Origin: Carnobacterium divergens DSM 20623
Lineage (GTDB): Bacteria; Bacillota; Bacilli; Lactobacillales; Carnobacteriaceae
Direction: 5' to 3'
Assembly (NCBI RefSeq): GCF_000744255.1
Contig: NZ_JQLO01000001.1
Location: forward strand, 372,001-436,000
Length of the DNA stretch: 64,000 bases
Shown here: positions 1-64,000 of the stretch, in pieces
How the letters are laid out: every line of letters begins with the position of its first letter
Numbering within the stretch: the first letter of the stretch is position 1
The notes under the pieces: model-generated
Databases searched by the model: none
Seen by the model: only the letters and a program-made list of their open reading frames with translations
What the model was told of the DNA's origin: nothing
Program-made: the position numbers and the translations under genes

Positions 1-130
1 TGCTTTGATCAAATTGATGTAACCAAGGAGCATTTCTTGCGACTCCAATAGCCATACTTAAAAAGATAGCAAAGGACAGGAGGCTTAAGGAAAGCCAAAT
101 AGTTGTGTTCGATTGTTTGTTTGTAGTCAT
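1..130 (-). CDS. Probable PAP2-family phosphatase, N-terminal fragment
   Basis: The window edge cuts this gene, leaving only about 43 N-terminal residues. The start ATG sits 6 bases after a clear AAGGAG site. A short polar stretch (MTTNKQSN) is followed by one hydrophobic segment and then by W-L-H-Q-F-D-Q-S. That layout, a first membrane helix followed by an FDQ element, is common at the start of membrane-bound PAP2 lipid phosphatases, which dephosphorylate phosphatidate-type or undecaprenyl pyrophosphate lipids. No catalytic motif lies inside the window, so the family call is an inference from the N-terminus only. Confidence 0.45.
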   Translation of the reverse strand, partial: MTTNKQSNTTIWLSLSLLSFAIFLSMAIGVARNAPWLHQFDQS

Positions 131-159
131 AAAAAACTCCTTATGTTTAAAAATTAAAA

Positions 160-183
160 AAGAACTCTTTAAAAAGAGTTCTT
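160..183 (-). terminator. Intrinsic terminator after the DUF4097 gene
   Basis: A perfect 10-bp stem (AAGAACTCTT) with a short loop is followed on the minus strand by a T-rich tract. It lies downstream of the PadR/DUF1700/DUF4097 operon and just before the next minus-strand gene. Confidence 0.8.
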
Positions 184-213
184 CTTTAGTTTAACGGAAA
201 AGTGCTCAATTGT

Positions 214-1239
214 CTAAAAATCTTTGTCTGAGTCCATCATATGATCCATATCCATATCATCCATATGGTTTGAATCGTGCATGTCATTCATTGTTGAATC
301 ATCAGAATCCTGTTCTTGTTCTACTTGAATATTCCCAGCATTTGTTTTCAATTTAATTTGATTTTTACCTTCTCCAAAACGAGCGTTGGGTTCATTTTTT
401 CTAAAAATTGTTAAATCTCCTAAATCAAGGTAGCTCTGAATGACGGCATCTGTAGGAAGTGTTGCTGTTTCGATGGAAATGTCCCCAAAATTTGTTTGGA
501 AATCAAGGGCTTGATCGATTTTTTTATTTGATAAATCAATGTCCCCAGCATTTGTTTTAGCGCTGATTTTACCCGTTACTTGATTTAGGGAAACATCTCC
601 AGCAGAAGCGTCGACTGTTGTTGTTTTTCCAATCAGGCGAGAAAGGGAAATTTCTCCTGCATTGGTTTTGATGTTAGTATCTTCAATAACAGAATTCGCA
701 AGGGAAATAGTCCCAAAATTATTTACTGCATTTAGCGTTTTTGTTTTTAAGTTAGTCAAGTTGATATCCCCAGCGTTGCTCTTAACCGATAAGGAATCGC
801 CGTTGAATGATTCAGTTGAAATAGTGCCAAATTTAGTATTGATTTCAGTATTTTTTATATTTTTTGGTAAATAAACGGTTGCGTTTTTAGTATCAAAGTC
901 AAAGAATAAACGTACTTTTTGACGATTGATTGAAGGTTCTTTTAAATCAATTTTTAATTCATTGTTACTTTCGGTCGTTTTGATTTCAAATTTATTTGCA
1001 ACCGGACTTTTTCCATTGATTTCAACGTGAACCTGTTGATCAGCAGATTCTAAGACTTGAATATTTAAGCTATCGCCTGAAACAATCACCGTTTTATTTT
1101 CATTAACTGGGATGTCTTTTTTTAGATTTAGCGTTGAAAGTTTTTGCGCTTTAGGATAGGTGATCGTACTTGCAAATCCACCTACAACAATTAAGCTGAT
1201 TCCTGTAAAGACTAATGTTTTAATTAATTTAGTTTTCAT
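214..1239 (-). CDS. DUF4097-family beta-repeat envelope protein with Met/His/Asp-rich tail
   Basis: This is a probable membrane-anchored surface protein. The chosen start (MKTKLIKT) follows GGAGG at about 9 bases; the longer reading adds 14 residues without a ribosome site. An N-terminal hydrophobic segment is followed by repeating short beta units of the pattern (T/S)NAG(D/E)I or TNFG(D/T)I, typical of the DUF4097/DUF4098 solenoid family. The last 25 or so residues are very rich in Met, His and Asp, an unusual acidic tail that could bind metal. It overlaps the upstream DUF1700 gene by 11 bases, so the two are translationally coupled. Proteins of this family are commonly encoded with PadR and HAAS/DUF1700 proteins. 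Its biochemical role is not known. Confidence 0.8.
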   Translation of the reverse strand: MKTKLIKTLVFTGISLIVVGGFASTITYPKAQKLSTLNLKKDIPVNENKTVIVSGDSLNIQVLESADQQVHVEINGKSPVANKFEIKTTESNNELKIDLKEPSINRQKVRLFFDFDTKNATVYLPKNIKNTEINTKFGTISTESFNGDSLSVKSNAGDINLTNLKTKTLNAVNNFGTISLANSVIEDTNIKTNAGEISLSRLIGKTTTVDASAGDVSLNQVTGKISAKTNAGDIDLSNKKIDQALDFQTNFGDISIETATLPTDAVIQSYLDLGDLTIFRKNEPNARFGEGKNQIKLKTNAGNIQVEQEQDSDDSTMNDMHDSNHMDDMDMDHMMDSDKDF

Positions 1240-1867
1240 GATTTGTACCTCCAAAAACAACATAAATGTTCCAAAGAACATATCGTTTCATCAATTTAGC
1301 AAATAAGAGGGTTAGGGGATAACCCAGTGCAATTAATAGCAATCCGACACCACAAAAAACAATTGTAAGGGCGAATTGAAAAAGTGCAATAGTTGAAAAA
1401 GCTGTAATTAACATATAAATACCCGCTAGAGGCAATAAACTAAATGTGATGGCTACAAGCCAGCCAGCAAAAAGAATACCTAGAACTGTAAGGACGGGAG
1501 CTAATACAAAAATGAGATTAAAGAAAAGTAAGCCAGTTCCTTTTATGAGGCGTTTGAAAAGACCATCGTGATTTTCCTTTGGTAAATAGTGATTTTCTTG
1601 ATAAATTGGGTTTGCTTCAAAGGCAACCCAATCACCTTGGCTAAATTCAGGGCCTTTTGCTTTAGGTTCTACACCATACATAGCCAAAATTTCTTTGGCA
1701 ATTTGTTTAGGATTTCCTAGTTCTTTAGCAATTTGTTCTTCTGATTTTCCTTGAGCTAAGCCGTTTTCAAAGTGTTCAACGTAGTCGCTCATTACGTCTT
1801 GACGGTCGTTTTCTGATAAGTCACGTAGACTTAGTTTTAATTCAATCATAAAATGTTCTTTATTCAT
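1229..1867 (-). CDS. DUF1700/HAAS-domain membrane protein
   Basis: The 212-residue protein has an N-terminal helical HAAS-type domain (about residues 1-70, with D-Y-x-E-H-F and the G-x-P-K-Q-I-A-K-E-I element) and four hydrophobic segments in the C-terminal half. HAAS proteins are paired with PadR regulators and are thought to act as membrane-side sensors or regulators. It overlaps the PadR gene by 8 bases upstream and the DUF4097 gene by 11 bases downstream, so all three are one tightly coupled operon. The signal it responds to cannot be read from the sequence. Confidence 0.85.
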   Translation of the reverse strand: MNKEHFMIELKLSLRDLSENDRQDVMSDYVEHFENGLAQGKSEEQIAKELGNPKQIAKEILAMYGVEPKAKGPEFSQGDWVAFEANPIYQENHYLPKENHDGLFKRLIKGTGLLFFNLIFVLAPVLTVLGILFAGWLVAITFSLLPLAGIYMLITAFSTIALFQFALTIVFCGVGLLLIALGYPLTLLFAKLMKRYVLWNIYVVFGGTNHEN

Positions 1868-2189
1868 GGTTCAAGTCATCTCCTAATTCAATAATAGTTT
1901 CAACACTATCTGCAAAGTGCTGCCAATCAATTAACTGTTTTTCTAGATAAGTAATGCCTAAATCAGTGAGATGGTAGTATTTCCGACTAGGACCTTCATT
2001 AGATTCTTGAAGATAAGTCGTGCATATACCATCGGTTGTCAATTTTCGTAATAAGGGGTAGATCGTCCCTTCAGATATTTCAATATGTTGAGAAATCGTT
2101 TCGACTAGTTCGTATCCGTAACAATCTTTCTTTTTCAATAGAACAAGTACACATAAACCTAAAACTCCTTTTTTAAATTGAGTGTTCAT
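1860..2189 (-). CDS. PadR-family transcriptional regulator
   Basis: This is a winged-helix DNA-binding protein of about 109 residues. The PadR signature is present: an N-terminal K-K-G-x-L-x-L-C-V-L-x-L-L segment, YGYEL, the helix S-E-G-T-I-Y-P-L-L-R-K-L and the wing G-P-S-R-K-Y-Y-x-L-T. The start MNTQF is preferred over one five codons upstream because AGGTG lies 6 bases before it. It is first in the operon with the DUF1700 and DUF4097 genes, and it probably represses its own promoter through the dyad at 2236-2260. Confidence 0.9.
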   Translation of the reverse strand: MNTQFKKGVLGLCVLVLLKKKDCYGYELVETISQHIEISEGTIYPLLRKLTTDGICTTYLQESNEGPSRKYYHLTDLGITYLEKQLIDWQHFADSVETIIELGDDLNHE

Positions 2190-2224
2190 TTTTTCACCTG
2201 CCAACCATCGTAATTTCTAAATTA

Positions 2225-2260
2225 ACTATAACGGCTACTACTATCTATTACAAGGTAGTA
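2225..2260 (-). promoter_or_regulatory. Promoter with dyad operator for the PadR operon
   Basis: On the minus strand TTGTAA (2252-2247) and TATAGT (2230-2225) are 16 bases apart. An inverted repeat, TACTAC-N13-GTAGTA (2236-2260), covers the -35 element. This placement fits autorepression by the PadR protein. The dyad is visible; the binding is inferred. Confidence 0.6.
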
Positions 2261-2426
2261 AGCTAAAAACAAGACTAAAGTATGAGGTGGAGTTGGACTT
2301 GAAATGTAGAAGCATCTCCAACTTAGAAACCGATTTCAAATAAATCATGAAAAAGACAAACTTTCTTATCAATTACTTAATAACTGTTTGGTAAAGTAAG
2401 GACAGATAAGGAAAGGGCGTGTAAAT

Positions 2427-2681
2427 ATGTTACTTGATGATAGCAATTTAATCAATGAAATTGGTTGTGCACAAATTAAAGAAGTGGCATTTCCAACTAT
2501 TACAATTGAAACTGAAGATGGACAATTACTTAAAATAAATGTAACGAAAAAACAAAAAAGAGATCCTATTTTTTGGAAATCAATTAAAGATATTTGGCAA
2601 GCAGGAATTTGGATTCCTTTTAATAAGAAGCTTTCACACTTACTTGATAATGATTGGTTAGTTGAACCAGCAATGGCTTAA
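2427..2681 (+). CDS. Small protein of unknown function
   Basis: This is an 84-residue soluble protein with no signal peptide or membrane segment. It starts at ATG after an AAAGGGCG purine-rich site. The first half looks like beta strands (ITIETEDGQLLKINV) and the second half is Trp-rich (FWKSI, IWQAGIWIPF, DNDWLVE). I recognise no family. It is monocistronic, with a strong terminator directly behind, between the PadR operon on the other strand and the autolysin gene. Confidence 0.65.
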   Translation: MLLDDSNLINEIGCAQIKEVAFPTITIETEDGQLLKINVTKKQKRDPIFWKSIKDIWQAGIWIPFNKKLSHLLDNDWLVEPAMA

Positions 2682-2694
2682 ATACTTAATAAAG

Positions 2695-2730
2695 AAAAAA
2701 AGCTCCTCATTTTAATGAGGAGCTTTTTTA
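2695..2730 (+). terminator. Intrinsic terminator
   Basis: A stem of AAAAGCTCCTCAT with loop TTTA and its complement is followed by a run of T. It ends the 84-residue gene. Confidence 0.85.
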
Positions 2731-2931
2731 GTGTGTTTTATTAAAAGGAATGTTACGAAACGATGTCGTTTATTAAGAATTTAAAGAATTGACGTTATTT
2801 CTTTAAAAAAATTTAAAAGAACGATATAATGTACAGAGTACTTATTGAATTTATAAAAATAATCCATGTCTAATTAAAAAAAGAAAAGTTAAAAACATAC
2901 ATCAAGCAAGAAAAAAGGGAGGTTGTTTACT

Positions 2932-5172
2932 TTGGAAACAACAAGAAAAGAGCGTATTTCAGGCGAGAAAAGTATCAAAAAACAAGAGCAATTTAAAGAG
3001 AACAGCGTAGTCGTAAAAAAAGGGATGGCTTTTGTTAGTACTACTTTAGTTATGGGTACGTTAGCTTTACCGACTTTTTCAGCAGTTGCAAGTGCAAATG
3101 AATTGGCAGGAAACAGTCAAAAAACAATCGAAAGCAACTTAAATAACGGTACAGATTCTGTTACGGAAGTTCAAGTGCCAGCTGTAGAGTCAACAAATAC
3201 AGATACTTCATCAGTAGATACAGCCAATTCAGATTCAGCAACAAGTAGCGATTCTTCTGAAGGTACTTCGACTGAAACACCTGATTCTTCTCAAGTAACA
3301 GATTCTTCAGCAACACCTGATGCTAGTGAAGAACCAATTTCAAAAGAGGAAGTAAAAGAAGCCGATATTACGGAAGTTCAAGCGCCAGTTGCAAACTATG
3401 CGGCGGCAGAAACAATGATGATGGCTCGCAGTATGGCTCCACAATCATTTATTGCTTCAATTGCAGCTTCAGCAACTCAAATTGCAAATGAAAATGATTT
3501 ATACGCATCTGTTATGATTGCACAAGCTATTTTAGAAAGTGCTTGGGGTGGAAGTGCCTTAGCATCAGCGCCAAACTACAACTTATTTGGTATCAAAGGG
3601 AATTATAATGGTCAATCAGTAGCAATGAAAACATTGGAAGACGATGGTCATGGCAATTATTATGAAATTATCGATTATTTTAGAAAATACCCATCTTACC
3701 ACCAATCTTTACAAGATTATGCACAAGTAATTAAAGGTGGACCAAGCTGGAATCATAATTATTACTCTGGTGCTTGGAAGAGCAACACTTCTTCTTACCG
3801 TGATGCAACAGCTTGGTTACAAGGACGTTATGCAACAGATACATCTTACGCTTCAAAATTGAATCGTGTTATTGAATCAAATAATCTAACTCAATACGAT
3901 ACAGGCAGTACAGGAGGCGGAACAACAAACCCTGGAACTGGTGGCAACGAAAATACAGGCGGAAATGGCAATACGGGTGGTAATACAGGCGGTTCAAATG
4001 AAAATACTCAAACGTATGTCGTTAAGTCAGGGGATACATTATGGGGAATTGCCAATCAATTTGGCTTAACTGTTGCGAATCTAAAAGCAATGAATAATTT
4101 AAGTTCAGACACTATTTTTGTTGGACAACAATTAAAAGTCAAAGGTGGTTCAACAACTACTCCAGTGCCAGATCCAACACCAACACCAGACCCAACGCCA
4201 GATCCTGGCAATAGCTCAGTCTATACAGTAAAATCAGGTGATTCATTATGGGAAATTGCCAATAAAAATCGTGTATCGGTAGCAAACTTAAAAGCATGGA
4301 ACAATTTATCTAGTGATATGATTTTTGTAGGACAAAAATTAACCATTAAAGGTGGTACAGTAACTCCGCCAACAACACCTCCAACCGGAAATACCGGTAA
4401 TAATAATGGCAATACAGGTTCAACAACAGGAACGTATACAGTAGTAAGTGGCGATTCACTATGGGCAATTGCGAATAAAAATGGCGTATCTGTAGCGAAT
4501 TTAAAAGCGTGGAATAACTTAACAACCGATACGATTTTTGTTGGACAAAAATTAACTATTAAAGGTGGCACAACCACTGCACCAACAAATCCAACAACAC
4601 CGCCAGCAGGGAACTCGAATAGTGGCTCAACAACAAGTGGAACGTATACAGTAGTAAGTGGCGATTCATTATGGGCAATTGCGAATAAAAACGGCGTATC
4701 CGTGGCAAACTTAAAAGCGTGGAATAAGTTAACAACTGATACGATTTTTGTTGGTCAAAAATTAACTATTAAAGGTGGCACAACCACTGCACCAACAAAT
4801 CCAACAACACCGCCAGCAGGGAACTCGAATAGTGGCTCAACAACAAGTGGAACGTATACAGTAGTAAGTGGCGATTCATTATGGGCAATTGCGAATAAAA
4901 ACGGCGTATCCGTGGCAAACTTAAAAGCGTGGAATAACTTAACAACCGATACGATTTTTGTTGGTCAAAAACTAACAATCAAAGGCGGTACAACAAATAA
5001 TTCAAGTCAACCATCGACAAATAACAATCAATCTAAAACGTATAAAGTCGTAAGTGGCGATTCGTTATGGGCGATTGCCAATAAAAATGGTGTATCCGTA
5101 GCAAATTTAAAAGCGTGGAATAACTTAACAAGTGATACAATTTTTGTAGGACAAACGTTAAAAATGAACTAA
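2932..5172 (+). CDS. Autolysin: GH73 N-acetylglucosaminidase with six LysM repeats
   Basis: This is a secreted peptidoglycan hydrolase of about 746 residues, similar in layout to enterococcal AtlA. A TTG start is chosen 9 bases after GGGAGG; a TTG three codons earlier touches the ribosome site. Order of parts: basic N-terminus and signal peptide (about residues 30-58, ending near SAVASANE), a Ser/Thr/Asp-rich linker, a GH73 domain (about 170-320) with the catalytic Glu in A-I-L-E-S-A-W-G (about residue 202), then six LysM cell-wall-binding repeats from about residue 361 to the end, separated by Gly/Asn/Thr/Pro linkers. GH73 enzymes cleave the glycan between GlcNAc and MurNAc and act in cell separation. 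Repeats 4 and 5 are almost identical at DNA level. The gene is monocistronic. Confidence 0.93.
4567..4986 (+). repeat. Tandem 210-bp duplication of a LysM-plus-linker unit
   Basis: The segment beginning GGCACAACCACTGCACC at 4567 recurs at 4777, in frame, with near-identical DNA over most of 210 bases (70 codons). It covers one Pro/Ser linker and one LysM domain, which points to a recent unequal-crossover duplication. Repeat number may vary between strains. Confidence 0.85.
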
Positions 5173-5182
5173 AAAAATTGAA

Positions 5183-5217
5183 ACAGCATCCTAATCATTA
5201 GGGTGCTGTTTTTTTTG
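5183..5217 (+). terminator. Intrinsic terminator of the autolysin gene
   Basis: A 12-bp stem (ACAGCATCCTAA pairing with TTAGGGTGCTGT, one G-U pair) is followed by eight or more T. Confidence 0.88.
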
Positions 5218-5237
5218 ATAAAATAACAAATTTATTG

Positions 5238-5296
5238 TTGACAGCGTTTTCTGTTTCTGATAAGATGACTGTAGTTAATAAATGAAAACGATTTCT
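5238..5296 (+). promoter_or_regulatory. SigA promoter and cre site of the PTS operon
   Basis: TTGACA (5238-5243) and TAAGAT (5261-5266) are 17 bases apart, a near-ideal housekeeping promoter. TGAAAACGATTTCT at 5283-5296 matches the CcpA cre consensus TGWAANCGNTNWCA at every position but the last. It lies just downstream of the expected start point, a position where CcpA blocks transcription. Carbon catabolite repression of the operon is therefore likely. Confidence 0.75.
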
Positions 5297-5307
5297 TGTG
5301 ACTATTT

Positions 5308-5370
5308 AATTAGGCAAGGAAAAAGAGATGAGCACTCAAGTTCATTCCTTTTTCCTTGCCTAATTTTTTT
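5308..5370 (+). terminator. Leader terminator between PTS promoter and first gene
   Basis: An 18-bp perfect stem (left arm 5308-5325, right arm 5348-5365) with a 22-base loop that can pair further is followed by a run of T to 5370. It sits about 80 bases before the first gene of the operon and after the promoter, so transcription must pass it. This suggests control by antitermination or attenuation. I did not see a clear BglG/LicT-type RAT sequence. Confidence 0.7.
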
Positions 5371-5448
5371 GTTCAATTGAACTAAAAAGGGGGAACGGCA
5401 AGTAAGTGAAACGCTGTAGTTAAAAATAAATGTTCTGGAGGAATTAGG

Positions 5449-5967
5449 ATGAAGAAAGAAAACTTAGGAAAACGATATGGCATCGGATTTTCTTATATAG
5501 CAATGACTCTTATATTATTTGTTTTATTTTGGGGATTGAGTTTTACTGGAATCGGAGCTTTTACTGGAATTTATGGTGCGTTTAAGATGATTTTCCCACT
5601 AGTAGTTGCGATATCGATTGCAGCTGGGATTGGCTTTGATCATAGTGGAGCTTCTGCTTTGGCTGGAGCAGTAGGATATTTGGTTTTTGGAGCATCCTTT
5701 TCTGTTTTAATTGATCCTAAAATTCCTTTTTTAGTAACAACTCCAATTAAATTATTTGGTTCAATGGGTTCAGATCAATTCTTCTTTATTCTTTGTGGGT
5801 TCATGATGGGAATTGTAGCAGGTGCTTTGTACAATAAATTTTACAATATTAAATTGCCAGAATGGTTAGCCTTTTTTGGCGGACGTCGTTTCGTTCCCAT
5901 TATTACAAGTATTGTTGCTTTATTTATCGGCTCATTTATTGCCAATGTCATTATTCCGCATTTATAA
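5449..5967 (+). CDS. Half-size PTS EIIC-like membrane protein
   Basis: The 172-residue protein has about five hydrophobic segments and a GGAGG ribosome site. It resembles the N-terminal half of glucose-family PTS EIIC domains: a GIYGAFKMIFPLVVA-type segment, a GFDHSGASALAGA segment, and a late YNIKLPEWLAFFGGRRFVPI element that is a hallmark of EIIC. It lacks the second half of the transporter, including the GITEP motif, and any EIIA or EIIB domain. The next gene, 22 bases downstream, encodes a full-length EIICB whose own equivalent loop is divergent. The two may assemble together, or this may be a duplicated and truncated EIIC. No stop or frameshift is visible, so it is probably a real gene. 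Confidence 0.75.
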   Translation: MKKENLGKRYGIGFSYIAMTLILFVLFWGLSFTGIGAFTGIYGAFKMIFPLVVAISIAAGIGFDHSGASALAGAVGYLVFGASFSVLIDPKIPFLVTTPIKLFGSMGSDQFFFILCGFMMGIVAGALYNKFYNIKLPEWLAFFGGRRFVPIITSIVALFIGSFIANVIIPHL

Positions 5968-5989
5968 GAATTAGGGGAGGAAAACGATC

Positions 5990-7435
5990 ATGTTAAATCA
6001 AATGCAAAAAATTGGGAAAGCATTAATGCTTCCAATCGCAGTGTTACCTGCTGCTGGGTTGTTAAATCGACTTGGTGCAGCAGATGTGTTAAATGTACCG
6101 TTTATGAATGCCGGTGGAAATTCAATTTTCACTTATCTTTCGTTAATGTTCGCAATGGGAATTGCCATTGGATTGTCAAAAGACAATAGCGGGATTGCGG
6201 CTCTTGGAGGCGCATTGATTTATTTCGTATTGAACTTTGGTGTTATTGGCGTTAATGAAAACATCAATATGGGTGTTTTCGCTGGTTTTATCGCAGGTCT
6301 GATGTCTCCACTGATTTACAACCGTGTGTATGACAAGTATGAAGGTTCGCCTTACTTCAACGGTCGTCATATCGCGTTATTATTGAATGTGATTGCAGCG
6401 CTTTTATTAGTCGCTATTTTTGGCCTGATTTGGCCAACGGTTCAAAACGGATTAGACCACATCAACAGCTTTATCGTTGGTGCAGGTGCTTTAGGAGCAG
6501 GTGTCTTTGAATTTGCTAACCGTATGTTAATTCCAACAGGCTTGCATCATGTATTAAATTCATACTTGTGGTTTGCCTATGGTTCATTCCCAGACGCTGC
6601 AACAGGTGTCATGGCGAATGGCGATATCAACCGTTTCTTTGCGGGAGACCCAACAGCTGGAGCTTTCCAAGTAGGATTCTTCCCAATTATGATGTTCGGC
6701 TTACCAGCTGCTGCAATGGCAATGGTGGCTGCAGCTAAACCGAACAAACGTAAAGCAACTTTTGGAATGATGTTATCGGTTGCTGTTACAGCCTTTTTAA
6801 CAGGTATTACAGAACCGCTTGAGTTTTCATTTATGTTTGTTGCTTTTCCGTTGTATGTAGTTCACGCAGTTTTAGCTGGAATCGCTGGATTTGTAACGAA
6901 TTTATTAGGCATTAAAATGGGCTTCACGTTCAGTGCAGGGGCGATTGATTATGCGTTAAACTTTGGTCTAGGTACAAAAGCTTGGATGTTGATTCCAATC
7001 GGCTTCGTTTTTGCAGTTGTGTACTTTGTGATTTTTTACTTCTCTATTCTTAAATTTGATATTAAAACACCCGGTCGTGAAGACGATGAGGATGAAGCAG
7101 ATTTAGCAGCAGAAGTTCCAAATGCAGGCGTTCAAACAGCAGTGGCGGGGTTAGGTGCTTCTGAAAATGATGTGGCTCCAACAGGAGATAAATACGACAT
7201 TATGGCAGCTAAGTATATTACAGCACTTGGCGGACCTGATAATTTCACAAGTATCGACAATTGTACGACTCGTTTGCGTTTACAAATGAAAGATACAAGT
7301 ATTGTGAACGAGCAAGCGTTGAAAAAAGCAGGAGCACGTGGTGTTGTGAAAATCAACGAAACAGCTGTTCAGGTTATTGTTGGAACCGATGTTGAGTTTA
7401 TTGCAGATAAATTAAAAAATGAATTGCATAAATAA
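5990..7435 (+). CDS. PTS EIICB, glucose/N-acetylglucosamine family
   Basis: The 481-residue sugar permease phosphorylates its substrate during uptake. The EIIC domain (about 1-360) has ten or so hydrophobic segments with the conserved P-T-G-L-H-H-V-L-N and G-I-T-E-P-L-E-F motifs. An acidic linker (about 362-395) leads to a C-terminal EIIB domain (about 400-481) with the phosphocysteine in D-N-C-T-T-R-L-R-L (about Cys425). There is no EIIA domain, so a separate glucose-type EIIA must serve it. The substrate is most likely a hexose or amino sugar but cannot be fixed from sequence. It forms an operon with the half-size EIIC protein under a cre-controlled promoter. Confidence 0.88.
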   Translation: MLNQMQKIGKALMLPIAVLPAAGLLNRLGAADVLNVPFMNAGGNSIFTYLSLMFAMGIAIGLSKDNSGIAALGGALIYFVLNFGVIGVNENINMGVFAGFIAGLMSPLIYNRVYDKYEGSPYFNGRHIALLLNVIAALLLVAIFGLIWPTVQNGLDHINSFIVGAGALGAGVFEFANRMLIPTGLHHVLNSYLWFAYGSFPDAATGVMANGDINRFFAGDPTAGAFQVGFFPIMMFGLPAAAMAMVAAAKPNKRKATFGMMLSVAVTAFLTGITEPLEFSFMFVAFPLYVVHAVLAGIAGFVTNLLGIKMGFTFSAGAIDYALNFGLGTKAWMLIPIGFVFAVVYFVIFYFSILKFDIKTPGREDDEDEADLAAEVPNAGVQTAVAGLGASENDVAPTGDKYDIMAAKYITALGGPDNFTSIDNCTTRLRLQMKDTSIVNEQALKKAGARGVVKINETAVQVIVGTDVEFIADKLKNELHK

Positions 7436-7442
7436 TTTTTTT

Positions 7443-7476
7443 AGAGGACTTTTTATAAAAAAAGTTCTCTTTTTTT
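7443..7476 (+). terminator. Intrinsic terminator of the PTS operon
   Basis: A 12-bp stem (AGAGGACTTTTT with AAAAAGTTCTCT, one G-U pair) is followed by a T run. Confidence 0.82.
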
Positions 7477-7517
7477 GATTTTTAAGGAGTATTAGGACAA
7501 ATTTGTGAAATTGTCCG

Positions 7518-7546
7518 TTTAAAAGAAAACGGTTTCAGTGTATAGT
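7518..7546 (+). promoter_or_regulatory. Promoter with embedded cre site upstream of glpF
   Basis: AGAAAACGGTTTCA (7524-7537) matches the cre consensus except for its first base. It lies between a weak -35 (TTTAAA, 7518-7523) and a TATAGT -10 (7541-7546) with a 17-base spacer. CcpA binding here would directly hinder polymerase. The start point would be about 250 bases before glpF. Confidence 0.6.
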
Positions 7547-7758
7547 AATGGTAGAACAATAAAACAAGGTGTTTGGAGGTGTTAAATGCTTTTGTAAATG
7601 GATTTTTAACTTTTAAGGAAGAAGTAGAAGTAGCGTTTTAAAAATAGGAAAATGAAAAAAACAGGTGATAAAAAGATTTTATTTCACAAACTTATTACCA
7701 AAGGATAAGGCATCCTATTTTCTATTTTAAGAATTTAATGATACGATAAATTTATAAA

Positions 7759-7772
7759 TGTAATCGTTTTCT
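7759..7772 (+). promoter_or_regulatory. Second cre-like site in the glpF leader
   Basis: TGTAATCGTTTTCT matches the cre consensus at all but the last base and lies about 36 bases before the glpF start codon. The rest of the 7477-7807 leader is AT-rich. It also has a three-codon mini-ORF (ATGCTTTTGTAA at about 7586) behind a GGAGGTG site, of unknown meaning. Confidence 0.5.
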
Positions 7773-7807
7773 TTAGAGAAGAATTACAAAGAAGGAGTGT
7801 GTTTAGA

Positions 7808-8590
7808 ATGGAAGGTTTTTACGGAGAATTGATAGGTACAATGGTATTGATTATTTTTGGAAGCGGTGTCGTTGCAGGGAATGTGTTAGTCAAAGCAAAA
7901 TCATTTAACATGGGTTGGGTTGGAATTACGATTGCTTGGGCAATTGGGGTAACACTTGGAGTTTATGTAGTTGCTGGAAATAGTCAGGCTCATTTAAATC
8001 CTGCAGTGACCTTAGCCTTTGCAGTTATTGGTGCTTTTCCATGGGCAGAAGTACCCGGTTATATTGCCGGTCAGTTGATTGGAGCATTTTTAGGAGCCAT
8101 TATTGTTTATTTAGTTTATTTGAAACATTGGAAAGCAACTGAAAGTAAAGGGGATAAATTAGCCGTATTTTCAACTGGCCCAGCGATTCGCAGTCCGTTT
8201 GCTAATATGATGACAGAAGCGTTAGGCACTTTTGTTTTAACGTTTGGTTTACTTGCAATTGGAGCAAATGAAATTACAGTTGGATTAAACCCAATCATCG
8301 TTGGACTATTGATTCTAGGTATTGGATTAGCTCTTGGGGGACCAACGGGTTATGCGATTAATCCAGCACGTGATTTGATGCCACGGATTGCACATGCAGT
8401 ATTGCCAATTTCAGGTAAAGGCGATTCTGATTGGAGTTATGCTTGGGTACCCGTAGTTGGACCGATTGTCGGTGGGATTTTGGGAGCGATTTTCTATCAC
8501 TTTATCTATTTAGAAATTTCTATGATTGGATTAATTATTTTTATTGTAGTATTATTCGGCCTAGTCGTAGCTACAAAACAGAAAGACTAA
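7808..8590 (+). CDS. glpF: Glycerol uptake facilitator
   Basis: This is a 260-residue aquaglyceroporin of the MIP family that lets glycerol diffuse into the cell. Both pore motifs are present: H-L-N-P-A-V-T (about residue 62) and I-N-P-A-R-D-L (about residue 184). The Asp after NPAR is typical of glycerol channels rather than water-only channels. ATG at 7808 is chosen because AAGGAG lies 10 bases upstream; an in-frame GTG three codons earlier is too close to that site. It is first in the glpF-glpK-glpD cluster and has two cre-like sites upstream. Confidence 0.95.
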   Translation: MEGFYGELIGTMVLIIFGSGVVAGNVLVKAKSFNMGWVGITIAWAIGVTLGVYVVAGNSQAHLNPAVTLAFAVIGAFPWAEVPGYIAGQLIGAFLGAIIVYLVYLKHWKATESKGDKLAVFSTGPAIRSPFANMMTEALGTFVLTFGLLAIGANEITVGLNPIIVGLLILGIGLALGGPTGYAINPARDLMPRIAHAVLPISGKGDSDWSYAWVPVVGPIVGGILGAIFYHFIYLEISMIGLIIFIVVLFGLVVATKQKD

Positions 8591-8611
8591 TGAATTTTAA
8601 GGGAGTGTTGA

Positions 8612-10117
<1,506 letters not shown>

Positions 10118-10148
10118 ACCGTTCGTCTAAATTAAAGGGAGTGTTTAA

Positions 10149-11804
10149 ATGATGGAATTTTCATACCAAACAAGAAGCGATAATTTAAAAAAAATGCAGT
10201 CAGAACCATTAGATTTACTTGTAGTAGGTGGCGGGATTACCGGATCTGGGATTACATTAGATGCTCGAACACGTGGGCTAAATGTGGGTGTCTTAGAAAT
10301 GGGAGATTTTGCTTCTGGTACTTCAAGTCGTTCCACTAAATTAGTTCATGGTGGATTACGTTATCTAAAACAGTTTGAAATCAAAGTTGTGCAGGAAGTT
10401 GGACAAGAACGAGCAATTGTTTATGAAAATGCTCCTCACGTAACAACGCCATTATGGATGGTATTGCCTTTCTATAAAGGTGGAACATTTGGCTCCTTTA
10501 CAACGGCAATTGGTCTTGAAATGTACGATCATTTAGCAAAGGTAAAAAAATCTGAACGTCGTTACATGTTGAAACCACTCAGAGCGTTAGAAAAAGAACC
10601 TTATTTGAAAAAAGAAGGGTTGAAAGGCGCCGGCGTTTACGTTGAATATCGGACGGATGATGCTCGCTTAACCGTTGAAGTAATGAAAAAAGCAGCTGAA
10701 GAAGGAGCGATGATTGCCAATTACGTTAAAGTAGAAAAATTTGTTTATGATTTAGATGGAAAAGTTAAAGGTGTGGCTTTCCGAGATTTAATAAGTGGAG
10801 AAACGGGTACTATTTATGCTAAAAAAATTGTCAATGCAGCAGGTCCTTGGGTCGATAAATTAAGAGAATTGGATCACTCAAAAAAAGGAAAAACAATGCA
10901 CTTAACAAAAGGGGTTCATTTAGTTATTGATCAAGCAAAATTTCCAATTAGTAATGCGATTTATTTTGATACGCCATTTGATGACAATCGAATGATGTTT
11001 GCGATTCCTCGTGAAGGGAAAACCTATATTGGGACAACTGACACCAATTATAAAGGCAATCCAAAAGAGCCTGGTGTAACGTTAGAAGACGTTCATTATA
11101 TTTTAAATGCAGCCAACCAAATGTTTGATATTCCTAAAATTGAAGTAGAGGATGTGGAGTCAAGTTGGTCGGGTGTGCGTCCACTGATTCATGAAGAAGG
11201 AAAAGACCCTTCAGAAATTTCTAGAAAAGATGAAATATTCCATTCAGATAGTGGCTTGTTCACCATTGCAGGTGGGAAATTAACAGGCTATCGTAAAATG
11301 TCTGAAAAAGTAGTCGATCAAGTTGTCTTAGAATTAGCAGTTGAAACAGGCATAAATTACCAACCAACTAAAACAGAACGATTGCTTTTATCTGGTGGTA
11401 ACGTAGGTGGCGGGGATAACTTTGAGAACTTTGTAGTTGAAAAAACGCAAGTCGGCATGATGCTTGGATTGTCTAAAGAGGATGCTGAGAATTTAGTTCA
11501 TCGTTATGGTTCCAACGTAGATACGGTTTATGGTTATTTAAAAACAAGTCAAGAGAGTTCGTTAGACCCAGTAGATTACAGTATGCTCCATTATGGATTA
11601 GAGCACGAAATGGTGATAACACCAGTGGATTATCTCTTAAGAAGAAGCAGCCAAATGTTGTTTAATATTCATCATGCTAAAAAAATTAGCCAACAAGTAA
11701 TTGATGAAATGTCCTCATATTATCAATGGGATGAGGCTGTAAAAGAAGCACATTCAAAAGAAGTGGAAGAACAATTTAAACTCCACACTGAATTTTCAAG
11801 TTAA
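10149..11804 (+). CDS. glpD: FAD-dependent glycerol-3-phosphate dehydrogenase/oxidase
   Basis: The 551-residue flavoprotein oxidises glycerol 3-phosphate to dihydroxyacetone phosphate. The FAD-binding motif V-V-G-G-G-I-T-G-S-G is near residue 25, and G-T-S-S-R-S-T-K-L-V-H-G-G-L-R-Y follows, as in GlpD/GlpO. The length is close to bacillar GlpD (about 555) and shorter than streptococcal GlpO (about 608), which carries an extra insert. From sequence alone I cannot say whether oxygen (making peroxide) or a quinone is the acceptor. It is the last gene of the glycerol cluster; AGGGAG precedes the ATG. Confidence 0.93.
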   Translation: MMEFSYQTRSDNLKKMQSEPLDLLVVGGGITGSGITLDARTRGLNVGVLEMGDFASGTSSRSTKLVHGGLRYLKQFEIKVVQEVGQERAIVYENAPHVTTPLWMVLPFYKGGTFGSFTTAIGLEMYDHLAKVKKSERRYMLKPLRALEKEPYLKKEGLKGAGVYVEYRTDDARLTVEVMKKAAEEGAMIANYVKVEKFVYDLDGKVKGVAFRDLISGETGTIYAKKIVNAAGPWVDKLRELDHSKKGKTMHLTKGVHLVIDQAKFPISNAIYFDTPFDDNRMMFAIPREGKTYIGTTDTNYKGNPKEPGVTLEDVHYILNAANQMFDIPKIEVEDVESSWSGVRPLIHEEGKDPSEISRKDEIFHSDSGLFTIAGGKLTGYRKMSEKVVDQVVLELAVETGINYQPTKTERLLLSGGNVGGGDNFENFVVEKTQVGMMLGLSKEDAENLVHRYGSNVDTVYGYLKTSQESSLDPVDYSMLHYGLEHEMVITPVDYLLRRSSQMLFNIHHAKKISQQVIDEMSSYYQWDEAVKEAHSKEVEEQFKLHTEFSS

Positions 11805-11810
11805 ATGTAA

Positions 11811-11845
11811 AAACACCACTAGTTGATCAAAACTAGGGGTGTTTT
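11811..11845. terminator. Bidirectional terminator between glpD and the GtrA gene
   Basis: A stem of AAACACC plus ACTAGTT around loop GATC, with U-rich flanks on both strands, serves the two convergent genes. Confidence 0.8.
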
Positions 11846-11846
11846 A

Positions 11847-12311
11847 TTATTTATTTAAACTGATTTTAATGTCTTCCATGCTTCGATTAGGGCGTTTAAA
11901 GACTACTAATTTACTAGTGAAATAATTGATTAAAGAAGCGATGATGTTTGCAATTAATTTTGCTAATACTTCATTGAAGCCCAATAATGAAAAGAACAAC
12001 CACATTGTTCCCGTATCTGCAATACCTGAAACGACACGAAATCCAACAAAACGACCTGCTTCAATCAGGGTTTCAGGAAGTGGTTTTGCAAGGCGTTTAA
12101 AAACAAATTTACGGTTTGTATAGTACCCAAAGAGCACGGTAATAAACCAAACAATAAAATTAATTACTAAATAATGAATAGGTAAAATACGAATGAAAAG
12201 TTCATAAAGGCCAATGTTTAGCCCAGTGCCAATCAATCCCCAAAAGAAATAGCGTAAAAATTCATGATACTCTTCTCGTAAAGAACGGATTTTTGCTCTC
12301 AGTCTAATCAC
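11847..12311 (-). CDS. GtrA-family membrane protein
   Basis: This is a 154-residue protein with four hydrophobic segments and basic termini, matching the GtrA family. Members are thought to flip or help transfer undecaprenyl-linked sugars for cell-wall glycosylation. Recognisable elements are FLRYFFWGLIGTGLN at the start, Y-Y-T-N-R-K-F-V-F-K in the middle, and N-Y-F-x-S-K-L-V-V-F-K near the end. The reading frame opens with GTG overlapping its own AAAGGAG site; a CTG three codons later has better spacing, so the exact start is uncertain. It stands alone, convergent with glpD. Confidence 0.85.
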   Translation of the reverse strand: MIRLRAKIRSLREEYHEFLRYFFWGLIGTGLNIGLYELFIRILPIHYLVINFIVWFITVLFGYYTNRKFVFKRLAKPLPETLIEAGRFVGFRVVSGIADTGTMWLFFSLLGFNEVLAKLIANIIASLINYFTSKLVVFKRPNRSMEDIKISLNK

Positions 12312-12486
12312 TCCTTTAACGTGTCATGTCTTATTAATAACAACATTAAGTATTATACTCTTTTTGCATCCTAAAATAAACCAGAATTGATTTAAACGGC
12401 TTATTTTAAGAAAAAGATTGTTTTTTTCTTAAAATAATTTAAACTAGAGAAGGAGTTTTTAGGAAAGCAATGAAGGAGAAGATAAA

Positions 12487-13740
12487 ATGAAGAGCTTTTG
12501 GCAACAATATAAGTCATCGATGCTTTTATTAGCAGGGTTGATTTTGGGTGGAATCGTAGGCGTTGTATTTGGTGAAAAAGCAACAGTACTACAGCCCTTT
12601 GGAGATGTGTTTTTAAATATTATGTTCGTGATGCTCGTACCACTCGTATTTTTTAGTATCTCATCGGCAATTGCAAATATGAATGGCATGAAGCGTTTAG
12701 GAAAAATTATGCTAAGTACGCTACTGGTCTTTTTTTCAACAGCATTGGTAGCATCAATTGTTGGATACATTGGTATTTCTGTTTTTAATCCAGTTAAGGG
12801 AATTGATGTGGAAAGTGTGAAAGCTTTAATGGGGGCACCTGGAGATGCTGAAAAAATCACGATTGGTGAGCGAATTGTCAATATGTTTACTGTTTCAGAT
12901 TTTCACTTGCTTCTATCTAAGTCAAGTATGCTGCCGTTGATTGTTTTTTCAATCTTATTTGGCACAGCAACGTCAATGGCTGGCAAACAAGGTGAGGCGG
13001 TTGTAACTTTTTTAAATTCAGCAAATAGTGTGATGATGAAAATGGTTCAACTGATTATGTATTATGCACCGATTGGTTTAGGCTGTTACTTTGCTTCAGT
13101 TATTGGAACTTTAGGAGCTAAAATAATTGGCGGGTACGCTCGTAGTTTTGTGTTGTATCTAGTTATTGCAGTTCTTTATTATATTGTTTTCTTTACGCTA
13201 TATGCTTTTATAGCAGGTGGCAAAGCAGGAGTGAAAATTTATTGGAAAAACATTGCAACGCCTTCAATTACAGCCATTGCGACTTGTTCTAGTGCAGCTT
13301 GTATTCCTGTTAATTTAGAGTATTCTAAAAAAATGGGTGTTACACCTGATATTGCAGAGACGGTGATCCCCTTAGGTGCAAATACTCATAAAGACGGTTC
13401 CGTTATCGGCGGTGTATTAAAAATTGCCTTTTTATATGGTATTTTTGGCAAAGAAATGACGTCACCTAGTGCGATGTTGACCATTATTTTAGGAGCTTTT
13501 CTTGTAGGAGCTGTTATGGGGTCAATTCCAGGTGGCGGAATGATTGCTGAAATGTTGATTGTGAATCTTTTTGGATTTCCGCTAGAAGCAGTTCCAGTAA
13601 TTGTAATCATCAGTACGATTATTGATGTACCAGCAACGTTATTAAATTCTTCTGGAAATAATGTATCTGCAATGTTGGTTACTCGAATTGTGGAAGGGAA
13701 AAATTGGTTGAAGGATTATCTTAAAGCTAATCCAGTTTAG
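12487..13740 (+). CDS. Sodium/dicarboxylate or amino-acid symporter (SDF family)
   Basis: The 417-residue secondary transporter belongs to the DAACS/SDF family, which takes up glutamate, aspartate, serine/threonine or C4-dicarboxylates with Na+ or H+. About eight helices are visible, with the hairpin-1 serine-rich motif T-C-S-S-A-A-C-I-P, the NTHKDGS segment, and hairpin-2 S-I-P-G-G-G-M-I-A. The NMDGT-type motif of classical glutamate carriers is replaced by N-T-H-K-D-G, so it resembles the branch of uncharacterised Bacillota members. It starts after GAAGGAG and is monocistronic with its own terminator. Confidence 0.87.
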   Translation: MKSFWQQYKSSMLLLAGLILGGIVGVVFGEKATVLQPFGDVFLNIMFVMLVPLVFFSISSAIANMNGMKRLGKIMLSTLLVFFSTALVASIVGYIGISVFNPVKGIDVESVKALMGAPGDAEKITIGERIVNMFTVSDFHLLLSKSSMLPLIVFSILFGTATSMAGKQGEAVVTFLNSANSVMMKMVQLIMYYAPIGLGCYFASVIGTLGAKIIGGYARSFVLYLVIAVLYYIVFFTLYAFIAGGKAGVKIYWKNIATPSITAIATCSSAACIPVNLEYSKKMGVTPDIAETVIPLGANTHKDGSVIGGVLKIAFLYGIFGKEMTSPSAMLTIILGAFLVGAVMGSIPGGGMIAEMLIVNLFGFPLEAVPVIVIISTIIDVPATLLNSSGNNVSAMLVTRIVEGKNWLKDYLKANPV

Positions 13741-13748
13741 AAAAATTG

Positions 13749-13786
13749 TTAGCAAGAGAAATTGATTTCTCTTGCTAATTTTTTTG
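13749..13786 (+). terminator. Intrinsic terminator of the symporter gene
   Basis: A perfect 14-bp stem (TTAGCAAGAGAAAT) with a two-base loop is followed by eight T. Confidence 0.9.
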
Positions 13787-13808
13787 TTTTACGATTCTAA
13801 GAGGACAG

Positions 13809-13837
13809 TTGAAAAGTGCGGTGGAATTTGTTAAAAT
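13809..13837 (+). promoter_or_regulatory. Promoter of the T-box-leuS unit
   Basis: TTGAAA and TAAAAT are separated by 17 bases, about 25 bases before the conserved part of the T-box leader. Confidence 0.7.
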
Positions 13838-13861
13838 GATTGTATTATTATAGAAAAGACA

Positions 13862-14141
13862 ATGATAAGGAATAGTAGTAAGGAAACTTTGATAGAGAGT
13901 GCATGGGTGGTGGAAATGCATAAAGAAGAATTATGAACTCGCCTTTTGAGTCGCTTTACTGAACTAGGAGTAAGTAAGGTCGTAGCACCTGCGTTAAGGG
14001 TATGAGGAGTCTAGAAAGCGATGCTTATTTTAGCGTGTTTTTTAGAAAACATAGGTGGTACCACGAATTTGATTTTATTTATTCGTCCTGTGAATGCGAA
14101 GCAACGAAAATTTTGTTTTGGATTTACAGGACGATTTTTTA
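13862..14141 (+). promoter_or_regulatory. T-box leader controlling leuS, leucine specifier
   Basis: The leader binds uncharged tRNA and lets transcription continue only when charged tRNA-Leu is scarce. The T-box core AGGTGGTACCACG is at 14052-14064. Upstream, a Stem I region carries the usual purine-rich bulge elements, and the specifier loop contains TGAACTCGCC, in which CTC (Leu) is the likely specifier codon. A terminator stem (CGTCCTGT with ACAGGACG, 14084-14133) followed by T6 closes the leader. The Leu identity agrees with the gene it precedes. Confidence 0.92.
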
Positions 14142-14192
14142 TTGTTTCAAAAAAATAACAAGTAAGCATAAGGGAAAGGGAGTCGAAGGTAA

Positions 14193-16607
14193 ATGAGTTT
14201 TAACCACAAGACAATTGAAAAAAAATGGCAAAAATATTGGGCAAGTCACAATAGCTTTAACACAACAGAAGACCCAACTAAAGAAAATTTTTATGCGTTA
14301 GATATGTTCCCGTACCCATCTGGTCAAGGACTTCATGTCGGACATCCTGAAGGGTATACGGCAACTGATATCTTAGCTAGAATGAAACGTTCACAAGGGT
14401 ATAATGTTCTTCATCCAATGGGATGGGATGCTTTTGGTTTGCCAGCAGAGCAATACGCATTAGATACAGGAAACGATCCTGCTGAATTTACAGCTCACAA
14501 TATTGAAACGTTCCGTCGTCAAATCAATTCATTAGGCTTTAGCTATGATTGGAATCGCGAAATCAACACAACGGACCCTCATTATTATAAATGGACACAA
14601 TGGATTTTTACAAAATTATATGAAAAAGGCTTAGCTTATGAAGCTGAAATTGCCGTTAACTGGTGCCCTGCTCTTGGAACCGTTTTGGCAAATGAAGAAG
14701 TCATTGACGGGAAAAGTGAACGTGGTGGATTTCCTGTTTACCGTAAACCGATGAAACAATGGATGCTTAAAATCACGGCATACGCTGAGCGTTTACTAGA
14801 TGATTTAGAGCTTGTAGACTGGCCTGAAAGCATTAAAGACATGCAACGTAATTGGATTGGAAAATCTGTCGGAGCGAATGTGGAATTTACAGTCAAAGGA
14901 ACTGATAAGACCTTTACAATATTTACAACACGTCCTGATACACTTTTTGGTGCAACGTATACGGTTTTGGCCCCTGAGCTAGAGTTAGTCAAAGAGATCA
15001 CAACGCCAGAACAAATGTCAGCAGTAGAAGCTTATATTGAAGAAGTAAGCTTGAAAACAGATTTAGACCGTACCGATTTAGCTAAAGGGAAGACCGGTGT
15101 TTTTACCGGAGCGTATGCAATCAATCCTGTAAACGGAAAAGAAATTCCTATTTGGATTGCGGACTATGTACTTTCAACTTATGGAACGGGTGCTATCATG
15201 GCGGTTCCTGCTCACGATGAACGTGATTATGAATTTGCTAAAACCTTTGATATTGAAATCTTACCAGTTATTGAAGGCGGCGATATTGAAAATGAGCCGT
15301 ATACTGGAGATGGTCCACATATTAATTCAGATTTCCTAAATGGAATGGATAAGGCTACGGCAATTGAGAAGATGAACCTATGGTTGGAAGACAACGACTT
15401 TGGTAAAAAAGAAACAACGTATCGTTTACGCGACTGGCTATTTTCTCGTCAACGTTATTGGGGAGAGCCAATTCCTGTTATTCATTGGGAAGATGGTACA
15501 ACCACGACTTTACCAGAAGAAGAGTTGCCACTTCTATTGCCTAAAACCACTGAGATTAAACCAAGCGGAACAGGAGAATCACCACTTGCGAACATTTCAG
15601 AATGGGTAAACGTGGTTGATCCTAAAACAGGTATGAAAGGTCGTCGTGAAACCAATACAATGCCACAATGGGCAGGTAGTTCTTGGTACTTCTTACGTTT
15701 TATCGATCCACATAATAAAAACGAATTAGCAAGCTTTGAAAAACTAGAAAAATGGTTGCCTGTTGATATCTATATTGGAGGGGCAGAGCATGCTGTTCTC
15801 CATCTATTGTATGCTCGTTTCTGGCACAAATTCTTGTATGATATTGGGGTAGTTCCAACAAAAGAACCTTTCCAAAAATTGTACAATCAAGGCATGATTT
15901 TAGGCGGCAATAATGAGAAAATGTCTAAATCAAAAGGCAATGTAGTCAATCCTGATGATGTTGTTGAAAAATATGGCGCAGACACCTTGCGTATGTACGA
16001 AATGTTCATGGGACCTCTTGATGCATCGATTGCATGGAATGAAAATGGTCTTGAAGGCAGTCGTAAATTCCTTGACCGTGTATGGCGCATGCTAGTGGAT
16101 GAAGATGGCAAACTACGGGATCGCATTACAACATTCAATGATGGCGCACTTGATCGAGTGTATCATCAAACCGTTAAAAAAGTAACGGAAGACTTTGAAG
16201 CATTACGCTTTAATACCGCAATTTCACAAATGATGGTATTTGTAAATGAAGCGTATAAAACAGATGCACTTCCATTTAATTATATCGAAGGATTTGTTCA
16301 ATTATTAGCACCAATTGCGCCTCACATGGCTGAAGAACTTTGGGAGAAATTAGGTCATAAAGAAAGCTTAACGTATGCAGTTTGGCCAACTTTTGACGAA
16401 AAATTCTTAGTAGAAGATGAAATTGAAGTGATTTTCCAAGTAAATGGTAAATTAAAAGCGAAAGCCATTGTTGCAAAAGACGTTCAAAAAGCTGAGATGG
16501 AAGAAATTGCCTTAGCTGATGAAACCGTTAAAGAAGCTATTGCTGGAAAAACAATTCGTAAAGTAGTTGTTGTACCAGGTAAACTGGTAAATATTGTAGC
16601 CAATTAA
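14193..16607 (+). CDS. leuS: Leucyl-tRNA synthetase
   Basis: This class I aminoacyl-tRNA synthetase (804 residues, normal bacterial length) joins leucine to tRNA-Leu. The HIGH-type motif is H-V-G-H (about residues 48-51, in [11 protein letters not shown]), the editing CP1 domain occupies roughly 225-415, and the catalytic loop E-K-M-S-K-S-K-G is near residue 576. It starts at ATG after AAGGGAGTCGAAGG. Expression depends on the T-box leader directly upstream, and it ends at a strong terminator. Confidence 0.98.
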
Positions 16608-16632
16608 TATTAAAAAGAAGGCTCATATATAG

Positions 16633-16677
16633 AAACAACGAGTAAAATCATACAATGATTTTACTCGTTGTTTTTTT
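16633..16677 (+). terminator. Intrinsic terminator of leuS
   Basis: An 18-bp stem (AACAACGAGTAAAATCAT) with a three-base loop is followed by T7. Confidence 0.92.
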
Positions 16678-16794
16678 AGGGTTCGTTCAAAATAGTTCGA
16701 CAGTCTGAGTAAGGTTGCAGGATGCTTTCTTTCTGATTAAAAAAAAGATACAATAAAAACAAAACGACGATTACTGACTGGGGAGTGAGTTATT

Positions 16795-17460
16795 TTGGAT
16801 AAATTATTTGCAGCTGTTGATGATTATTTTATTGAAAAGTTGGTGGGGCAAGACCCAATTTTTGAACAAATTCTCGCCAATAATAAGCAACATCAATTGC
16901 CACCACACGATGTATCACCTTCACAGGGGAAATTTCTTTACCTCCTAACAAAAATAAAAAGAGCTAAACGCATTTTAGAAATAGGAACGCTTGGAGGTTA
17001 CAGCACTCTTTGGTTTGCTCGAGGGCTAGAAGAGGATGGAGAAATAATCACTCTTGAATCTAATGAAAAACATGCGGAAGTTGCCAAAGAAAATCTAGCG
17101 CTTGCTGGCGTATCTGATAAAGTAACAATTCTAGTCGGAGCAGCTACCGATAGTTTAGAAAAATTAGTACAAGATCAAACACCAGCTTTTGATCTAATCT
17201 TTATTGATGCGGATAAGGAAAATAACTCAGCTTATTTAGATTATGCCTTACAATTAGCTACTGAAGGAACAATTATTATCGGAGATAACGTTGTCCGAGG
17301 TGGAGCGGTTCTTGATTCAACCAGTAAAGATGGAAGCGTGCAGGGAGTACGCTCATTTGTTGAAGATTTAGCAGACAATTCTGCGCTAAGTTCTACTGCA
17401 TTGGAGACAGTTGGGGTTAAAGGTTACGATGGATTCACTATAAGTATTGTTGAAAAATAA
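16795..17460 (+). CDS. SAM-dependent O-methyltransferase
   Basis: The 221-residue class I methyltransferase resembles the catechol/caffeoyl-CoA O-methyltransferase family (YrrM type). Motif I reads I-L-E-I-G-T-L-G-G-Y-S-T-L-W near residue 65, the acidic E-x-N ribose-binding position follows about 23 residues later, and D-L-I-F-I-D-A-D-K holds the metal and substrate residues. A TTG start lies 9 bases after GGGAG. Small catechols or tRNA wobble uridines are substrates of relatives; the substrate here is unknown. It is monocistronic. Confidence 0.85.
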   Translation: MDKLFAAVDDYFIEKLVGQDPIFEQILANNKQHQLPPHDVSPSQGKFLYLLTKIKRAKRILEIGTLGGYSTLWFARGLEEDGEIITLESNEKHAEVAKENLALAGVSDKVTILVGAATDSLEKLVQDQTPAFDLIFIDADKENNSAYLDYALQLATEGTIIIGDNVVRGGAVLDSTSKDGSVQGVRSFVEDLADNSALSSTALETVGVKGYDGFTISIVEK

Positions 17461-17497
17461 GCGGGTTATGAAAAAGGACTTAATCGAAGGGTGACAT

Positions 17498-17553
17498 ACA
17501 AATAAAGTCAAGGAACAAGAGGTTGCGCTCTTTCATTCCTTGACTTCTTTGTA
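17498..17553. terminator. Bidirectional terminator between convergent genes
   Basis: AAGTCAAGGAA pairs with TTCCTTGACTT around a 20-base loop that can form a smaller inner stem. A- and T-rich flanks serve both strands. Confidence 0.75.
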
Positions 17554-17558
17554 TCTAA

Positions 17559-18101
17559 TTATGCTTTTCGATTAAACCAGCGACTTTTTGCCTCAGTTTC
17601 TAAATCTTGTTCTGTTTTTTTAGCATCAGCGACTTCTTTTTCAACATCTTCCGTATTTAAACGTACGATTTGACCACCTAATTTTTGGAAAACTAAGTCA
17701 TTGATGTAACGATTGTCTTCTTCGTCAGCAATTAAGATGACTCCAGTATCGCCTTCATGAATGACGTCAACAGTGTGCTCAAAAACAGAAAGCGCCTCTG
17801 TGACTTCCTTAGCGTCCTGCATTGAACCAATCACACTTCCAGTAAACCAACCAAGTAAAACGCCTAAGGGACCAGCTAAAACGCCCACCAGCATCCCGAT
17901 TAGTCCACCTTTCATATTTTTATCAGCGCCATTAAAATCTAAAAATTGTTTTGGTTCTAATTGATGATTTGGTAAGTGTTCTAAGATCGCCATTTGTTCG
18001 CCTTTAATTTTCTTTTCCAAATGTAGCTGTTTTATTTCTAAAAAGGCTTGATACGATTTACTTTCAGAATCAAAATTCATAATAACAACATGATTACTCA
18101 T
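17559..18101 (-). CDS. DUF1269-like protein with glycine-rich membrane hairpin
   Basis: The 180-residue protein starts MSNHVVIMNF, chosen because GGAG lies about 10 bases upstream; a longer reading of 30 more residues has no such site. A beta-alpha N-terminal domain precedes a glycine-rich hydrophobic stretch (about residues 75-105, GGLIGMLVGVLAGPLG type), then a second acidic domain ending in a charged helix. The layout matches DUF1269 proteins, which are small membrane-associated proteins of unknown function often linked to stress. It is monocistronic. Confidence 0.75.
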   Translation of the reverse strand: MSNHVVIMNFDSESKSYQAFLEIKQLHLEKKIKGEQMAILEHLPNHQLEPKQFLDFNGADKNMKGGLIGMLVGVLAGPLGVLLGWFTGSVIGSMQDAKEVTEALSVFEHTVDVIHEGDTGVILIADEEDNRYINDLVFQKLGGQIVRLNTEDVEKEVADAKKTEQDLETEAKSRWFNRKA

Positions 18102-18354
18102 TTTAGTCACACTCCAATTCATTTTTAAGTACATGTTTAGTATACCGTAAAGTTGAGTTAAAAGGCTATTAGAACCCTTTAGGAAATCCAACTTTTGACG
18201 GATGATTTTTTATGAATCCTTCGATATAATAAATGAAGTTATCTTTTATATAAGAATCCAAAAAAATTCTCAAAATAAAGAACAAACATTAGAAATTATT
18301 AACTTTTATCGTGTAAGATAAACGAAGCATAGTAAAAGAGAGGGGGCTGAAACG

Positions 18355-20679
18355 GTGGAACTAAAAACTGATTTAAAAGGACTTTCAATGAAAGAAGTAA
18401 AAGAAAAAATAGCGCAGGGTGCCAATAATCAGCCGCAAAAACCTCTAACCAAAAGTGTAGGCAAGATTTTCTTTGATAATATCTGTACCTTATTTAATGG
18501 CATTAATTTAGTAATGGCAGGACTTATTTTGACAACCGGTAGCTATAAAAACTTATTGTTTTTAGGTGTGATTTTTGCAAATACAAGCATTGGTATTTAT
18601 CAAGAAATCAGAGCTAAGCACAGTATCGACAAGCTCTCTTTGCTAAATAAAGCAAAAGTAACCGTTGTTCGAGAGGGCGATTTTGTAGACATTGAGCAAG
18701 AGGAGCTTGTGACAAATGATTTGGTAATGATTCGTCGTGGGGAACAGATTTGTGTAGATGGTATTGTAATTGCTACAAATGGTTTTGAAGTAGATGAATC
18801 ACAGTTAACAGGGGAATCGGATGCTATCAAAAAAACAGTAGGGGATTCAATTTTATCAGGGAGTTATGTAACTGGCGGCAACGGGTATGTAGAAGCCCTT
18901 AAAATAGGACAGGATAGCTATGTAAATCAGCTTTCAATTGAAGCTAAAAAAGAAAAAAATAGTACCAGTGAATTGATGCGAACGTTAAACCGTCTTGTAA
19001 AAGGGTTAACCTTTGCGATTTTACCCATTGGGTTGTTGTTATTTTTTTCAGGCTATTTAGGCGGGTTAGCTATTTCAAAAGCAATCTTAGGAACAACGGC
19101 TGCTATTATTGGCATGATTCCAGAAGGATTAATCTTAATTACTTCTATTGCGTTAGCGGTAGGAATCGTCAATCTGACGAAGAAAAAAGTTTTAGTGAAA
19201 ACAATGGGATCAATTGAAACGTTAGCAAGAGTGGATTTACTTTGTTTGGATAAAACCGGAACATTAACAAATGGTGAATTGACAGTAAGCGAATTTATCG
19301 TGGCTAATGGGGTTCAATTAGATCAGTTAAAAGCGGCTATCGGTGCGTTGGTTAAAGGATTAGAAGATGACAATCCAACAAGCATGGCGCTTCAAAAAGC
19401 TGTTGATAAAAATGAAGAATGGAAATTAATTGAAAGTGTTCCATTTTCTTCGGCTCGTAAGTGGAGTGGCGCAACATTTGATACAAATAAAACTTATGTG
19501 ATGGGTGCCCCGGAGTATGTATTTTCAACGTTATCAAAAGCAGACCAGCATAGTGTAAATCAAGCAAGTGAAATGGGCAAAAGAGTATTGGCTATTGCCA
19601 GTAGCTCGATGGGGTTTGTCAACCATCAGTTACCAGAGCAGCTAAGTTTATTAGGATTTGTTTACATGGAAGATACGATTCGAGCTGAAGCTCCTGCAAC
19701 TTTAAAGTATTTTAACCAACAAGGAGTGGCCATTCGTATTATTTCAGGAGACAATCCTAAAACAGTGGCTCATATAGCAGAACGAGTTGGTGTAGAGGAT
19801 GCAAAACAAGCAATTGATATGAGTCAAGTAGACAAAGAAGCAGATTTAACTGAAATTATAGCCAAGTATCGGGTTTTTGGTCGTGTGAGTCCAACGCAGA
19901 AAAGGGAGTTGATTCAAGCGATGCAAAAAGCAGGACATACTGTTGGCATGACTGGCGATGGTGTGAATGATATTTTAGCGTTAAAAACAGCAGACTGCGG
20001 CATTGCGATGGCTGAAGGAAGTACGGCGGCTAAAAGTGTTTCTGATTTTGTATTGCTTGATTCTAATTTTGATTCATTAGTTGGTGTTGTAATGGAAGGA
20101 AGACGAGTGGTAAATAACATTCAACGAGTAGCGTCACTTTATTTAACGAAGACTGTTTATTCGGCAATTTTGGCGGTGTTGTTTATTTTTATGAATCAAG
20201 CTTATCCGTTTCAGCCAATCCAATTGAGTCCAATTAATGCTTTAACAGTAGGTATTCCCTCGTTCTTTTTAGCCCTACGACCAAACTATGCACAAATTAA
20301 AGGAGGCTTCTTTAAAAATGTCATGAAGCCGGCATTGACAGCCGGAATTCTTGTTGTTCTGTATATTTGTATGATTTTAGTGATGGGAACTATTTGGCAT
20401 TTAGACTATTCAATTACTTCGACGTTAAGCGTCTTATTGACGGGAATGGTTTGTTTCACATCTTTGATCTATGTAGCCAATCCGTTAAGCAAAAAAGTAA
20501 TTGGTTTAATCAGTAGTTTAATCGTAGTCTTTTTGCTGATTTTCTTCTTTTTTGGGAATTTCTTCTCGTTAGTAAGTATTTTTAATAAGGAGATTTTAGT
20601 TTTTGCAGTTCCTTTAATTGTCACCGTTGTTCCGATGTATCATTTTATTCGAAAGCTGATTTTAAAAGCAATTCATTAA
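18355..20679 (+). CDS. Cation-translocating P-type ATPase (CtpE/Exp7-like)
   Basis: The 774-residue P-type ATPase has the phosphorylation motif D-K-T-G-T-L-T (Asp near 299), the dephosphorylation motif T-G-E-S-D, and the hinge motif T-G-D-G-V-N-D. M4 has the P-E-G-L motif (GMIPEGLILI), and there is no N-terminal metal-binding domain or CPC motif, so it is not a heavy-metal pump. It resembles the branch including mycobacterial CtpE and pneumococcal Exp7, linked to calcium or other divalent cations. A GTG start follows AGAGGGGG. The ion is not determined by sequence. Confidence 0.88.
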   Translation: MELKTDLKGLSMKEVKEKIAQGANNQPQKPLTKSVGKIFFDNICTLFNGINLVMAGLILTTGSYKNLLFLGVIFANTSIGIYQEIRAKHSIDKLSLLNKAKVTVVREGDFVDIEQEELVTNDLVMIRRGEQICVDGIVIATNGFEVDESQLTGESDAIKKTVGDSILSGSYVTGGNGYVEALKIGQDSYVNQLSIEAKKEKNSTSELMRTLNRLVKGLTFAILPIGLLLFFSGYLGGLAISKAILGTTAAIIGMIPEGLILITSIALAVGIVNLTKKKVLVKTMGSIETLARVDLLCLDKTGTLTNGELTVSEFIVANGVQLDQLKAAIGALVKGLEDDNPTSMALQKAVDKNEEWKLIESVPFSSARKWSGATFDTNKTYVMGAPEYVFSTLSKADQHSVNQASEMGKRVLAIASSSMGFVNHQLPEQLSLLGFVYMEDTIRAEAPATLKYFNQQGVAIRIISGDNPKTVAHIAERVGVEDAKQAIDMSQVDKEADLTEIIAKYRVFGRVSPTQKRELIQAMQKAGHTVGMTGDGVNDILALKTADCGIAMAEGSTAAKSVSDFVLLDSNFDSLVGVVMEGRRVVNNIQRVASLYLTKTVYSAILAVLFIFMNQAYPFQPIQLSPINALTVGIPSFFLALRPNYAQIKGGFFKNVMKPALTAGILVVLYICMILVMGTIWHLDYSITSTLSVLLTGMVCFTSLIYVANPLSKKVIGLISSLIVVFLLIFFFFGNFFSLVSIFNKEILVFAVPLIVTVVPMYHFIRKLILKAIH

Positions 20680-20689
20680 AAAATAGAAA

Positions 20690-20735
20690 AAAACGACTTT
20701 CTTTGATGAATAATCAAAGAAAGTCGTTTTTTTTT
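20690..20735 (+). terminator. Intrinsic terminator of the P-type ATPase gene
   Basis: An 18-bp stem (AAAACGACTTTCTTTGAT) with a five-base loop is followed by nine T. Confidence 0.92.
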
Positions 20736-21013
20736 GTAAATACAGTTAAATGAATCAGTTTTTCATAAAAGTATAAAAAAAAAGAAAAAATAAGATTGTT
20801 ATTTTTAATTTTTATTAAAAAGAATTATAATGTTGATTTAATAGTTTGTCTCTTGTTTTTTCGTTAATTATAATAAAGGTTTATTTGTTATTTTATTTAA
20901 AAGTGATAAAAACACACTTTTTATTATTTGTTAAAAGAGATATAATTATTGTATTCGTGGCTAATCTAAAAAGAATGCTTGCGAATAATTATAAATAGAA
21001 GGAGAGTCACATA
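20736..21013 (+). promoter_or_regulatory. AT-rich leader of the type VII secretion operon
   Basis: This gene-free region before esxA is extremely AT-rich. TATAAT at 20941-20946 is the best -10 candidate and would give a leader of about 60 bases. No good -35 is visible, so an activator may be needed. No other gene or hairpin stands out. Confidence 0.4.
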
Positions 21014-21307
21014 ATGTCACAAATCAGATTATCACCAGAAGAATTACGTACATCCGCACAAAAATACACACAAGGTTCAGATGAGATTGATTCATTATTA
21101 AGCAACCTAAAAAGCGAACAAGAAAATATCACTCAAAACTGGGGTGGTAGTGCTTCTGAAAAATTCAGCCAACAATTTACTGAATTATCAGGAAAAGTAA
21201 CAGAATTCTCACAATTGTTACGTGATATCAACCGTCAGTTGAATGAAGTTGCAACAGCAGTTGAAGAAACAGATAGAGAAATTGCAAGCAAAATTGGTTT
21301 TCAATAA
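21014..21307 (+). CDS. esxA: WXG100-family T7SS substrate EsxA
   Basis: The 97-residue protein has the WXG100 helical-hairpin pattern. Two amphipathic helices flank the turn N-W-G-G-S-A (Trp near residue 43), and the length is standard. It is the small secreted or structural substrate of T7SSb and usually homodimerises. AGAAGGAGAG precedes the ATG. It is first in the operon and followed by a weak terminator before esaA, which would give more esxA mRNA than downstream mRNA. Confidence 0.95.
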   Translation: MSQIRLSPEELRTSAQKYTQGSDEIDSLLSNLKSEQENITQNWGGSASEKFSQQFTELSGKVTEFSQLLRDINRQLNEVATAVEETDREIASKIGFQ

Positions 21308-21322
21308 TTAAGAATAACTCGT

Positions 21323-21361
21323 TAAGTAGGCGGGAGGGTATTTCCCCTCTCGCTTATTTTT
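21323..21361 (+). terminator. Attenuating terminator between esxA and esaA
   Basis: TAGGCGGGAGGG can pair, with G-U pairs, to CCCCTCTCGCTTA, and T5 follows. It is imperfect, so partial read-through into esaA is expected. Confidence 0.6.
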
Positions 21362-21379
21362 GGATGAGGAGCGTAAATC

Positions 21380-24300
21380 ATGAAGAAAAAAATTACCGTT
21401 GGAATAGTATTTTTTATGTTGATTGTCTTATTAGGAGGATCCCTTACATACTTAGGATTATTTTCTAAGACAGTTGAGAATAAAGAACAAAAAGATCAAG
21501 TTTCTCGGATGACAATTGCATTAGTCAACGAAGACGCTGGGACTGATTTTCAAGGAAAGCAGTTTTCATTAGGCGAAAATTATACAAAGAAGGTCGAACA
21601 AGATACGAAACAAAACTGGTATTTGGTAAGTAGAAGTATTGCAGAGAGTGGATTAGCAAACGATACATACAATCTGATGATTGTGATTCCTAGTAACTTT
21701 TCAGAAAATGTGTTTAGCCTGAGTTCCGTTGCGCCAGAAAGAACCGAAATCAGTTATAAAATTAATGCGAATGGAAATAAGGATGTTGAAAATGAGGCTT
21801 TAAAAGTTGCTAAAACGACTATTTCTGAATTAAACAAAGAATTGGTGGATGTCTACATTGCTTCAATTTTAGACAATTTATATACAGCACAAAAAAATGT
21901 TGGAAGTGTAGTTGCAAATCAAAAAGAAAAAGTAGGGATTTACAGCAATTCAGTTTTTAAACCAGTAGATGGCTACACGAAACAATTTGAAGGACTTAAG
22001 GAGTCAGGTGATACCTCAGTTAAAGGGTTAGATGACCATAGTAAATTATTAGCTAGCTATTTAGAATCTGTTGTCGGCTACAATAAAAGTCAAACGGGCT
22101 ATGATGATAACTTACAAAAGTTGATTGAAACCCAATTGAAAAACCAAGAAGATTATAAAGCATTTAGCGAAGAGATCAATAAGTACAATTTGCAATTATC
22201 AAGCGAGGAAACACAGGAATTATATGATCGCTTAGTGACCGAAAATAAATTGATAGGCAATGAATTCACTAAAACAGAAGAAACCTCTTTATTAAATCAA
22301 GTGGATAATGCTGGAAATTATATTACAGAAGTTGAAAAGACCGTTGAGTTGCAAAAAAATGCAATTGATGAGTTGCTTGCAGATAATAAAAAAGCGTTAG
22401 ACGAAATTGTTCGAACAAATTTAAAAGAGATTTATGGACTTAGTGAGGCAGATTCTAAGTTAACGTTAGAAAACTTGCTACAAGGTGAAGAGGGCATGCC
22501 AGAAAGTAAATTGGCAGCAATCAAAGCAGAAGAATTCGAACGCTTAAATGCATTATCTTCTAAACTAGCTACTTTACTCTATTTAGATGGAGCAATGCTG
22601 GAAAGTAGCGTTTATTTAGATGGTGGAACGAAAGATTTTATTCAAGTAGAATTGGAAAAAATTAATAACTACCTCAATAAAGAGCGTGGAACAAATAATT
22701 TTAAATTAAATCTTCACGAAGGTGAAATATTAACAATAAATCCAGATGATTATGAACCAGTAAATAATGAGAAAATAGCTAAATTAGATGGGTTAAAACA
22801 ACAATTAAATCAAAAAGAGTCAACCATTTACACGAAGACGATCGTAGAAACTTCATTAGTAGATTATTCATTTGAAAAAAATATTGATTTAAGTTTGACC
22901 GTTCCAAGTGGAGTTTTGATAAATAAAGTATCTATCATTGATTCAAAGGGTGACGAAATTGATCTTGATAAGGAACAAATTCAAAATGGAGCAATTAATT
23001 TACTCGGTATATTAAATGACAAGAAAAATCCAAGAAAATTAACCCGTCATTTAACGATGGCAATTGAGTATCAGCTGGATTTAAATGCTGAAGAAATTGG
23101 AATTGAAGAAGCGCCAAAAGACAAACTTCAATTATCAGTCACGCCGTATCTAGGAATTACGACTGGACCGCTTCCTATTGGTGGAAAGCCGCCAGAGGAA
23201 ATTGAAACAAATCCGAATGACTTTGTCCCGGGTAAGCCATTTGAGAAAAAAATAACCTTACCTTTCAATGCCATCAATACAAAAGAGTATCGTCGAACAT
23301 TAAAAACATATCATAAATTGATTGGTGAATATCAACAAGAGTATAAAAATGGGGTTCAAGAATTGTCCGTTTTATTCGGTACTTTGAATGAAGATGGAAG
23401 CTCTACAAAGCCAAGAAATGCATCACGGTATTACAATGAATTACGTAATGATACGGATGTTTTTGGCATTATTACAAGATTAATGATGGTTCCTGTTACG
23501 AATACGTATAACGATTATTTAGCTGATTTTATCACGTATCAAGAAGCCGCAACGAAGATGGCTGCTCAATTAGAAGAGTTGAATCAAAAGATGGTTGATA
23601 CAACAGAAACAACCAAAAACTTAAATCAAGAAGTTGACAATCAGCTTGAAAATTTAAGTAAATGGCAAAAAGAAATGGCTTCAATTGAAAGCAACGAAAT
23701 GAGAACAAGCCTTTTAACCGAGAGTGAACATGAAACAACTAAAATGCTTCACGAAGAATTAAAAATGCTGGTTCAAGAAAGTGAACGTTTAAAAGAAACT
23801 TCTGAATCCAACATTGAGTCTGCAAATTCCATTAAAAAAATCTTTGATGATTTTAATGAGGATACGGTCGCTATTCAAAAAAGTGGGGAGAATGTAACCG
23901 CTAATACAAAAGATTTAATGGGTCAATTTAAAAAACAAACAGACAACCATACAGATTTTTCTAAAACCTTTAATAAAGTCTTAGAAAACGGACAACAAAA
24001 TGGGGTTTTAAATAATCAGTTTGTTGATTTTCTTTCAGCTCCAGTAAGCGAGCAAGACAATGGTCGCATTTCAAGTGGGGATACGTATTACCCTTATTTG
24101 ATTATTGTAGCGTTGTTTATCACAAGCATTTTCACTTCTTACGTGCTTGATTTAAGTGTTTGGAAAATGAGAAAAGTCAACAGTTTCCAAGAAGAAGACA
24201 ACTTGGCTATTCGAAATCTGCCAATGGTATTACTAGGAGTTACGGCAGCGATTATTGAAGGCCTAGTAATTGGTATCTTAAGCTTTAGAATGCAAGGATT

Positions 24301-24676
24301 AAATGGAGACATTCAGTTAACTTGGCTAGCCAATATTATTCTGCTACAAATTGTGTTTGTTCTGCTAACGTCGTATCTTTTAAGACAGTTTAAAATGCTT
24401 GGAATGTTTATGAACCTCGTGCTATTTACAGCCTATTTATTACTGACGGATGCCGTTGGAAGAGCGATCGATTCAAGCAGTATTTTCTATAAAATTAGAA
24501 CGTTTTCTCCCTTATACCAAGGAGAATCAATCTTATCAAATGTATCCAATCAAATTCAAACAACCAATCACTATTTGCTTTATTTAATCGGAGCAATTCC
24601 GTTGTTGATTTTACTCAATTTAGTTGTTTGGCTACCGAATTTCAAAAAGAAAACCAAAGTGGAAGGAGAAGAATAA
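21380..24676 (+). CDS. esaA: Type VII secretion membrane protein EsaA
   Basis: The 1098-residue core component has one N-terminal membrane helix (about residues 4-28), a very long extracellular region rich in predicted coiled coil, and five C-terminal membrane helices from about residue 902. This is the YhgE/Pip/EsaA architecture. EsaA is required for T7SSb secretion, and its long extracellular arrow-shaped domain in relatives can act as a phage receptor. The ATG follows GAGGAG. It is the second gene of the T7SS operon and abuts essA. Confidence 0.93.
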   Translation: MKKKITVGIVFFMLIVLLGGSLTYLGLFSKTVENKEQKDQVSRMTIALVNEDAGTDFQGKQFSLGENYTKKVEQDTKQNWYLVSRSIAESGLANDTYNLMIVIPSNFSENVFSLSSVAPERTEISYKINANGNKDVENEALKVAKTTISELNKELVDVYIASILDNLYTAQKNVGSVVANQKEKVGIYSNSVFKPVDGYTKQFEGLKESGDTSVKGLDDHSKLLASYLESVVGYNKSQTGYDDNLQKLIETQLKNQEDYKAFSEEINKYNLQLSSEETQELYDRLVTENKLIGNEFTKTEETSLLNQVDNAGNYITEVEKTVELQKNAIDELLADNKKALDEIVRTNLKEIYGLSEADSKLTLENLLQGEEGMPESKLAAIKAEEFERLNALSSKLATLLYLDGAMLESSVYLDGGTKDFIQVELEKINNYLNKERGTNNFKLNLHEGEILTINPDDYEPVNNEKIAKLDGLKQQLNQKESTIYTKTIVETSLVDYSFEKNIDLSLTVPSGVLINKVSIIDSKGDEIDLDKEQIQNGAINLLGILNDKKNPRKLTRHLTMAIEYQLDLNAEEIGIEEAPKDKLQLSVTPYLGITTGPLPIGGKPPEEIETNPNDFVPGKPFEKKITLPFNAINTKEYRRTLKTYHKLIGEYQQEYKNGVQELSVLFGTLNEDGSSTKPRNASRYYNELRNDTDVFGIITRLMMVPVTNTYNDYLADFITYQEAATKMAAQLEELNQKMVDTTETTKNLNQEVDNQLENLSKWQKEMASIESNEMRTSLLTESEHETTKMLHEELKMLVQESERLKETSESNIESANSIKKIFDDFNEDTVAIQKSGENVTANTKDLMGQFKKQTDNHTDFSKTFNKVLENGQQNGVLNNQFVDFLSAPVSEQDNGRISSGDTYYPYLIIVALFITSIFTSYVLDLSVWKMRKVNSFQEEDNLAIRNLPMVLLGVTAAIIEGLVIGILSFRMQGLNGDIQLTWLANIILLQIVFVLLTSYLLRQFKMLGMFMNLVLFTAYLLLTDAVGRAIDSSSIFYKIRTFSPLYQGESILSNVSNQIQTTNHYLLYLIGAIPLLILLNLVVWLPNFKKKTKVEGEE

Positions 24677-25168
24677 ATGTTAAAACCAAAGGGATTCATC
24701 GTTCAACTTGTTTTCTTTTGTTCCTTTTCTCTTTCTAGTCCACTCGTTTTTGCAGAAGAAACGCGCTTAGAAAACAATCAACTAGATATGAAAGTAGATC
24801 GCATTGAGCAAACAACAACGAATCAAAATCAAGAAACGACAAGCGCTGCTGATTTATTTGATGAAATTGAAAATCAAATGTATCAAGAACGTGTGAAAAC
24901 CAAAGAGGAATTAGAAAAACAGGAGCAAGAACAACGCTTTACCAAAAAAACAGAGAAAGTAGTCCTTTATTCAGATAAAGATTATTTTAATAAATCTGTA
25001 AATGAAGAAACAGACACAGTGAAGCCAGATACTCAATTAGCAGCAAAAACGAATGCAGACGAAACAGAAGAGTTGGATTCGTCTGTGCTATTGATTACTG
25101 GAGGAAGCTTGAGTGTTCTCTTAGCAGGCGCTTTTGTTTCAGTAACTAATTACCGTAAAGGAGTTTAA
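24677..25168 (+). CDS. essA: Type VII secretion protein EssA
   Basis: The 163-residue protein has an N-terminal hydrophobic segment (about residues 6-25), a charged Glu/Lys/Gln-rich middle with the conserved-looking Y-S-D-K-D-Y-F element, and a C-terminal membrane helix. This is the EssA layout. The start codon directly follows the esaA stop (TAAATG), and the ribosome site GGAAGGAG lies within the end of esaA. EssA is a membrane component of the T7SSb machine. Assignment relies on order, size and topology as much as on sequence. Confidence 0.85.
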   Translation: MLKPKGFIVQLVFFCSFSLSSPLVFAEETRLENNQLDMKVDRIEQTTTNQNQETTSAADLFDEIENQMYQERVKTKEELEKQEQEQRFTKKTEKVVLYSDKDYFNKSVNEETDTVKPDTQLAAKTNADETEELDSSVLLITGGSLSVLLAGAFVSVTNYRKGV

Positions 25169-25170
25169 TG

Positions 25171-25422
25171 ATGGATCAAAAATATCATATTAATATCACT
25201 ATCTGTTATCAAGATCATCCAGAAAAAGAATACGATTTAAGAGTTTCAACACATCAAACCGTAAAAAAATTCATTTTAGATTTAGATGAAACATTGCATA
25301 TTGTTAGACAAAAGGCGACTACTTTTCAATTAAAGGTAGAAAATAAAGGCTTGCTTTTATCGGACAATCAACGCATCCATGATTTTCCAGTAACGACTGG
25401 CGATAAAATTTTTATTTACTAA
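25171..25422 (+). CDS. esaB: Ubiquitin-like T7SS regulator EsaB
   Basis: The 83-residue protein matches the YukD/EsaB ubiquitin-like fold: an I-N-I-T-I strand, V-K-K-F-I-L-D-L helix, and an ending of V-T-T-G-D-K-I-F-I-Y. Two in-frame ATGs occur together. The second is chosen because it is 7 bases from AAAGGAG, although the first overlaps the essA stop (TAATG). EsaB is a small cytoplasmic component needed for secretion or its regulation in relatives. Confidence 0.9.
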   Translation: MDQKYHINITICYQDHPEKEYDLRVSTHQTVKKFILDLDETLHIVRQKATTFQLKVENKGLLLSDNQRIHDFPVTTGDKIFIY

Positions 25423-25440
25423 GAGAGATGAGGGAAAAAC

Positions 25441-26661
25441 GTGAAGGAAATAAGCAGAATTACCTTTGAAGATAAAACAATTGAAATTGAAAAAGAAGCA
25501 ACCAATTGGTTCGTTAAAATTAAAAAATCAGAAGCAACCTTAAAAAATGAAAAAGAAATTAACCTTTTAAAAGAAAGCCAAACGGGATTTTTACCAGTAG
25601 AAATCAAGATTGAAGAAGACAGTTTTGACTTTATGTTCCAGCCAGCGAAAACGATGCTGTCATTTAGTGAAGTGGCTGAAAAATCACAAGCAGATAAAAT
25701 TAGAGCTGCTAGTAATTTTGCAGCATTTTCGGACTATATTGGCAGTCAATATACATTTTTCTTAGACCCAGAAAATGTCTTATTTGATCAAAATTTACTC
25801 CCTGTGATTGCTTATCGTGGCTTGAAAAACGGGTTGCCACCAGCAGAATTAACCGAAGAAGGATTTTTAAGACAGTTTAAATCGATTGTGATTGCGCTAT
25901 TTTCTAAAAAGCAAACCTTTGAGTCACTTTACAATGGGAATTTAGAACGTGCCAAAGAAACGCTTTTTATTAAGACAATTGCCCGTAGTAAATCTGTAGC
26001 AGAAATCGTAACGTATTTAGAAGATCAATACCAATCAACCTTAGCGGCAGATCAGAAAAATATGCGAATTGTTTCTAAAAAACGCTATATGCTCTATAAG
26101 CAATTAACCATCTGGTTTAGTGTTGTCATGCTTTTATTGTTGATTCCACTTATTTATTTAGTCGGCTTTTCAATGCCTCATCAAACAAAATTATTACAAG
26201 CAGACACAGCCTTTTTAAAAAATGATTACGAGAAAGTCATTCAAATTTTACAACCAATTGAAACCAGTAAAATTGATGCGACTCAAAAATACGAGTTGGC
26301 GTACGCATATGTTCAAGGAAAAGATTTAACAGAAAAACAAAAAGCCTTTATCATGAAAAACATTAGCTTAAAATCAGCAGATAGCTATTTAACCTACTGG
26401 ATTGAAAATGGTCGTGGAAATCTTGGCAAAGCGCTAGATCAAGGAAAAAAATTAGAAGATCCAGACTTGATTCTTTACGGACTTCAACAAAAAATGGAAC
26501 AAGTTAAAAACAATCCTAAGCTTTCAGGAACTAAGCGTGAAAAAATGCTAACAAGCTACCAAGATCAATACGATAAATACAAAGAAAAATTTGAAAAAAG
26601 TGAGCAAGAAGGTCAAACTTCCGATGGCTCTAACTTAGGAACCGAAACCACTAACGAGTAA
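25441..26661 (+). CDS. essB: Type VII secretion protein EssB (pseudokinase)
   Basis: The 406-residue protein has a cytoplasmic N-terminal pseudokinase-like domain (about 1-215), one membrane helix (about 221-245, LTIWFSVVMLLLLIPLIYLV), and an extracytoplasmic helical domain, then a charged C-terminal tail rich in Glu, Gln and Ser. This is the standard EssB/YukC architecture. EssB bridges EsaA and EssC in the membrane complex. A GTG start follows GAGGG. It is in the operon 18 bases after esaB. Confidence 0.93.
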   Translation: MKEISRITFEDKTIEIEKEATNWFVKIKKSEATLKNEKEINLLKESQTGFLPVEIKIEEDSFDFMFQPAKTMLSFSEVAEKSQADKIRAASNFAAFSDYIGSQYTFFLDPENVLFDQNLLPVIAYRGLKNGLPPAELTEEGFLRQFKSIVIALFSKKQTFESLYNGNLERAKETLFIKTIARSKSVAEIVTYLEDQYQSTLAADQKNMRIVSKKRYMLYKQLTIWFSVVMLLLLIPLIYLVGFSMPHQTKLLQADTAFLKNDYEKVIQILQPIETSKIDATQKYELAYAYVQGKDLTEKQKAFIMKNISLKSADSYLTYWIENGRGNLGKALDQGKKLEDPDLILYGLQQKMEQVKNNPKLSGTKREKMLTSYQDQYDKYKEKFEKSEQEGQTSDGSNLGTETTNE

Positions 26662-26678
26662 AAGGAGGGCTACCAAGC

Positions 26679-29600
26679 GTGAGCAAAGAAAAAGTAATAA
26701 TTAAAACAGAAAACGAAATCCATCAGTTGTCATTAGATCAAAAGTTAACCTATCAAATTGGCAATCAAGTGGCTTTTGATGTCTATGTAAAGGATGAAGG
26801 CGACGAAAAATTGTCGCTTTCATTTAATGCTGAAAAGAATAGCTGGGAATTAGTAAATACCCAGACCAACATCTGCCTTGAAATTGGAAAAAACAAAAAG
26901 CAAAGTGTGTCGTTAAATAATAAAACAATCACGGTTGATTGGATAGCAGATTCAACTATCATTCCGTATCAACTGACTAAAAAATCAAATTGGCATATCA
27001 GTAACGATAAAACAGCCCTAGTCCAGCTAGCGATGGATCAGCATGAAAAAATTTTAGTTACAAAAGGACCCTATGGCTGGGAAGTTAATCCATTAAATGG
27101 GGAAGTATATGTCAACAATAAAAAACAACTAAAGCCTGCCGTCTTAGAAAATGGCGACTTTATTTATGTTGCTGGCGCCTTTCTTTATTTTTATGATGAA
27201 GAGCTCCATATTGCCAATGGCGACAAGTTTACGATTCATTTGCCTCAATTAGTGCAATCCAGCTATGATTTTTATGATGAATACCCAGACTATCACCGTT
27301 CACCAAGAATCATTTACCGTGACCCAGAAGAAAAGGTTACAATCGGAACACCAGATGCCGCGCCATCTAAACCAAGTGAACAGTTACTAAAAACGATTTT
27401 GCCACCATTAGTGATGTTATCTATGACCATTTTAATGGCAATTATTCAACCACGTGGTTTGTATGTATTAGTATCAGCTGGAACCACAGTTATGACCGTT
27501 ATCTTTTCTATTTCAAGCTATATTAAGAGTCGGAAAAAATACAAGGTAGACATGAAAGACCGCGTTCGGATTTATGAAGAGTACTTAACGAGTAAAAGCA
27601 AAGAGCTACATCAGGTTAATCAAGAGCAACGGACAGGTAAGCTGTATCATTATCCAGATGTTGAAACACTATCTAAGATGATTACTCAGTACAACCACCG
27701 CATCTATGAAAAAACGCCCCTTCATTTTGACTTTTTAAATTACCGTCTAGGCTTAGGTAAGGTCAAATCAAGCATGGAGGTTAGTTATTCAGGAAGTGAC
27801 GGTCAAAAGAAATTAGACGATTTAGAAAAAGAGGGCTTTAATCTTTATCAAGATCATCAACGAGTGGATGGTGTTCCCATCACAACCGAGCTAACACTTG
27901 GACCAATTGGCTATATCGGGCCACGTCCGTTAGTGATTGAACAGTTGCAATTATTAGTGAATCAATTAGCCTTTGCACATAGTTATCACGATTTACAATT
28001 CATCACGATTTTTCCAGAAGAAGAGCTAGCGCAATGGAGCTGGATGCGTTGGTTGCCACATGCAACGTTACAGGATATGAATGTTCGTGGCTTTGTGTAT
28101 CATCAACGTAGCCGAGATCAAGTCCTAAACAGCTTAACGCAAATTTTAAAATCTCGTCAAAACGCAAAAGATGAAGGGGGTAGAGACGCTGAAAGTACGA
28201 TCTTTACACCCCACTATGTGGTGCTTATCACCGATGTTAAATTAATTTTAGACCATACCATCATGGAGTTCTTTAACGAAGACCCAACCGCTCTAGGTTG
28301 TAGCATTATCTTCGTTCAAGACGTGCTAAGTAGCTTATCTGAAAATGTGAAAACGGTGATTGATATCCGTGACCGTAATACTGGTGTGATGGTCTTAGAA
28401 AACGGCGATTTAAAAAATACGGAATTTAAGCTAGATCATTTCCCAGAATGCTTTGATAAAGAACAGATTCCTCGCACACTCGCTCCCTTAAATCATTTAC
28501 AAAACTTAAAAAACAGTATTCCAGAAGCCGTAACCTTCTTAGAAATGTATGAAGTAGATCGCTTTGAAGAATTAAATGTTTTAAGTCGTTGGGCTAGCCA
28601 CTCGCCTCATAAAAGTTTGGCAGTTCCCTTAGGCTTACGAGGGAAGGAAGATTTAGTCAATTTAAATCTTCATGAAAAAGCCCATGGACCACATGGGTTA
28701 GTTGCCGGTACAACCGGTTCTGGGAAATCGGAGATTATCCAAAGTTATATTTTAAGTTTAGCGGTTAATTTCCATCCATACGACGTTGCCTTCTTACTAA
28801 TCGATTATAAAGGTGGGGGAATGGCGAATTTATTCCGGAACTTGCCACATTTATTAGGAAGCATCACCAACTTAGATGGCGCTCAAAGTATGCGTGCCTT
28901 GATTTCCATCAATGCCGAATTGAAACGCCGTCAACGATTATTCTCTGAAAATAACGTCAACCATATCAATCAATACCAAAAGCTGTATAAAGAAGGCGAA
29001 GTAAGTGATCCAATGCCGCATTTATTCTTAATCAGTGATGAGTTCGCGGAGTTAAAATCAGAACAGCCTGAATTTATGAAGGAGCTGGTTTCAACTGCTC
29101 GTATCGGACGTTCCTTAGGGATTCATTTGATTTTAGCGACTCAAAAACCAAGTGGTGTGGTGAATGAACAAATCTGGAGTAACTCGAAATTTAAGCTAGC
29201 GCTTAAAGTAGCGGATAAATCCGATTCAATGGAAATGCTTAAAACTCCTGATGCGGCAGAAATTACCTTGCCAGGACGTGCGTATTTACAAGTCGGAAAT
29301 AATGAAATTTACGAATTGTTCCAAAGCGCATGGAGTGGAGCGGATTACAATCCAGATAAGGAAGACAGCCAAGCGGAAGATTTAACGATTTACGCGATTA
29401 ATGATTTAGGACAATACGAAATTTTAAGTGAGGATTTAAGTGGGTTGGAAAACAGTGACGAAATGAAAACTGTCCCAACGGAGTTGGATGCCGTAATTGA
29501 TGGAATCCACGACTTAACGGTGGAAGAGGGGATTGAATCCTTGCCAAGACCGTGGTTACCGCCACTTGAAGAGCGTTTGTATTTGCCAAACTTAGATGCC

Positions 29601-31208
29601 GTAGACTATAAAGAATTCTGGGCAGGGGAAAAAGGAACGTTAGAACCTGTTGTCGGAATTGCGGATATTCCAAGTATGCAGGCACAAGAAACATTTAGAT
29701 TAAACTTGTCTAAAGAAGGTCATTTAGCTGCCTTTTCAAGTCCAGGCTATGGAAAATCAACCTTCCTACAAATGATTCTAATGGGCTTAGCGCGTAAGCA
29801 CAATCCCGCTCGTTTACACGCCTATTTAATGGACTTTGGCACAAATGGATTATTGCCATTGCGGGGATTGCCTCATATTGCCGATACCATGAATAGCGAT
29901 GAAGACGAAAAAATTGGGAAATTCATCCGTCGGATGGAAGCTGAAATCAAGCTTCGTAAGAAGATGTTAAGCCAATACGCCGTAGCGAATATGGAAATGT
30001 ATGAAAAAGCTAGTGGCAATGAAGAACCGAGCATCGTGATTTTAGTGGATGGATTCGAAGGCTTTAAAGGAATGAAATATGAAGATGTCTTAGAAAAAAT
30101 CTTCACCCAAATCGCCCGTGAAGGTGCTGGAATTGGCATTCATTTACTAATTACTGCAGGACGTCAAAGCAGTATGCGCTTGAATTTACAAAGCAATATC
30201 AAGTTGCAATTAGCGATGAAACTCATCGATGACAACGAAGCGAAAAATATTGTTGGGAGAACTCAACTAGCAATAGATGATCTACCGGGTCGAGGGCTAG
30301 TCAAATTCGACGAACCAGCCTTATTCCAAGCGGCATTGCCAACACTTGGAGAAGATACGCTGGATATTATCGAAGCGATTCGAGAAGAAGCCAAAGAGAT
30401 GGATGCGTATTGGACAGGAGAGAGACCAGAGGAGATTCCGATAATGCCTGAAGTGATTAGTTTTAATGATTATATTGAGCGTAAACTTGTTTTAGAAAGA
30501 TTAAAAGATAAAGCTAAATTCCCAATAGGTTTAGAATTTGAAGAATTAGCACCTTACTCGCTAGAAAAAGGATTTGGCTCAAATAAAATAATTGTTTCAA
30601 GTAATAATCAAGATCAATTTAACTTAATGAAAACAATTGCTAATATTATAGAAATTAAAAATCAAGGTAATATGATTCATATATTTGATAATGAACAGGG
30701 AAGTTTATCTGCTTATGAAAATAAAGAGTATGTTGGCAGTTATATTACTGACAAAGAAGAAATTGAAGACTTTTTTGAAGGTTTAAATAATGAAGTTAAT
30801 TTAAGACAAAAAGAATATAAACGAATTTTAGCCGAAGAAGGACTAGAAAAAGGAAAAGAAATGATAGCGGCATTACCATATCATATATTGATGATTTCTA
30901 ATATTGGTGAGTTTGGGAGTAAGTTAAGTAAAGAAGCAATAGTAGATATAATGAATGTGTTTGAAAAAGGGAATGAACTAGGTATTACCTTTATTATATC
31001 AGGAACGCCAGCAAACTATGGCCAAAATTATGATGAATTTAGTAAAGCTGTAAAAGCTTTAAATAGTGGCTATTTGTTAATGAAGTATGGCGATCAAAGT
31101 ATACTCAAAGCAACTAATCTTGGTTACAATACCTTAAAACCTTTGCCTAATGAAGTTTATGTAATTAATAATGATCAAGCAGAGCATTTTAAGATGCCAA
31201 CTATCTAA
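26679..31208 (+). CDS. essC: Type VII secretion ATPase EssC with divergent C-terminal domain
   Basis: The 1509-residue FtsK/SpoIIIE-family motor drives T7SSb export. Parts in order: two N-terminal FHA-like domains (about 1-190), two membrane helices (about 233-285), ATPase D1 with Walker A G-T-T-G-S-G-K-S (about 674), ATPase D2 with S-P-G-Y-G-K-S-T (about 1023), and a degenerate D3 (about 1250-1509) with G-F-G-S-N-K in place of Walker A. GTG start after AAAGGAGG. From about nucleotide 30440 base composition falls sharply to the AT-rich style of the downstream effector genes. In S. aureus and Listeria, EssC variants differ in this same C-terminal part, which selects substrates. The change here suggests a swapped substrate-specific end. 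Confidence 0.95.
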   Translation: MSKEKVIIKTENEIHQLSLDQKLTYQIGNQVAFDVYVKDEGDEKLSLSFNAEKNSWELVNTQTNICLEIGKNKKQSVSLNNKTITVDWIADSTIIPYQLTKKSNWHISNDKTALVQLAMDQHEKILVTKGPYGWEVNPLNGEVYVNNKKQLKPAVLENGDFIYVAGAFLYFYDEELHIANGDKFTIHLPQLVQSSYDFYDEYPDYHRSPRIIYRDPEEKVTIGTPDAAPSKPSEQLLKTILPPLVMLSMTILMAIIQPRGLYVLVSAGTTVMTVIFSISSYIKSRKKYKVDMKDRVRIYEEYLTSKSKELHQVNQEQRTGKLYHYPDVETLSKMITQYNHRIYEKTPLHFDFLNYRLGLGKVKSSMEVSYSGSDGQKKLDDLEKEGFNLYQDHQRVDGVPITTELTLGPIGYIGPRPLVIEQLQLLVNQLAFAHSYHDLQFITIFPEEELAQWSWMRWLPHATLQDMNVRGFVYHQRSRDQVLNSLTQILKSRQNAKDEGGRDAESTIFTPHYVVLITDVKLILDHTIMEFFNEDPTALGCSIIFVQDVLSSLSENVKTVIDIRDRNTGVMVLENGDLKNTEFKLDHFPECFDKEQIPRTLAPLNHLQNLKNSIPEAVTFLEMYEVDRFEELNVLSRWASHSPHKSLAVPLGLRGKEDLVNLNLHEKAHGPHGLVAGTTGSGKSEIIQSYILSLAVNFHPYDVAFLLIDYKGGGMANLFRNLPHLLGSITNLDGAQSMRALISINAELKRRQRLFSENNVNHINQYQKLYKEGEVSDPMPHLFLISDEFAELKSEQPEFMKELVSTARIGRSLGIHLILATQKPSGVVNEQIWSNSKFKLALKVADKSDSMEMLKTPDAAEITLPGRAYLQVGNNEIYELFQSAWSGADYNPDKEDSQAEDLTIYAINDLGQYEILSEDLSGLENSDEMKTVPTELDAVIDGIHDLTVEEGIESLPRPWLPPLEERLYLPNLDAVDYKEFWAGEKGTLEPVVGIADIPSMQAQETFRLNLSKEGHLAAFSSPGYGKSTFLQMILMGLARKHNPARLHAYLMDFGTNGLLPLRGLPHIADTMNSDEDEKIGKFIRRMEAEIKLRKKMLSQYAVANMEMYEKASGNEEPSIVILVDGFEGFKGMKYEDVLEKIFTQIAREGAGIGIHLLITAGRQSSMRLNLQSNIKLQLAMKLIDDNEAKNIVGRTQLAIDDLPGRGLVKFDEPALFQAALPTLGEDTLDIIEAIREEAKEMDAYWTGERPEEIPIMPEVISFNDYIERKLVLERLKDKAKFPIGLEFEELAPYSLEKGFGSNKIIVSSNNQDQFNLMKTIANIIEIKNQGNMIHIFDNEQGSLSAYENKEYVGSYITDKEEIEDFFEGLNNEVNLRQKEYKRILAEEGLEKGKEMIAALPYHILMISNIGEFGSKLSKEAIVDIMNVFEKGNELGITFIISGTPANYGQNYDEFSKAVKALNSGYLLMKYGDQSILKATNLGYNTLKPLPNEVYVINNDQAEHFKMPTI

Positions 31209-31232
31209 TTTAATTTCAGAGGAGAATTTAAT

Positions 31233-31742
31233 ATGTATGATCAATATGGAATGGCAAAACAACAAGAAAAAGCAGCAAAATCAAGAGAAAAAGATAAAAA
31301 AGAAAGAAATGCTAAACAACGTTCTAAATGGAACGAAGAACGTACTAAAGTAAAAAAAGAGAAAGAAACGGCAGAAACTAGACGTTCAAGTTTAGAAGAA
31401 GAATTGGCTAAACTTGAACAGGCAAATACAGATATTTTTGTGCTTTTTGATGAAATAGGAGAAAATGTAACAAAAAAAATATCAGAAATAAACAATAATA
31501 AAGTATTTATAGAACCAAATTACGCTGGTGGTTATGTTAAAGATATAAAACGAGAATATAAAGGTGGTATTAAATATAAACTTAATACAGTCTTAGAATA
31601 TTTCAATTACTATTCAGAAAATTACGAAATAATAAAATCAGAACTTGATGAGAAAATTGAAAATATAGGAAATAAAATAGCAAAATTAAATGGAAGGATT
31701 TTACAAATAGATTATATAATTGATGTAACGTATGCAGATTAA
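31233..31742 (+). CDS. Coiled-coil protein, candidate T7SS helper
   Basis: The 169-residue protein has a strongly charged N-terminal half (Lys/Glu/Arg/Gln-rich, residues 8-70) that should form a long coiled coil, then a second helical region (about 105-160). No signal peptide or membrane helix. It starts 24 bases after essC behind GAGGAG, in the position where LXG-type loci carry DUF5082-like helical partner proteins (Lap-type). I cannot assign it to that family with certainty. It is probably a partner that forms a composite export signal with the effector three genes downstream. Confidence 0.7.
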   Translation: MYDQYGMAKQQEKAAKSREKDKKERNAKQRSKWNEERTKVKKEKETAETRRSSLEEELAKLEQANTDIFVLFDEIGENVTKKISEINNNKVFIEPNYAGGYVKDIKREYKGGIKYKLNTVLEYFNYYSENYEIIKSELDEKIENIGNKIAKLNGRILQIDYIIDVTYAD

Positions 31743-31763
31743 TTAGTTTGGGGGGAAATAGGT

Positions 31764-32042
31764 ATGGAAGGTACGGGTTATGAATTTAAGGTTGATTTAG
31801 AAGAATTGGAGAATCAAAGAGAAAAGTTAAAACAAGTTTTTTCGTATGTTCATAATGGTTTAAAAAATATTGATGAAGCTTTACAAGGTGTAGAAGATAA
31901 AGGAATTAAAGGGAAATCTGCTGATAGTATAAATGAATTAATGGAAATTATAAGATCAGATGTCATTTCAGTATCAGATAGTTATAATAATTTATTGATT
32001 TCTAACATCAATGTAGCGAAAGTAGTTTTCAAAGAACTATAG
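31764..32042 (+). CDS. Small helical WXG100-like partner protein
   Basis: The 92-residue, all-helical protein is the size of WXG100/Lap proteins. Two helices (about 10-45 and 55-90) flank a G-I-K-G-K-S-A-D turn where WXG proteins have their motif; there is no Trp. It lies second in a run of three small helical genes between essC and the candidate effector, with a GGGGGG ribosome site. Its likely role is to help deliver the effector to EssC, by analogy with LXG-associated helical proteins. Confidence 0.72.
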   Translation: MEGTGYEFKVDLEELENQREKLKQVFSYVHNGLKNIDEALQGVEDKGIKGKSADSINELMEIIRSDVISVSDSYNNLLISNINVAKVVFKEL

Positions 32043-32058
32043 GAGGGAGTATATAAAA

Positions 32059-32538
32059 ATGGTAGCGAAAAATTACTTTCAGGCACCAGGTAGTCCAGAA
32101 CCCGATTTATCAAAAAATAACTTATCAAGTAATGTTCCAGGTATGCCTGATCCACCTGATAAAAAAAATTCATCTGGTCCATCAGCTAATATAAAAAGCC
32201 CAGAAGTGATGACAAGAAATGCAGGTAAACAAATCTTAATGAATAAAGTAAAGATTCAAGAAGATATTTGCTTAAATATTCTAATAGGTACAAATCAAAT
32301 TAAAGAAGGTAAGAAAATTTTAGGCGAAATTAAGGGCAATATTACAGAAGATATTTGGAAATCGAAATCTGCTAAGGAATATCAAAAATATTTAGAACAA
32401 TATGAATTGTATATTGATCAATTAGCTCAATTTTTTAATAATTTTTCAAAAAAATTAATTGATAATGCGGAAGTTTTTGAAGAACTTGATACGTTGATGC
32501 AAAAGCAACTTAATTTTGAAGATTGGAGACCTGAATAA
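32059..32538 (+). CDS. WXG100-like partner with Pro-rich N-terminal extension
   Basis: The 159-residue protein has an unstructured N-terminus rich in Pro, Ser, Asn and Asp (about residues 8-50, with PGSPEPD and PGMPDPPD). A helical hairpin of about 100 residues follows, with D-I-W-K-S-K-S-A-K-E-Y at the turn, close to a WxG motif. The ribosome site is AGGAGGGAG. The gene abuts the effector gene (TAAATG), so the two are made together. A proline-rich extension on a WXG100-like protein is unusual. It is a candidate chaperone or co-secreted partner of the effector. Confidence 0.7.
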   Translation: MVAKNYFQAPGSPEPDLSKNNLSSNVPGMPDPPDKKNSSGPSANIKSPEVMTRNAGKQILMNKVKIQEDICLNILIGTNQIKEGKKILGEIKGNITEDIWKSKSAKEYQKYLEQYELYIDQLAQFFNNFSKKLIDNAEVFEELDTLMQKQLNFEDWRPE

Positions 32539-33762
32539 ATGGGGGACAAAAGAATTATTTTGGATGATCAGATGTCAAAGGACCATCTTAATTTAAAAAG
32601 TGCTATTGAAAATTTTTCAGCTATTATGACTAATTTTTATACTAATTTAGATAAAGTAGATGAAGTTAAATCAAGCACTAAAATAGCTAAAGGTAATTAT
32701 TTAGGTTTTAATAAAAAGGAATCTGACCTGCACACTAAAATAAATTGTGCAACAAGAGAGTCTTTTTCAGAAGAATTATATGCAGATTTAGCTACTATCG
32801 AAGGAATTATGACAAACACTGTAACTACATCTAAAATAAATGATAATGCTTTAACAGTTCAAATTACTGAAAGAATAAATGAGTTAGAAATAATACAAAA
32901 AATTATAAAAGAGTACGATGAAACTATTTCAAATAGTGGAGATTTATCTAACCCTAGTACATTGGCTAATCTTACAAAAGTTCGAAGTACATCAGGAATT
33001 AATGATATTGCAGGAGCAATAGAAGCAAAACAAAATCGTTTGAAAAATAGAATTGGAAATAAATATTTTACTGATGCTGAGTTAGCAAAAATGATCAAAG
33101 AAATATATGGAGAGCCTGTTGCCACCGATAATATGGAAGAATTTTTAAAATATGCTCGTTATACAATGTTGACGGATAATTATTTAGCTAGTATATTTAA
33201 ATTAGCGAATGGAAAATCCATAACTGATTTCCAAGGTCTTTTAGTGCAGGATAAAGACGGTAAGTGGCGATTTGTTATAAAATCTAAAGATAACAAATGG
33301 AGTGCGACAATTATTGATTTGGATAATTTAGGTGATGGAGCTTATTTTAGTCCTTTGTCCGATGTGAATCCTAAAGGTACTGGTTCTGTAAAAGGAAATA
33401 AACCAACAATGGGGTTTGATAGTGGACTTAATACGAAAGGTGGCATCAAGGGGAGCCTTTTTAAAGTTGAAGATAATGATGGAAACTCTGTTTCAATGGG
33501 AAATGCAAATGTAGGGGCTAACATTAACCAAAAAGGAATAAATTTCGGATTAGATGCTAGTTTAATAGAGACAAATAGTACGCTAGTTTTCCATGAAAAT
33601 GATCTATATTATTACCAAACAGAACTAGGTGTTACAGCTTTATCAGCTTCTGTGGGAGGATCATTGACAACACACGGATTTAAATTAAAAACGCCAGGTT
33701 TGGTTAGTATATCAGTTGGAATTGGGAAAGTTGATAAAATTGATACTGATTTTAATAATTAG
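32539..33762 (+). CDS. Candidate T7SS effector with variable C-terminal domain
   Basis: The 407-residue protein is helical for about 230 residues, then changes to a glycine-rich, strand-rich C-terminal domain (about 231-407) with alternating polar and hydrophobic residues (TELGVTALSASVGGSL, LVSISVGIGK). There is no signal peptide. This fits a T7SSb substrate: helical targeting half, toxic C-terminal half. It follows three helical partner candidates and directly precedes a lipoprotein gene. Two decayed copies of parts of its C-terminal domain lie downstream (35080-35319 and 39065-39262), each directly before another lipoprotein of the same family. I do not see a clear LXG motif or any known toxin active site, so its activity is unknown. 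Confidence 0.72.
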   Translation: MGDKRIILDDQMSKDHLNLKSAIENFSAIMTNFYTNLDKVDEVKSSTKIAKGNYLGFNKKESDLHTKINCATRESFSEELYADLATIEGIMTNTVTTSKINDNALTVQITERINELEIIQKIIKEYDETISNSGDLSNPSTLANLTKVRSTSGINDIAGAIEAKQNRLKNRIGNKYFTDAELAKMIKEIYGEPVATDNMEEFLKYARYTMLTDNYLASIFKLANGKSITDFQGLLVQDKDGKWRFVIKSKDNKWSATIIDLDNLGDGAYFSPLSDVNPKGTGSVKGNKPTMGFDSGLNTKGGIKGSLFKVEDNDGNSVSMGNANVGANINQKGINFGLDASLIETNSTLVFHENDLYYYQTELGVTALSASVGGSLTTHGFKLKTPGLVSISVGIGKVDKIDTDFNN

Positions 33763-33781
33763 TAACTAGGAGGAAATAAGC

Positions 33782-34375
33782 TTGAAAAAAAAATTATTAA
33801 TAGGGGTGACTTTATTATTTCTGTCAGGTTGTTATAACTCTACGAATAAAGTTATAGAATCTGATAATACCTCTAAAAGTAGTGAAAATAAAATAAAAAA
33901 AGCAGTAATTATTTTTGATAACACTTATAGATTAGTCTATAATAATAATCAAGAAAAAAATGAAGTTGACAAAACTAATATGGTTGAAATGAAACCTTTG
34001 TTAATTAGAAATTTTGAAAAAGTTGAAAATAAAATAAATAAATCTATGGAAATAAATGTTGTACCATTAACTTATACTATTACTAGCAATCAAAATGGTA
34101 AATTTATTACTTTTAATATATTTGTAATAAACACAACTGACAAAGAGATAACTAACTTTGAATCAATTATGACGTTTAGTTTTACTGATAATTCATACAG
34201 TTTTTCTGACTCATTAAATATGAAAGATATTGATATGGATAAATTATCACGTAATGAAGGAGTTATAATTTCCTATTCTCAAAGCATTGTAGACCAATCT
34301 GAAGAATATTTTAATAATCTTAAACTTGAAGATATTAGTATTAATTTAAGTGAAGTAAAAATAGATAGAAATTAG
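33782..34375 (+). CDS. Lipoprotein, candidate immunity protein (paralogue 1)
   Basis: The 197-residue lipoprotein starts at TTG, 9 bases after AGGAGG, with lipobox L-S-G-C at about residue 17. The mature part has a Ser/Asn/Lys-rich linker, then a conserved domain: K-K-A-V-I-I-F-D-N, R-L-V-Y-N, K-P-L-L-I-x-N-F, a strand segment F-N-I-F-V-I-N-T-T-D, and ending E-G-V-I-I-S-Y and N-L-K-L-E-D-I. Three full paralogues follow at 34462, 35332 and 39283. It sits 19 bases after the candidate effector, the usual place for an immunity gene. Being a lipoprotein, it would protect on the outer face of the membrane. Function is inferred from context. Confidence 0.75.
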   Translation: MKKKLLIGVTLLFLSGCYNSTNKVIESDNTSKSSENKIKKAVIIFDNTYRLVYNNNQEKNEVDKTNMVEMKPLLIRNFEKVENKINKSMEINVVPLTYTITSNQNGKFITFNIFVINTTDKEITNFESIMTFSFTDNSYSFSDSLNMKDIDMDKLSRNEGVIISYSQSIVDQSEEYFNNLKLEDISINLSEVKIDRN

Positions 34376-34461
34376 TATTTAAATGTGGTTGGAAATTAAA
34401 TAATTTGGTTTTTATTTTAAAACAATATTAAATACTGTAGCACTACTAGGAGGAAATAAAT

Positions 34462-35055
34462 TTGAAGAAAAAATTATTAATAGTTGTTTTTTTAATATTC
34501 TTTACAGGCTGTTATAATACTATAAATAAAAATAAAAAAAATACAGAATCAGATAATATTTCAAAAGGTAGTGAAAATAAAAAAAAAGCAATAATTATTT
34601 TCGATAATAACTATAGGTTGGTATATAATAGTGCTCAAGAAAGAAATGAGATTGACAGAAAAGCAATGATTGAGGCTAAACCATTGTTAATAGAAAATTT
34701 TAAGAAAGTCAAAAATAAAATAGATGATAGCCTGTCAATTAATATTTTACCGTTATCCTATATTTTAAAAACTAATCAAAATAGTAAATACATTTCTTTC
34801 AATTTATTTGTTATAAATACCTCGGATGAAATTATTACGAATTTTAAAACTAAGGCGAATTTTAGTTTTGTGAATAATCCTTATAAATTTTCATTTGTAA
34901 CTGAAATGCAAGATGTTGGTATGGAAAAATTATTGCCTAATGAAGGAGTTATAATTTCATATGAAGAAGATATTACTGATCAACCAACAGAATACTTTAA
35001 TACTCCCCAACTTGAAGATGTTAATGTTAATTTAAGTGAGTTGAAAATATTTTAG
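34462..35055 (+). CDS. Lipoprotein, candidate immunity protein (paralogue 2)
   Basis: The 197-residue paralogue of the preceding lipoprotein has a TTG start after AGGAGG and lipobox F-T-G-C. The same blocks are present: A-I-I-I-F-D-N-N-Y-R-L-V-Y-N, A-K-P-L-L-I-E-N-F, F-N-L-F-V-I-N-T-S-D, M-E-K-L-L-P-N-E-G-V-I-I-S-Y, and a final L-E-D-V-N-V-N-L-S-E-L. No effector gene lies between paralogues 1 and 2; the 86-base gap shows no recognisable remnant. It is probably an orphan immunity gene kept to neutralise related toxins. Confidence 0.72.
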   Translation: MKKKLLIVVFLIFFTGCYNTINKNKKNTESDNISKGSENKKKAIIIFDNNYRLVYNSAQERNEIDRKAMIEAKPLLIENFKKVKNKIDDSLSINILPLSYILKTNQNSKYISFNLFVINTSDEIITNFKTKANFSFVNNPYKFSFVTEMQDVGMEKLLPNEGVIISYEEDITDQPTEYFNTPQLEDVNVNLSELKIF

Positions 35056-35079
35056 CATGAGAAGGATAAACAGATATAG

Positions 35080-35319
35080 AATGAAATAATTATTGATTTC
35101 GATAGTTTAGATGATAGTGCTTATTTTAGTTCTTTATCGGATATGAAAATTAAAATGAAAAGGTTTGTCAAAGTAAATAAATCAAATTTTTTTAAGATAG
35201 ACGATAATAATGACAGTTTTTTAGTTAGAGTAAGTTTTGAAATTAATGTTAGTCAAAAATTGTTTTTATTACTACCAAACAGAGATAACGATTTCAATTG
35301 TTGGACTATTAAAAACTAG
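35080..35319 (+). pseudogene. Decayed effector C-terminal cassette
   Basis: One open frame without a start codon translates to I-I-D-F-D-S-L-D-D-S-A-Y-F-S-S-L-S-D, matching I-I-D-L-D-N-L-G-D-G-A-Y-F-S-P-L-S-D of the effector at 32539. An F-F-K-I-D-D-N-N-D-S block matches L-F-K-V-E-D-N-D-G-N-S. The glycine-rich middle and the end are lost or altered. Its stop codon TAG lies in CTAGGAGG, the ribosome site of the next lipoprotein, as at the intact unit. It is a remnant of an effector C-terminal cassette paired with paralogue 3. Confidence 0.75.
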
Positions 35320-35331
35320 GAGGAAATGAGT

Positions 35332-35925
35332 TTGAAAAAAAAGTTATTAATAGTAATTACTATAATATTTCTTTCAGGTTGTTATAAGACAATAAATAAG
35401 ACTGAAAAAAATGTGGAAGTAGAAGGTATTTCGAAAGATAGTAGTACAGCAATAAAAAAAGCCCTTATTATTTTTGATAACACTTATAGGCTAGTATATA
35501 ATAATAGTCAAGAAAAAAATGAAGTTGATAAAAAAGCTATGGATGAAGCTAAACCGTTATTAATTGAAAATTTTGAAATAGTAAAATATAAAATTGATAA
35601 ATCGAAAAAAATTAATATTTTACCATTATCATACAGTTTGATAACTAATCAAAGTGGTAAGCATTTATCTTTAAACTTATTTATTATAAATACTTCTAAT
35701 GACAAAATTGTTAATTTTAGGGCTAATGAAAATTTTAGTTTTTCTAATAATCCATATAGCTTTTCTGATACCTTAGAAATGAAAGATATTGGTATGGAAA
35801 ATTTATCGCCAAATGAAGGAGTGATTTATTCATATGAACAAAATATAACCGATCAACCAGAGGAATATTTTAATAATCTTAAGCTTAAAGACATTAATAT
35901 TAACTTAAGTGAATTGGAAATTTAA
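35332..35925 (+). CDS. Lipoprotein, candidate immunity protein (paralogue 3)
   Basis: This is the third member of the family. An ATG two codons upstream (35326) is only two bases from AGGAGG, while the TTG at 35332 has normal spacing and aligns with the TTG starts of the other copies, so TTG is chosen. Lipobox L-S-G-C is followed by the same conserved blocks, including I-I-F-D-N-T-Y-R-L-V-Y-N-N and M-E-N-L-S-P-N-E-G-V. It directly follows the decayed cassette 35080-35319. It probably outlived its cognate effector. Confidence 0.72.
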   Translation: MKKKLLIVITIIFLSGCYKTINKTEKNVEVEGISKDSSTAIKKALIIFDNTYRLVYNNSQEKNEVDKKAMDEAKPLLIENFEIVKYKIDKSKKINILPLSYSLITNQSGKHLSLNLFIINTSNDKIVNFRANENFSFSNNPYSFSDTLEMKDIGMENLSPNEGVIYSYEQNITDQPEEYFNNLKLKDININLSELEI

Positions 35926-36028
35926 AAATAGTAAATTGAAAGAAAAAATATTTTAAATGACAATAGTTATTTTTATGTTCGAACTATTTTCTAACGATTT
36001 TAATTTACTATTAATAGGGAGAGATTTA

Positions 36029-36451
36029 ATGAAAATAAAATTACCAAAATATATGGAAAAGGATTTAGAAAAAAATGACTTAAATATTTTAAAAGAAATT
36101 GAAAAAGAGTTAATTTCTTCAAAACTTACAAATGATATCTGTATTTTTTCTGATAAGGTTTATTTGAATGGAAAGAAAATATCTGTACCTCTCATTTTTT
36201 TTAATAATACCGATAAAATAATTGGCGATATAGAAATAAAAGTTGCTTTTTCGATATATGGAAAAGTAATTTTTAATGGTGCTATTGCATTTAAAAAAGA
36301 TATGTATGATAAATTACTTCCTCAAGAGGGGGTATTGGATTATTGGATACTTGAATTAGCTGGAGAACAAGGTGAAATGGAGATAATAGAATTAAAGAAA
36401 GATGAGTTTAATTTACAAATAATAGAGTGCCATGAAATTTGTTATGAATAA
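36029..36451 (+). CDS. Cytoplasmic relative of the lipoprotein family
   Basis: The 140-residue protein starts MKIKLPKYME after GGGAGAG; the longer reading has no ribosome site. No signal peptide. The C-terminal half, with I-S-V-P-L-I-F-F-N-N-T-D-K-I-I and then D-K-L-L-P-Q-E-G-V, lines up with the F-N-L-F-V-I-N-T-S-D...L-L-P-N-E-G-V blocks of the neighbouring lipoproteins. It therefore looks like the same fold kept inside the cell. A broken copy lies at 39932-40052. Possible roles are intracellular immunity or an effector-binding adaptor; neither is proven. Confidence 0.65.
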   Translation: MKIKLPKYMEKDLEKNDLNILKEIEKELISSKLTNDICIFSDKVYLNGKKISVPLIFFNNTDKIIGDIEIKVAFSIYGKVIFNGAIAFKKDMYDKLLPQEGVLDYWILELAGEQGEMEIIELKKDEFNLQIIECHEICYE

Positions 36452-36488
36452 ATAAATTTTTATTATAGTTAAAAGGAGATTAATAAAA

Positions 36489-36872
36489 TTGAATCAACTC
36501 TATAAAAAATTGGACACACTTGTACAGTACATGATTGGAATTCAGATTTTTGCAACCATTGCTATTCTGATTGGTGGTTTTTATATTAAAAGTCAAATTT
36601 CTTATATAGATGTAAATATGGCTGTATTTGTTATCAAAGCATTAGCTCAAGGAATTATCTCGGTGGTTGTTTTGTGTAAAGAAAAAGAAGAGCCTTCGAT
36701 GGGAAAAGCAATGTTAGCCTTAATTTTAGCTGTATCAATAGGATTTGTTCGTTTTTCAATTATGTTATCTAGTGGTCTTTATGTCAGTTACGGATTATCT
36801 GGTATTGCTCTTGTAATAACAGCAATTGTATTAATTGTTTATCAAGCAAAATATGATGGATTAAAAGGATAA
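36489..36872 (+). CDS. Small four-helix membrane protein
   Basis: The 127-residue protein has four hydrophobic segments and short charged loops (K-E-K-E-E-P-S between helices 2 and 3). A TTG start follows AAAGGAG. It resembles the protein at 38271: both have an I-Q-I-hydrophobic first helix, an A/I-Q-G-I-I helix, a charged loop with Glu-Lys, and an I-G/S-x-x-R-F-T/S segment. Its place among effector remnants suggests a membrane immunity protein, but the family is unknown to me. A terminator follows. Confidence 0.65.
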   Translation: MNQLYKKLDTLVQYMIGIQIFATIAILIGGFYIKSQISYIDVNMAVFVIKALAQGIISVVVLCKEKEEPSMGKAMLALILAVSIGFVRFSIMLSSGLYVSYGLSGIALVITAIVLIVYQAKYDGLKG

Positions 36873-36882
36873 TTTTCAGTTG

Positions 36883-36931
36883 CTTAGGCTACTCAAATTA
36901 AAGTCAATTAATTGAGTAACCTAAGTTTTAA
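36883..36931 (+). terminator. Intrinsic terminator
   Basis: CTTAGG-TACTCAA-TTAA pairs with TTAA-TTGAGTA-CCTAAG with two single-base bulges, followed by a T-rich tail. Confidence 0.65.
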
Positions 36932-36993
36932 TTAAATAATTAGATTACATTTGTAATAGTACATAATTTGAAATTTTGGAATAAGTTGTATGA

Positions 36994-37617
36994 ATTATTT
37001 ATGAGAACAGGAAGAGTAGTAAAGTAACGATTTTAGAAGACGGCACGTATATGATAAATGACGTTAAGCAATTAAAATCGGAAGTGGATATTTTATTTGG
37101 AAAATTAGGAGCAGAAGCAAATGCTAATAAAAAAGTTAAGCCGAGTATATCTTCCAAAGGAAAGGTAAAGTCGTGAATTAGTATAGGTGGAGATTTTTCA
37201 GCAGAGGCTGTGGCCATGCAGTTAGTTCAAAATGGAGTGCCGTTGGTTTCTATTAATAATGGAGATGTAGAAGTATTGAAGAATACGCAAACCAACTTTG
37301 TAAGACAGTATAGTTCTGGAACATTCAATATTACAAAAGCAGGTGAGGGAAATCTAGGTATTAATCTTTCAGCAGGAGTAGATCTGGCATCTATTGAAAG
37401 TAAAGTTATTGAAGTAAAAATACCAGGTACTCCTTACTATGTGGCGGTTAAGGTTAGTGGAAATATTGGAATGGGCTATACCTTTACTCCTATAAATTCT
37501 GATGGTTGGAAATACGCTGGTGAAATAGGTGCAACTCTGGGATTTGGAGGAAAAGTAGGTACTGAATTTGGTAATAAAGACTATTCAAAAGATTCGATTA
37601 ATGATTTTGATTTTTAA
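36994..37617 (+). pseudogene. Decayed effector C-terminal region of a second type
   Basis: A single frame is open from 36994 except for a TGA at 37174-37176. The part before the stop reads V-T-I-L-E-D-G-T-Y and L-K-S-E-V-D-I-L-F-G-K. The part after is a 140-residue strand-rich domain (I-S-I-G-G-D-F-S-A-E, then I-G-A-T-L-G-F-G-G-K-V-G). No ribosome site or start is visible. A lipoprotein gene follows at 28 bases, as in the intact effector unit. It is best read as a truncated effector, different in sequence from the one at 32539, whose N-terminal export half is gone. Confidence 0.68.
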
Positions 37618-37644
37618 AAAGTAGAAATGGAGTTAGTGGCTAAG

Positions 37645-38271
37645 ATGAAAAAAACATTATTATTATTCATGTTCCCATTTTTAATTTTAGTTGGTTGTAG
37701 TGGAAATGAAGTTCAATTCGAAAAAGAACCGAGTAATACTAAATCAAACAAATCACAGGAGGAAAAAATTTTGAAAGAAAATGACTCTGAAAATTCAAAA
37801 GTAATGGACATAAGTGAGTATAATTATAAAATTCCTGAAGCTGTAATAAAGCAAAATAACCAACAATTATTAAATTCTTTTGCTACTATGAAAAAAGTAT
37901 TTATTGATGAAAAGAGTAAAGAATATAAATCGCAAAATTCAAGGTTCGATGTGATTCCGTACGAGGCTGGTTATAATAAAGAAAGGAAAAAACTTGGCGT
38001 AGTTGTACTTCTGGTAAATGTTAGTGGAAGAGATATTGATAATGTTGAATTTAATTTAGATTTATATTTAAATACTGAAAATTATCCTCAAATAAACAAA
38101 CAAACAGTGAAAATCACTAAAATAAATACAGGTGGAATAGCTGCCAATACTATTATGCCCTATCCTATAAGATTTGACGATGTTGATTTGGATTTAGAAT
38201 CTGAAAATTTCAGTTCTACCGATTTTGCTGGAAGTAATATGAACAATCTAATAATTAGGTATGAAGATTGA
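37645..38271 (+). CDS. Lipoprotein, candidate immunity protein of a second type
   Basis: The lipoprotein of about 208 residues starts MKKTLLLFMF with lipobox L-V-G-C; a start six codons upstream would spoil the signal peptide. The mature region has a Lys/Glu/Ser-rich linker, a helix containing L-L-N-S-F-A-T-M-K-K, and a strand domain with L-V-N-V-S-G-R-D-I-D-N-V-E. That last element recalls the V-I-N-T-S block of the other lipoproteins, so the fold may be shared although sequences differ. It follows the decayed effector at 36994 and overlaps the next gene by one base. Confidence 0.7.
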   Translation: MKKTLLLFMFPFLILVGCSGNEVQFEKEPSNTKSNKSQEEKILKENDSENSKVMDISEYNYKIPEAVIKQNNQQLLNSFATMKKVFIDEKSKEYKSQNSRFDVIPYEAGYNKERKKLGVVVLLVNVSGRDIDNVEFNLDLYLNTENYPQINKQTVKITKINTGGIAANTIMPYPIRFDDVDLDLESENFSSTDFAGSNMNNLIIRYED

Positions 38272-38594
38272 TGGATAAAAAAGTCAATAAAATGTTTAGT
38301 AAATTAATAAATTTAGCAATGATTATGTTTATGATTCAAATAGTAACGAGCATTTGGATGATTTTAAGAATTTTTGTGTATGATGTTCCAAATTCTTTTT
38401 TTGATTTTTCAAAAAGCAATTTAATATCGTACATTATTCAAGTAATTATCCAAGGAATTATTATGCTATTTTTACTCAATTTAGAAAAGAAGAATCCTAA
38501 AGTATGGATAGCACTTCTTCTTTTTTTATTAGCCAATTATTTGGGTAGTATACGATTTACCCTAACATTGAACAAACAGAAAACACCTTTATAG
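38271..38594 (+). CDS. Small membrane protein, paralogue of the one at 36489
   Basis: The 107-residue protein starts at ATG overlapping the lipoprotein stop (TGATG), so the two are coupled. About three hydrophobic segments are visible (M-I-M-F-M-I-Q-I-V, I-I-Q-V-I-I-Q-G-I-I-M-L, W-I-A-L-L-L-F-L-L). Its layout matches the 127-residue membrane protein at 36489, but it stops soon after the I-R-F-T-L-T-L segment and lacks a fourth helix. It may be C-terminally truncated. Probably a membrane-side part of an immunity pair. Confidence 0.6.
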   Translation: MDKKVNKMFSKLINLAMIMFMIQIVTSIWMILRIFVYDVPNSFFDFSKSNLISYIIQVIIQGIIMLFLLNLEKKNPKVWIALLLFLLANYLGSIRFTLTLNKQKTPL

Positions 38595-38888
38595 TTCTCC
38601 AATTTTATACAATGGATGGAATCCAATTAACATTGAGTTTTATTTTACTGATAAAACAAATTCGTTATAGTAATCAAACAAGGGCACGTAAACAGTCTTT
38701 TTAAAGTCAATTATTTATAATAAATTAAATGATTTTTGAGACATGACTAAGTGTAGAAATTTATTGATTTATTCATTTTCCCTTTCATATTTTTTAGGTT
38801 AAATTATAAATTTCTGTCGATTATATAAAAATCATTCTCAAAGTTATTAATATGAAAATGTTTGTTTTTTTATATGATAATCAATTAA

Positions 38889-39062
38889 ATTCCAAATATA
38901 TCTAATTATTATTTATTTAGTGTTTTTTTAGCAGGATGTTCAGCAAAAAACGTAGAAAAAGAAATAAATGGAAGTGATTTGATAAGCTCTTTACTAGAGA
39001 ATGAGTTGAAATTAAAAGACCCTAAGAATGTTGTGAATGAGAGCTATAAAATGGGAAATTAG
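38889..39062 (+). pseudogene. Lipoprotein remnant without start
   Basis: The frame opens without an ATG and reads F-L-A-G-C-S-A-K-N-V, a lipobox and mature start, then about 38 more residues to a stop at 39060. The signal peptide start and most of the mature protein are missing. The rest of 38595-38888 is very AT-rich, with no readable gene. It is a decayed lipoprotein gene joined to the effector remnant that follows. Confidence 0.6.
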
Positions 39063-39064
39063 CA

Positions 39065-39262
39065 TTTCACCCTGATATTACAATTATTTTTCATGAAAAT
39101 GATTTATATTACTATCAAACAGAGCTTGGCGTCTCAGCCTTATCGGCTTCTGTTGGTAGATCATTAACAACTGAAGGTTTTAAATTAAAGACTCCAAGTT
39201 TGGTTAGTATATCAATTGGGGTTGGTAAAGTAGATAAAATTGATACTAATTTTAATCATTGA
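39065..39262 (+). pseudogene. Orphan effector C-terminal tail
   Basis: A 65-codon frame without start matches the last 60 or so residues of the effector at 32539 almost throughout: F-H-E-N-D-L-Y-Y-Y-Q-T-E-L-G-V, then S-A-S-V-G, G-F-K-L-K-T-P, and G-K-V-D-K-I-D-T. DNA similarity is high too. The sequence after it, GAGTAACTAGGAGG, is the same junction found after the intact effector and leads to lipoprotein paralogue 4. It is direct evidence for duplication of effector-tail plus lipoprotein units. Confidence 0.85.
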
Positions 39263-39282
39263 GTAACTAGGAGGAAATAAAA

Positions 39283-39879
39283 TTGAAACAAAAATTATTA
39301 GTAGGGCTGATTGTTATTTTAATGATACTTACTGGTTGTCATAATGTTACAAATAAAAGTGAAGAAGATAGTTCTAAAAATAATGAAGATGAAATAAAAA
39401 AAGCTATCATTGTTTTCGATAATAAGTATAGATTGGTATTTAATAAAGGGCAGGAAAAAAGTGAGAGTGATCAAAATACCTTGAATGATGCAAAGCCATT
39501 ACTTATTGAAAATTTTGAAAAAGTAAAAAATAAAATAAATACTGAAAAATCAATTAATATTTTGCCTTTATCTTATACGTTAACGACAAATCAGAATGGA
39601 AAATTTATTTCATTTAATTTGTTTATTGTAAATACTTCAAGTGAAAATATTTATAATTTTAAGACTGATACGATTTTTAGTTTTGTGGGTAATCCGTATG
39701 AATTTTCTTATATAACAGAAATGAAAGATATTGGTATGGATAGGCTATTAAATAATGAAGGAGTTATTGTCTCATATGACCAAAAGATCACTGATCAACC
39801 AGAAGAGTATTTCAATAATCTTAAACTTGAAGATATTAATATTAATTTAAGTAACATAGAAATTGAAAATAGTAAGTAA
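39283..39879 (+). CDS. Lipoprotein, candidate immunity protein (paralogue 4)
   Basis: The 198-residue lipoprotein has a TTG start after AGGAGG and lipobox L-T-G-C. Conserved blocks are as in paralogues 1-3: I-I-V-F-D-N-K-Y-R-L-V-F-N, A-K-P-L-L-I-E-N-F-E-K-V, F-N-L-F-I-V-N-T-S-S, N-E-G-V-I-V-S-Y, and N-L-K-L-E-D-I-N-I-N-L-S at the end. It is paired with the orphan effector tail at 39065-39262, separated by 20 bases. It is the most distant copy along the island. Confidence 0.74.
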   Translation: MKQKLLVGLIVILMILTGCHNVTNKSEEDSSKNNEDEIKKAIIVFDNKYRLVFNKGQEKSESDQNTLNDAKPLLIENFEKVKNKINTEKSINILPLSYTLTTNQNGKFISFNLFIVNTSSENIYNFKTDTIFSFVGNPYEFSYITEMKDIGMDRLLNNEGVIVSYDQKITDQPEEYFNNLKLEDININLSNIEIENSK

Positions 39880-39931
39880 TAAATAAAAAAATAGCTGAAT
39901 GATTTTAAAATATACTATACGGAGAATTTTG

Positions 39932-40052
39932 ATGAAAATAAAATTACCAAAATATATGGAATAGGATTAAAAAAAAGCTTAAATAGTTTAAAAGAAATTG
40001 AAAAAGAGTTAGTTCCTTCAAAACTTACAAATAAAATCTGTTTTTTTGACAC
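39932..40052 (+). pseudogene. Broken copy of the gene at 36029
   Basis: ATGAAAATAAAATTACC and what follows matches the start of the gene at 36029. The codon after M-K-I-K-L-P-K-Y-M-E is a TAG stop where the intact gene has AAG, and a short deletion follows. Similarity continues through K-E-I-E-K-E-L and then ends abruptly in unrelated sequence. It lies after lipoprotein paralogue 4, as the intact copy lies after paralogue 3, so the pair was duplicated together. Confidence 0.82.
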
Positions 40053-40078
40053 AAACAAGATAATAAAGGAGGTTCAAA

Positions 40079-41020
40079 ATGAGAAATAAATTAGTGGGGG
40101 TAGGAGTCTGTTGTATTTTGTTTTTAGGAGGTTGCTATCTATCAAAAAATTATAGCTATGAAGAAATCACAAAGGGTGGAAAAATAGATGTCGAGAAAGC
40201 TGAGGCCTCTGGGTATGTAAGTTTAGAAGAAAAAGAAAAATTAGGCTATTACACAATTGAAAGTTCAGCTAATAAAAAGGTTCAAAAGAAAGCGCTAGAA
40301 CAGAAAAATGAACTTTTTGATCATCTTAAACCTCAAATTGAAGCAAGTTTAGGAGGAAGAGAAGTTGAAATGTTAGGAGTCAATTCACCTTTTCCATATG
40401 AGGCTGTAAATGTTTCCTTTAGAAGCAAAGAAGAACCTATTGTGGCCGATTCAGTGACAATTGGATTGTCAGATAATGGCTACTTTGAAAAAGGGGCGAT
40501 AAAAAGCGATGCCCCTTCAGGTTTTATGGAAAAAACAGTAGAAGGTCTATATGTGATGGCGTATCGAAAAGAAATTCAAGAGATGAAAGAATATATTAAA
40601 AAAGAATACCCGCAATATGAAGCTTATCCAGTAAACATGAGAAATTCTGCTCATCAAATAAATGAATATATAAATATAAGTATTTCGTATAAAATTGGTG
40701 ATGTTGATAATAATGATTTATCACGGGCAGAGCAGAAAGAAATTTTTGAATTATATAAAAAGAATAAAAATAGAACAGATGAAGAGTGGAAAACTATTTT
40801 TGAATCAAAGAATCATTTAGATTATTTAATATATTTAGATATTGTAATAAAAAATGGAACTACTTTACCAACAGAACTAATGGTTTATGAATTATTAGAT
40901 GATATGAAAAGTAACTTATTATTTGAAAAAGGTATTTCTTATGGGGTAATGTTAAATTCTAATTTTCAGGATACTAACAATAATAGATCTTTATCATTTG
41001 TGAACAAAGCATACGTTTAA
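40079..41020 (+). CDS. DUF1672-like lipoprotein (TilA-type immunity candidate)
   Basis: The 313-residue lipoprotein has lipobox L-G-G-C (about residue 19) and AAGGAGG before the ATG. Its pattern, with a G-Y-V-S-L-E-E-K-E-K stretch, A-V-N-V-S-F-R-S-K-E-E-P, E-G-L-Y-V-M-A-Y-R-K-E, and a late strand N-I-S-I-S-Y-K-I, resembles the DUF1672 lipoproteins of staphylococci. As I recall, the immunity lipoprotein of the T7SS lipase toxin TslA is of this kind. No lipase gene with the TslA layout is in this window, so it would be an orphan immunity gene. Family call is moderate; function is inference. Confidence 0.6.
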   Translation: MRNKLVGVGVCCILFLGGCYLSKNYSYEEITKGGKIDVEKAEASGYVSLEEKEKLGYYTIESSANKKVQKKALEQKNELFDHLKPQIEASLGGREVEMLGVNSPFPYEAVNVSFRSKEEPIVADSVTIGLSDNGYFEKGAIKSDAPSGFMEKTVEGLYVMAYRKEIQEMKEYIKKEYPQYEAYPVNMRNSAHQINEYINISISYKIGDVDNNDLSRAEQKEIFELYKKNKNRTDEEWKTIFESKNHLDYLIYLDIVIKNGTTLPTELMVYELLDDMKSNLLFEKGISYGVMLNSNFQDTNNNRSLSFVNKAYV

Positions 41021-41038
41021 AAAAATAAGGGAGAAGAA

Positions 41039-41368
41039 ATGAAAAATACAACAACACATGAAGACAGGATTGAATTAGATGAATTTTTTTTGTGAATCCA
41101 AAGTAATTTAGATAACTATTAAAAAGATAAAGATATCGCGTTAAGAAAAGCAGTATAAGTTAAGATAAATGGTATTAACTATGTTCCGAAGACTGAATTA
41201 AATCTAATTACGTTAATTAATAAAACAGATGAAGTAGCCGTTACCTTCGTAAAAACACTAGATATAACGGATGCACTGTCACTCATCAATACAACTCCTC
41301 CTCTATACGAAGTTTCAAATAGTCACCGACACAAAATTATTTTTACCATCCTGCCACCAAACTTTTAA
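41039..41368 (+). pseudogene. Decayed ORF with three in-frame stops
   Basis: An ATG after GGGAGAAG opens a frame that runs 109 codons with stops only at codons 19, 28 and 41. The rest stays in one frame and looks protein-like (K-I-N-G-I-N-Y-V-P-K-T-E-L, N-K-T-D-E-V-A-V-T-F). It follows the DUF1672-like gene by 18 bases and is probably a former member of the same island. No family is recognised. It marks the right edge of the AT-rich region. Confidence 0.55.
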
Positions 41369-41435
41369 AATCTCCCCATCGCATTTTCAAATAAAGTGCT
41401 ATAATGAAAACTAGTAAAACCAAAGGAGGATATAC

Positions 41436-42881
41436 ATGGGAGAAGTTATCAAAACCTATCAAATGGATTCAAAAGTTCAAAAAAATAGATGGCTGATTTT
41501 GATTGCCATTGGTTTGTTTACGTTTATGTCCACACTAGATGGCAGTATTGTGAACATTGCGATACCGGTGATTTCAAAGGCTTTAAATGTGCCAATGAAC
41601 CAATCGGAATGGATCGTGTCAGTATACTTAATGGCAGTTTGTATTTTTATTTTATTATTTGGAAAAATAGGAGATTTAATTGGGAAAATCAAAGTCTTTC
41701 GTTGGGGAACGTTTTTATTTGTCATCGGTTCGCTACTTTGTGGCTTTGAATTTAATTTGTCGTTTTTATTGTTTGCTCGAGTAGTACAGGCGATTGGGGC
41801 AAGCATGACGATGTCGACCAATTATGGAATTATCACGGAAATTTTTCCGATTAGCGAACGTGGGAAGGCTTTGGGCTTAATTGGGTCCTTCGTTTCGTTA
41901 GGCAGTATTGCAGGGCCAGGTATTGGAGGCATTATTTTAGCTCATTTTGGTTGGTCGTATATTTTTTGGATCAATGTTCCAGTGGGCTTGATTACGATTT
42001 TAATGGGAATCAAGATTTTACCTGAAGATTTATTTTTCCGAAAAGAAACGATTGATTACAAAGGTTTTCTTGCCTTTGCATGTATGATTGGCAGTTTGTT
42101 TATCGGGATTTTTATTGGGCAAGAAATTGGATTTGGCCACGCTTTGATTTTAGGGCTTTTTGCAGTTGCTATTTTGAGCTTTGTAGCATTTATTCGAATC
42201 GAAAAGAACGTGAACAAACCGCTAGTTGATTTAAGCTTGTTTAAAAATGGCTTATTTTCGGTTAGCCTATTTTGTGCCTTTTTGATTTTTGTGGCAAATT
42301 TCTTTTTTAATGTAATGATGCCTTTTTATTTACAAGGAACAAGAGGATTGAATCCAAGTCAAGCGGGACTTTTATTGATGGTCTTTCCATTAGTAATGGT
42401 GATTGCAGCACCCATTAGTGGGAGTTTATCGGATAAGGTCGGTAGAGAATTGCTGACGTTTATCGGGTTGGCACTAACGACGATTGTACAGTTAGGCTTT
42501 GTCTTTATTGATGGAAATACGAATATTGCAGTCTTTATTTTGATGACGGGAATTATGGGGCTGGGAAGTGCACTCTTTCAATCACCAAATAATGCGATTG
42601 TCATGTCTTCTGTTTCTAAAAAGGAACTGGGAATTGCGGGCAGTTTAAATTCCTTGGCTAGAAACTTAGGAATGGTCTTTGGCATTTCTTTTGCGACGAC
42701 GATTTTGTATGTTGCTATGAGCAATAAATCAGGATACAAGGTAACCACGTATTTAGCAGATCAGCCAGAATTATTTGTTTACGGAATGCATGTGACTTTT
42801 GGGGTTGCCTTTGTGATTTGCTTAGTCGCAACCATTTTAACCGGACGACGCTTACTAACTGCAAAAGGGAAATCCGCTTAA
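41436..42881 (+). CDS. MFS drug exporter, DHA2 (EmrB/QacA) family
   Basis: The 481-residue transporter has about 14 hydrophobic segments. Motif A appears as G-K-I-G-D-L-I-G-K, and the N-terminal helix has L-D-G-S-I-V-N-I-A-I-P, typical of DHA2 family members. Motif C-like G-x-x-x-G-P-G-I-G-G is present. It probably exports toxic lipophilic compounds by proton antiport. ATG after AAAGGAGG; TATAAT at 41400-41405 is a likely -10. It marks the return to ordinary chromosomal composition after the effector island. Confidence 0.88.
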   Translation: MGEVIKTYQMDSKVQKNRWLILIAIGLFTFMSTLDGSIVNIAIPVISKALNVPMNQSEWIVSVYLMAVCIFILLFGKIGDLIGKIKVFRWGTFLFVIGSLLCGFEFNLSFLLFARVVQAIGASMTMSTNYGIITEIFPISERGKALGLIGSFVSLGSIAGPGIGGIILAHFGWSYIFWINVPVGLITILMGIKILPEDLFFRKETIDYKGFLAFACMIGSLFIGIFIGQEIGFGHALILGLFAVAILSFVAFIRIEKNVNKPLVDLSLFKNGLFSVSLFCAFLIFVANFFFNVMMPFYLQGTRGLNPSQAGLLLMVFPLVMVIAAPISGSLSDKVGRELLTFIGLALTTIVQLGFVFIDGNTNIAVFILMTGIMGLGSALFQSPNNAIVMSSVSKKELGIAGSLNSLARNLGMVFGISFATTILYVAMSNKSGYKVTTYLADQPELFVYGMHVTFGVAFVICLVATILTGRRLLTAKGKSA

Positions 42882-42883
42882 TA

Positions 42884-42931
42884 AAAAATGTTTATAAGCT
42901 AGGGATAAAGCTGGCTTATAAACATTTTTAC
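42884..42931 (+). terminator. Intrinsic terminator of the MFS gene
   Basis: AAAAATGTTTATAAGC pairs with GCTTATAAACATTTTT, with a short loop and T-rich tail. Confidence 0.85.
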
Positions 42932-42985
42932 ATAGTAAGATGCTTAATTTTTTGTTAAATGTTGAAGGATAAAATAGGGAAGTCA

Positions 42986-43014
42986 TTGCAACCTTTTGTG
43001 TTTACAAGTAAAAT
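42986..43014 (+). promoter_or_regulatory. Promoter of the ytgP-like gene
   Basis: TTGCAA and TAAAAT are separated by 17 bases, with the start codon about 40 bases further on. Confidence 0.55.
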
Positions 43015-43052
43015 AGAACAAGACAATAATGATGAGAGTAGGTTAATGAAAA

Positions 43053-44702
43053 ATGCCAAATTCTTCAATAAATATGGAAGAAGCCGTAGTGGAAGAACAA
43101 ACGGCTCAGGAAAAGATGATTCGTGGCTCAGCTTGGATGACTGCAGGCAGTATTTTTTCAAGGGTATTAGGCGCTATTTATATTATTCCTTGGATGGCTT
43201 GGATGGGCGGTCAAGCAGAGTTAGCGAATGGCTTGTTTGCTAAGGGATACAATCCCTATTCGCTTTTCTTAGTGATTGCAACAGCAGGTGTACCCTCGGC
43301 AATTGCTAAACAAATTTCCTATTATAATGCTCTTGATGAGTATCAAACGGGACGGAAATTGTTTAAAAAAGGCATGATTCTAATGGTAATTACTGGGATT
43401 ATTTGTTTTTTAGCGATGTATTTACTCGCTCCTATTATGGGGGTTGGAAATCCCGATGAAATTAAGGTGATTCGTTCGCTTAGTTGGGCGTTGTTGATTA
43501 TTCCAGGGATGAGTTTGATTCGTGGCTATTTTCAAGGGTATCAAGAGATGGCACCCTCAGCGATTTCGCAGCTGATTGAACAGTTTGCTCGTATTATCTT
43601 TATGTTGGCTGCAACTTTTTTAATTATGAAAGTTTGGCATGGCGAAATGGTAGATGCGGTTACGGCTTCAACTTTTGCTGCTTTTATCGGAGCCATTTTT
43701 AGTTTAGCAGCGTTAGGGTATTATTGGTTGCGTCAAAAGGATCGAATGGATGTCCTTGCAGCAGGAAGCTTAAATCAAATTGAAATTTCAACGAACCAGA
43801 TTTTAGTGGAGATGGTCAAAGAATCCATCCCATTTGTGGTTATTGGTTCAGGAATCACCTTCTTCCAGTTAATCGACCAATACACCTTTGAAAAAATTGT
43901 GCTAGCTACGTCAAAAATTACGTCAGATGAAGCAAAAACGTTGTTTGCGTTGTTTGCATTTAATGCTAATAAATTGATTATGATTACCATTTCTATTGCA
44001 GTAGCAATGGCGGTTACCTCAATTCCGTTGATTACGGAGGCCTTTACTAAAAATTTAGGCAAAGAAGTGCGTAAGCAAATTTCAACGAATATTCAGTTAT
44101 TTTCATTTATCATGTTCCCAGCTGCAATTGGCATGGCGATTGTTGCAGAACCATTGTACACGTTGTTTTATAAGCACAGTGATTTAGGAACAACGATTTT
44201 ACAGCTTTCATCGTGTATGAGTATTATTTTAGGACTATTTACAGTTTTATCTGCGCTTCTTCAATCCTTGAATCAAAATCGTTATGCGATTTTCTGTTTA
44301 ATTGTAGGGATTGGTGTTAAAGGTGCAGTTCAGTATCCGTTAGTATCGATGTTCCAAGCTCAAGGAGCACTTTATGCAACGATTTTTGGTTTTACGGTGT
44401 CTTGCGCGATGATGTTGGTATCATTACAAAAGTTAACCCATTTTCATGTGAAATTTGTGCTAAAACGATTGTTGCTGATTGTGATCATGACCGTGATTAT
44501 GGCACTTGTAACGATTGTGGTTCGGGAAGCTTGTTACTTGTTTATTAGCCCGATGGATCGTGGTTTGGCATTAGTCGTGATGCTCTTATCAGCAGGCGTT
44601 GGTGGTTTTGCTTATATGTATTTGACGTTAAAAACAAGACTGGCTGATCGTTTACTCGGTGATAAGGTTGCAGGCTTAAGAAGAAGATTGAAAATCAAAT
44701 AA
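43053..44702 (+). CDS. YtgP/MurJ-type lipid II flippase (MOP superfamily)
   Basis: The 549-residue protein has about 14 membrane helices. The start of the first helix, R-G-S-A-W-M-T-A-G-S-I-F-S-R-V-L-G-A-I-Y-like, matches the YtgP/SpoVB group of polysaccharide transporters. Bacillar YtgP and its streptococcal orthologue act as MurJ, moving lipid II across the membrane for wall synthesis. The ribosome site is weak. A terminator lies right behind the gene, before the rsuA-like gene. Confidence 0.85.
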   Translation: MPNSSINMEEAVVEEQTAQEKMIRGSAWMTAGSIFSRVLGAIYIIPWMAWMGGQAELANGLFAKGYNPYSLFLVIATAGVPSAIAKQISYYNALDEYQTGRKLFKKGMILMVITGIICFLAMYLLAPIMGVGNPDEIKVIRSLSWALLIIPGMSLIRGYFQGYQEMAPSAISQLIEQFARIIFMLAATFLIMKVWHGEMVDAVTASTFAAFIGAIFSLAALGYYWLRQKDRMDVLAAGSLNQIEISTNQILVEMVKESIPFVVIGSGITFFQLIDQYTFEKIVLATSKITSDEAKTLFALFAFNANKLIMITISIAVAMAVTSIPLITEAFTKNLGKEVRKQISTNIQLFSFIMFPAAIGMAIVAEPLYTLFYKHSDLGTTILQLSSCMSIILGLFTVLSALLQSLNQNRYAIFCLIVGIGVKGAVQYPLVSMFQAQGALYATIFGFTVSCAMMLVSLQKLTHFHVKFVLKRLLLIVIMTVIMALVTIVVREACYLFISPMDRGLALVVMLLSAGVGGFAYMYLTLKTRLADRLLGDKVAGLRRRLKIK

Positions 44703-44703
44703 C

Positions 44704-44756
44704 CAAAAAGGTATCTGGAATTGATGGAAATACTCCATGTTGCAGGTATCTTTTTT
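44704..44756 (+). terminator. Intrinsic terminator of the flippase gene
   Basis: AAAAAGGTATCTG pairs with CAGGTATCTTTTT (two G-U pairs) and T6 follows. It ends only 17 bases before the next start codon. Confidence 0.65.
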
Positions 44757-44772
44757 AGAAGGGAAGTCTGAC

Positions 44773-45495
44773 ATGCGTTTAGATAAATTTTTAGCCCATA
44801 CAGGCTTTGGTACAAGAAAAGAAACAAAGGATTTATTGAAAAAAAAAGCAGTTGAAGTGAATGGTGTATGCGTAAAGGATGGCAAATTTCAAGTTAAACC
44901 GTTTGTCGATCAAGTGGCTGTTTATGGTGAAGTAGTAGCGTATCAAGAATTTATTTATTTAATGCTGCATAAGCCACAAGGGGTTGTAAGTGCGACGATT
45001 GATAATGTGAATCCAACAGTAATTGATTTGTTGACGCCGGCTGAGCAAAATTTTGAGCCTTTTCCTGTTGGACGTTTGGATAAAGACACAGAAGGTCTGT
45101 TAATTTTAACTAATGATGGTGTGTTAGCTCACGAGCTGCTTTCTCCTAAGAAGCATGTTGCAAAGCGCTATGAAGCTACTATAGAAGGAATTGTTACGCA
45201 AGAGGATAGTGATGCTTTTAAAAAAGGGGTTGTCTTGTCTGACGGCTACCAATGCCAAGCAGCAGAGCTAGAAATTGTCAGTGTGATGCCTGACGAAGGG
45301 ACTTCCTCGATTTTTGTGACAATTCATGAAGGGAAATTTCATCAAGTGAAACGAATGTTTGAAGCTTGTGGAAAAAAGGTTGTCTATTTAAAACGAGTCG
45401 CCATGGGATTGTTGGAACTAGATCCTACCTTACCACTTGGCAACTATCGACCGCTCACACAAGAAGAGCTGAATTTATTAAAAGGAATAGACTAA
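44773..45495 (+). CDS. 16S rRNA pseudouridine synthase, RsuA family
   Basis: The 240-residue enzyme starts MRLDKFLAHTGFGTRKE, chosen because GAAGGGAAG lies upstream; a longer reading begins inside the terminator. An N-terminal S4 RNA-binding domain (1-60) is followed by the RsuA/RluB catalytic domain with G-R-L-D-K-D-T-E-G-L-L, whose Asp is catalytic. RsuA modifies U516 of 16S rRNA. Members of this family in Bacillota (YtzG type) are close paralogues, so the exact target site is inferred. Confidence 0.9.
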   Translation: MRLDKFLAHTGFGTRKETKDLLKKKAVEVNGVCVKDGKFQVKPFVDQVAVYGEVVAYQEFIYLMLHKPQGVVSATIDNVNPTVIDLLTPAEQNFEPFPVGRLDKDTEGLLILTNDGVLAHELLSPKKHVAKRYEATIEGIVTQEDSDAFKKGVVLSDGYQCQAAELEIVSVMPDEGTSSIFVTIHEGKFHQVKRMFEACGKKVVYLKRVAMGLLELDPTLPLGNYRPLTQEELNLLKGID

Positions 45496-45496
45496 A

Positions 45497-45535
45497 AAAG
45501 AGAGACACTTCATTTTATAGAAGTGTCTCTCTATT
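45497..45535. terminator. Bidirectional terminator
   Basis: A 13-bp perfect stem (AGAGAGACACTTC) with an 8-base loop lies between two convergent genes. Confidence 0.88.
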
Positions 45536-45538
45536 ACT

Positions 45539-46375
45539 TTAAAAATCAAATTTTGTAGCATAATCTTTCATGACGCAAGGAATCCGCTGGATAATTTGAG
45601 AAGGAAGTGTCACATAATGCGTTTTTGCTAAATCATCACTGATTCGACTATGAAGGTAAACAGCTGCCAAAATGGCTGTTTTACGGTTTGGAAATTGCGC
45701 TAAAAAGCCAGCTAACATGCCGGTTAATGTGTCCCCCATACCACCAGTTGCCATGGCAGGTGTTCCTGCTTCGTTTTTCCAGACTTCCTCTTCAAAATAA
45801 ATTTCTGAATGGTGTTTTTTTAAGACTACTTCTGCCCCTAATTGTTTTCTGAAATGCGCATTTAAATCTTTCGTTTGTTCTTCAATCGTTAAATGGCTCA
45901 ATCGTTGCCATTCTCCTAAGTGAGGAGTATAAACGGTTTGTGCTACAGGTGTTTTAAGATTTTCAGAAGCCATTAAGGTAATCGCATCTCCATCAATGAC
46001 AAGTCTTTGTTGAGGCGTACATGCAGCTAAAACAGCCTTTAAAATTAGTTGCGACTGGTCATCTAGCCCTAAGCCAGGACCAATAACGACGGTTGTCGCT
46101 TTTTTCATATGATGAATGACTTTTGCTGTATCATAACCATCAATCACCATTGCTTCAGGTAATCTAGCGTGAAGTGCTGTATGGTTGCTTGGATGAGTTG
46201 CGACTGTAACAAGACCAGCTCCACTATAAACAGCAGCACTTGCGGCTAAAATAATCGCTCCTCCTAACTCTTGATTGCCACCAATCAAGAGAACATGACC
46301 GTAATTCCCTTTGTAGCTTTCATTTTTTCGTTTTGGTAAAATTCCTTGTACAATATTTTGATTTAATTCTTTCAT
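45539..46375 (-). CDS. nnrD: ADP-dependent NAD(P)H-hydrate dehydratase
   Basis: The 278-residue ribokinase-like enzyme (YjeF C-terminal/CARKD family) repairs damaged NADH and NADPH by dehydrating the hydrate form. G-N-Y-G-H-V-L-L-I-G-G is at the start, V-I-G-P-G-L-G in the middle, L-V-I-D-G-D-A lies before the active site, and G-T-P-A-M-A-T-G-G-M-G-D-T-L-T-G holds the catalytic Asp. The epimerase partner domain is not fused. It starts after AGGAGGAAT and is monocistronic. Confidence 0.93.
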   Translation of the reverse strand: MKELNQNIVQGILPKRKNESYKGNYGHVLLIGGNQELGGAIILAASAAVYSGAGLVTVATHPSNHTALHARLPEAMVIDGYDTAKVIHHMKKATTVVIGPGLGLDDQSQLILKAVLAACTPQQRLVIDGDAITLMASENLKTPVAQTVYTPHLGEWQRLSHLTIEEQTKDLNAHFRKQLGAEVVLKKHHSEIYFEEEVWKNEAGTPAMATGGMGDTLTGMLAGFLAQFPNRKTAILAAVYLHSRISDDLAKTHYVTLPSQIIQRIPCVMKDYATKFDF

Positions 46376-46474
46376 TATTTATTCCTCCTTGATTCCCGAT
46401 GTTCTCTTCTATTATAATAGGAATCTCATAGATTTGCACGAAATGTATTTTTTTAGAAAATTGCTATCCTTGGA

Positions 46475-46503
46475 TTGGTAAATATCGTAAAAAGTGATAT
46501 GAT
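46475..46503 (+). promoter_or_regulatory. Promoter of pepV
   Basis: TTGGTA and TATGAT are 17 bases apart, about 36 bases before the start codon. Confidence 0.55.
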
Positions 46504-46539
46504 TAAGATGTTGAAAATCAAGAAAAGGAGTGTTGATAA

Positions 46540-47949
46540 ATGTCAATTGATTGGAAAAAAGAAGTAGAAAGTAGAAAAGACGATTTATTTGCAGATTTAT
46601 TTACTTTATTAAAAATTGATAGTGTAAGAGACGATAGCAAAGCTTCAGAGGATGCACCAGTAGGTCCAGGACCAAAAGAAGCACTGTTAAAATTTTTAGA
46701 AATTGGCGCTCGTGATGGCTTTGTGACTAAAAATGTTGGCAATTTAGCTGGGCATATTGAATATGGTGCAGGGGATGAAACTTTAGGCGTTTTTGCTCAC
46801 GTAGATGTCGTTCCTGTTGGAAGTGGTTGGACAAATCCTCCATTTGAGCCAGTAATCAAAGATGGGCGTTTATATGCACGTGGTTCAAGTGATGATAAAG
46901 GACCTGGAATGGCTGGTTACTACGCTTTGAAAATCATTAAAGAATTAGGCTTACCAGTTTCTAAACGTGTTCGTTTTATTATTGGAACAGATGAAGAAAG
47001 TGGTTGGAAATGTATGGATCACTATCTAGCAGTTGAAGAAACACCTGATTTTGGTTTTTCTCCAGATGCAGAGTTCCCAATTATCAATGGAGAAAAAGGG
47101 ATTTTAACGGTTCAATTAAGCTTTGGTGGAAATACTGAAGGTGGAGCAAATGAATTAATCAGCTTTAACTCAGGCTTACGTGAAAACATGGTCCCACAAG
47201 ATGCTAAAGCCATTTTTATTTCAGAAGATGCAACTAAAATTGAAAAAGACTTCTTTGATTTTGTGGAACAAAATCCAATTACTGGAACTTGCCATATCGA
47301 AGGCAACCAAGTAACCATTGAAGTAGTTGGGAAAGGCGCTCATGGAATGGAACCAAAAGCTGGAATCAATGCGGCTACTTATTTGGCAACATTCTTAACA
47401 AACTATTCATTTGGTAGCGATGCTAAGCATTACTTGGCTTTAACGACTGAATATCTACACGACGATTCAAGAGCAGCTAAACTTGGGTTGAATTATGTAG
47501 ACGCTGTGATGGGAGACCTAACAGTTAATCCTGGTGTTTTTAATTTTACAGCAAAAGAAGGCGGTTCAATCGCTTTGAATTTCCGTTTCCCACAAGGAAT
47601 TACCATTGAAGAAATTGAAGCTGGCCTTGCAAGTAAATTAGCTGATTTTGGTGTGACGTTGTCTCGTGGCAAAGCACAAACGCCTCACTATGTACCAGCG
47701 GATGACCCATTGGTTCAAACCTTACTTGATGTGTATGAAAAACATACGGGTGAAAAAGGAGTTGAAAAAACCATTGGTGGCGGAACTTATGGTCGCTTAT
47801 TAAAACGCGGAGTAGCCTACGGCGCGATGTTCCCAAATAGCATCGATACAATGCACCAAACCGATGAATTTATGGCGATTGATGATATTATCAATGCAAC
47901 GGTTATTTACGCAGATGCGATTTATCAATTGATTAAAAGTGAAGATTAA
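46540..47949 (+). CDS. pepV: Dipeptidase PepV (M20 metallopeptidase)
   Basis: The 469-residue zinc dipeptidase has metal-binding elements F-A-H-V-D-V-V-P near residue 87, S-S-D-D-K-G-P near 120, and D-E-E-S-G-W near 153, with the lid-domain insert and a final H-Q-T-D-E-F. Length and order match lactic-acid-bacterial PepV, which splits many dipeptides in the cytoplasm during growth on peptides. AAAGGAG precedes the ATG; a strong terminator follows. Confidence 0.95.
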   Translation: MSIDWKKEVESRKDDLFADLFTLLKIDSVRDDSKASEDAPVGPGPKEALLKFLEIGARDGFVTKNVGNLAGHIEYGAGDETLGVFAHVDVVPVGSGWTNPPFEPVIKDGRLYARGSSDDKGPGMAGYYALKIIKELGLPVSKRVRFIIGTDEESGWKCMDHYLAVEETPDFGFSPDAEFPIINGEKGILTVQLSFGGNTEGGANELISFNSGLRENMVPQDAKAIFISEDATKIEKDFFDFVEQNPITGTCHIEGNQVTIEVVGKGAHGMEPKAGINAATYLATFLTNYSFGSDAKHYLALTTEYLHDDSRAAKLGLNYVDAVMGDLTVNPGVFNFTAKEGGSIALNFRFPQGITIEEIEAGLASKLADFGVTLSRGKAQTPHYVPADDPLVQTLLDVYEKHTGEKGVEKTIGGGTYGRLLKRGVAYGAMFPNSIDTMHQTDEFMAIDDIINATVIYADAIYQLIKSED

Positions 47950-47963
47950 CATTTAAGGGAAAT

Positions 47964-48016
47964 AAAAAAGCGATGAAGAAGTGTGGTAAAAACCACATTT
48001 TTTCATCGCTTTTTTT
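47964..48016. terminator. Terminator after pepV, probably bidirectional
   Basis: AAAAAAGCGATGAA pairs with TTTCATCGCTTTTTT, with an inner hairpin TGTGGT-ACCACA. It also faces the minus-strand gene at 48040. Confidence 0.85.
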
Positions 48017-48039
48017 AAGCAGATTTTTTAATAAATAAA

Positions 48040-48580
48040 CTATTTATTTAGATGTTGAATAGCGTAGTCTGCTTCTTCTTGAGTGAATTGTTCGCCATGT
48101 TCAGAAGTTAATTGATCTCGGATCGCTTCAGGGGACATAGACATCGTTTTTTGATAACTTTCAGCTTTTTTAAGAGCATTCTCATTCCAGTCAGCTTTAA
48201 TATTATCAATCGCATATTGAGCAGCCTCAGGAGAGAATTTATCACCATATTCTGAAGTTAATTGATTTTGTATGCCAATTTTAGACATAAACATCAATTT
48301 AGCGTAAGAGTTCGCTTTTTTTAAGGGCAGATGTATACTCAACAGGCACCTCTTTTTCAGGTGCGGGTTCGTTACTTTCTGTCGAATCAGTAGTGCTCTT
48401 ATTTTCTGATTTAGCTTCTGTTTTTCCAGTTTTAGTTGAAGTATCCTTGTCACTTCCTCCAAGTGAATCAACGATAAAAAATAATACTAATACAGCAATA
48501 ACCCAAACCCACCATTTTTTGTAAAAAGGCTTTTTCTTTACATAAACATTTCCATTCTCATCTTTAATCTTCTTAGCCAT
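48040..48580 (-). pseudogene. Ltp-domain membrane protein, frameshifted
   Basis: The gene starts MAKKIKDENGNVY after AAGGAG and has one membrane helix (K-K-W-W-V-W-V-I-A-V-L-V-L-F-F-I) and a Ser/Thr/Glu linker. At the A7 run at 48316-48322 the frame shifts: reading stops at S-E-L-L-R in one frame and continues as A-N-S-Y-A-K in another. With one A fewer the product would be about 179 residues, ending in two Ltp-type repeats (S-A-L-K-K-A-N-S-Y-A-K and N-A-L-K-K-A-E-S-Y-Q-K, each with L-T-S-E-x-G). Ltp domains occur on surface proteins, including a phage lipoprotein that blocks superinfection. The A-run may vary in length or be a sequencing error. Confidence 0.78.
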
Positions 48581-48601
48581 AATAAGCTCCTTTTTTTTGA
48601 G

Positions 48602-48639
48602 TAAAATAACTTTGAATACCAACGGGTAAAGTTATTTTA
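48602..48639. repeat. 12-bp inverted repeat in the leader of the Ltp gene
   Basis: TAAAATAACTTT (48602-48613) and AAAGTTATTTTA (48628-48639) are perfect complements around a 14-base loop, just upstream of the ribosome site on the minus strand. It could be an operator or a leader hairpin. The rest of 48640-48960 is AT-rich, with no gene that I can support. Confidence 0.5.
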
Positions 48640-48959
48640 TTCTGTATATAATTGATCAAACTGTGTGATTATACCATAATCTTTATCTGGTAACCATAAA
48701 AAAAATGGTATTTATATAACTAAAATCAAGAGTTTTTTTGAAGAATCTTCATGAAAAGAATCTAAACATAATAGAATGATTATTTCCTGAATAGTATATA
48801 GATTACTATTATTTTTTTAAATTTTTAGTTTTAAAGGTAAAATTAAAAAAATTCCTATAGATCCAATGAAAAACCAAATAAGTTAATTATGAGTAAATCG
48901 CATTAATCGATTTTAGTTTTATGGACAGGCTAAGTTATAAAGGGCCTAAATAAAAAAAT

Positions 48960-48998
48960 GAACATAGAAAATGCTGCTACAAAAGAAAAGTAGCAGCA
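48960..48998 (-). terminator. Terminator after the small peptide gene
   Basis: A perfect 9-bp stem (TGCTGCTAC with GTAGCAGCA) is followed on the minus strand by TTTTC and a further T-rich stretch. Confidence 0.7.
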
Positions 48999-49010
48999 GT
49001 TATCTTGTTT

Positions 49011-49088
49011 TTAGCCGAATGGCGTATCGCCATATGTTGAAGAATTTCCAACAGTTAAAATTAAATCCAATAAATTATTGATATTCAT
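49011..49088 (-). CDS. 25-residue peptide, candidate signalling pheromone precursor
   Basis: A 25-codon frame begins ATG, 6 bases after a perfect AGGAGG, and ends TAA. The product starts MNINNLLD, has a hydrophobic centre (L-I-L-T-V), and ends T-Y-G-D-T-P-F-G. It is divergent from a PlcR-like HTH-TPR regulator with 104 bases between starts, and has its own -10 (TATAAT, minus strand of 49113-49118) and terminator. This is the arrangement of Rgg/SHP-type peptide pairs. The mature signal would likely come from the C-terminus. Gene reality is strongly supported; the signalling role is inferred. Confidence 0.72.
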   Translation of the reverse strand: MNINNLLDLILTVGNSSTYGDTPFG

Positions 49089-49112
49089 TTTGTTATCCTC
49101 CTATTATATGAT

Positions 49113-49149
49113 ATTATAATAATGTTGAACTTGTTATCATCATATAACA
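49113..49149. promoter_or_regulatory. Dyad operator between peptide and regulator genes
   Basis: TGTTAT-N6-ATAACA (49132-49149) is a perfect dyad. For the peptide gene it covers the -35 region, where no good -35 hexamer exists, while TATAAT lies at the -10. This is typical of an activator-dependent promoter. The divergent regulator is the obvious candidate binder. Confidence 0.55.
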
Positions 49150-49192
49150 GTTGTTTGTTAAAAGCAACAAAAATTTGAAAGGGGAAGTTAAA

Positions 49193-50077
49193 GTGATCAT
49201 TTTAGGGGAGAAAGTAAAAGAGTTAAGAAAGAATAAACGATTTAGTCAAAAGCAATTAGCAGAAGGTATCTGTACCCAAGTAACAATTAGTAAAATTGAA
49301 AATCACAATAGTATCCCAACGATGAACATTTTAAGTAAATTATGTGAAAGACTAGATGTTGACATCCACGATATATGTATTAATGAAGGTGATTCTAATG
49401 AAAATTATGCAATTTTTCAACAAGTGGATCAACTTTGTGACCTTTTTCAATACAAAGAAGCTTATGAAATTTTAAAGATAAAACTCAATGAAGAGCGTCT
49501 TTCAACGTTACATGAAAAAAAGATGTATTTTTATTTGATGGGGAAAATTTTGTTAATGGGCTTTAATGATATTGAAGAAGCGTTACATTATTTAAACTTA
49601 GAGTTAATTGTAGATCGTAGTGAACGAGTTGATTTTACAGATGTCTTGGTTTCTAATACGATTGGGGTAGCCTATCATTTAAAAGAGGAAACGAACAAAG
49701 CAAAAATCTATTTTGAACAATCGATTCGTGAGTTAGAAAAAATAGCTAATATTGATTTAAAGAATTTAGACAAAATTTTATTGATTTACTTTAATACAGC
49801 TAAGTTTTATTCAGATATTGGTGATTATCAAGAAGCAGTCACTCTTTGCGAAACGGGTATTCAAATGGCAGAATCTGAAAAAACAACTTCGCAACTAGAT
49901 AAACTCTATTATGAAAAAGCTTTTAATGAGGCAATGAATGGACAATTAGCAGAAGCAAAGAAAGGTTATTTTATCGCGATGGCCTTTGCGATTATGAATC
50001 AAAATGATGTGATTATTGAGATAATCAAGAAAAATATGCATAAATTTAAACTGACATTTGATGAGTTGTTTATTTGA
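49193..50077 (+). CDS. PlcR-like HTH-TPR transcriptional regulator (RRNPP type)
   Basis: The 294-residue regulator has an N-terminal XRE helix-turn-helix (residues 5-60, with R-F-S-Q-K-Q-L-A-E-G-I-C-T-Q-V-T-I-S-K-I-E) and about five TPR-like helical repeats in the rest. Size and order match PlcR of Bacillus cereus. A GTG start follows AAAGGGGAAG; the longer reading upstream lacks a ribosome site and enters the operator. Such proteins bind a re-imported peptide with the TPR part and then control promoters. The divergent 25-residue peptide is the likely ligand. Confidence 0.85.
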   Translation: MIILGEKVKELRKNKRFSQKQLAEGICTQVTISKIENHNSIPTMNILSKLCERLDVDIHDICINEGDSNENYAIFQQVDQLCDLFQYKEAYEILKIKLNEERLSTLHEKKMYFYLMGKILLMGFNDIEEALHYLNLELIVDRSERVDFTDVLVSNTIGVAYHLKEETNKAKIYFEQSIRELEKIANIDLKNLDKILLIYFNTAKFYSDIGDYQEAVTLCETGIQMAESEKTTSQLDKLYYEKAFNEAMNGQLAEAKKGYFIAMAFAIMNQNDVIIEIIKKNMHKFKLTFDELFI

Positions 50078-50154
50078 TTGAAGAAAAAGGGTAATTACTA
50101 GCTAAAAACAAAAGGTTTGTTATGATAAAGGTAATAAGAAAGTAGGTGCTGAAA

Positions 50155-50424
50155 ATGAGTTATAAAATTACATTTCATACAGTTGATGGAAAAGCAATTA
50201 TTGTCGATGATGTTGTTGCAGAAAATCAAGTAGATGCATGGAAAGAAGTATGTGAACTAAACAGTGAAGGTTATTTGATTACTGTAAATAGTCGCCAAAC
50301 TCTTCATCAAGTAATGAAACATCAGTTGGTAAGCATTGAAACCAAGGACAAGTCTGCTTCTTCTTTTAAAAATACGGAGACGGCAATGACGGCAATCGAT
50401 GCATTGTCAAATATGGGCATTTAA
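50155..50424 (+). CDS. Small protein of unknown function
   Basis: The 89-residue protein starts MSYKITFHTVDG after AGGTG; a start three codons upstream is less well spaced. It is predicted soluble: beta strands in the first third, then a helix (A-W-K-E-V-C-E-L) and a Ser/Thr-rich tail. It lies 77 bases after the regulator on the same strand, so co-transcription or control by that regulator is possible. No family recognised. Confidence 0.65.
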   Translation: MSYKITFHTVDGKAIIVDDVVAENQVDAWKEVCELNSEGYLITVNSRQTLHQVMKHQLVSIETKDKSASSFKNTETAMTAIDALSNMGI

Positions 50425-50428
50425 ACAA

Positions 50429-50468
50429 AGAAGCACTTTAGTTCATTTTAACTAAAGTGTTTTTTTGC
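50429..50468. terminator. Terminator between convergent small genes
   Basis: GCACTTTAGTT pairs with AACTAAAGTG around CATTTT, followed by T7. It overlaps the end of the minus-strand gene at 50448. Confidence 0.82.
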
Positions 50469-50669
50469 TGTCATTTCAAAGATTTGGAGTAAGGATGAAT
50501 GAATTTGATAGGTAACACCTGCGTAAAAAATTGTTACGGAAGGGTTATCATATAAATGGTTGTCTTTATCAATTAACCAGATATCTAAGGGAACCCCGTC
50601 AATGGTTGATTCAGGATCGAGTGTTACACACGTCCATTCGCCAACTAAATTTGCATAAAGATAGCGCAA
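50448..50669 (-). CDS. Small protein of unknown function
   Basis: The 73-residue protein is read from a TTG 7 bases after GAGGTG; a TTG seven codons further upstream precedes that site. It has G-E-W-T-C-V-T-L-D-P-E-S near the start and Y-Q-I-H-S-S-L-L-Q near the end, probably mixed strand and helix, without signal or membrane helix. A TATACT box about 30 bases upstream supports expression. No family recognised. Confidence 0.55.
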   Translation of the reverse strand: MRYLYANLVGEWTCVTLDPESTIDGVPLDIWLIDKDNHLYDNPSVTIFYAGVTYQIHSSLLQIFEMTAKKHFS

Positions 50670-50740
50670 AATAGGACACCTCACTTTCAATTTTAGTATA
50701 GCGAATTTTTTCTAAAAATAAAAGGTGTTTTTTAAATTTG

Positions 50741-50779
50741 TATAAAAATAGTCAAAAGCAAGTGTATGCTTTTGACTAT
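50741..50779 (-). terminator. Terminator of the alcohol dehydrogenase gene
   Basis: A perfect 13-bp stem (ATAGTCAAAAGCA) with a 6-base loop has T5 after it on the minus strand. Confidence 0.85.
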
Positions 50780-50789
50780 TTTTAGATGC

Positions 50790-51971
50790 CTACAAAGCAT
50801 TTAAATAAATACGGCGACTAATTTCTAACGTTTGATCACGGCGTTCTGAAATAGCTGTTAACTGATGTTTTTCAAGTTGAGCAACAAGTGGTTCCACCAC
50901 TTCTTCACCTAAATCGTACTCTTTAAAGTGAGTAGGTGCCCCAAGTTGTTCAAAAAAGGCGCGGGTTTTTGAAATCGCTAATTGAATTTTTTCATCCTCT
51001 GTTGCATCTGTAATGTGCCAGACACGTTCCGCATATTGAATTAATTTTTCACGTTTTTCATGTTGACGGATTTCCATTAAAGAAGGCAATACAATAGCTA
51101 ATGTTCGTGCATGGTCAATATGATACAAGGCAGTAATCTCATGGCCTAAACTATGACTTGCCCAGTCTTGAGGAACTCCAGGAGCTAAAATACGATTTAG
51201 CGCATTTGTAGCAGTCCACATAAAGTTAGCTCGTAAATTATAATCATGATTCTTTTCATCAATAACCTTTGGTCCAATTTCAATCAGTGTTTGTAATAAC
51301 CCTTCTGAAAAACGGTCTTGCACCATGCCGCCAACTGGATAAGTTAAATATTGCTCCATAATATGAACAAAGGAGTCAATTACGCCATTTGCTAATTGTC
51401 TAGTTGGTAGTGTGTACGTTAATTCAGGCTCTAAAATTGAAAATTTAGGGAAGGAAAAGGGGCTGCCAAAAGATAGCTTGGCCTTCTTTTCAACAAAAGT
51501 AACCACTGCGCCATTATTCATTTCTGAACCCGTTGCTGGTAAGGTTAACACAGTACCAAATGGTAGGGATTTAGTAACAGGCAAACCTTTGCCAATACCA
51601 GCGCCGAATATATCAATCGGATCTCCATCAAAAATAGCACCTGCTGCGATAAATTTCGTTCCATCAATAACTGATCCTCCGCCGACAGCTAATAGGAATT
51701 CATAGTTTTCTGCTTTTACTAATTCTACAGCCTTCATTAAGGTTTCATATGTTGGGTTGGCTTCGATTCCACCAAATTCTCCAATCGTACGGTTTGGTAA
51801 AGCTTCTTTGACCTTATCTAATGTTCCGAAACGAACGACACTTCCACCGCCATATAAAATCAGTACCTTTTTATTCTTAGGAACTAAACGATCTAGTTCA
51901 GGAATACGATTTTTCCCAAAGACGATTTCTGTGGGATTGTAAAAATTAAAATTTGAAATTTCAGTTTGCAT
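50790..51971 (-). CDS. Iron-containing alcohol dehydrogenase (BdhA/YqhD type)
   Basis: The 393-residue group III alcohol dehydrogenase reduces aldehydes or oxidises alcohols with NAD(P). The nucleotide-binding region has V-L-I-L-Y-G-G-G-S-V and L-L-A-V-G-G-G-S-V-I-D-G-T-K; metal ligands lie in G-V-I-D-S-F-V-H-I-M-E and the H-S-L-G-H-E-I-T-A-L-Y-H-I-D-H block. It resembles YugJ/BdhA butanol dehydrogenases and E. coli YqhD; the substrate is not fixed. It is monocistronic with its own terminator. Confidence 0.92.
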   Translation of the reverse strand: MQTEISNFNFYNPTEIVFGKNRIPELDRLVPKNKKVLILYGGGSVVRFGTLDKVKEALPNRTIGEFGGIEANPTYETLMKAVELVKAENYEFLLAVGGGSVIDGTKFIAAGAIFDGDPIDIFGAGIGKGLPVTKSLPFGTVLTLPATGSEMNNGAVVTFVEKKAKLSFGSPFSFPKFSILEPELTYTLPTRQLANGVIDSFVHIMEQYLTYPVGGMVQDRFSEGLLQTLIEIGPKVIDEKNHDYNLRANFMWTATNALNRILAPGVPQDWASHSLGHEITALYHIDHARTLAIVLPSLMEIRQHEKREKLIQYAERVWHITDATEDEKIQLAISKTRAFFEQLGAPTHFKEYDLGEEVVEPLVAQLEKHQLTAISERRDQTLEISRRIYLNAL

Positions 51972-52048
51972 AAAACACCATCCTAAATGTGAGACTTTAA
52001 AGTAAGTATACTCCTAACAAGTACACATAGAAAGTAATAAACCCTATT

Positions 52049-52082
52049 AAAAAAGACGAATCCTATTCGATTCGTCTCTTTT
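52049..52082 (-). terminator. Terminator overlapping the end of the mgtC-like gene
   Basis: AGACGAATC pairs with GATTCGTCT and T6 follows on the minus strand. The stem begins within the stop-codon region. Confidence 0.82.
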
Positions 52083-52743
52083 AATTAATTTTTTCGACAG
52101 TCACATGAGGCAATTCTTGCAAAGCTTGAACCAGTTCCATTTCTTCTTCGTAATTTTTAGTCCGAATGGTGAAAGAAACGTGATAGACTTTTGTTTCTTC
52201 AAAAATTTCTCGTTTCGATTCAAAAGTTTGATAAATTTTTTGTTTGCTTTGCATAAGCTCTGTAATCTTAGGTAAGGAATCTGCTTTTGTTGTAGAAATT
52301 TGAAAAGAAGTTGTGTGATGTTCTATTTTTCGAAACATCAGATTCGATAGTTCAAAACCAACTAGCGTTAAAATGGTAGCACTCACACTAATCCAATACA
52401 TGCCACCACCAACAGCTAAACCAATACCAGAAGTTGCCCAAATACCAGCCGCACTGGTCAAACCTACCACACTTTGTTTTTGAATGATAATCATACCAGC
52501 TCCAATAAAGCCAATACCGCTGACAACTTGTGCAGCTACACGACTCACATCTAAGCTATAGCCAGGTTGACCCACAACGTCCCCAAATCCATGTTGAGAG
52601 ACAATCATTAAAAGGGCACTTCCTAAACAAACTAAAAAATGTGTCCGAATTCCAGCTTCTTCTGCACGGAACTCACGATCTACACCAATGATTCCGCCTA
52701 AAAAACTGGCTAAAATTAAGCGTAATAATAAAATCCAATCCAT
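52081..52743 (-). CDS. MgtC/SapB-family membrane protein
   Basis: The 220-residue protein starts MDWILLLRL, 9 bases after AAAGGA. The MgtC membrane domain (about 1-135, with G-V-D-R-E, the conserved R-T-H-F-L-V-C-L-G-S-A-L, and G-I-G-F-I-G-A-G) is followed by a C-terminal ACT-like cytoplasmic domain. MgtC relatives help survival at low magnesium and modulate ATP synthase or cell-envelope processes in other bacteria. It is alone in its unit. Confidence 0.88.
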   Translation of the reverse strand: MDWILLLRLILASFLGGIIGVDREFRAEEAGIRTHFLVCLGSALLMIVSQHGFGDVVGQPGYSLDVSRVAAQVVSGIGFIGAGMIIIQKQSVVGLTSAAGIWATSGIGLAVGGGMYWISVSATILTLVGFELSNLMFRKIEHHTTSFQISTTKADSLPKITELMQSKQKIYQTFESKREIFEETKVYHVSFTIRTKNYEEEMELVQALQELPHVTVEKIN

Positions 52744-52910
52744 TTTCATCAGTCCTTTTGTTAACAATTCTTACTATATAGTATAGCATAAGAAAACCAG
52801 AAGAGGGCTTGTAATAATTTGCCACTAGCTTGTTACAAAACTAATATAATATTACAAGGAGTGCTATGCTATAATTTAGAAAACGAAAACAAGATTCAAA
52901 GGAGGACACT

Positions 52911-54212
52911 GTGAAAAAAATCATTCAACTAAGTTTAATTTCAACACTGCTATTGTCAACACTTTCCGTTTTACCAGCAACTCAAGTATCAGCGGAAACT
53001 ACTGAAGAAATAAATCAAAAACAACAAGAACTCGATTCAAAATCAGCAACTGTTGAAAATGGAATCGAAGCTACTGAGGAATCATTAAAATCATTAGAAA
53101 CTGAAAAAAGTACCTTAGAAAAAGAAGTTCAATCTCTACAAAAACAAATCGATGAGGTCATGAAAAAATTAGAAGAGCAACAAGTAAACTTAAAAGATTC
53201 AGAAGTAAAAATCAATGAGTTAAAAGAAAAAATAGCTACTTTAGAAGACCGAATTCAACAACGTACACAGAAATTAGAAAACCAAGCTCGCTTCGTCCAA
53301 ACGGATGGCGACACACATAGTCTAGCAACGATTGTTTTAACTGCTGAAAATTTTTCTGATTTAATCGGAAAAGTAACGGCCGTGACTCAATTGGTGTATG
53401 CAAACAAACAAATTGTAACGGATCAAGAAAACGATCAAAAAGAATTAAAAACAGCTGAAACTGCAGCTATTAATGAAAAAAAGATAGCTGAAAATTTAAA
53501 AAATGAAATTGAACGTTCGAAGAATAATTTGTATGCTCAAAAATCAGAATTAGATGATAAAATCCTTCAAATTGCAACAAAATATCAACTTACGGAAGCC
53601 GAAAAAAACACCTTGATTTCGGAAAAAAATACAATTGCTACTCAAACAAGTAAACTTACCAGTGATTTAAAAGCTGAGCAAGATCGCATTGTGGCTGAGC
53701 AAGCAGCAAAAGTTGCAGCAGATAAGAAGGCGGAAGAAATGGCGACGCCAACAACTAATACTCCGCCAGTTAGCAATGAAGGAACGCCGACCCCTCCAAA
53801 TACAGGAGGAACAACCTTTATTCGACCAAGTAATGGATACGTATCGTCACCATTTGGTTATCGTAGCGATCCTTTTACAGGAGCACAAACCTTCCATAAA
53901 GGAATCGATTTAGCAGGAAGTGGAGCAATTAAAGCAGCAGCTGACGGCGTTGTAGAGTATTCAAATTACAACAATGGCGGTTATGGTTATTTAGTAATCA
54001 TCAATCATGGCGCTATTAACGGCGTCAATTATCAAACATACTATGCTCATATGGCACCTGGAAGCCTAACAATGGTGGCAGGACAAACGGTTCGTCAAGG
54101 GCAACAAATTGGGGTTATGGGAACAAGTGGTTCCTCAACCGGTGTGCACCTTCATTTTGAAGTTCGAGAAAATGGCACACCAGTGAATCCAGCACCATTT
54201 ATTGGATTGTAA
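52911..54212 (+). CDS. Secreted M23 peptidase with N-terminal coiled coil
   Basis: The 433-residue cell-wall hydrolase has a signal peptide (about 1-29, ending Q-V-S-A-E), a long coiled coil (about 30-270, like PcsB/CwlO N-termini), a Pro/Thr linker, and a C-terminal M23 LytM domain. Zinc motifs are H-K-G-I-D-L-A and H-L-H-F-E-V with a central H-M-A; all catalytic positions are present, so it should be active. A GTG start lies after AAAGGAGG. Such proteins cut peptide crosslinks at division sites and are often controlled by FtsEX. It is monocistronic. Confidence 0.92.
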   Translation: MKKIIQLSLISTLLLSTLSVLPATQVSAETTEEINQKQQELDSKSATVENGIEATEESLKSLETEKSTLEKEVQSLQKQIDEVMKKLEEQQVNLKDSEVKINELKEKIATLEDRIQQRTQKLENQARFVQTDGDTHSLATIVLTAENFSDLIGKVTAVTQLVYANKQIVTDQENDQKELKTAETAAINEKKIAENLKNEIERSKNNLYAQKSELDDKILQIATKYQLTEAEKNTLISEKNTIATQTSKLTSDLKAEQDRIVAEQAAKVAADKKAEEMATPTTNTPPVSNEGTPTPPNTGGTTFIRPSNGYVSSPFGYRSDPFTGAQTFHKGIDLAGSGAIKAAADGVVEYSNYNNGGYGYLVIINHGAINGVNYQTYYAHMAPGSLTMVAGQTVRQGQQIGVMGTSGSSTGVHLHFEVRENGTPVNPAPFIGL

Positions 54213-54257
54213 TTATCTGTTATACTAGTTAAGACGTCACAAAAATAAACCAAACCA

Positions 54258-54290
54258 AGCGTCTTTTGAGTTTACTCAAAGGACGCTTTT
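54258..54290 (+). terminator. Terminator of the M23 peptidase gene
   Basis: AAGCGTC-TTTTGAGT pairs with ACTCAAA-GGACGCTT with one mismatch and a T-rich tail. Confidence 0.8.
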
Positions 54291-54319
54291 AGTTAAGAGC
54301 GAACTAGGAGGCAATAACG

Positions 54320-55075
54320 ATGGAGACAATTCTATCTGTTAAAAATGAACGAGTGAAACAATGGAAAAAATTACAAACGAGAAAAGGCAGAGAAAAAGCA
54401 AAACGTTATTTGATTGAAGGGTTTCATTTAGTAGAAGAGGCGATTCACTATGATGCACCGATTGTTGAACTTTTAATCAGTGAAGAACATGAGGACTTAG
54501 CTTTTAAATACCCACTAGATAAACAAGTTATGATTTCAAAAGAAATTGCCAATCAATTAAGCGAAACACCTACAACTCAAGGTGTGTTCGCGGTAATTTC
54601 CTTAGAGAAAAATCAAGCAACGCCAACTTTTACCAAGCCATTTCTATGTTTAGATACTGTGCAAGACCCTGGCAATTTAGGAACGATGATTCGTACAGCC
54701 GATGCTGCGGGGTTTGGTGGAGTCGTGTTAGGCAGTGGATCAGTGGACATGTATAATAGCAAAGTTTTACGTTCAATGCAGGGGAGCCACTTTCATCTAC
54801 CTATCTTTGAAGGCGATTTAACTGAATGGTTTGAAACGTTTAAGCAGCAGAATGTTCCTATTTATGGGACAGAGTTAAACGAAGCCGCTGTTAGCTACAC
54901 GAGTATTCCTAAAACAGATGCATTTGCTATCGTAATGGGCAATGAAGGCAATGGGATGCAGGCTGATTTATTAGCTAAAACAACTAAGAATCTCTATATT
55001 CCAATAACAGGAAAAGCAGAGTCCTTAAATGTTGCTGTAGCAGCAGGAATTTTAATGTTTACATTGAAAAAATAA
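54320..55075 (+). CDS. SpoU/TrmH-family RNA 2'-O-methyltransferase
   Basis: The 251-residue SPOUT-fold enzyme has an N-terminal substrate-binding domain (1-95, starting with N-E-R-V-K-Q-W-K-K-L), then the SPOUT domain. It has the three motifs D-P-G-N-L-G-T-M-I-R-T-A-D-A-A, I-V-M-G-N-E-G-N-G-M, and S-L-N-V-A-V-A-A-G-I, which form the knotted SAM site. It methylates a ribose in rRNA or tRNA; the target is unknown. AGGAGG precedes the ATG. In related genomes this gene is often near pheST, as here. Confidence 0.92.
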   Translation: METILSVKNERVKQWKKLQTRKGREKAKRYLIEGFHLVEEAIHYDAPIVELLISEEHEDLAFKYPLDKQVMISKEIANQLSETPTTQGVFAVISLEKNQATPTFTKPFLCLDTVQDPGNLGTMIRTADAAGFGGVVLGSGSVDMYNSKVLRSMQGSHFHLPIFEGDLTEWFETFKQQNVPIYGTELNEAAVSYTSIPKTDAFAIVMGNEGNGMQADLLAKTTKNLYIPITGKAESLNVAVAAGILMFTLKK

Positions 55076-55229
55076 GTTGTGACAAAAAAGTTAAGGATTG
55101 TTTAAAATTCTATAAATTGAATTCCTTCTACTATTAATCGTAGTAAAAAGGTGTAAAATAGAAGTTAGCAAGAAAATAGTAGAGCGATTCAGCTTCATAT
55201 CAAGAACTCTAAAAAAAGGAAGTCGTTAA

Positions 55230-55745
55230 ATGACGGAACCAAAATGGAAAACAGATACCGAATATATTGGACATATTGAGGATTTAATCAACCGCAAAGA
55301 AGTGCAACAACTTTCTGAGTATACTCAACATCATTTTACAACCAGACTTGAACATTCCATTAGTGTGTCTTACCGAAGTTACCGAATTAGTAAAAAATTC
55401 GGCTGGAATGCACGTTCAACAGCCAGAGCAGGTTTGCTACATGATCTGTTTTACTATGACTGGAGAACAACGAAGTTTGATGAAGGAACACATGCCTATG
55501 TACATCCAAGAATGGCTTGTGAAAATGCTGAAAAATTAACACCATTGTCTGATTTAGAAAAAGACATTATTATTAAACATATGTGGTTAGCAACGATTGC
55601 GCCACCTCGTTATAAAGAAAGTTACGTTGTAACTTTTGTCGATAAGTATTGCGCTTGTGCGGAGGTTATTGCGCCATTGATGGGTCGCGCTACTGCTAGT
55701 GTGAAAAACACTTGGTTAAAACTGAAAGTATCCGTTCAATCATAA
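55230..55745 (+). CDS. HD-domain hydrolase
   Basis: The 171-residue protein has the HD signature: a first His in R-L-E-H-S-I-S-V-S-Y, then G-L-L-H-D-L-F-Y-Y-D, H-P-R-M-A, and a final D-K-Y metal position. It probably is a metal-dependent phosphohydrolase acting on a nucleotide or similar compound. It follows the SpoU gene by 154 bases and ends with a strong terminator. Substrate unknown. Confidence 0.88.
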   Translation: MTEPKWKTDTEYIGHIEDLINRKEVQQLSEYTQHHFTTRLEHSISVSYRSYRISKKFGWNARSTARAGLLHDLFYYDWRTTKFDEGTHAYVHPRMACENAEKLTPLSDLEKDIIIKHMWLATIAPPRYKESYVVTFVDKYCACAEVIAPLMGRATASVKNTWLKLKVSVQS

Positions 55746-55786
55746 AAAAAAGTTTAACTCGTCAATTTGCGAGTTAAACTTTTTTA
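55746..55786. terminator. Bidirectional terminator
   Basis: AAAAAAGTTTAACTCG pairs with CGAGTTAAACTTTTTT between convergent genes. Confidence 0.9.
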
Positions 55787-55797
55787 TTGACTAAAAA

Positions 55798-56412
55798 TTA
55801 TAAGCCATTTTTTAAAGCTGTTGCTACTTGAACCAAACGTTTTGCTTGATCTGCAACAGCAGGTTGGATATTTTTTGCATCCACTACTTCTCCGTCTTGA
55901 CTGATTGTCGCGCTGCTTCCGTAAGGGTTACCACCTGCGCCGAAGGTACTTTGATTGATGTAACCAGTTGGGACAAGAATGGTACTCCAATGTTGCATTA
56001 CAGTATAAATACTTTGAATGACTTCTTCTTGGCCACCATGTGGGTTACCAGCTGTTGCCATTGCTGTGACAGCTTTATTTGCTAATTTTCCTTGTGCCCA
56101 AAGTCCACCTTGCAAGTCAATAAATTGTTTTAATTGGCTAGCCATCACACCAAAACGTGAAGGAGAGCTAAAAATAATTCCGTCTGCCCATTCTAAATCA
56201 GCGCTTGTTGCTTCAGGAATATCAGCCGTTTCATTAACATTTTTACGCCATAAAGGATTTGAATCAATAGCAACATCAGGGGCTAATTCATGAGCTTTTA
56301 ATAAACGAACTTCAGCACCAGCTTCTTTTGCAGCGTCAGCTGCCCAACGAGCCATTTGGGTATTTCCTCCTGTTGAACTATAGTAAATGACAGCAATTTT
56401 TGTGTTTGACAT
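55798..56412 (-). CDS. wrbA: NAD(P)H:quinone oxidoreductase, WrbA family
   Basis: The 204-residue flavodoxin-fold protein has the FMN phosphate loop Y-Y-S-S-T-G-G-N-T near residue 10, S-S-P-S-R-F-G-V-M near 82, and T-A-G-N-P-H-G-G-Q-E in the middle. WrbA reduces quinones by two electrons and protects from redox stress. GGAGG lies before the ATG. It is divergent from an HxlR regulator with conserved Cys residues, a common pairing for quinone-responsive control. Confidence 0.9.
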   Translation of the reverse strand: MSNTKIAVIYYSSTGGNTQMARWAADAAKEAGAEVRLLKAHELAPDVAIDSNPLWRKNVNETADIPEATSADLEWADGIIFSSPSRFGVMASQLKQFIDLQGGLWAQGKLANKAVTAMATAGNPHGGQEEVIQSIYTVMQHWSTILVPTGYINQSTFGAGGNPYGSSATISQDGEVVDAKNIQPAVADQAKRLVQVATALKNGL

Positions 56413-56613
56413 GTTTCATTCCTCCAATTTATTTTTACTTACTTTATATTAGTATCCTACTCCTATTGTAAAAAATAAGCAAATAATAACTCTTTATTTT
56501 TTTAGAAATGTGCTATACTATAGAAACTAATAAAAAAAAAGAGTTAGAATTAAAAGCAAGTTACTTATTTTTTATAACCATTAATGCTATAATAAAAAAA
56601 AGAGGTGAAGAAG

Positions 56614-56967
56614 ATGACATCATGTGAAGAAAGACAGAAAACGATTTGTCCAAAATTTGAGCAAACTTTTTCTATTTTAGGGAAAAAATGGATGGGGCTC
56701 ATTATCGACGTCTTGTTAGAAGGGCCACAACGTTTTAAAGATATGGCAGCGAAAATTCCAAGTGTTAGTGATCGTGTGTTAGTTGAGCGCTTAAAAGAGC
56801 TTGAACAAGCAGGCATCGTTACACGAACTGTCTATCCCGATTCACCTGTTAGAGTAGCATATAGTCTAACTGAAAAAGGCGAGTCATTAAAACCTGTAAT
56901 GGATGAAGTTCAATGCTGGGCAGATAAATGGATCGACTCAGAAGAAACTGTCCCACAAACCGTATAA
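56614..56967 (+). CDS. HxlR-family transcriptional regulator
   Basis: The winged-helix regulator of 117 residues starts MTSCEERQ, chosen because GAGGTG lies 6 bases upstream; a GTG three codons earlier is part of that site. The HxlR signature is present: C-P-K-F-E-Q-T-F-S-I-L-G-K-K-W, R-F-K-D-M, and the wing S-P-V-R-V-A-Y-S-L-T. Cys residues at 4 and 12 are placed like the sensing Cys of YodB/HypR-type quinone and disulfide-stress sensors. It is divergent from wrbA, its probable target. Confidence 0.9.
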   Translation: MTSCEERQKTICPKFEQTFSILGKKWMGLIIDVLLEGPQRFKDMAAKIPSVSDRVLVERLKELEQAGIVTRTVYPDSPVRVAYSLTEKGESLKPVMDEVQCWADKWIDSEETVPQTV

Positions 56968-57002
56968 GAATAAATTCTCTAATCCCTTACTCAATGAATC
57001 CT

Positions 57003-57050
57003 AAAGCTGTTGATTTGCTCTTTTTAAAGGAGAAGAATCAACAGCTTTTT
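57003..57050 (+). terminator. Terminator of the hxlR gene
   Basis: AAAGCTGTTGATT pairs with AATCAACAGCTTT around a 19-base loop, followed by T-rich sequence. Confidence 0.82.
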
Positions 57051-57083
57051 ATCATTTAAACGAAAAAGAAAAATAGAATCTGC

Positions 57084-57112
57084 TTGACGAACCTTGATTT
57101 ATTCCGTAAACT
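57084..57112 (+). promoter_or_regulatory. Promoter of the T-box-pheST unit
   Basis: TTGACG and TAAACT are 17 bases apart, right before the T-box leader. Confidence 0.7.
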
Positions 57113-57411
57113 AAGGAAGAGAAACAATTGAATACACATATAAAACAATGACAGAAAAAAAGTAAGTAGTATGAACTCCGTAAGGTAGAGACAAATGGCG
57201 TGGCTGAAACCATTTGAAAGGAATCAGATACTAGTGAACATTCACTTCTCGAGTTGACTTTTGGCTATTGCAAATTGTAATGAAAGAAGTTCCGGCATTA
57301 GCCGTTATCTAAATGAAGTGCAGTTTAGTTGCCATCGTGCAATTAACTGAACAAGGGTGGTACCGCGATTCTAAGACCTCGTCCCTTTCTGGGGAACAGG
57401 TCTTTTTTTAT
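57113..57411 (+). promoter_or_regulatory. T-box leader controlling pheST, phenylalanine specifier
   Basis: The T-box core AGGGTGGTACCGCG is at 57353-57366. Upstream, the specifier region reads GTGAACATTCACTTC, in which TTC (Phe) is the likely specifier. The terminator stem AAGACCT...AGGTCTT plus T7 (about 57373-57408) closes the leader. Uncharged tRNA-Phe should cause read-through into pheS. Confidence 0.92.
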
Positions 57412-57451
57412 TTGCCTAAAACAACCTAAATATACTATAAAGGAGTAGAAA

Positions 57452-58501
57452 ATGATGGATTTAAAAGCAAAAATTGAAAGTTTAAAAGAAGAAGCACTAG
57501 CAAAAGTAGCAGCTTCTGAAAATCTAGATGTATTGAACCAAGTGCGTGTAGCGTATCTAGGGAAAAAAGGACCGCTAACAGAAGTTTTACGAGGTATGAA
57601 AGATTTATCGGCTGAGGAACGTCCCAAAGTAGGGGCATTGGCTAACGTTGTACGTGATGAAATTACGACGATGCTAGAGGAGAAAAAAACAACTTTAGAA
57701 ATGAAAAAAATTAATGAAGCTTTAGCAAATGAGGCTATTGATGTTACACTACCAGGAAGCTATGTTAGCGTAGGTCAACCACATGTCTTAACACAAATTA
57801 TTGAAGAAATTGAAGATTTGTTTATTGGAATGGGGTATGAAGTTATTGAAGGTCCTGAAGTAGAAGAAGACCGTTACAACTTTGAAATGATGAACTTGCC
57901 AAAAGATCATCCAGCCAGAGATATGCAAGATACCTTCTATATTACAGAAGAAATTTTACTAAGAACCCACACGTCTCCTGTTCAAGCTAGGACAATGGAG
58001 AAGCATGATTTTACAAAAGGGCCATTAAAAATGATCAGTCCAGGAAGAGTGTACCGTCGCGATAGTGATGACGCTACTCACTCACATCAATTCCATCAAA
58101 TAGAAGGTTTAGTAATCGACAAAAATATTACAATGAGTGACTTAAAAGGAACCCTTGAAGTTTTTGCTAAACAACTGTTTGGAGCAGATCGTGAAATTCG
58201 TTTACGACCAAGTTATTTCCCATTTACTGAACCCTCTGTTGAAGTGGACGTTAGCTGTTTTAAATGTGGTGGAGCAGGTTGTAACGTATGTAAGCATACA
58301 GGCTGGATCGAGATTTTAGGCGCAGGAGTCGTTCATCCTAATGTTCTTGAAATGGCAGGCATTGATAGCTCTGTTTATGGCGGATTTGCCTTTGGGATGG
58401 GACCAGATCGCGTTGCTATGTTAAAATACGGAATCGATGATATCCGTCATTTCTATCAAAATGATGTACGTTTCTTAAATCAATTCAAGGTGAAGGAGTA
58501 A
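57452..58501 (+). CDS. pheS: Phenylalanyl-tRNA synthetase alpha chain
   Basis: The 349-residue class II synthetase subunit has an N-terminal coiled coil (1-90) and a catalytic domain with L-R-T-H-T-S-P-V-Q, the motif 2 F-H-Q-I-E-G-like (H-Q-F-H-Q-I-E-G) and motif 3 [13 protein letters not shown]. With PheT it forms the alpha2-beta2 enzyme that charges tRNA-Phe. It is preceded by AAGGAG and directly followed by pheT after 5 bases. Confidence 0.98.
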
Positions 58502-58506
58502 AAATC

Positions 58507-60933
58507 ATGAATATATCTTATAAATGGTTAAATGAATATTTAGATTTAAACGCAAATAAAGAGATTACCCCTGAAAAATTAGCGGATAGAATGTCTCGTA
58601 CTGGGATTGAAGTCGAAGATGTTTTTAAAGGCGAAACAGGCTTAAAGAAAATCGTTGTGGGACATACCCTTTCAGTAGTAGATCATCCAGATTCAGATCA
58701 CTTACACATTTGCCAAGTAGATATCGGTGAAGAGGAGCCAACCCAAATCGTTTGTGGTGCGCCGAATATTGCTAAGGATCAAAAAATTATTGTAGCTTTA
58801 CCAGGAGCAAGAATTACTGGAAATGCAAAAATCAAAAAAGGTAAAATTCGTGGAGAAGTTTCAAATGGAATGGTTTGTTCTTTAAGTGAATTAGGCTTTT
58901 CTGAAAAAGTAGTGCCTAAAAAATACGCAGATGGTATTTATGTTTTACCAGCAGAGGCAGTGGCAGGAGAAGAAGTTTTCCCATATCTAGCAATGGATGA
59001 CGCTATTTTAGAATTATCCATTACACCAAATCGTGCAGATGCCTTAAGTATGCGTGGAGTAGCTTATGAAGTTGGTGCAATTTATGATCAAAAACCAATT
59101 TTTATAGAAGTGGTTCTAACAGAAGACTCTTCAGTAAAAGCAGCAGATTACATTCAAGTAGAGGTTGAAAATTCAGTAGATGTTCCAAGTTACAACATGC
59201 GTATTATTAAAGATGTAAAAATTGCCGAAAGTCCATTATGGATGCAAACGAAATTAATGAATGCTGGCATTCGCCCAATTAATAATGTTGTGGATATTAC
59301 CAACTATATTCTTTTAGAATACGGCCAACCTCTTCATGCATTTGATTATGATCGTTTAGGATCAAAAGAAATTTTAGTTCGTCGTGGCAAAAAAGGGGAA
59401 GTATTGGTTACTTTAGATGGCGAAGAACGTAAATTAAGTGAGGAAAATATTGTTGTAACAAATGGTGAAATTCCAGTGGCACTTGCCGGCGTTATGGGCG
59501 GTTTGGATTCTGAAATTCAAGAAGATACTGTTACTGTTGCTTTGGAATCAGCTTTATTTGAATCAACCACCATTCGTAGAACGGCAAAAGAGTTCAATTT
59601 ACGCAGTGAAGGCAGCGCGCGCTTTGAAAAAGGGATCAACACTAGCACTATTTTAACAGCCTGTGATCACGCCGCACAATTAATGGTGGAGCTTGCCGGC
59701 GGCACAATCGTCAGCGGAGTGGTTTCAAAAAATGTCTTAAAACCAATGGATAGTTCATTAAATATTACATTAGATCGAATTAATGGCTCGTTAGGAACAG
59801 CTATTTCAAGTGAAGAAGTGGTTGCCATTTTCGAACGCCTAGGCTTTGGCGTTACCCATTCAGAAGGACTTTTTGACGTAACGATTCCACCAAGACGCTG
59901 GGATATTTCAATTGAAGCTGATTTGATTGAAGAAGTGGCACGGATTTACGGATACGATAATTTGCCTTCAACACTACCAATTAGTGAGGCAACACCTGGA
60001 ATGCTAAATGAAAATCAGCGTTTGGTTCGTCATACAAGACGTTACCTTGAAGGGGCAGGACTGTCACAAGCTATTAGTTATGTGTTAACGACACCAACGA
60101 AAGCCAGTCAATTTATGATGCGTGAAAGCGAAGCAACAATGTTGGATATGCCAATGACGGAAGAGCGTAGTACGTTACGTATGAACTTATTAAGTGGCTT
60201 ATTGGATGATGTTCGTTATAACAAAGCACGTAAAAATCAAGATGTTGCCCTTTATGAAATCGGTCGTGTCTTTTATAAAGTAGCAGGGAAAGTCTTGCCT
60301 TTAGAAGAAGAACACGTTGCTGGTGTAATGACTGGTTTAGAAGTGACAAGTGATTGGCAACAAAGTGGCAAAGCAGTTGATTTCTTCACTGTCAAAGGTG
60401 TGCTTGAAGGATTACTTGCGATGTACGGATTTACAGGTTCAATCAGCTATCAAAAGGCAGAAACTTTAGACGGAATGCATCCAGGTAGAACGGCTTTGAT
60501 TTTATTAGATGGTGAAGAAATTGGGTATTTAGGCCAAATTCATCCATTACGTGCTAAAGAGTACGATTTAAAAGAAACCTATGGTTTTGAAATCAATTTA
60601 CAAAAAGTAATGGACGCACCAAAAGCACCAACGATTTATCAAACAATTCCTAAATATCCTGGTATGACAAGAGATATGGCATTATTAGTCGATGAAACCG
60701 TTGATAATCAAGAGTTAACGACTTTGATTAAAGCTAAGGGTGGAAAATATTTACAAGATGTTCAATTATTTGACGTTTATAACGGTGAAAAAATTGAAGC
60801 TGGTAAAAAGTCAATGGCATACAAATTGATTTATTTAAACCCGGAAGCAACGCTTGTAGAAGAGGAAGTAACGTTAGCATTTGAAAAAGTGACAAATGCA
60901 CTAGTAGAAACCTTCCATGTTGTGGTAAGATAA
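58507..60933 (+). CDS. pheT: Phenylalanyl-tRNA synthetase beta chain
   Basis: The 808-residue subunit has an N-terminal tRNA-binding/OB domain (about 40-150), B3/B4 editing region (about 210-385, with the [11 protein letters not shown] element), B5 domain (about 405-475), and a C-terminal ferredoxin-fold anticodon-binding domain (F-P-x-T-x-D-like region near 715, P-G-M-T-R-D-M-A-L). Full length for bacteria. GAAGGAG precedes the ATG. It is translated together with pheS and ends at a terminator. Confidence 0.98.
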
Positions 60934-60946
60934 GAAAATCAATTAT

Positions 60947-60987
60947 AGAAAAAGAACGCTATTGTTGAATAGGGTTCTTTTTCTTTA
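60947..60987 (+). terminator. Terminator of pheST
   Basis: AGAAAAAGAAC-CTATT pairs with AATAG-GTTCTTTTTCT with one mismatch and T-rich ends. Confidence 0.78.
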
Positions 60988-61030
60988 TTAGTAAAAAAGG
61001 ATGTGACCGTATTTTATGGGAGGAACACAA

Positions 61031-62338
61031 TTGAAAAAAGAAGTGAGTGCTTTAACCGCGCTTACAGTAGTGATAGGAACGGTTATTGGAGCAGGAATCT
61101 TTTTTAAACCAACTGCTGTATATGGCGCAGCCGGCTCACCTGGATTAGGTCTATTGGCTTGGGTGTTAGGTGGCATTATTGCGATTGCAGGAGGTTTGAC
61201 AGTTGCCGAGATTGGAACGATTTTTCCAGAAACAGGCGGCATGATGATTTACTTAGAAAAAGTATTTGGAAAGTGGCTTGGATTTTTGGTAGGTTGGGCA
61301 CAAATGATTGTCTATTTTCCAGCCAATATTGCAGCATTAGCTATTATATTTGCTACACAAGTAACGAGTTTATTTGATTTATCAATGGGGTATTTGATTC
61401 CAATTGCAATTTGCGTTGCTAGTTTAGTAATGGGGATGAATTTATTAGGAACTAAATATGGTGGTTTTGTTCAAAATGTTTCAACTTTGTTAAAATTAAT
61501 CCCAATTGCTGTTATTATTATTGCAGGTTTGCTTTATCCAGGAGGTGGCGTTGTTCGATTGTTGCCAATGAGCGTAACGGATCACCCCTTTGTAACTAGC
61601 CTAGGGTCTGCTTTAGTTGCAACCGTATTTGCTTATGATGGATGGATGAATGTCGGCGCGTTAGCTGGTGAAATGAAAAGTCCAGGAAAAGTGTTGCCTA
61701 AAGTAATTATCGGAGGTTTATCGATCGTTATGTCGGTGTACTTATTGATTAATATTGCGTACTTATTCGTGTTAGATGCGCCTCAATTGGCAGCTACGGA
61801 TACACCTGCAGCCGCTGTAGCGCATGCTTTATTTGGTGGTTTTGGAGGAAAACTTGTGACGATTGGAATTTTAATTTCAGTTTTTGGTGGAATTAACGGA
61901 TATACGATTTCTGGATTAAGAATTCCATATGCGTTGGGAAGCCAAAATTTATTGCCTTTTAGCAATTGGTTTAGCAAGTTAAGCAAATCTGGAAATATGC
62001 CAACAAATGGTGGAATCTTAATGTTGGTGATTTCAATTGTGATGATTTGCTCGGGACAATTTAATCAACTGACGGATTTAATTGTTTTTGTCATTTGGAT
62101 TTTCAATACGTTAACTTTTGTTGCGGTGATTAAGTTAAGACGAACCAACCCTGAATTGGTTCGACCTTACAAGGTTCCCTTCTATCCAGTCGTTCCTTTA
62201 ATTGCGATTTTAGGTGGCTTCTATATCATTTTAAATACATTATATGTTCAGCCTTTAAATGCAGGTTTAGGATTATTATTAACGTTACTAGGTATTCCAG
62301 TGTATTTATATCAACAAAATAAAATAAAAAAAAGGTAA
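61031..62338 (+). CDS. APC-family amino-acid permease or exchanger (SteT-like)
   Basis: The 435-residue transporter has about 12 helices. The start of helix 1 has the substrate-binding glycine motif V-I-G-T-V-I-G-A-G-I-F, typical of LAT/SteT-type exchangers. Y-D-G-W in helix 6 (V-F-A-Y-D-G-W-M-N-V-G) supports the same group. SteT of Bacillus exchanges serine and threonine. A TTG start lies 7 bases after GGGAGG; the ATG at 61016 overlaps that site and is rejected. It is monocistronic. Confidence 0.87.
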   Translation: MKKEVSALTALTVVIGTVIGAGIFFKPTAVYGAAGSPGLGLLAWVLGGIIAIAGGLTVAEIGTIFPETGGMMIYLEKVFGKWLGFLVGWAQMIVYFPANIAALAIIFATQVTSLFDLSMGYLIPIAICVASLVMGMNLLGTKYGGFVQNVSTLLKLIPIAVIIIAGLLYPGGGVVRLLPMSVTDHPFVTSLGSALVATVFAYDGWMNVGALAGEMKSPGKVLPKVIIGGLSIVMSVYLLINIAYLFVLDAPQLAATDTPAAAVAHALFGGFGGKLVTIGILISVFGGINGYTISGLRIPYALGSQNLLPFSNWFSKLSKSGNMPTNGGILMLVISIVMICSGQFNQLTDLIVFVIWIFNTLTFVAVIKLRRTNPELVRPYKVPFYPVVPLIAILGGFYIILNTLYVQPLNAGLGLLLTLLGIPVYLYQQNKIKKR

Positions 62339-62340
62339 AT

Positions 62341-62387
62341 AAAAACTTCTAGAAGTTGTGTGAATCACGACGTTCTAGAAGTTTTTT
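62341..62387 (+). terminator. Terminator of the permease gene
   Basis: AAAAACTTCTAGAA pairs with TTCTAGAAGTTTTT around an 18-base loop. Confidence 0.85.
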
Positions 62388-62431
62388 AGTATCAAAGAAT
62401 AAGATAAGTAGATAACGTATGAATTTTAAAC

Positions 62432-62471
62432 TTGTGATATTCATGAATTTTTGTTATGGTATATTCATGAA
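62432..62471 (+). promoter_or_regulatory. Promoter with two palindromic operators, TetR gene
   Basis: TTGTGA and TATGGT are 17 bases apart. Two copies of the palindrome TTCATGAA (62440-62447 and 62464-62471), each preceded by TAT or GATA-like bases, have centres 24 bases apart. One lies in the spacer and one just after the -10. This fits autorepression by the TetR protein. Confidence 0.6.
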
Positions 62472-62504
62472 CAGAGTGAAAAGTAAGAAAAAGGAGGGTT
62501 CAAA

Positions 62505-63098
62505 ATGGTGAGAGGATTCTCAGAGGAAGACAAATTTCAGATTAAAGAAAAATTAAAAAGAGCTTGTGAGCAGAGCTGGAAGACAAATGGCTACAAACGA
62601 ACGAGTATTCCATACTTAACTAAGACCGTTGGGATTTCAACAGGTGCTTTTTATTTGATGTATGAAACCAAAGAACAACTTTTTATTGAAGTTCTTGGAA
62701 AGGTACAAGAAAACTTGTTAAGGACATGGGCGGACTTTATCCAAGAGGAAGAGTCTTCTTTTGTAGGCTTTAAAAAAGGAATGAAGTGGCTTTTTAAAGA
62801 ATATCGTCAGTATCCAGCTTTGTATAATTTTAATAACTCAGAGTATGATCTATTTTTTGCCAAATTACCTCAAGAGCAAGTCACGCAGTTAAAAGAAAAA
62901 AGCTTGGACATTTTTTCAGAAGTAATTCACACTTCTAACTTGCATTTGTTGTTGCCTGAAAAAGAGGCGATTGACATTATTCACACTATTTTATTTTTGG
63001 CAACAATTGATCGAGATACGTTAACAGCTACAGAAAAATCTTTTGAATTTTTATTAGACCACTCATTGCCAGGCATTTTTAAGGAGGAAAACAGATGA
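62505..63098 (+). CDS. TetR-family transcriptional regulator
   Basis: The 197-residue regulator has an N-terminal TetR helix-turn-helix (about 12-60, with T-S-I-P-Y-L-T-K-T-V-G-I-S-T-G-A-F-Y-L-M-Y-E-T-K-E-Q-L-F type sequence) and a helical ligand-binding domain. AAAGGAGG before the ATG. It overlaps the next gene by 4 bases (ATGA), so that small membrane protein is translated with it. Promoter palindromes suggest it represses its own operon. The ligand is unknown. Confidence 0.9.
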   Translation: MVRGFSEEDKFQIKEKLKRACEQSWKTNGYKRTSIPYLTKTVGISTGAFYLMYETKEQLFIEVLGKVQENLLRTWADFIQEEESSFVGFKKGMKWLFKEYRQYPALYNFNNSEYDLFFAKLPQEQVTQLKEKSLDIFSEVIHTSNLHLLLPEKEAIDIIHTILFLATIDRDTLTATEKSFEFLLDHSLPGIFKEENR

Positions 63099-63334
63099 TA
63101 AAAAAAGTTCATTATTCGTTAAATAAGTTAAATCAGAAATTGGGAATTTCAGTTACACTGCCGGTGCCAACTAAGCGTTCGTTAAAAAGAAGTCAATATG
63201 CAAATGGAATGATTGCGACTGGATGTCTATTTCTAAGTGTTCCATTTTCTTCAAAATTATTGCTGGGAATTGGTGTATTAAGTGTAGCAAGCATTGTGGT
63301 TACTCAAATGGAAATAAAAGCATTAGACGAGTAA
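63095..63334 (+). CDS. Small membrane protein coupled to the TetR gene
   Basis: The 79-residue protein has a basic N-terminal half (K-R-S-L-K-R-S-Q-Y) and two hydrophobic segments in the second half (A-N-G-M-I-A-T-G-C-L-F-L, L-L-L-G-I-G-V-L-S-V). Its ATG overlaps the TetR stop, with AAGGAGG upstream. No family recognised. As the only other gene of the operon it is the likely target or partner of the regulator. Confidence 0.65.
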   Translation: MIKKVHYSLNKLNQKLGISVTLPVPTKRSLKRSQYANGMIATGCLFLSVPFSSKLLLGIGVLSVASIVVTQMEIKALDE

Positions 63335-63528
63335 ATTGTTATTTTTTTGGAAACAATAACTAAAACACCATCAAAAGTAAACTGCTTGAAAAAAATTTAT
63401 TTTGTAGTAAATTTATCAAGAGTGTTGATTTAATAACAATGACAGTTGCACTGTCCTACATGCTTGTAAGGCAATCTTTAAAAAAAACTTTTTTTCTTTT
63501 AGGATAATAGAACGAGGAGATGGCAGAT

Positions 63529-63975
63529 ATGAATTTTGGCAAACAAATCAAAAAAGTTAGAACTGATAATAAATTAACACAAGAACAATTGGCTCAAAAA
63601 CTAATGGTTTCTAGACAAGCTGTTTCTAGTTGGGAGAATGATCGGAATTTACCTGATTTAGAAATGGTGGTGCTTATTGCAAAATTATTTGATATCTCAC
63701 TCGATCAATTAATTTTAGGAGATGAACAGATGACAAACAAATTAGTTAAAGATGCAAGTGAAGTCAGAAAAGCAAAACTGATGGTGATTAGTATTAGCCT
63801 CTTGTTAATAGGAGGACTTTGTTTCTTGTCGAGTGCATTTACAGAATCAAGAATCGACAGCAACGGCATGTTACATGAACCTTACTTTTTCTTAATACCG
63901 CTAGGCTACTTATTTCTTTTTAGCGGTGTGATCACATGGATTGTTCATTTCGTAGTAAAGCGCAAAAAGCGTTAA
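63529..63975 (+). CDS. XRE-family regulator with C-terminal membrane domain
   Basis: The 148-residue protein starts MNFGKQIKKV; an ATG three codons upstream directly touches the GAGGAG site. An N-terminal HTH_3 domain (5-60, with K-L-M-V-S-R-Q-A-V-S-S-W-E-N) is followed by a linker and two membrane helices (about 80-100 and 118-140), the DUF3955-like layout. Such membrane-tethered regulators may sense envelope state. The gap 63335-63528 is AT-rich without a further gene. Confidence 0.82.
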   Translation: MNFGKQIKKVRTDNKLTQEQLAQKLMVSRQAVSSWENDRNLPDLEMVVLIAKLFDISLDQLILGDEQMTNKLVKDASEVRKAKLMVISISLLLIGGLCFLSSAFTESRIDSNGMLHEPYFFLIPLGYLFLFSGVITWIVHFVVKRKKR

Positions 63976-64000
63976 CAAAAAACATCTTCTATTCAATTGA

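What the first reader, a model, noticed from the sequence alone, without database searches (positions are those of the whole stretch)
49011..50077. Compact peptide-pheromone system: 25-residue peptide divergent from a PlcR-like regulator
A 25-codon gene with perfect AGGAGG, own -10 and terminator faces an HTH-TPR regulator of PlcR size. A perfect dyad covers the missing -35 of the peptide promoter, as expected for positive feedback. The peptide end T-Y-G-D-T-P-F-G is unlike the PapR, SHP or ComS signals that I know.
Basis: partly seen in the sequence, partly recalled or inferred. Interest (0 to 1): 0.82.

Follow-up and report, generated by a model that had tools for sequence, protein, structure and literature searches.

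The report
PlcR-type receptor with leaderless peptide signal
A tiny gene encoding a 25-residue peptide sits back to back with a peptide-sensing regulator, and the same pairing recurs across Carnobacterium and Enterococcus chromosomes and plasmids, which suggests a bacterial signalling system whose peptide lacks the usual export tag.

Summary
The 25-codon ORF (49011-49088, minus; MNINNLLDLILTVGNSSTYGDTPFG) has a perfect SD and a terminator and is divergent from a 294-aa HTH-TPR regulator (49193-50077); a profile of its family matches PlcR (E 7.6e-25). The pairing is conserved: 11 of 20 receptor genes in 3 same-genus genomes, 17 of 17 Enterococcus orthologues, and plasmids of E. faecalis and C. 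maltaromaticum. Of 40 peptides (16-27 aa), 33 end in [YF]G[ND]x2-5. In 15 orthologues the last 7 codons show pN 0.04, pS 0.63: translated, C-terminus constrained. Their N-terminal parts hold 72 D/E and 3 K/R, so no Sec- or SHP-type leader is recognisable. The dyad is within chance and unique in the genome. Best reading: a PlcR-type (RRNPP) receptor-peptide pair with a leaderless or atypical-leader propeptide; export, sign of regulation and targets unknown. New variant of a known kind. The most interesting extension is a receptor-peptide-receptor module on E. faecalis plasmids.

The parts
49011..49088 (-). 25-codon peptide gene MNINNLLDLILTVGNSSTYGDTPFG, stop TAA 49011-49013; predicted signal = C-terminal ~7-9 residues
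   Evidence: 78/78 bases identical in G001; paralogue in the same genome ends STYGNISYI
49097..49102 (-). Shine-Dalgarno AGGAGG, 8 nt before the ATG
   Evidence: (SD match 6, spacing 8)
49139..49144 (-). -10 TATGAT of the promoter pattern common to the family (TTGNTT-N17-TATNAT); candidate
   Evidence: 9 of 13 upstream regions, expected 0.05 (pattern chosen by eye); only third best by simple score in the window
49162..49167 (-). -35 TTGCTT of the same candidate promoter
49113..49118 (-).
   Evidence: best simple score, 10.5
49132..49149 (.). dyad TGTTAT-N6-ATAACA; not beyond chance
48968..48998 (-). intrinsic terminator of the peptide gene (stem TGCTGCTAC/GTAGCAGCA, T-run)
   Evidence: I3; G001 has a stem-loop at the same place with a matched change on both arms (GCTGCT/AGCAGC to GTTGCT/AGCAAC; read)
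49193..50077 (+). PlcR-type HTH-TPR regulator, 294 aa, GTG start behind AGGGGA
   Evidence: HTH_3 1.6e-11; PlcR 6.7e-9; profile to PlcR 7.6e-25

Best explanation
A receptor-peptide pair of the RRNPP superfamily, PlcR/TprA side. The divergent gene makes a short propeptide with no recognisable Sec or SHP-type leader; its C-terminal 7-9 residues (about STYGDTPFG) are the signal. Shown: the ORF is conserved beside receptors, coding, and (in the Enterococcus orthologues) C-terminally constrained; the receptor family matches PlcR over HTH and TPR parts. Inferred: the peptide leaves the cell by a non-Sec route (an EcsB-type protein is encoded in the genome), is trimmed, returns through an Opp-type permease and binds the TPR groove; the receptor then changes its grip on the shared intergenic region and so sets peptide expression. 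Relief of repression, as in TprA/PhrA, is slightly favoured because in paralogue L016 a perfect 12-bp-arm dyad, and in L058 and L009 a poorer one, lies across the -35/-10 region of the candidate peptide promoter; activation as in PlcR is not excluded. The confidence is for the receptor-ligand pairing; whether the peptide leaves the cell is a further question (first rival, which overlaps with this reading).
For: Pairing: 11 of 20 receptor genes at E<=1e-20 in the 3 genomes of the genus have the divergent ORF; 17 of 17 Enterococcus g22 loci at E<=3.1e-94; 2 pairs in G286; E. faecalis plasmids 5 of 5 viewed of 9 that match; C. maltaromaticum plasmids 3 of 4 viewed. In all DNA held (1.11 M strand-bases, mostly receptor flanks, with overlapping copies) 31 of 31 distinct SD-led 14-29-aa ORFs ending [YF]G[ND]x2-5 are ORFs already found beside receptors. 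Selection: last 7 codons pS 0.63, pN 0.041; codons 2-13 pS 0.53, pN 0.30 over 15 orthologues. Receptor: profile to PlcR positions 6-267, E 7.6e-25; Rgg2 (4yv6) by 99 N-terminal positions only. Weak co-divergence of receptors and peptide ends, Mantel r 0.26, 68 of 5000 permutations as high, n=18. EcsB E 6.4e-118, 6 SBP_bac_5 proteins.
Against: No expression, binding or phenotype data. 9 of the 20 same-genus receptor genes and 11 of 13 viewed in G378 have no such peptide. No operator or regulon was found for the window pair. No Sec leader, so export is assumed. For the window gene itself the coding test rests on one sister genome, where 78/78 identity stands beside 124/130 upstream. Co-divergence is weak and not corrected for phylogeny. 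The AlphaFold model was poor (pLDDT 60) and gave no structural test.
Confidence: 0.8

Rival explanations
1. The peptide acts inside the producing cell as a ligand or micro-regulator of the adjacent receptor (autoregulatory timer or damper), with no cell-cell signalling. This overlaps with the best explanation as to the pairing.
For: No Sec or SHP-type leader: 3 K/R and 72 D/E in 511 N-terminal residues of 40 peptides. No ABC exporter was recognised by eye among the ORFs of 44000-56000 (no family search of the neighbours was made).
Against: Leaderless peptides are known to act between cells (LCP class, PMC10518010, abstract and section 6 part 1 read); several paralogues with different endings in one genome look like separate channels.
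Confidence: 0.25
2. The regulator is a peptide-independent repressor and the small ORF a regulatory leader or translated by-product.
For: Receptors without the ORF are common.
Against: C-terminal purifying selection, own terminator, related endings beside receptors 32-54% identical to the window's, 31 of 31 specificity.
Confidence: 0.05
3. Member of the LCP/RopB class (ultrashort leaderless peptides read by the Rgg-like RopB clan).
For: Divergent leaderless peptide, strong SD; that class also reaches Enterococcaceae and Carnobacteriaceae (PMC10518010 section 6 part 1).
Against: The profile matches PlcR over its length and Rgg2 by the N-terminal part only; no entry named RopB is among the 35 PDB sequences at E<=1e-3. 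Peptides are 16-27 aa with a polar end, not 8-10 aa and hydrophobic.
Confidence: 0.07

Closest known systems
PlcR-PapR (Bacillus cereus group)
   Same: Receptor size, HTH-TPR architecture, profile match; signal at the C-terminus of a short propeptide; D-x-P-F core shared with PapR7 ADLPFEF (abstract start of PMC6568020, listing).
   Different: Peptide gene divergent, 25 codons, no basic leader. papR as a longer Sec-exported gene beside plcR on the same strand is recalled. Here in Carnobacterium and Enterococcaceae.
TprA-PhrA (Streptococcus pneumoniae)
   Same: PlcR homologue with the peptide gene in the opposite direction; peptide relieves repression (PMC7595303 passages).
   Different: PhrA is Sec-exported (same passages). 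Endings differ (PhrA sequence recalled only).
LCP class (RopB-SIP and relatives)
   Same: Leaderless, divergent, SD-led peptide (PMC10518010).
   Different: Receptor clan Rgg/RopB; peptides mostly 8-10 aa and hydrophobic.
PrgX/TraA with iCF10/iAD1 and cCF10/cAD1 (E. faecalis plasmids; details recalled)
   Same: E. faecalis plasmids; receptors between repA and traE in two of them; possible host-plasmid signal pair.
   Different: PlcR-type receptors in duplicate around one leaderless peptide gene ending (S/G)TYGNLPHV or SPYGNLPHV.

Membership tests
RRNPP receptor-peptide pairs (signature in PMC10075063, passages read) | Receptor 250-500 aa with HTH and peptide-binding TPRs | tested here: met
   294 aa; HTH_3 1.6e-11; TPR_2 only 25.8 bits against cut-off 27, but the family profile aligns with PlcR 6-267 across the TPR part
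RRNPP receptor-peptide pairs (signature in PMC10075063, passages read) | Small propeptide gene adjacent to the receptor | tested here: met
RRNPP receptor-peptide pairs (signature in PMC10075063, passages read) | Propeptide with Sec signal (or SHP-type profile) | tested here: not met
   by composition only: 1 of 40 peptides has K/R in residues 2-8; SignalP not available. The paper puts pairs without a secretion tag but with an SD in its 'loose' level
RRNPP receptor-peptide pairs (signature in PMC10075063, passages read) | Peptide binds receptor and changes transcription | not testable with these tools
   needs experiment
PlcR subfamily | Receptor related to PlcR over HTH and TPR parts | tested here: met
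   6.7e-9; 7.6e-25
PlcR subfamily | Longer Sec-exported PapR-like gene beside the receptor on the same strand (recalled) | tested here: not met
   divergent 25-codon gene
PlcR subfamily | PapR-like C-terminal core D-x-P-F | tested here: met
   window GDTPFG; G[ND]xP[FYHW] in 13 of 40 peptides, so not universal in the family
LCP/RopB class | Receptor of the RopB (Rgg) clan | tested here: inconclusive
   against: (Rgg2 by its N-terminal part only), no Rgg family at 1e-3; but no tree or comparison with RopB sequences was made
LCP/RopB class | 8-10-aa hydrophobic leaderless peptide, divergent | tested here: not met
   divergent and leaderless, but 16-27 aa and a polar end
TprA-PhrA | Oppositely oriented Phr gene with Sec leader; derepression | tested here: inconclusive
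   orientation met; leader not met; derepression not testable

The most novel reading that the evidence does not exclude
A distinct class of PlcR-type signalling that has replaced the Sec leader by a short acidic or uncharged N-terminus, diversified into several parallel channels per genome, and carried by E. faecalis plasmids (2 of the 9 matching records typed conjugative) as repA | receptor | peptide | receptor, with traE next in two of them. The plasmid peptide of two records (STYGNLPHV) differs by one residue from that of an E. faecalis-like chromosome (STYGNVPHV), and plasmid receptors R1 are the nearest relatives of that chromosomal receptor in the tree (fork 95/74), so that the plasmid could listen to, or mimic, its host's signal when deciding on transfer.
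Probability: 0.3. Interest if true: 0.85.

Novelty: new variant of a known kind. Interest (0 to 1): 0.68.

Why it matters
It gives candidate ligands to PlcR-like receptors of Carnobacterium and Enterococcus, suggests why Sec-leader-based surveys would rank such pairs low, and offers a possible plasmid-host signal pair that can be tested directly with synthetic nonapeptides. It also poses a clear export question: how does a peptide without basic leader residues leave the cell, if it does.

Tried and rejected
The dyad as operator: not beyond shuffles, one pair broken in the sister species, no further copies. A shared operator across paralogues: over 9 promoters a palindrome centre 5 nt upstream of the -10 scored best (0.57 of pairs matched; mean 0.35, sd 0.07 over 100 centres), by eye owing to L016, L058 and L009 (one search lists exact dyads of 6 bp or more there for L016 and L058, none for L009), and not clear in the window, so not claimed for it. 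AlphaFold of the window protein with two relatives gave pLDDT 60; no fold search was made on it. Viral contigs: 73 pattern stretches, none a relative. One genome-contig scan gave 5 loci, 2 Enterococcus with the pair and 3 Streptococcus matching in the HTH only (the three were not screened but were in the pool). Lower-scoring Lactobacillales relatives have no peptide of this type: 0 of 9 (L049-L057), 0 of 13 (L071-L083). Of the 12 loci L126-L137, five have one and seven have none (L128, L129, L130, L132, L135, L136, L137). An SD-led ORF without the motif beside L066/L136 was left out of the 40. Tree: rows L071, L072, L073, L075 and L081 dropped out because my start-finding pattern failed on them; L111 rows were labelled STYGNLPHV though that peptide ends GTYGNLPHV; L066/L136 and L067/L137 are the same genes twice. 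Pfam and NCBIfam know none of 7 peptides submitted of the 40. Literature: searches showed no report of these peptides in the rows displayed; several lists were cut (25 of 63, 15 of 64, 15 of 26, 8 of 24, 10 of 41). One search for six motif strings gave 11 papers, on venom peptides, T-cell receptors and tankyrase motifs. The J Bacteriol 2020 paper on E. faecalis chromosomal RRNPP homologues is not held, so I cannot say whether these receptors or peptides are discussed there; supplementary tables of RRNPP_detector and of the LCP paper were not readable.

Full report
Observation. The window ORF (49011-49088, minus) reads MNINNLLDLILTVGNSSTYGDTPFG, with AGGAGG 8 nt before the ATG and a stem-loop with T-run after the stop. 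It is divergent from a 294-aa protein (49193-50077) with HTH_3 (1.6e-11) and weak TPR hits. phmmer finds PlcR (2qfc, 6.7e-9); a profile of 20 relatives finds PlcR at 7.6e-25 over chain positions 6-267, while Rgg2 (4yv6; named in a passage of PMC9765709) aligns over 99 N-terminal positions only. The window is part of a 2.62-Mb contig. A contig of the same-genus genome G002 carries a stretch 98.25% identical over 3.4 kb to a C. maltaromaticum plasmid, so the genus is probably Carnobacterium.

Is the small ORF real? The same genome holds a second receptor (54% identical) with a divergent 23-codon ORF MLLEELVSLAEGSISTYGNISYI. In the three genomes of the genus, 11 of 20 receptor genes at E<=1e-20 have such an ORF, starting 103-161 nt from the matched receptor start; the other nine are L005, L010, L011, L012, L014, L015, L017, L021 and L022 (eight of them, not L015, looked at again). 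L015 is a broken gene with two in-frame stops. One of the eleven, L019, ends STYTSIGFI and departs from the motif. Of 18 Enterococcus g22 genomes with a match, 17 have an orthologue at E<=3.1e-94 and all 17 have the peptide ORF (15, 2); the 18th, G378, has lower-scoring paralogues, of which 2 of 13 viewed have one. G286 has two pairs, ending SVRGNAPHQ and STYGNVPHV.

Coding evidence. Among 15 g22 orthologues the heptapeptide YGNTGHV is nearly fixed (15 of 15 at G15, N16, G18, H19 and V20; Y in 13, T in 14) while most of its codons vary synonymously: pS 0.63, pN 0.041 for codons 14-20, against 0.53 and 0.30 for codons 2-13. Between the window and G001 the ORF is identical at 78 of 78 bases, the 130 bases upstream at 124, and the downstream alignment at 75 of 153 columns, so for the window gene itself this comparison shows conservation, not yet selection on the reading frame; the terminator stem at the same place shows a matched change on both arms (read). 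Over all DNA held (1.11 million strand-bases, chiefly flanks of receptors, with overlapping copies), each of 31 distinct SD-led 14-29-aa ORFs ending in [YF]G[ND]x2-5 is one already found beside a receptor; there was no other hit.

What kind of peptide? Of forty distinct peptides of 16-27 aa, 33 end in [YF]G[ND]x2-5 and 16 contain [ST][TP][YF]G[ND]; the seven others are looser. The parts before the motif contain 511 residues, with 72 D/E but 3 K/R, and one peptide of 40 has K/R within residues 2-8. This composition argues against a Sec signal and against the basic-plus-hydrophobic SHP leader; SignalP was not available. G[ND]xP[FYHW] occurs in 13 of 40, matching the D-L-P-F core of PapR7 ADLPFEF (abstract start of PMC6568020 in the listing; passages of the same paper say the PFEF core is the more conserved part).

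Promoter and operator. TTGNTT-N17-TATNAT occurs upstream of 9 of 13 Carnobacterium peptide genes (expected 0.05 by dinucleotide shuffles). Two cautions: the pattern was picked by eye from these same sequences, and the 13 include two pairs of close orthologues and one pair of close paralogues. L008 and L018 have a similar motif with N18. In the window it is TTGCTT 49162-49167 and TATGAT 49139-49144. The start site must be mapped. In paralogue L016 a perfect dyad with 12-bp arms, and in L058 a shorter one, lies across the -35/-10 region, the placing expected of a repressor; L009 resembles them only imperfectly, by eye. For the window this remains unproven.

Family history. On a tree of 51 receptors all peptide-bearing ones fall in one branch of 45 (support 100/100), which leaves out six rows of family f9; five further distant rows had dropped out before the tree. 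Within the branch peptide-bearing and peptide-less members mix (12 changes; shuffled mean 17.2; 7 of 500 shuffles as low). Repeated loss, leaving orphan receptors, is one likely reading. Distances of receptors and peptide ends correlate weakly (Mantel r 0.26, 68 of 5000 permutations, n=18). Distribution at profile thresholds: 122 of 395 Lactobacillales genomes at E<=1e-45 (none of 22 lower-scoring loci viewed has the peptide), 25 of 105 Enterococcaceae at 1e-62, 2 of 398 Bacilli at 1e-55, the window's own genome being one of the two. In these profile searches only the best few candidates per genome are scored.

Plasmids. Nine E. faecalis plasmid records of PLSDB match the stretch with the peptide and the start of R2 (typed conjugative 2, mobilizable 2, non-mobilizable 5). 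The five viewed (pEK4S, pMP8-1, a plasmid of ES-109, LR962456, LR962594) have two receptor genes flanking one peptide gene, which ends SPYGNLPHV (two), GTYGNLPHV (one) or STYGNLPHV (two). In the three annotated ones this lies next to a replication initiator gene, and in pEK4S and pMP8-1 a gene annotated traE follows R2 after about 0.7 kb. pEK4S is typed conjugative with MobP2, VirB4 and VirD4-like genes. The G286 chromosome is 99.3% identical over 3.8 kb to a contig filed as an E. faecalis phage but carrying host-like genes; its peptide STYGNVPHV differs by one residue from STYGNLPHV, and its receptor groups with the plasmid R1 receptors (95/74, not among the best-supported forks). That suggests, but does not show, host-plasmid cross-talk.

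Mechanism. Most likely the peptide is a pheromone precursor: exported without Sec, trimmed, re-imported and bound by the TPR domain, with feedback on the shared intergenic region. The genome has an EcsB homologue (6.4e-118; its kinship with PptB is recalled) and six SBP_bac_5 proteins; these make the route possible but do not tie it to the peptide. TprA/PhrA (PlcR homologues, opposite orientation, derepression; passages of PMC7595303) is the nearest mechanistic model. Membership in the LCP/RopB class is not supported: the receptor profile is PlcR-like and the peptides are longer and polar at the end (PMC10518010, abstract and section 6 part 1 read), though no tree with RopB was made.

Novelty. 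The kind (RRNPP receptor with adjacent peptide) is known; the leader-free peptide for PlcR-type receptors, its conserved ending and the plasmid module were not seen in the displayed rows of the searches listed under Tried and rejected. The RRNPP_detector paper (passages) notes E. faecalis candidate receptors with local similarity to Rap, PlcR or Rgg, and reports SD-only peptides without a secretion tag in a 'loose' tier, so some of these pairs may sit unremarked in its tables, which I could not read.

Noticed in passing
L099 (G378:C26:3500-15500): Eight receptor paralogues in head-to-tail tandem over about 7.5 kb in one Enterococcus genome, with a single motif-bearing peptide gene (MLINFIIEIVPYGNAPW) at the start of the array.
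   Followed up: partly
L013/L103 (G001:C4:39870-40619): Receptor with an in-frame deletion that removes much of the HTH but keeps the TPR part, beside an intact SD-led peptide gene (MDITFITPYGDLPLWG, TTG start): possibly a decoy receptor or a signaller that no longer responds.
   Followed up: no
window 48040-48622: By eye, a lipoprotein-like gene split over two frames on the minus strand between the dipeptidase-like gene and the peptide gene; two of its word strings were not found in any frame of the corresponding stretch of G001.
   Followed up: partly
L031-L045, around the peptide ORF: AACTAATTTTTT just before the SD and AAAAAATTAGTT just after the stop form a potential long-range stem around the peptide gene in a number of orthologues; the downstream arm varies (by eye).
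   Followed up: no
OR846587.1 (L114): Record labelled Enterococcus phage Efs 1-1-1, 161.6 kb, carries a stretch 99.3% identical to a bacterial chromosome (G286), probably host DNA.
   Followed up: partly
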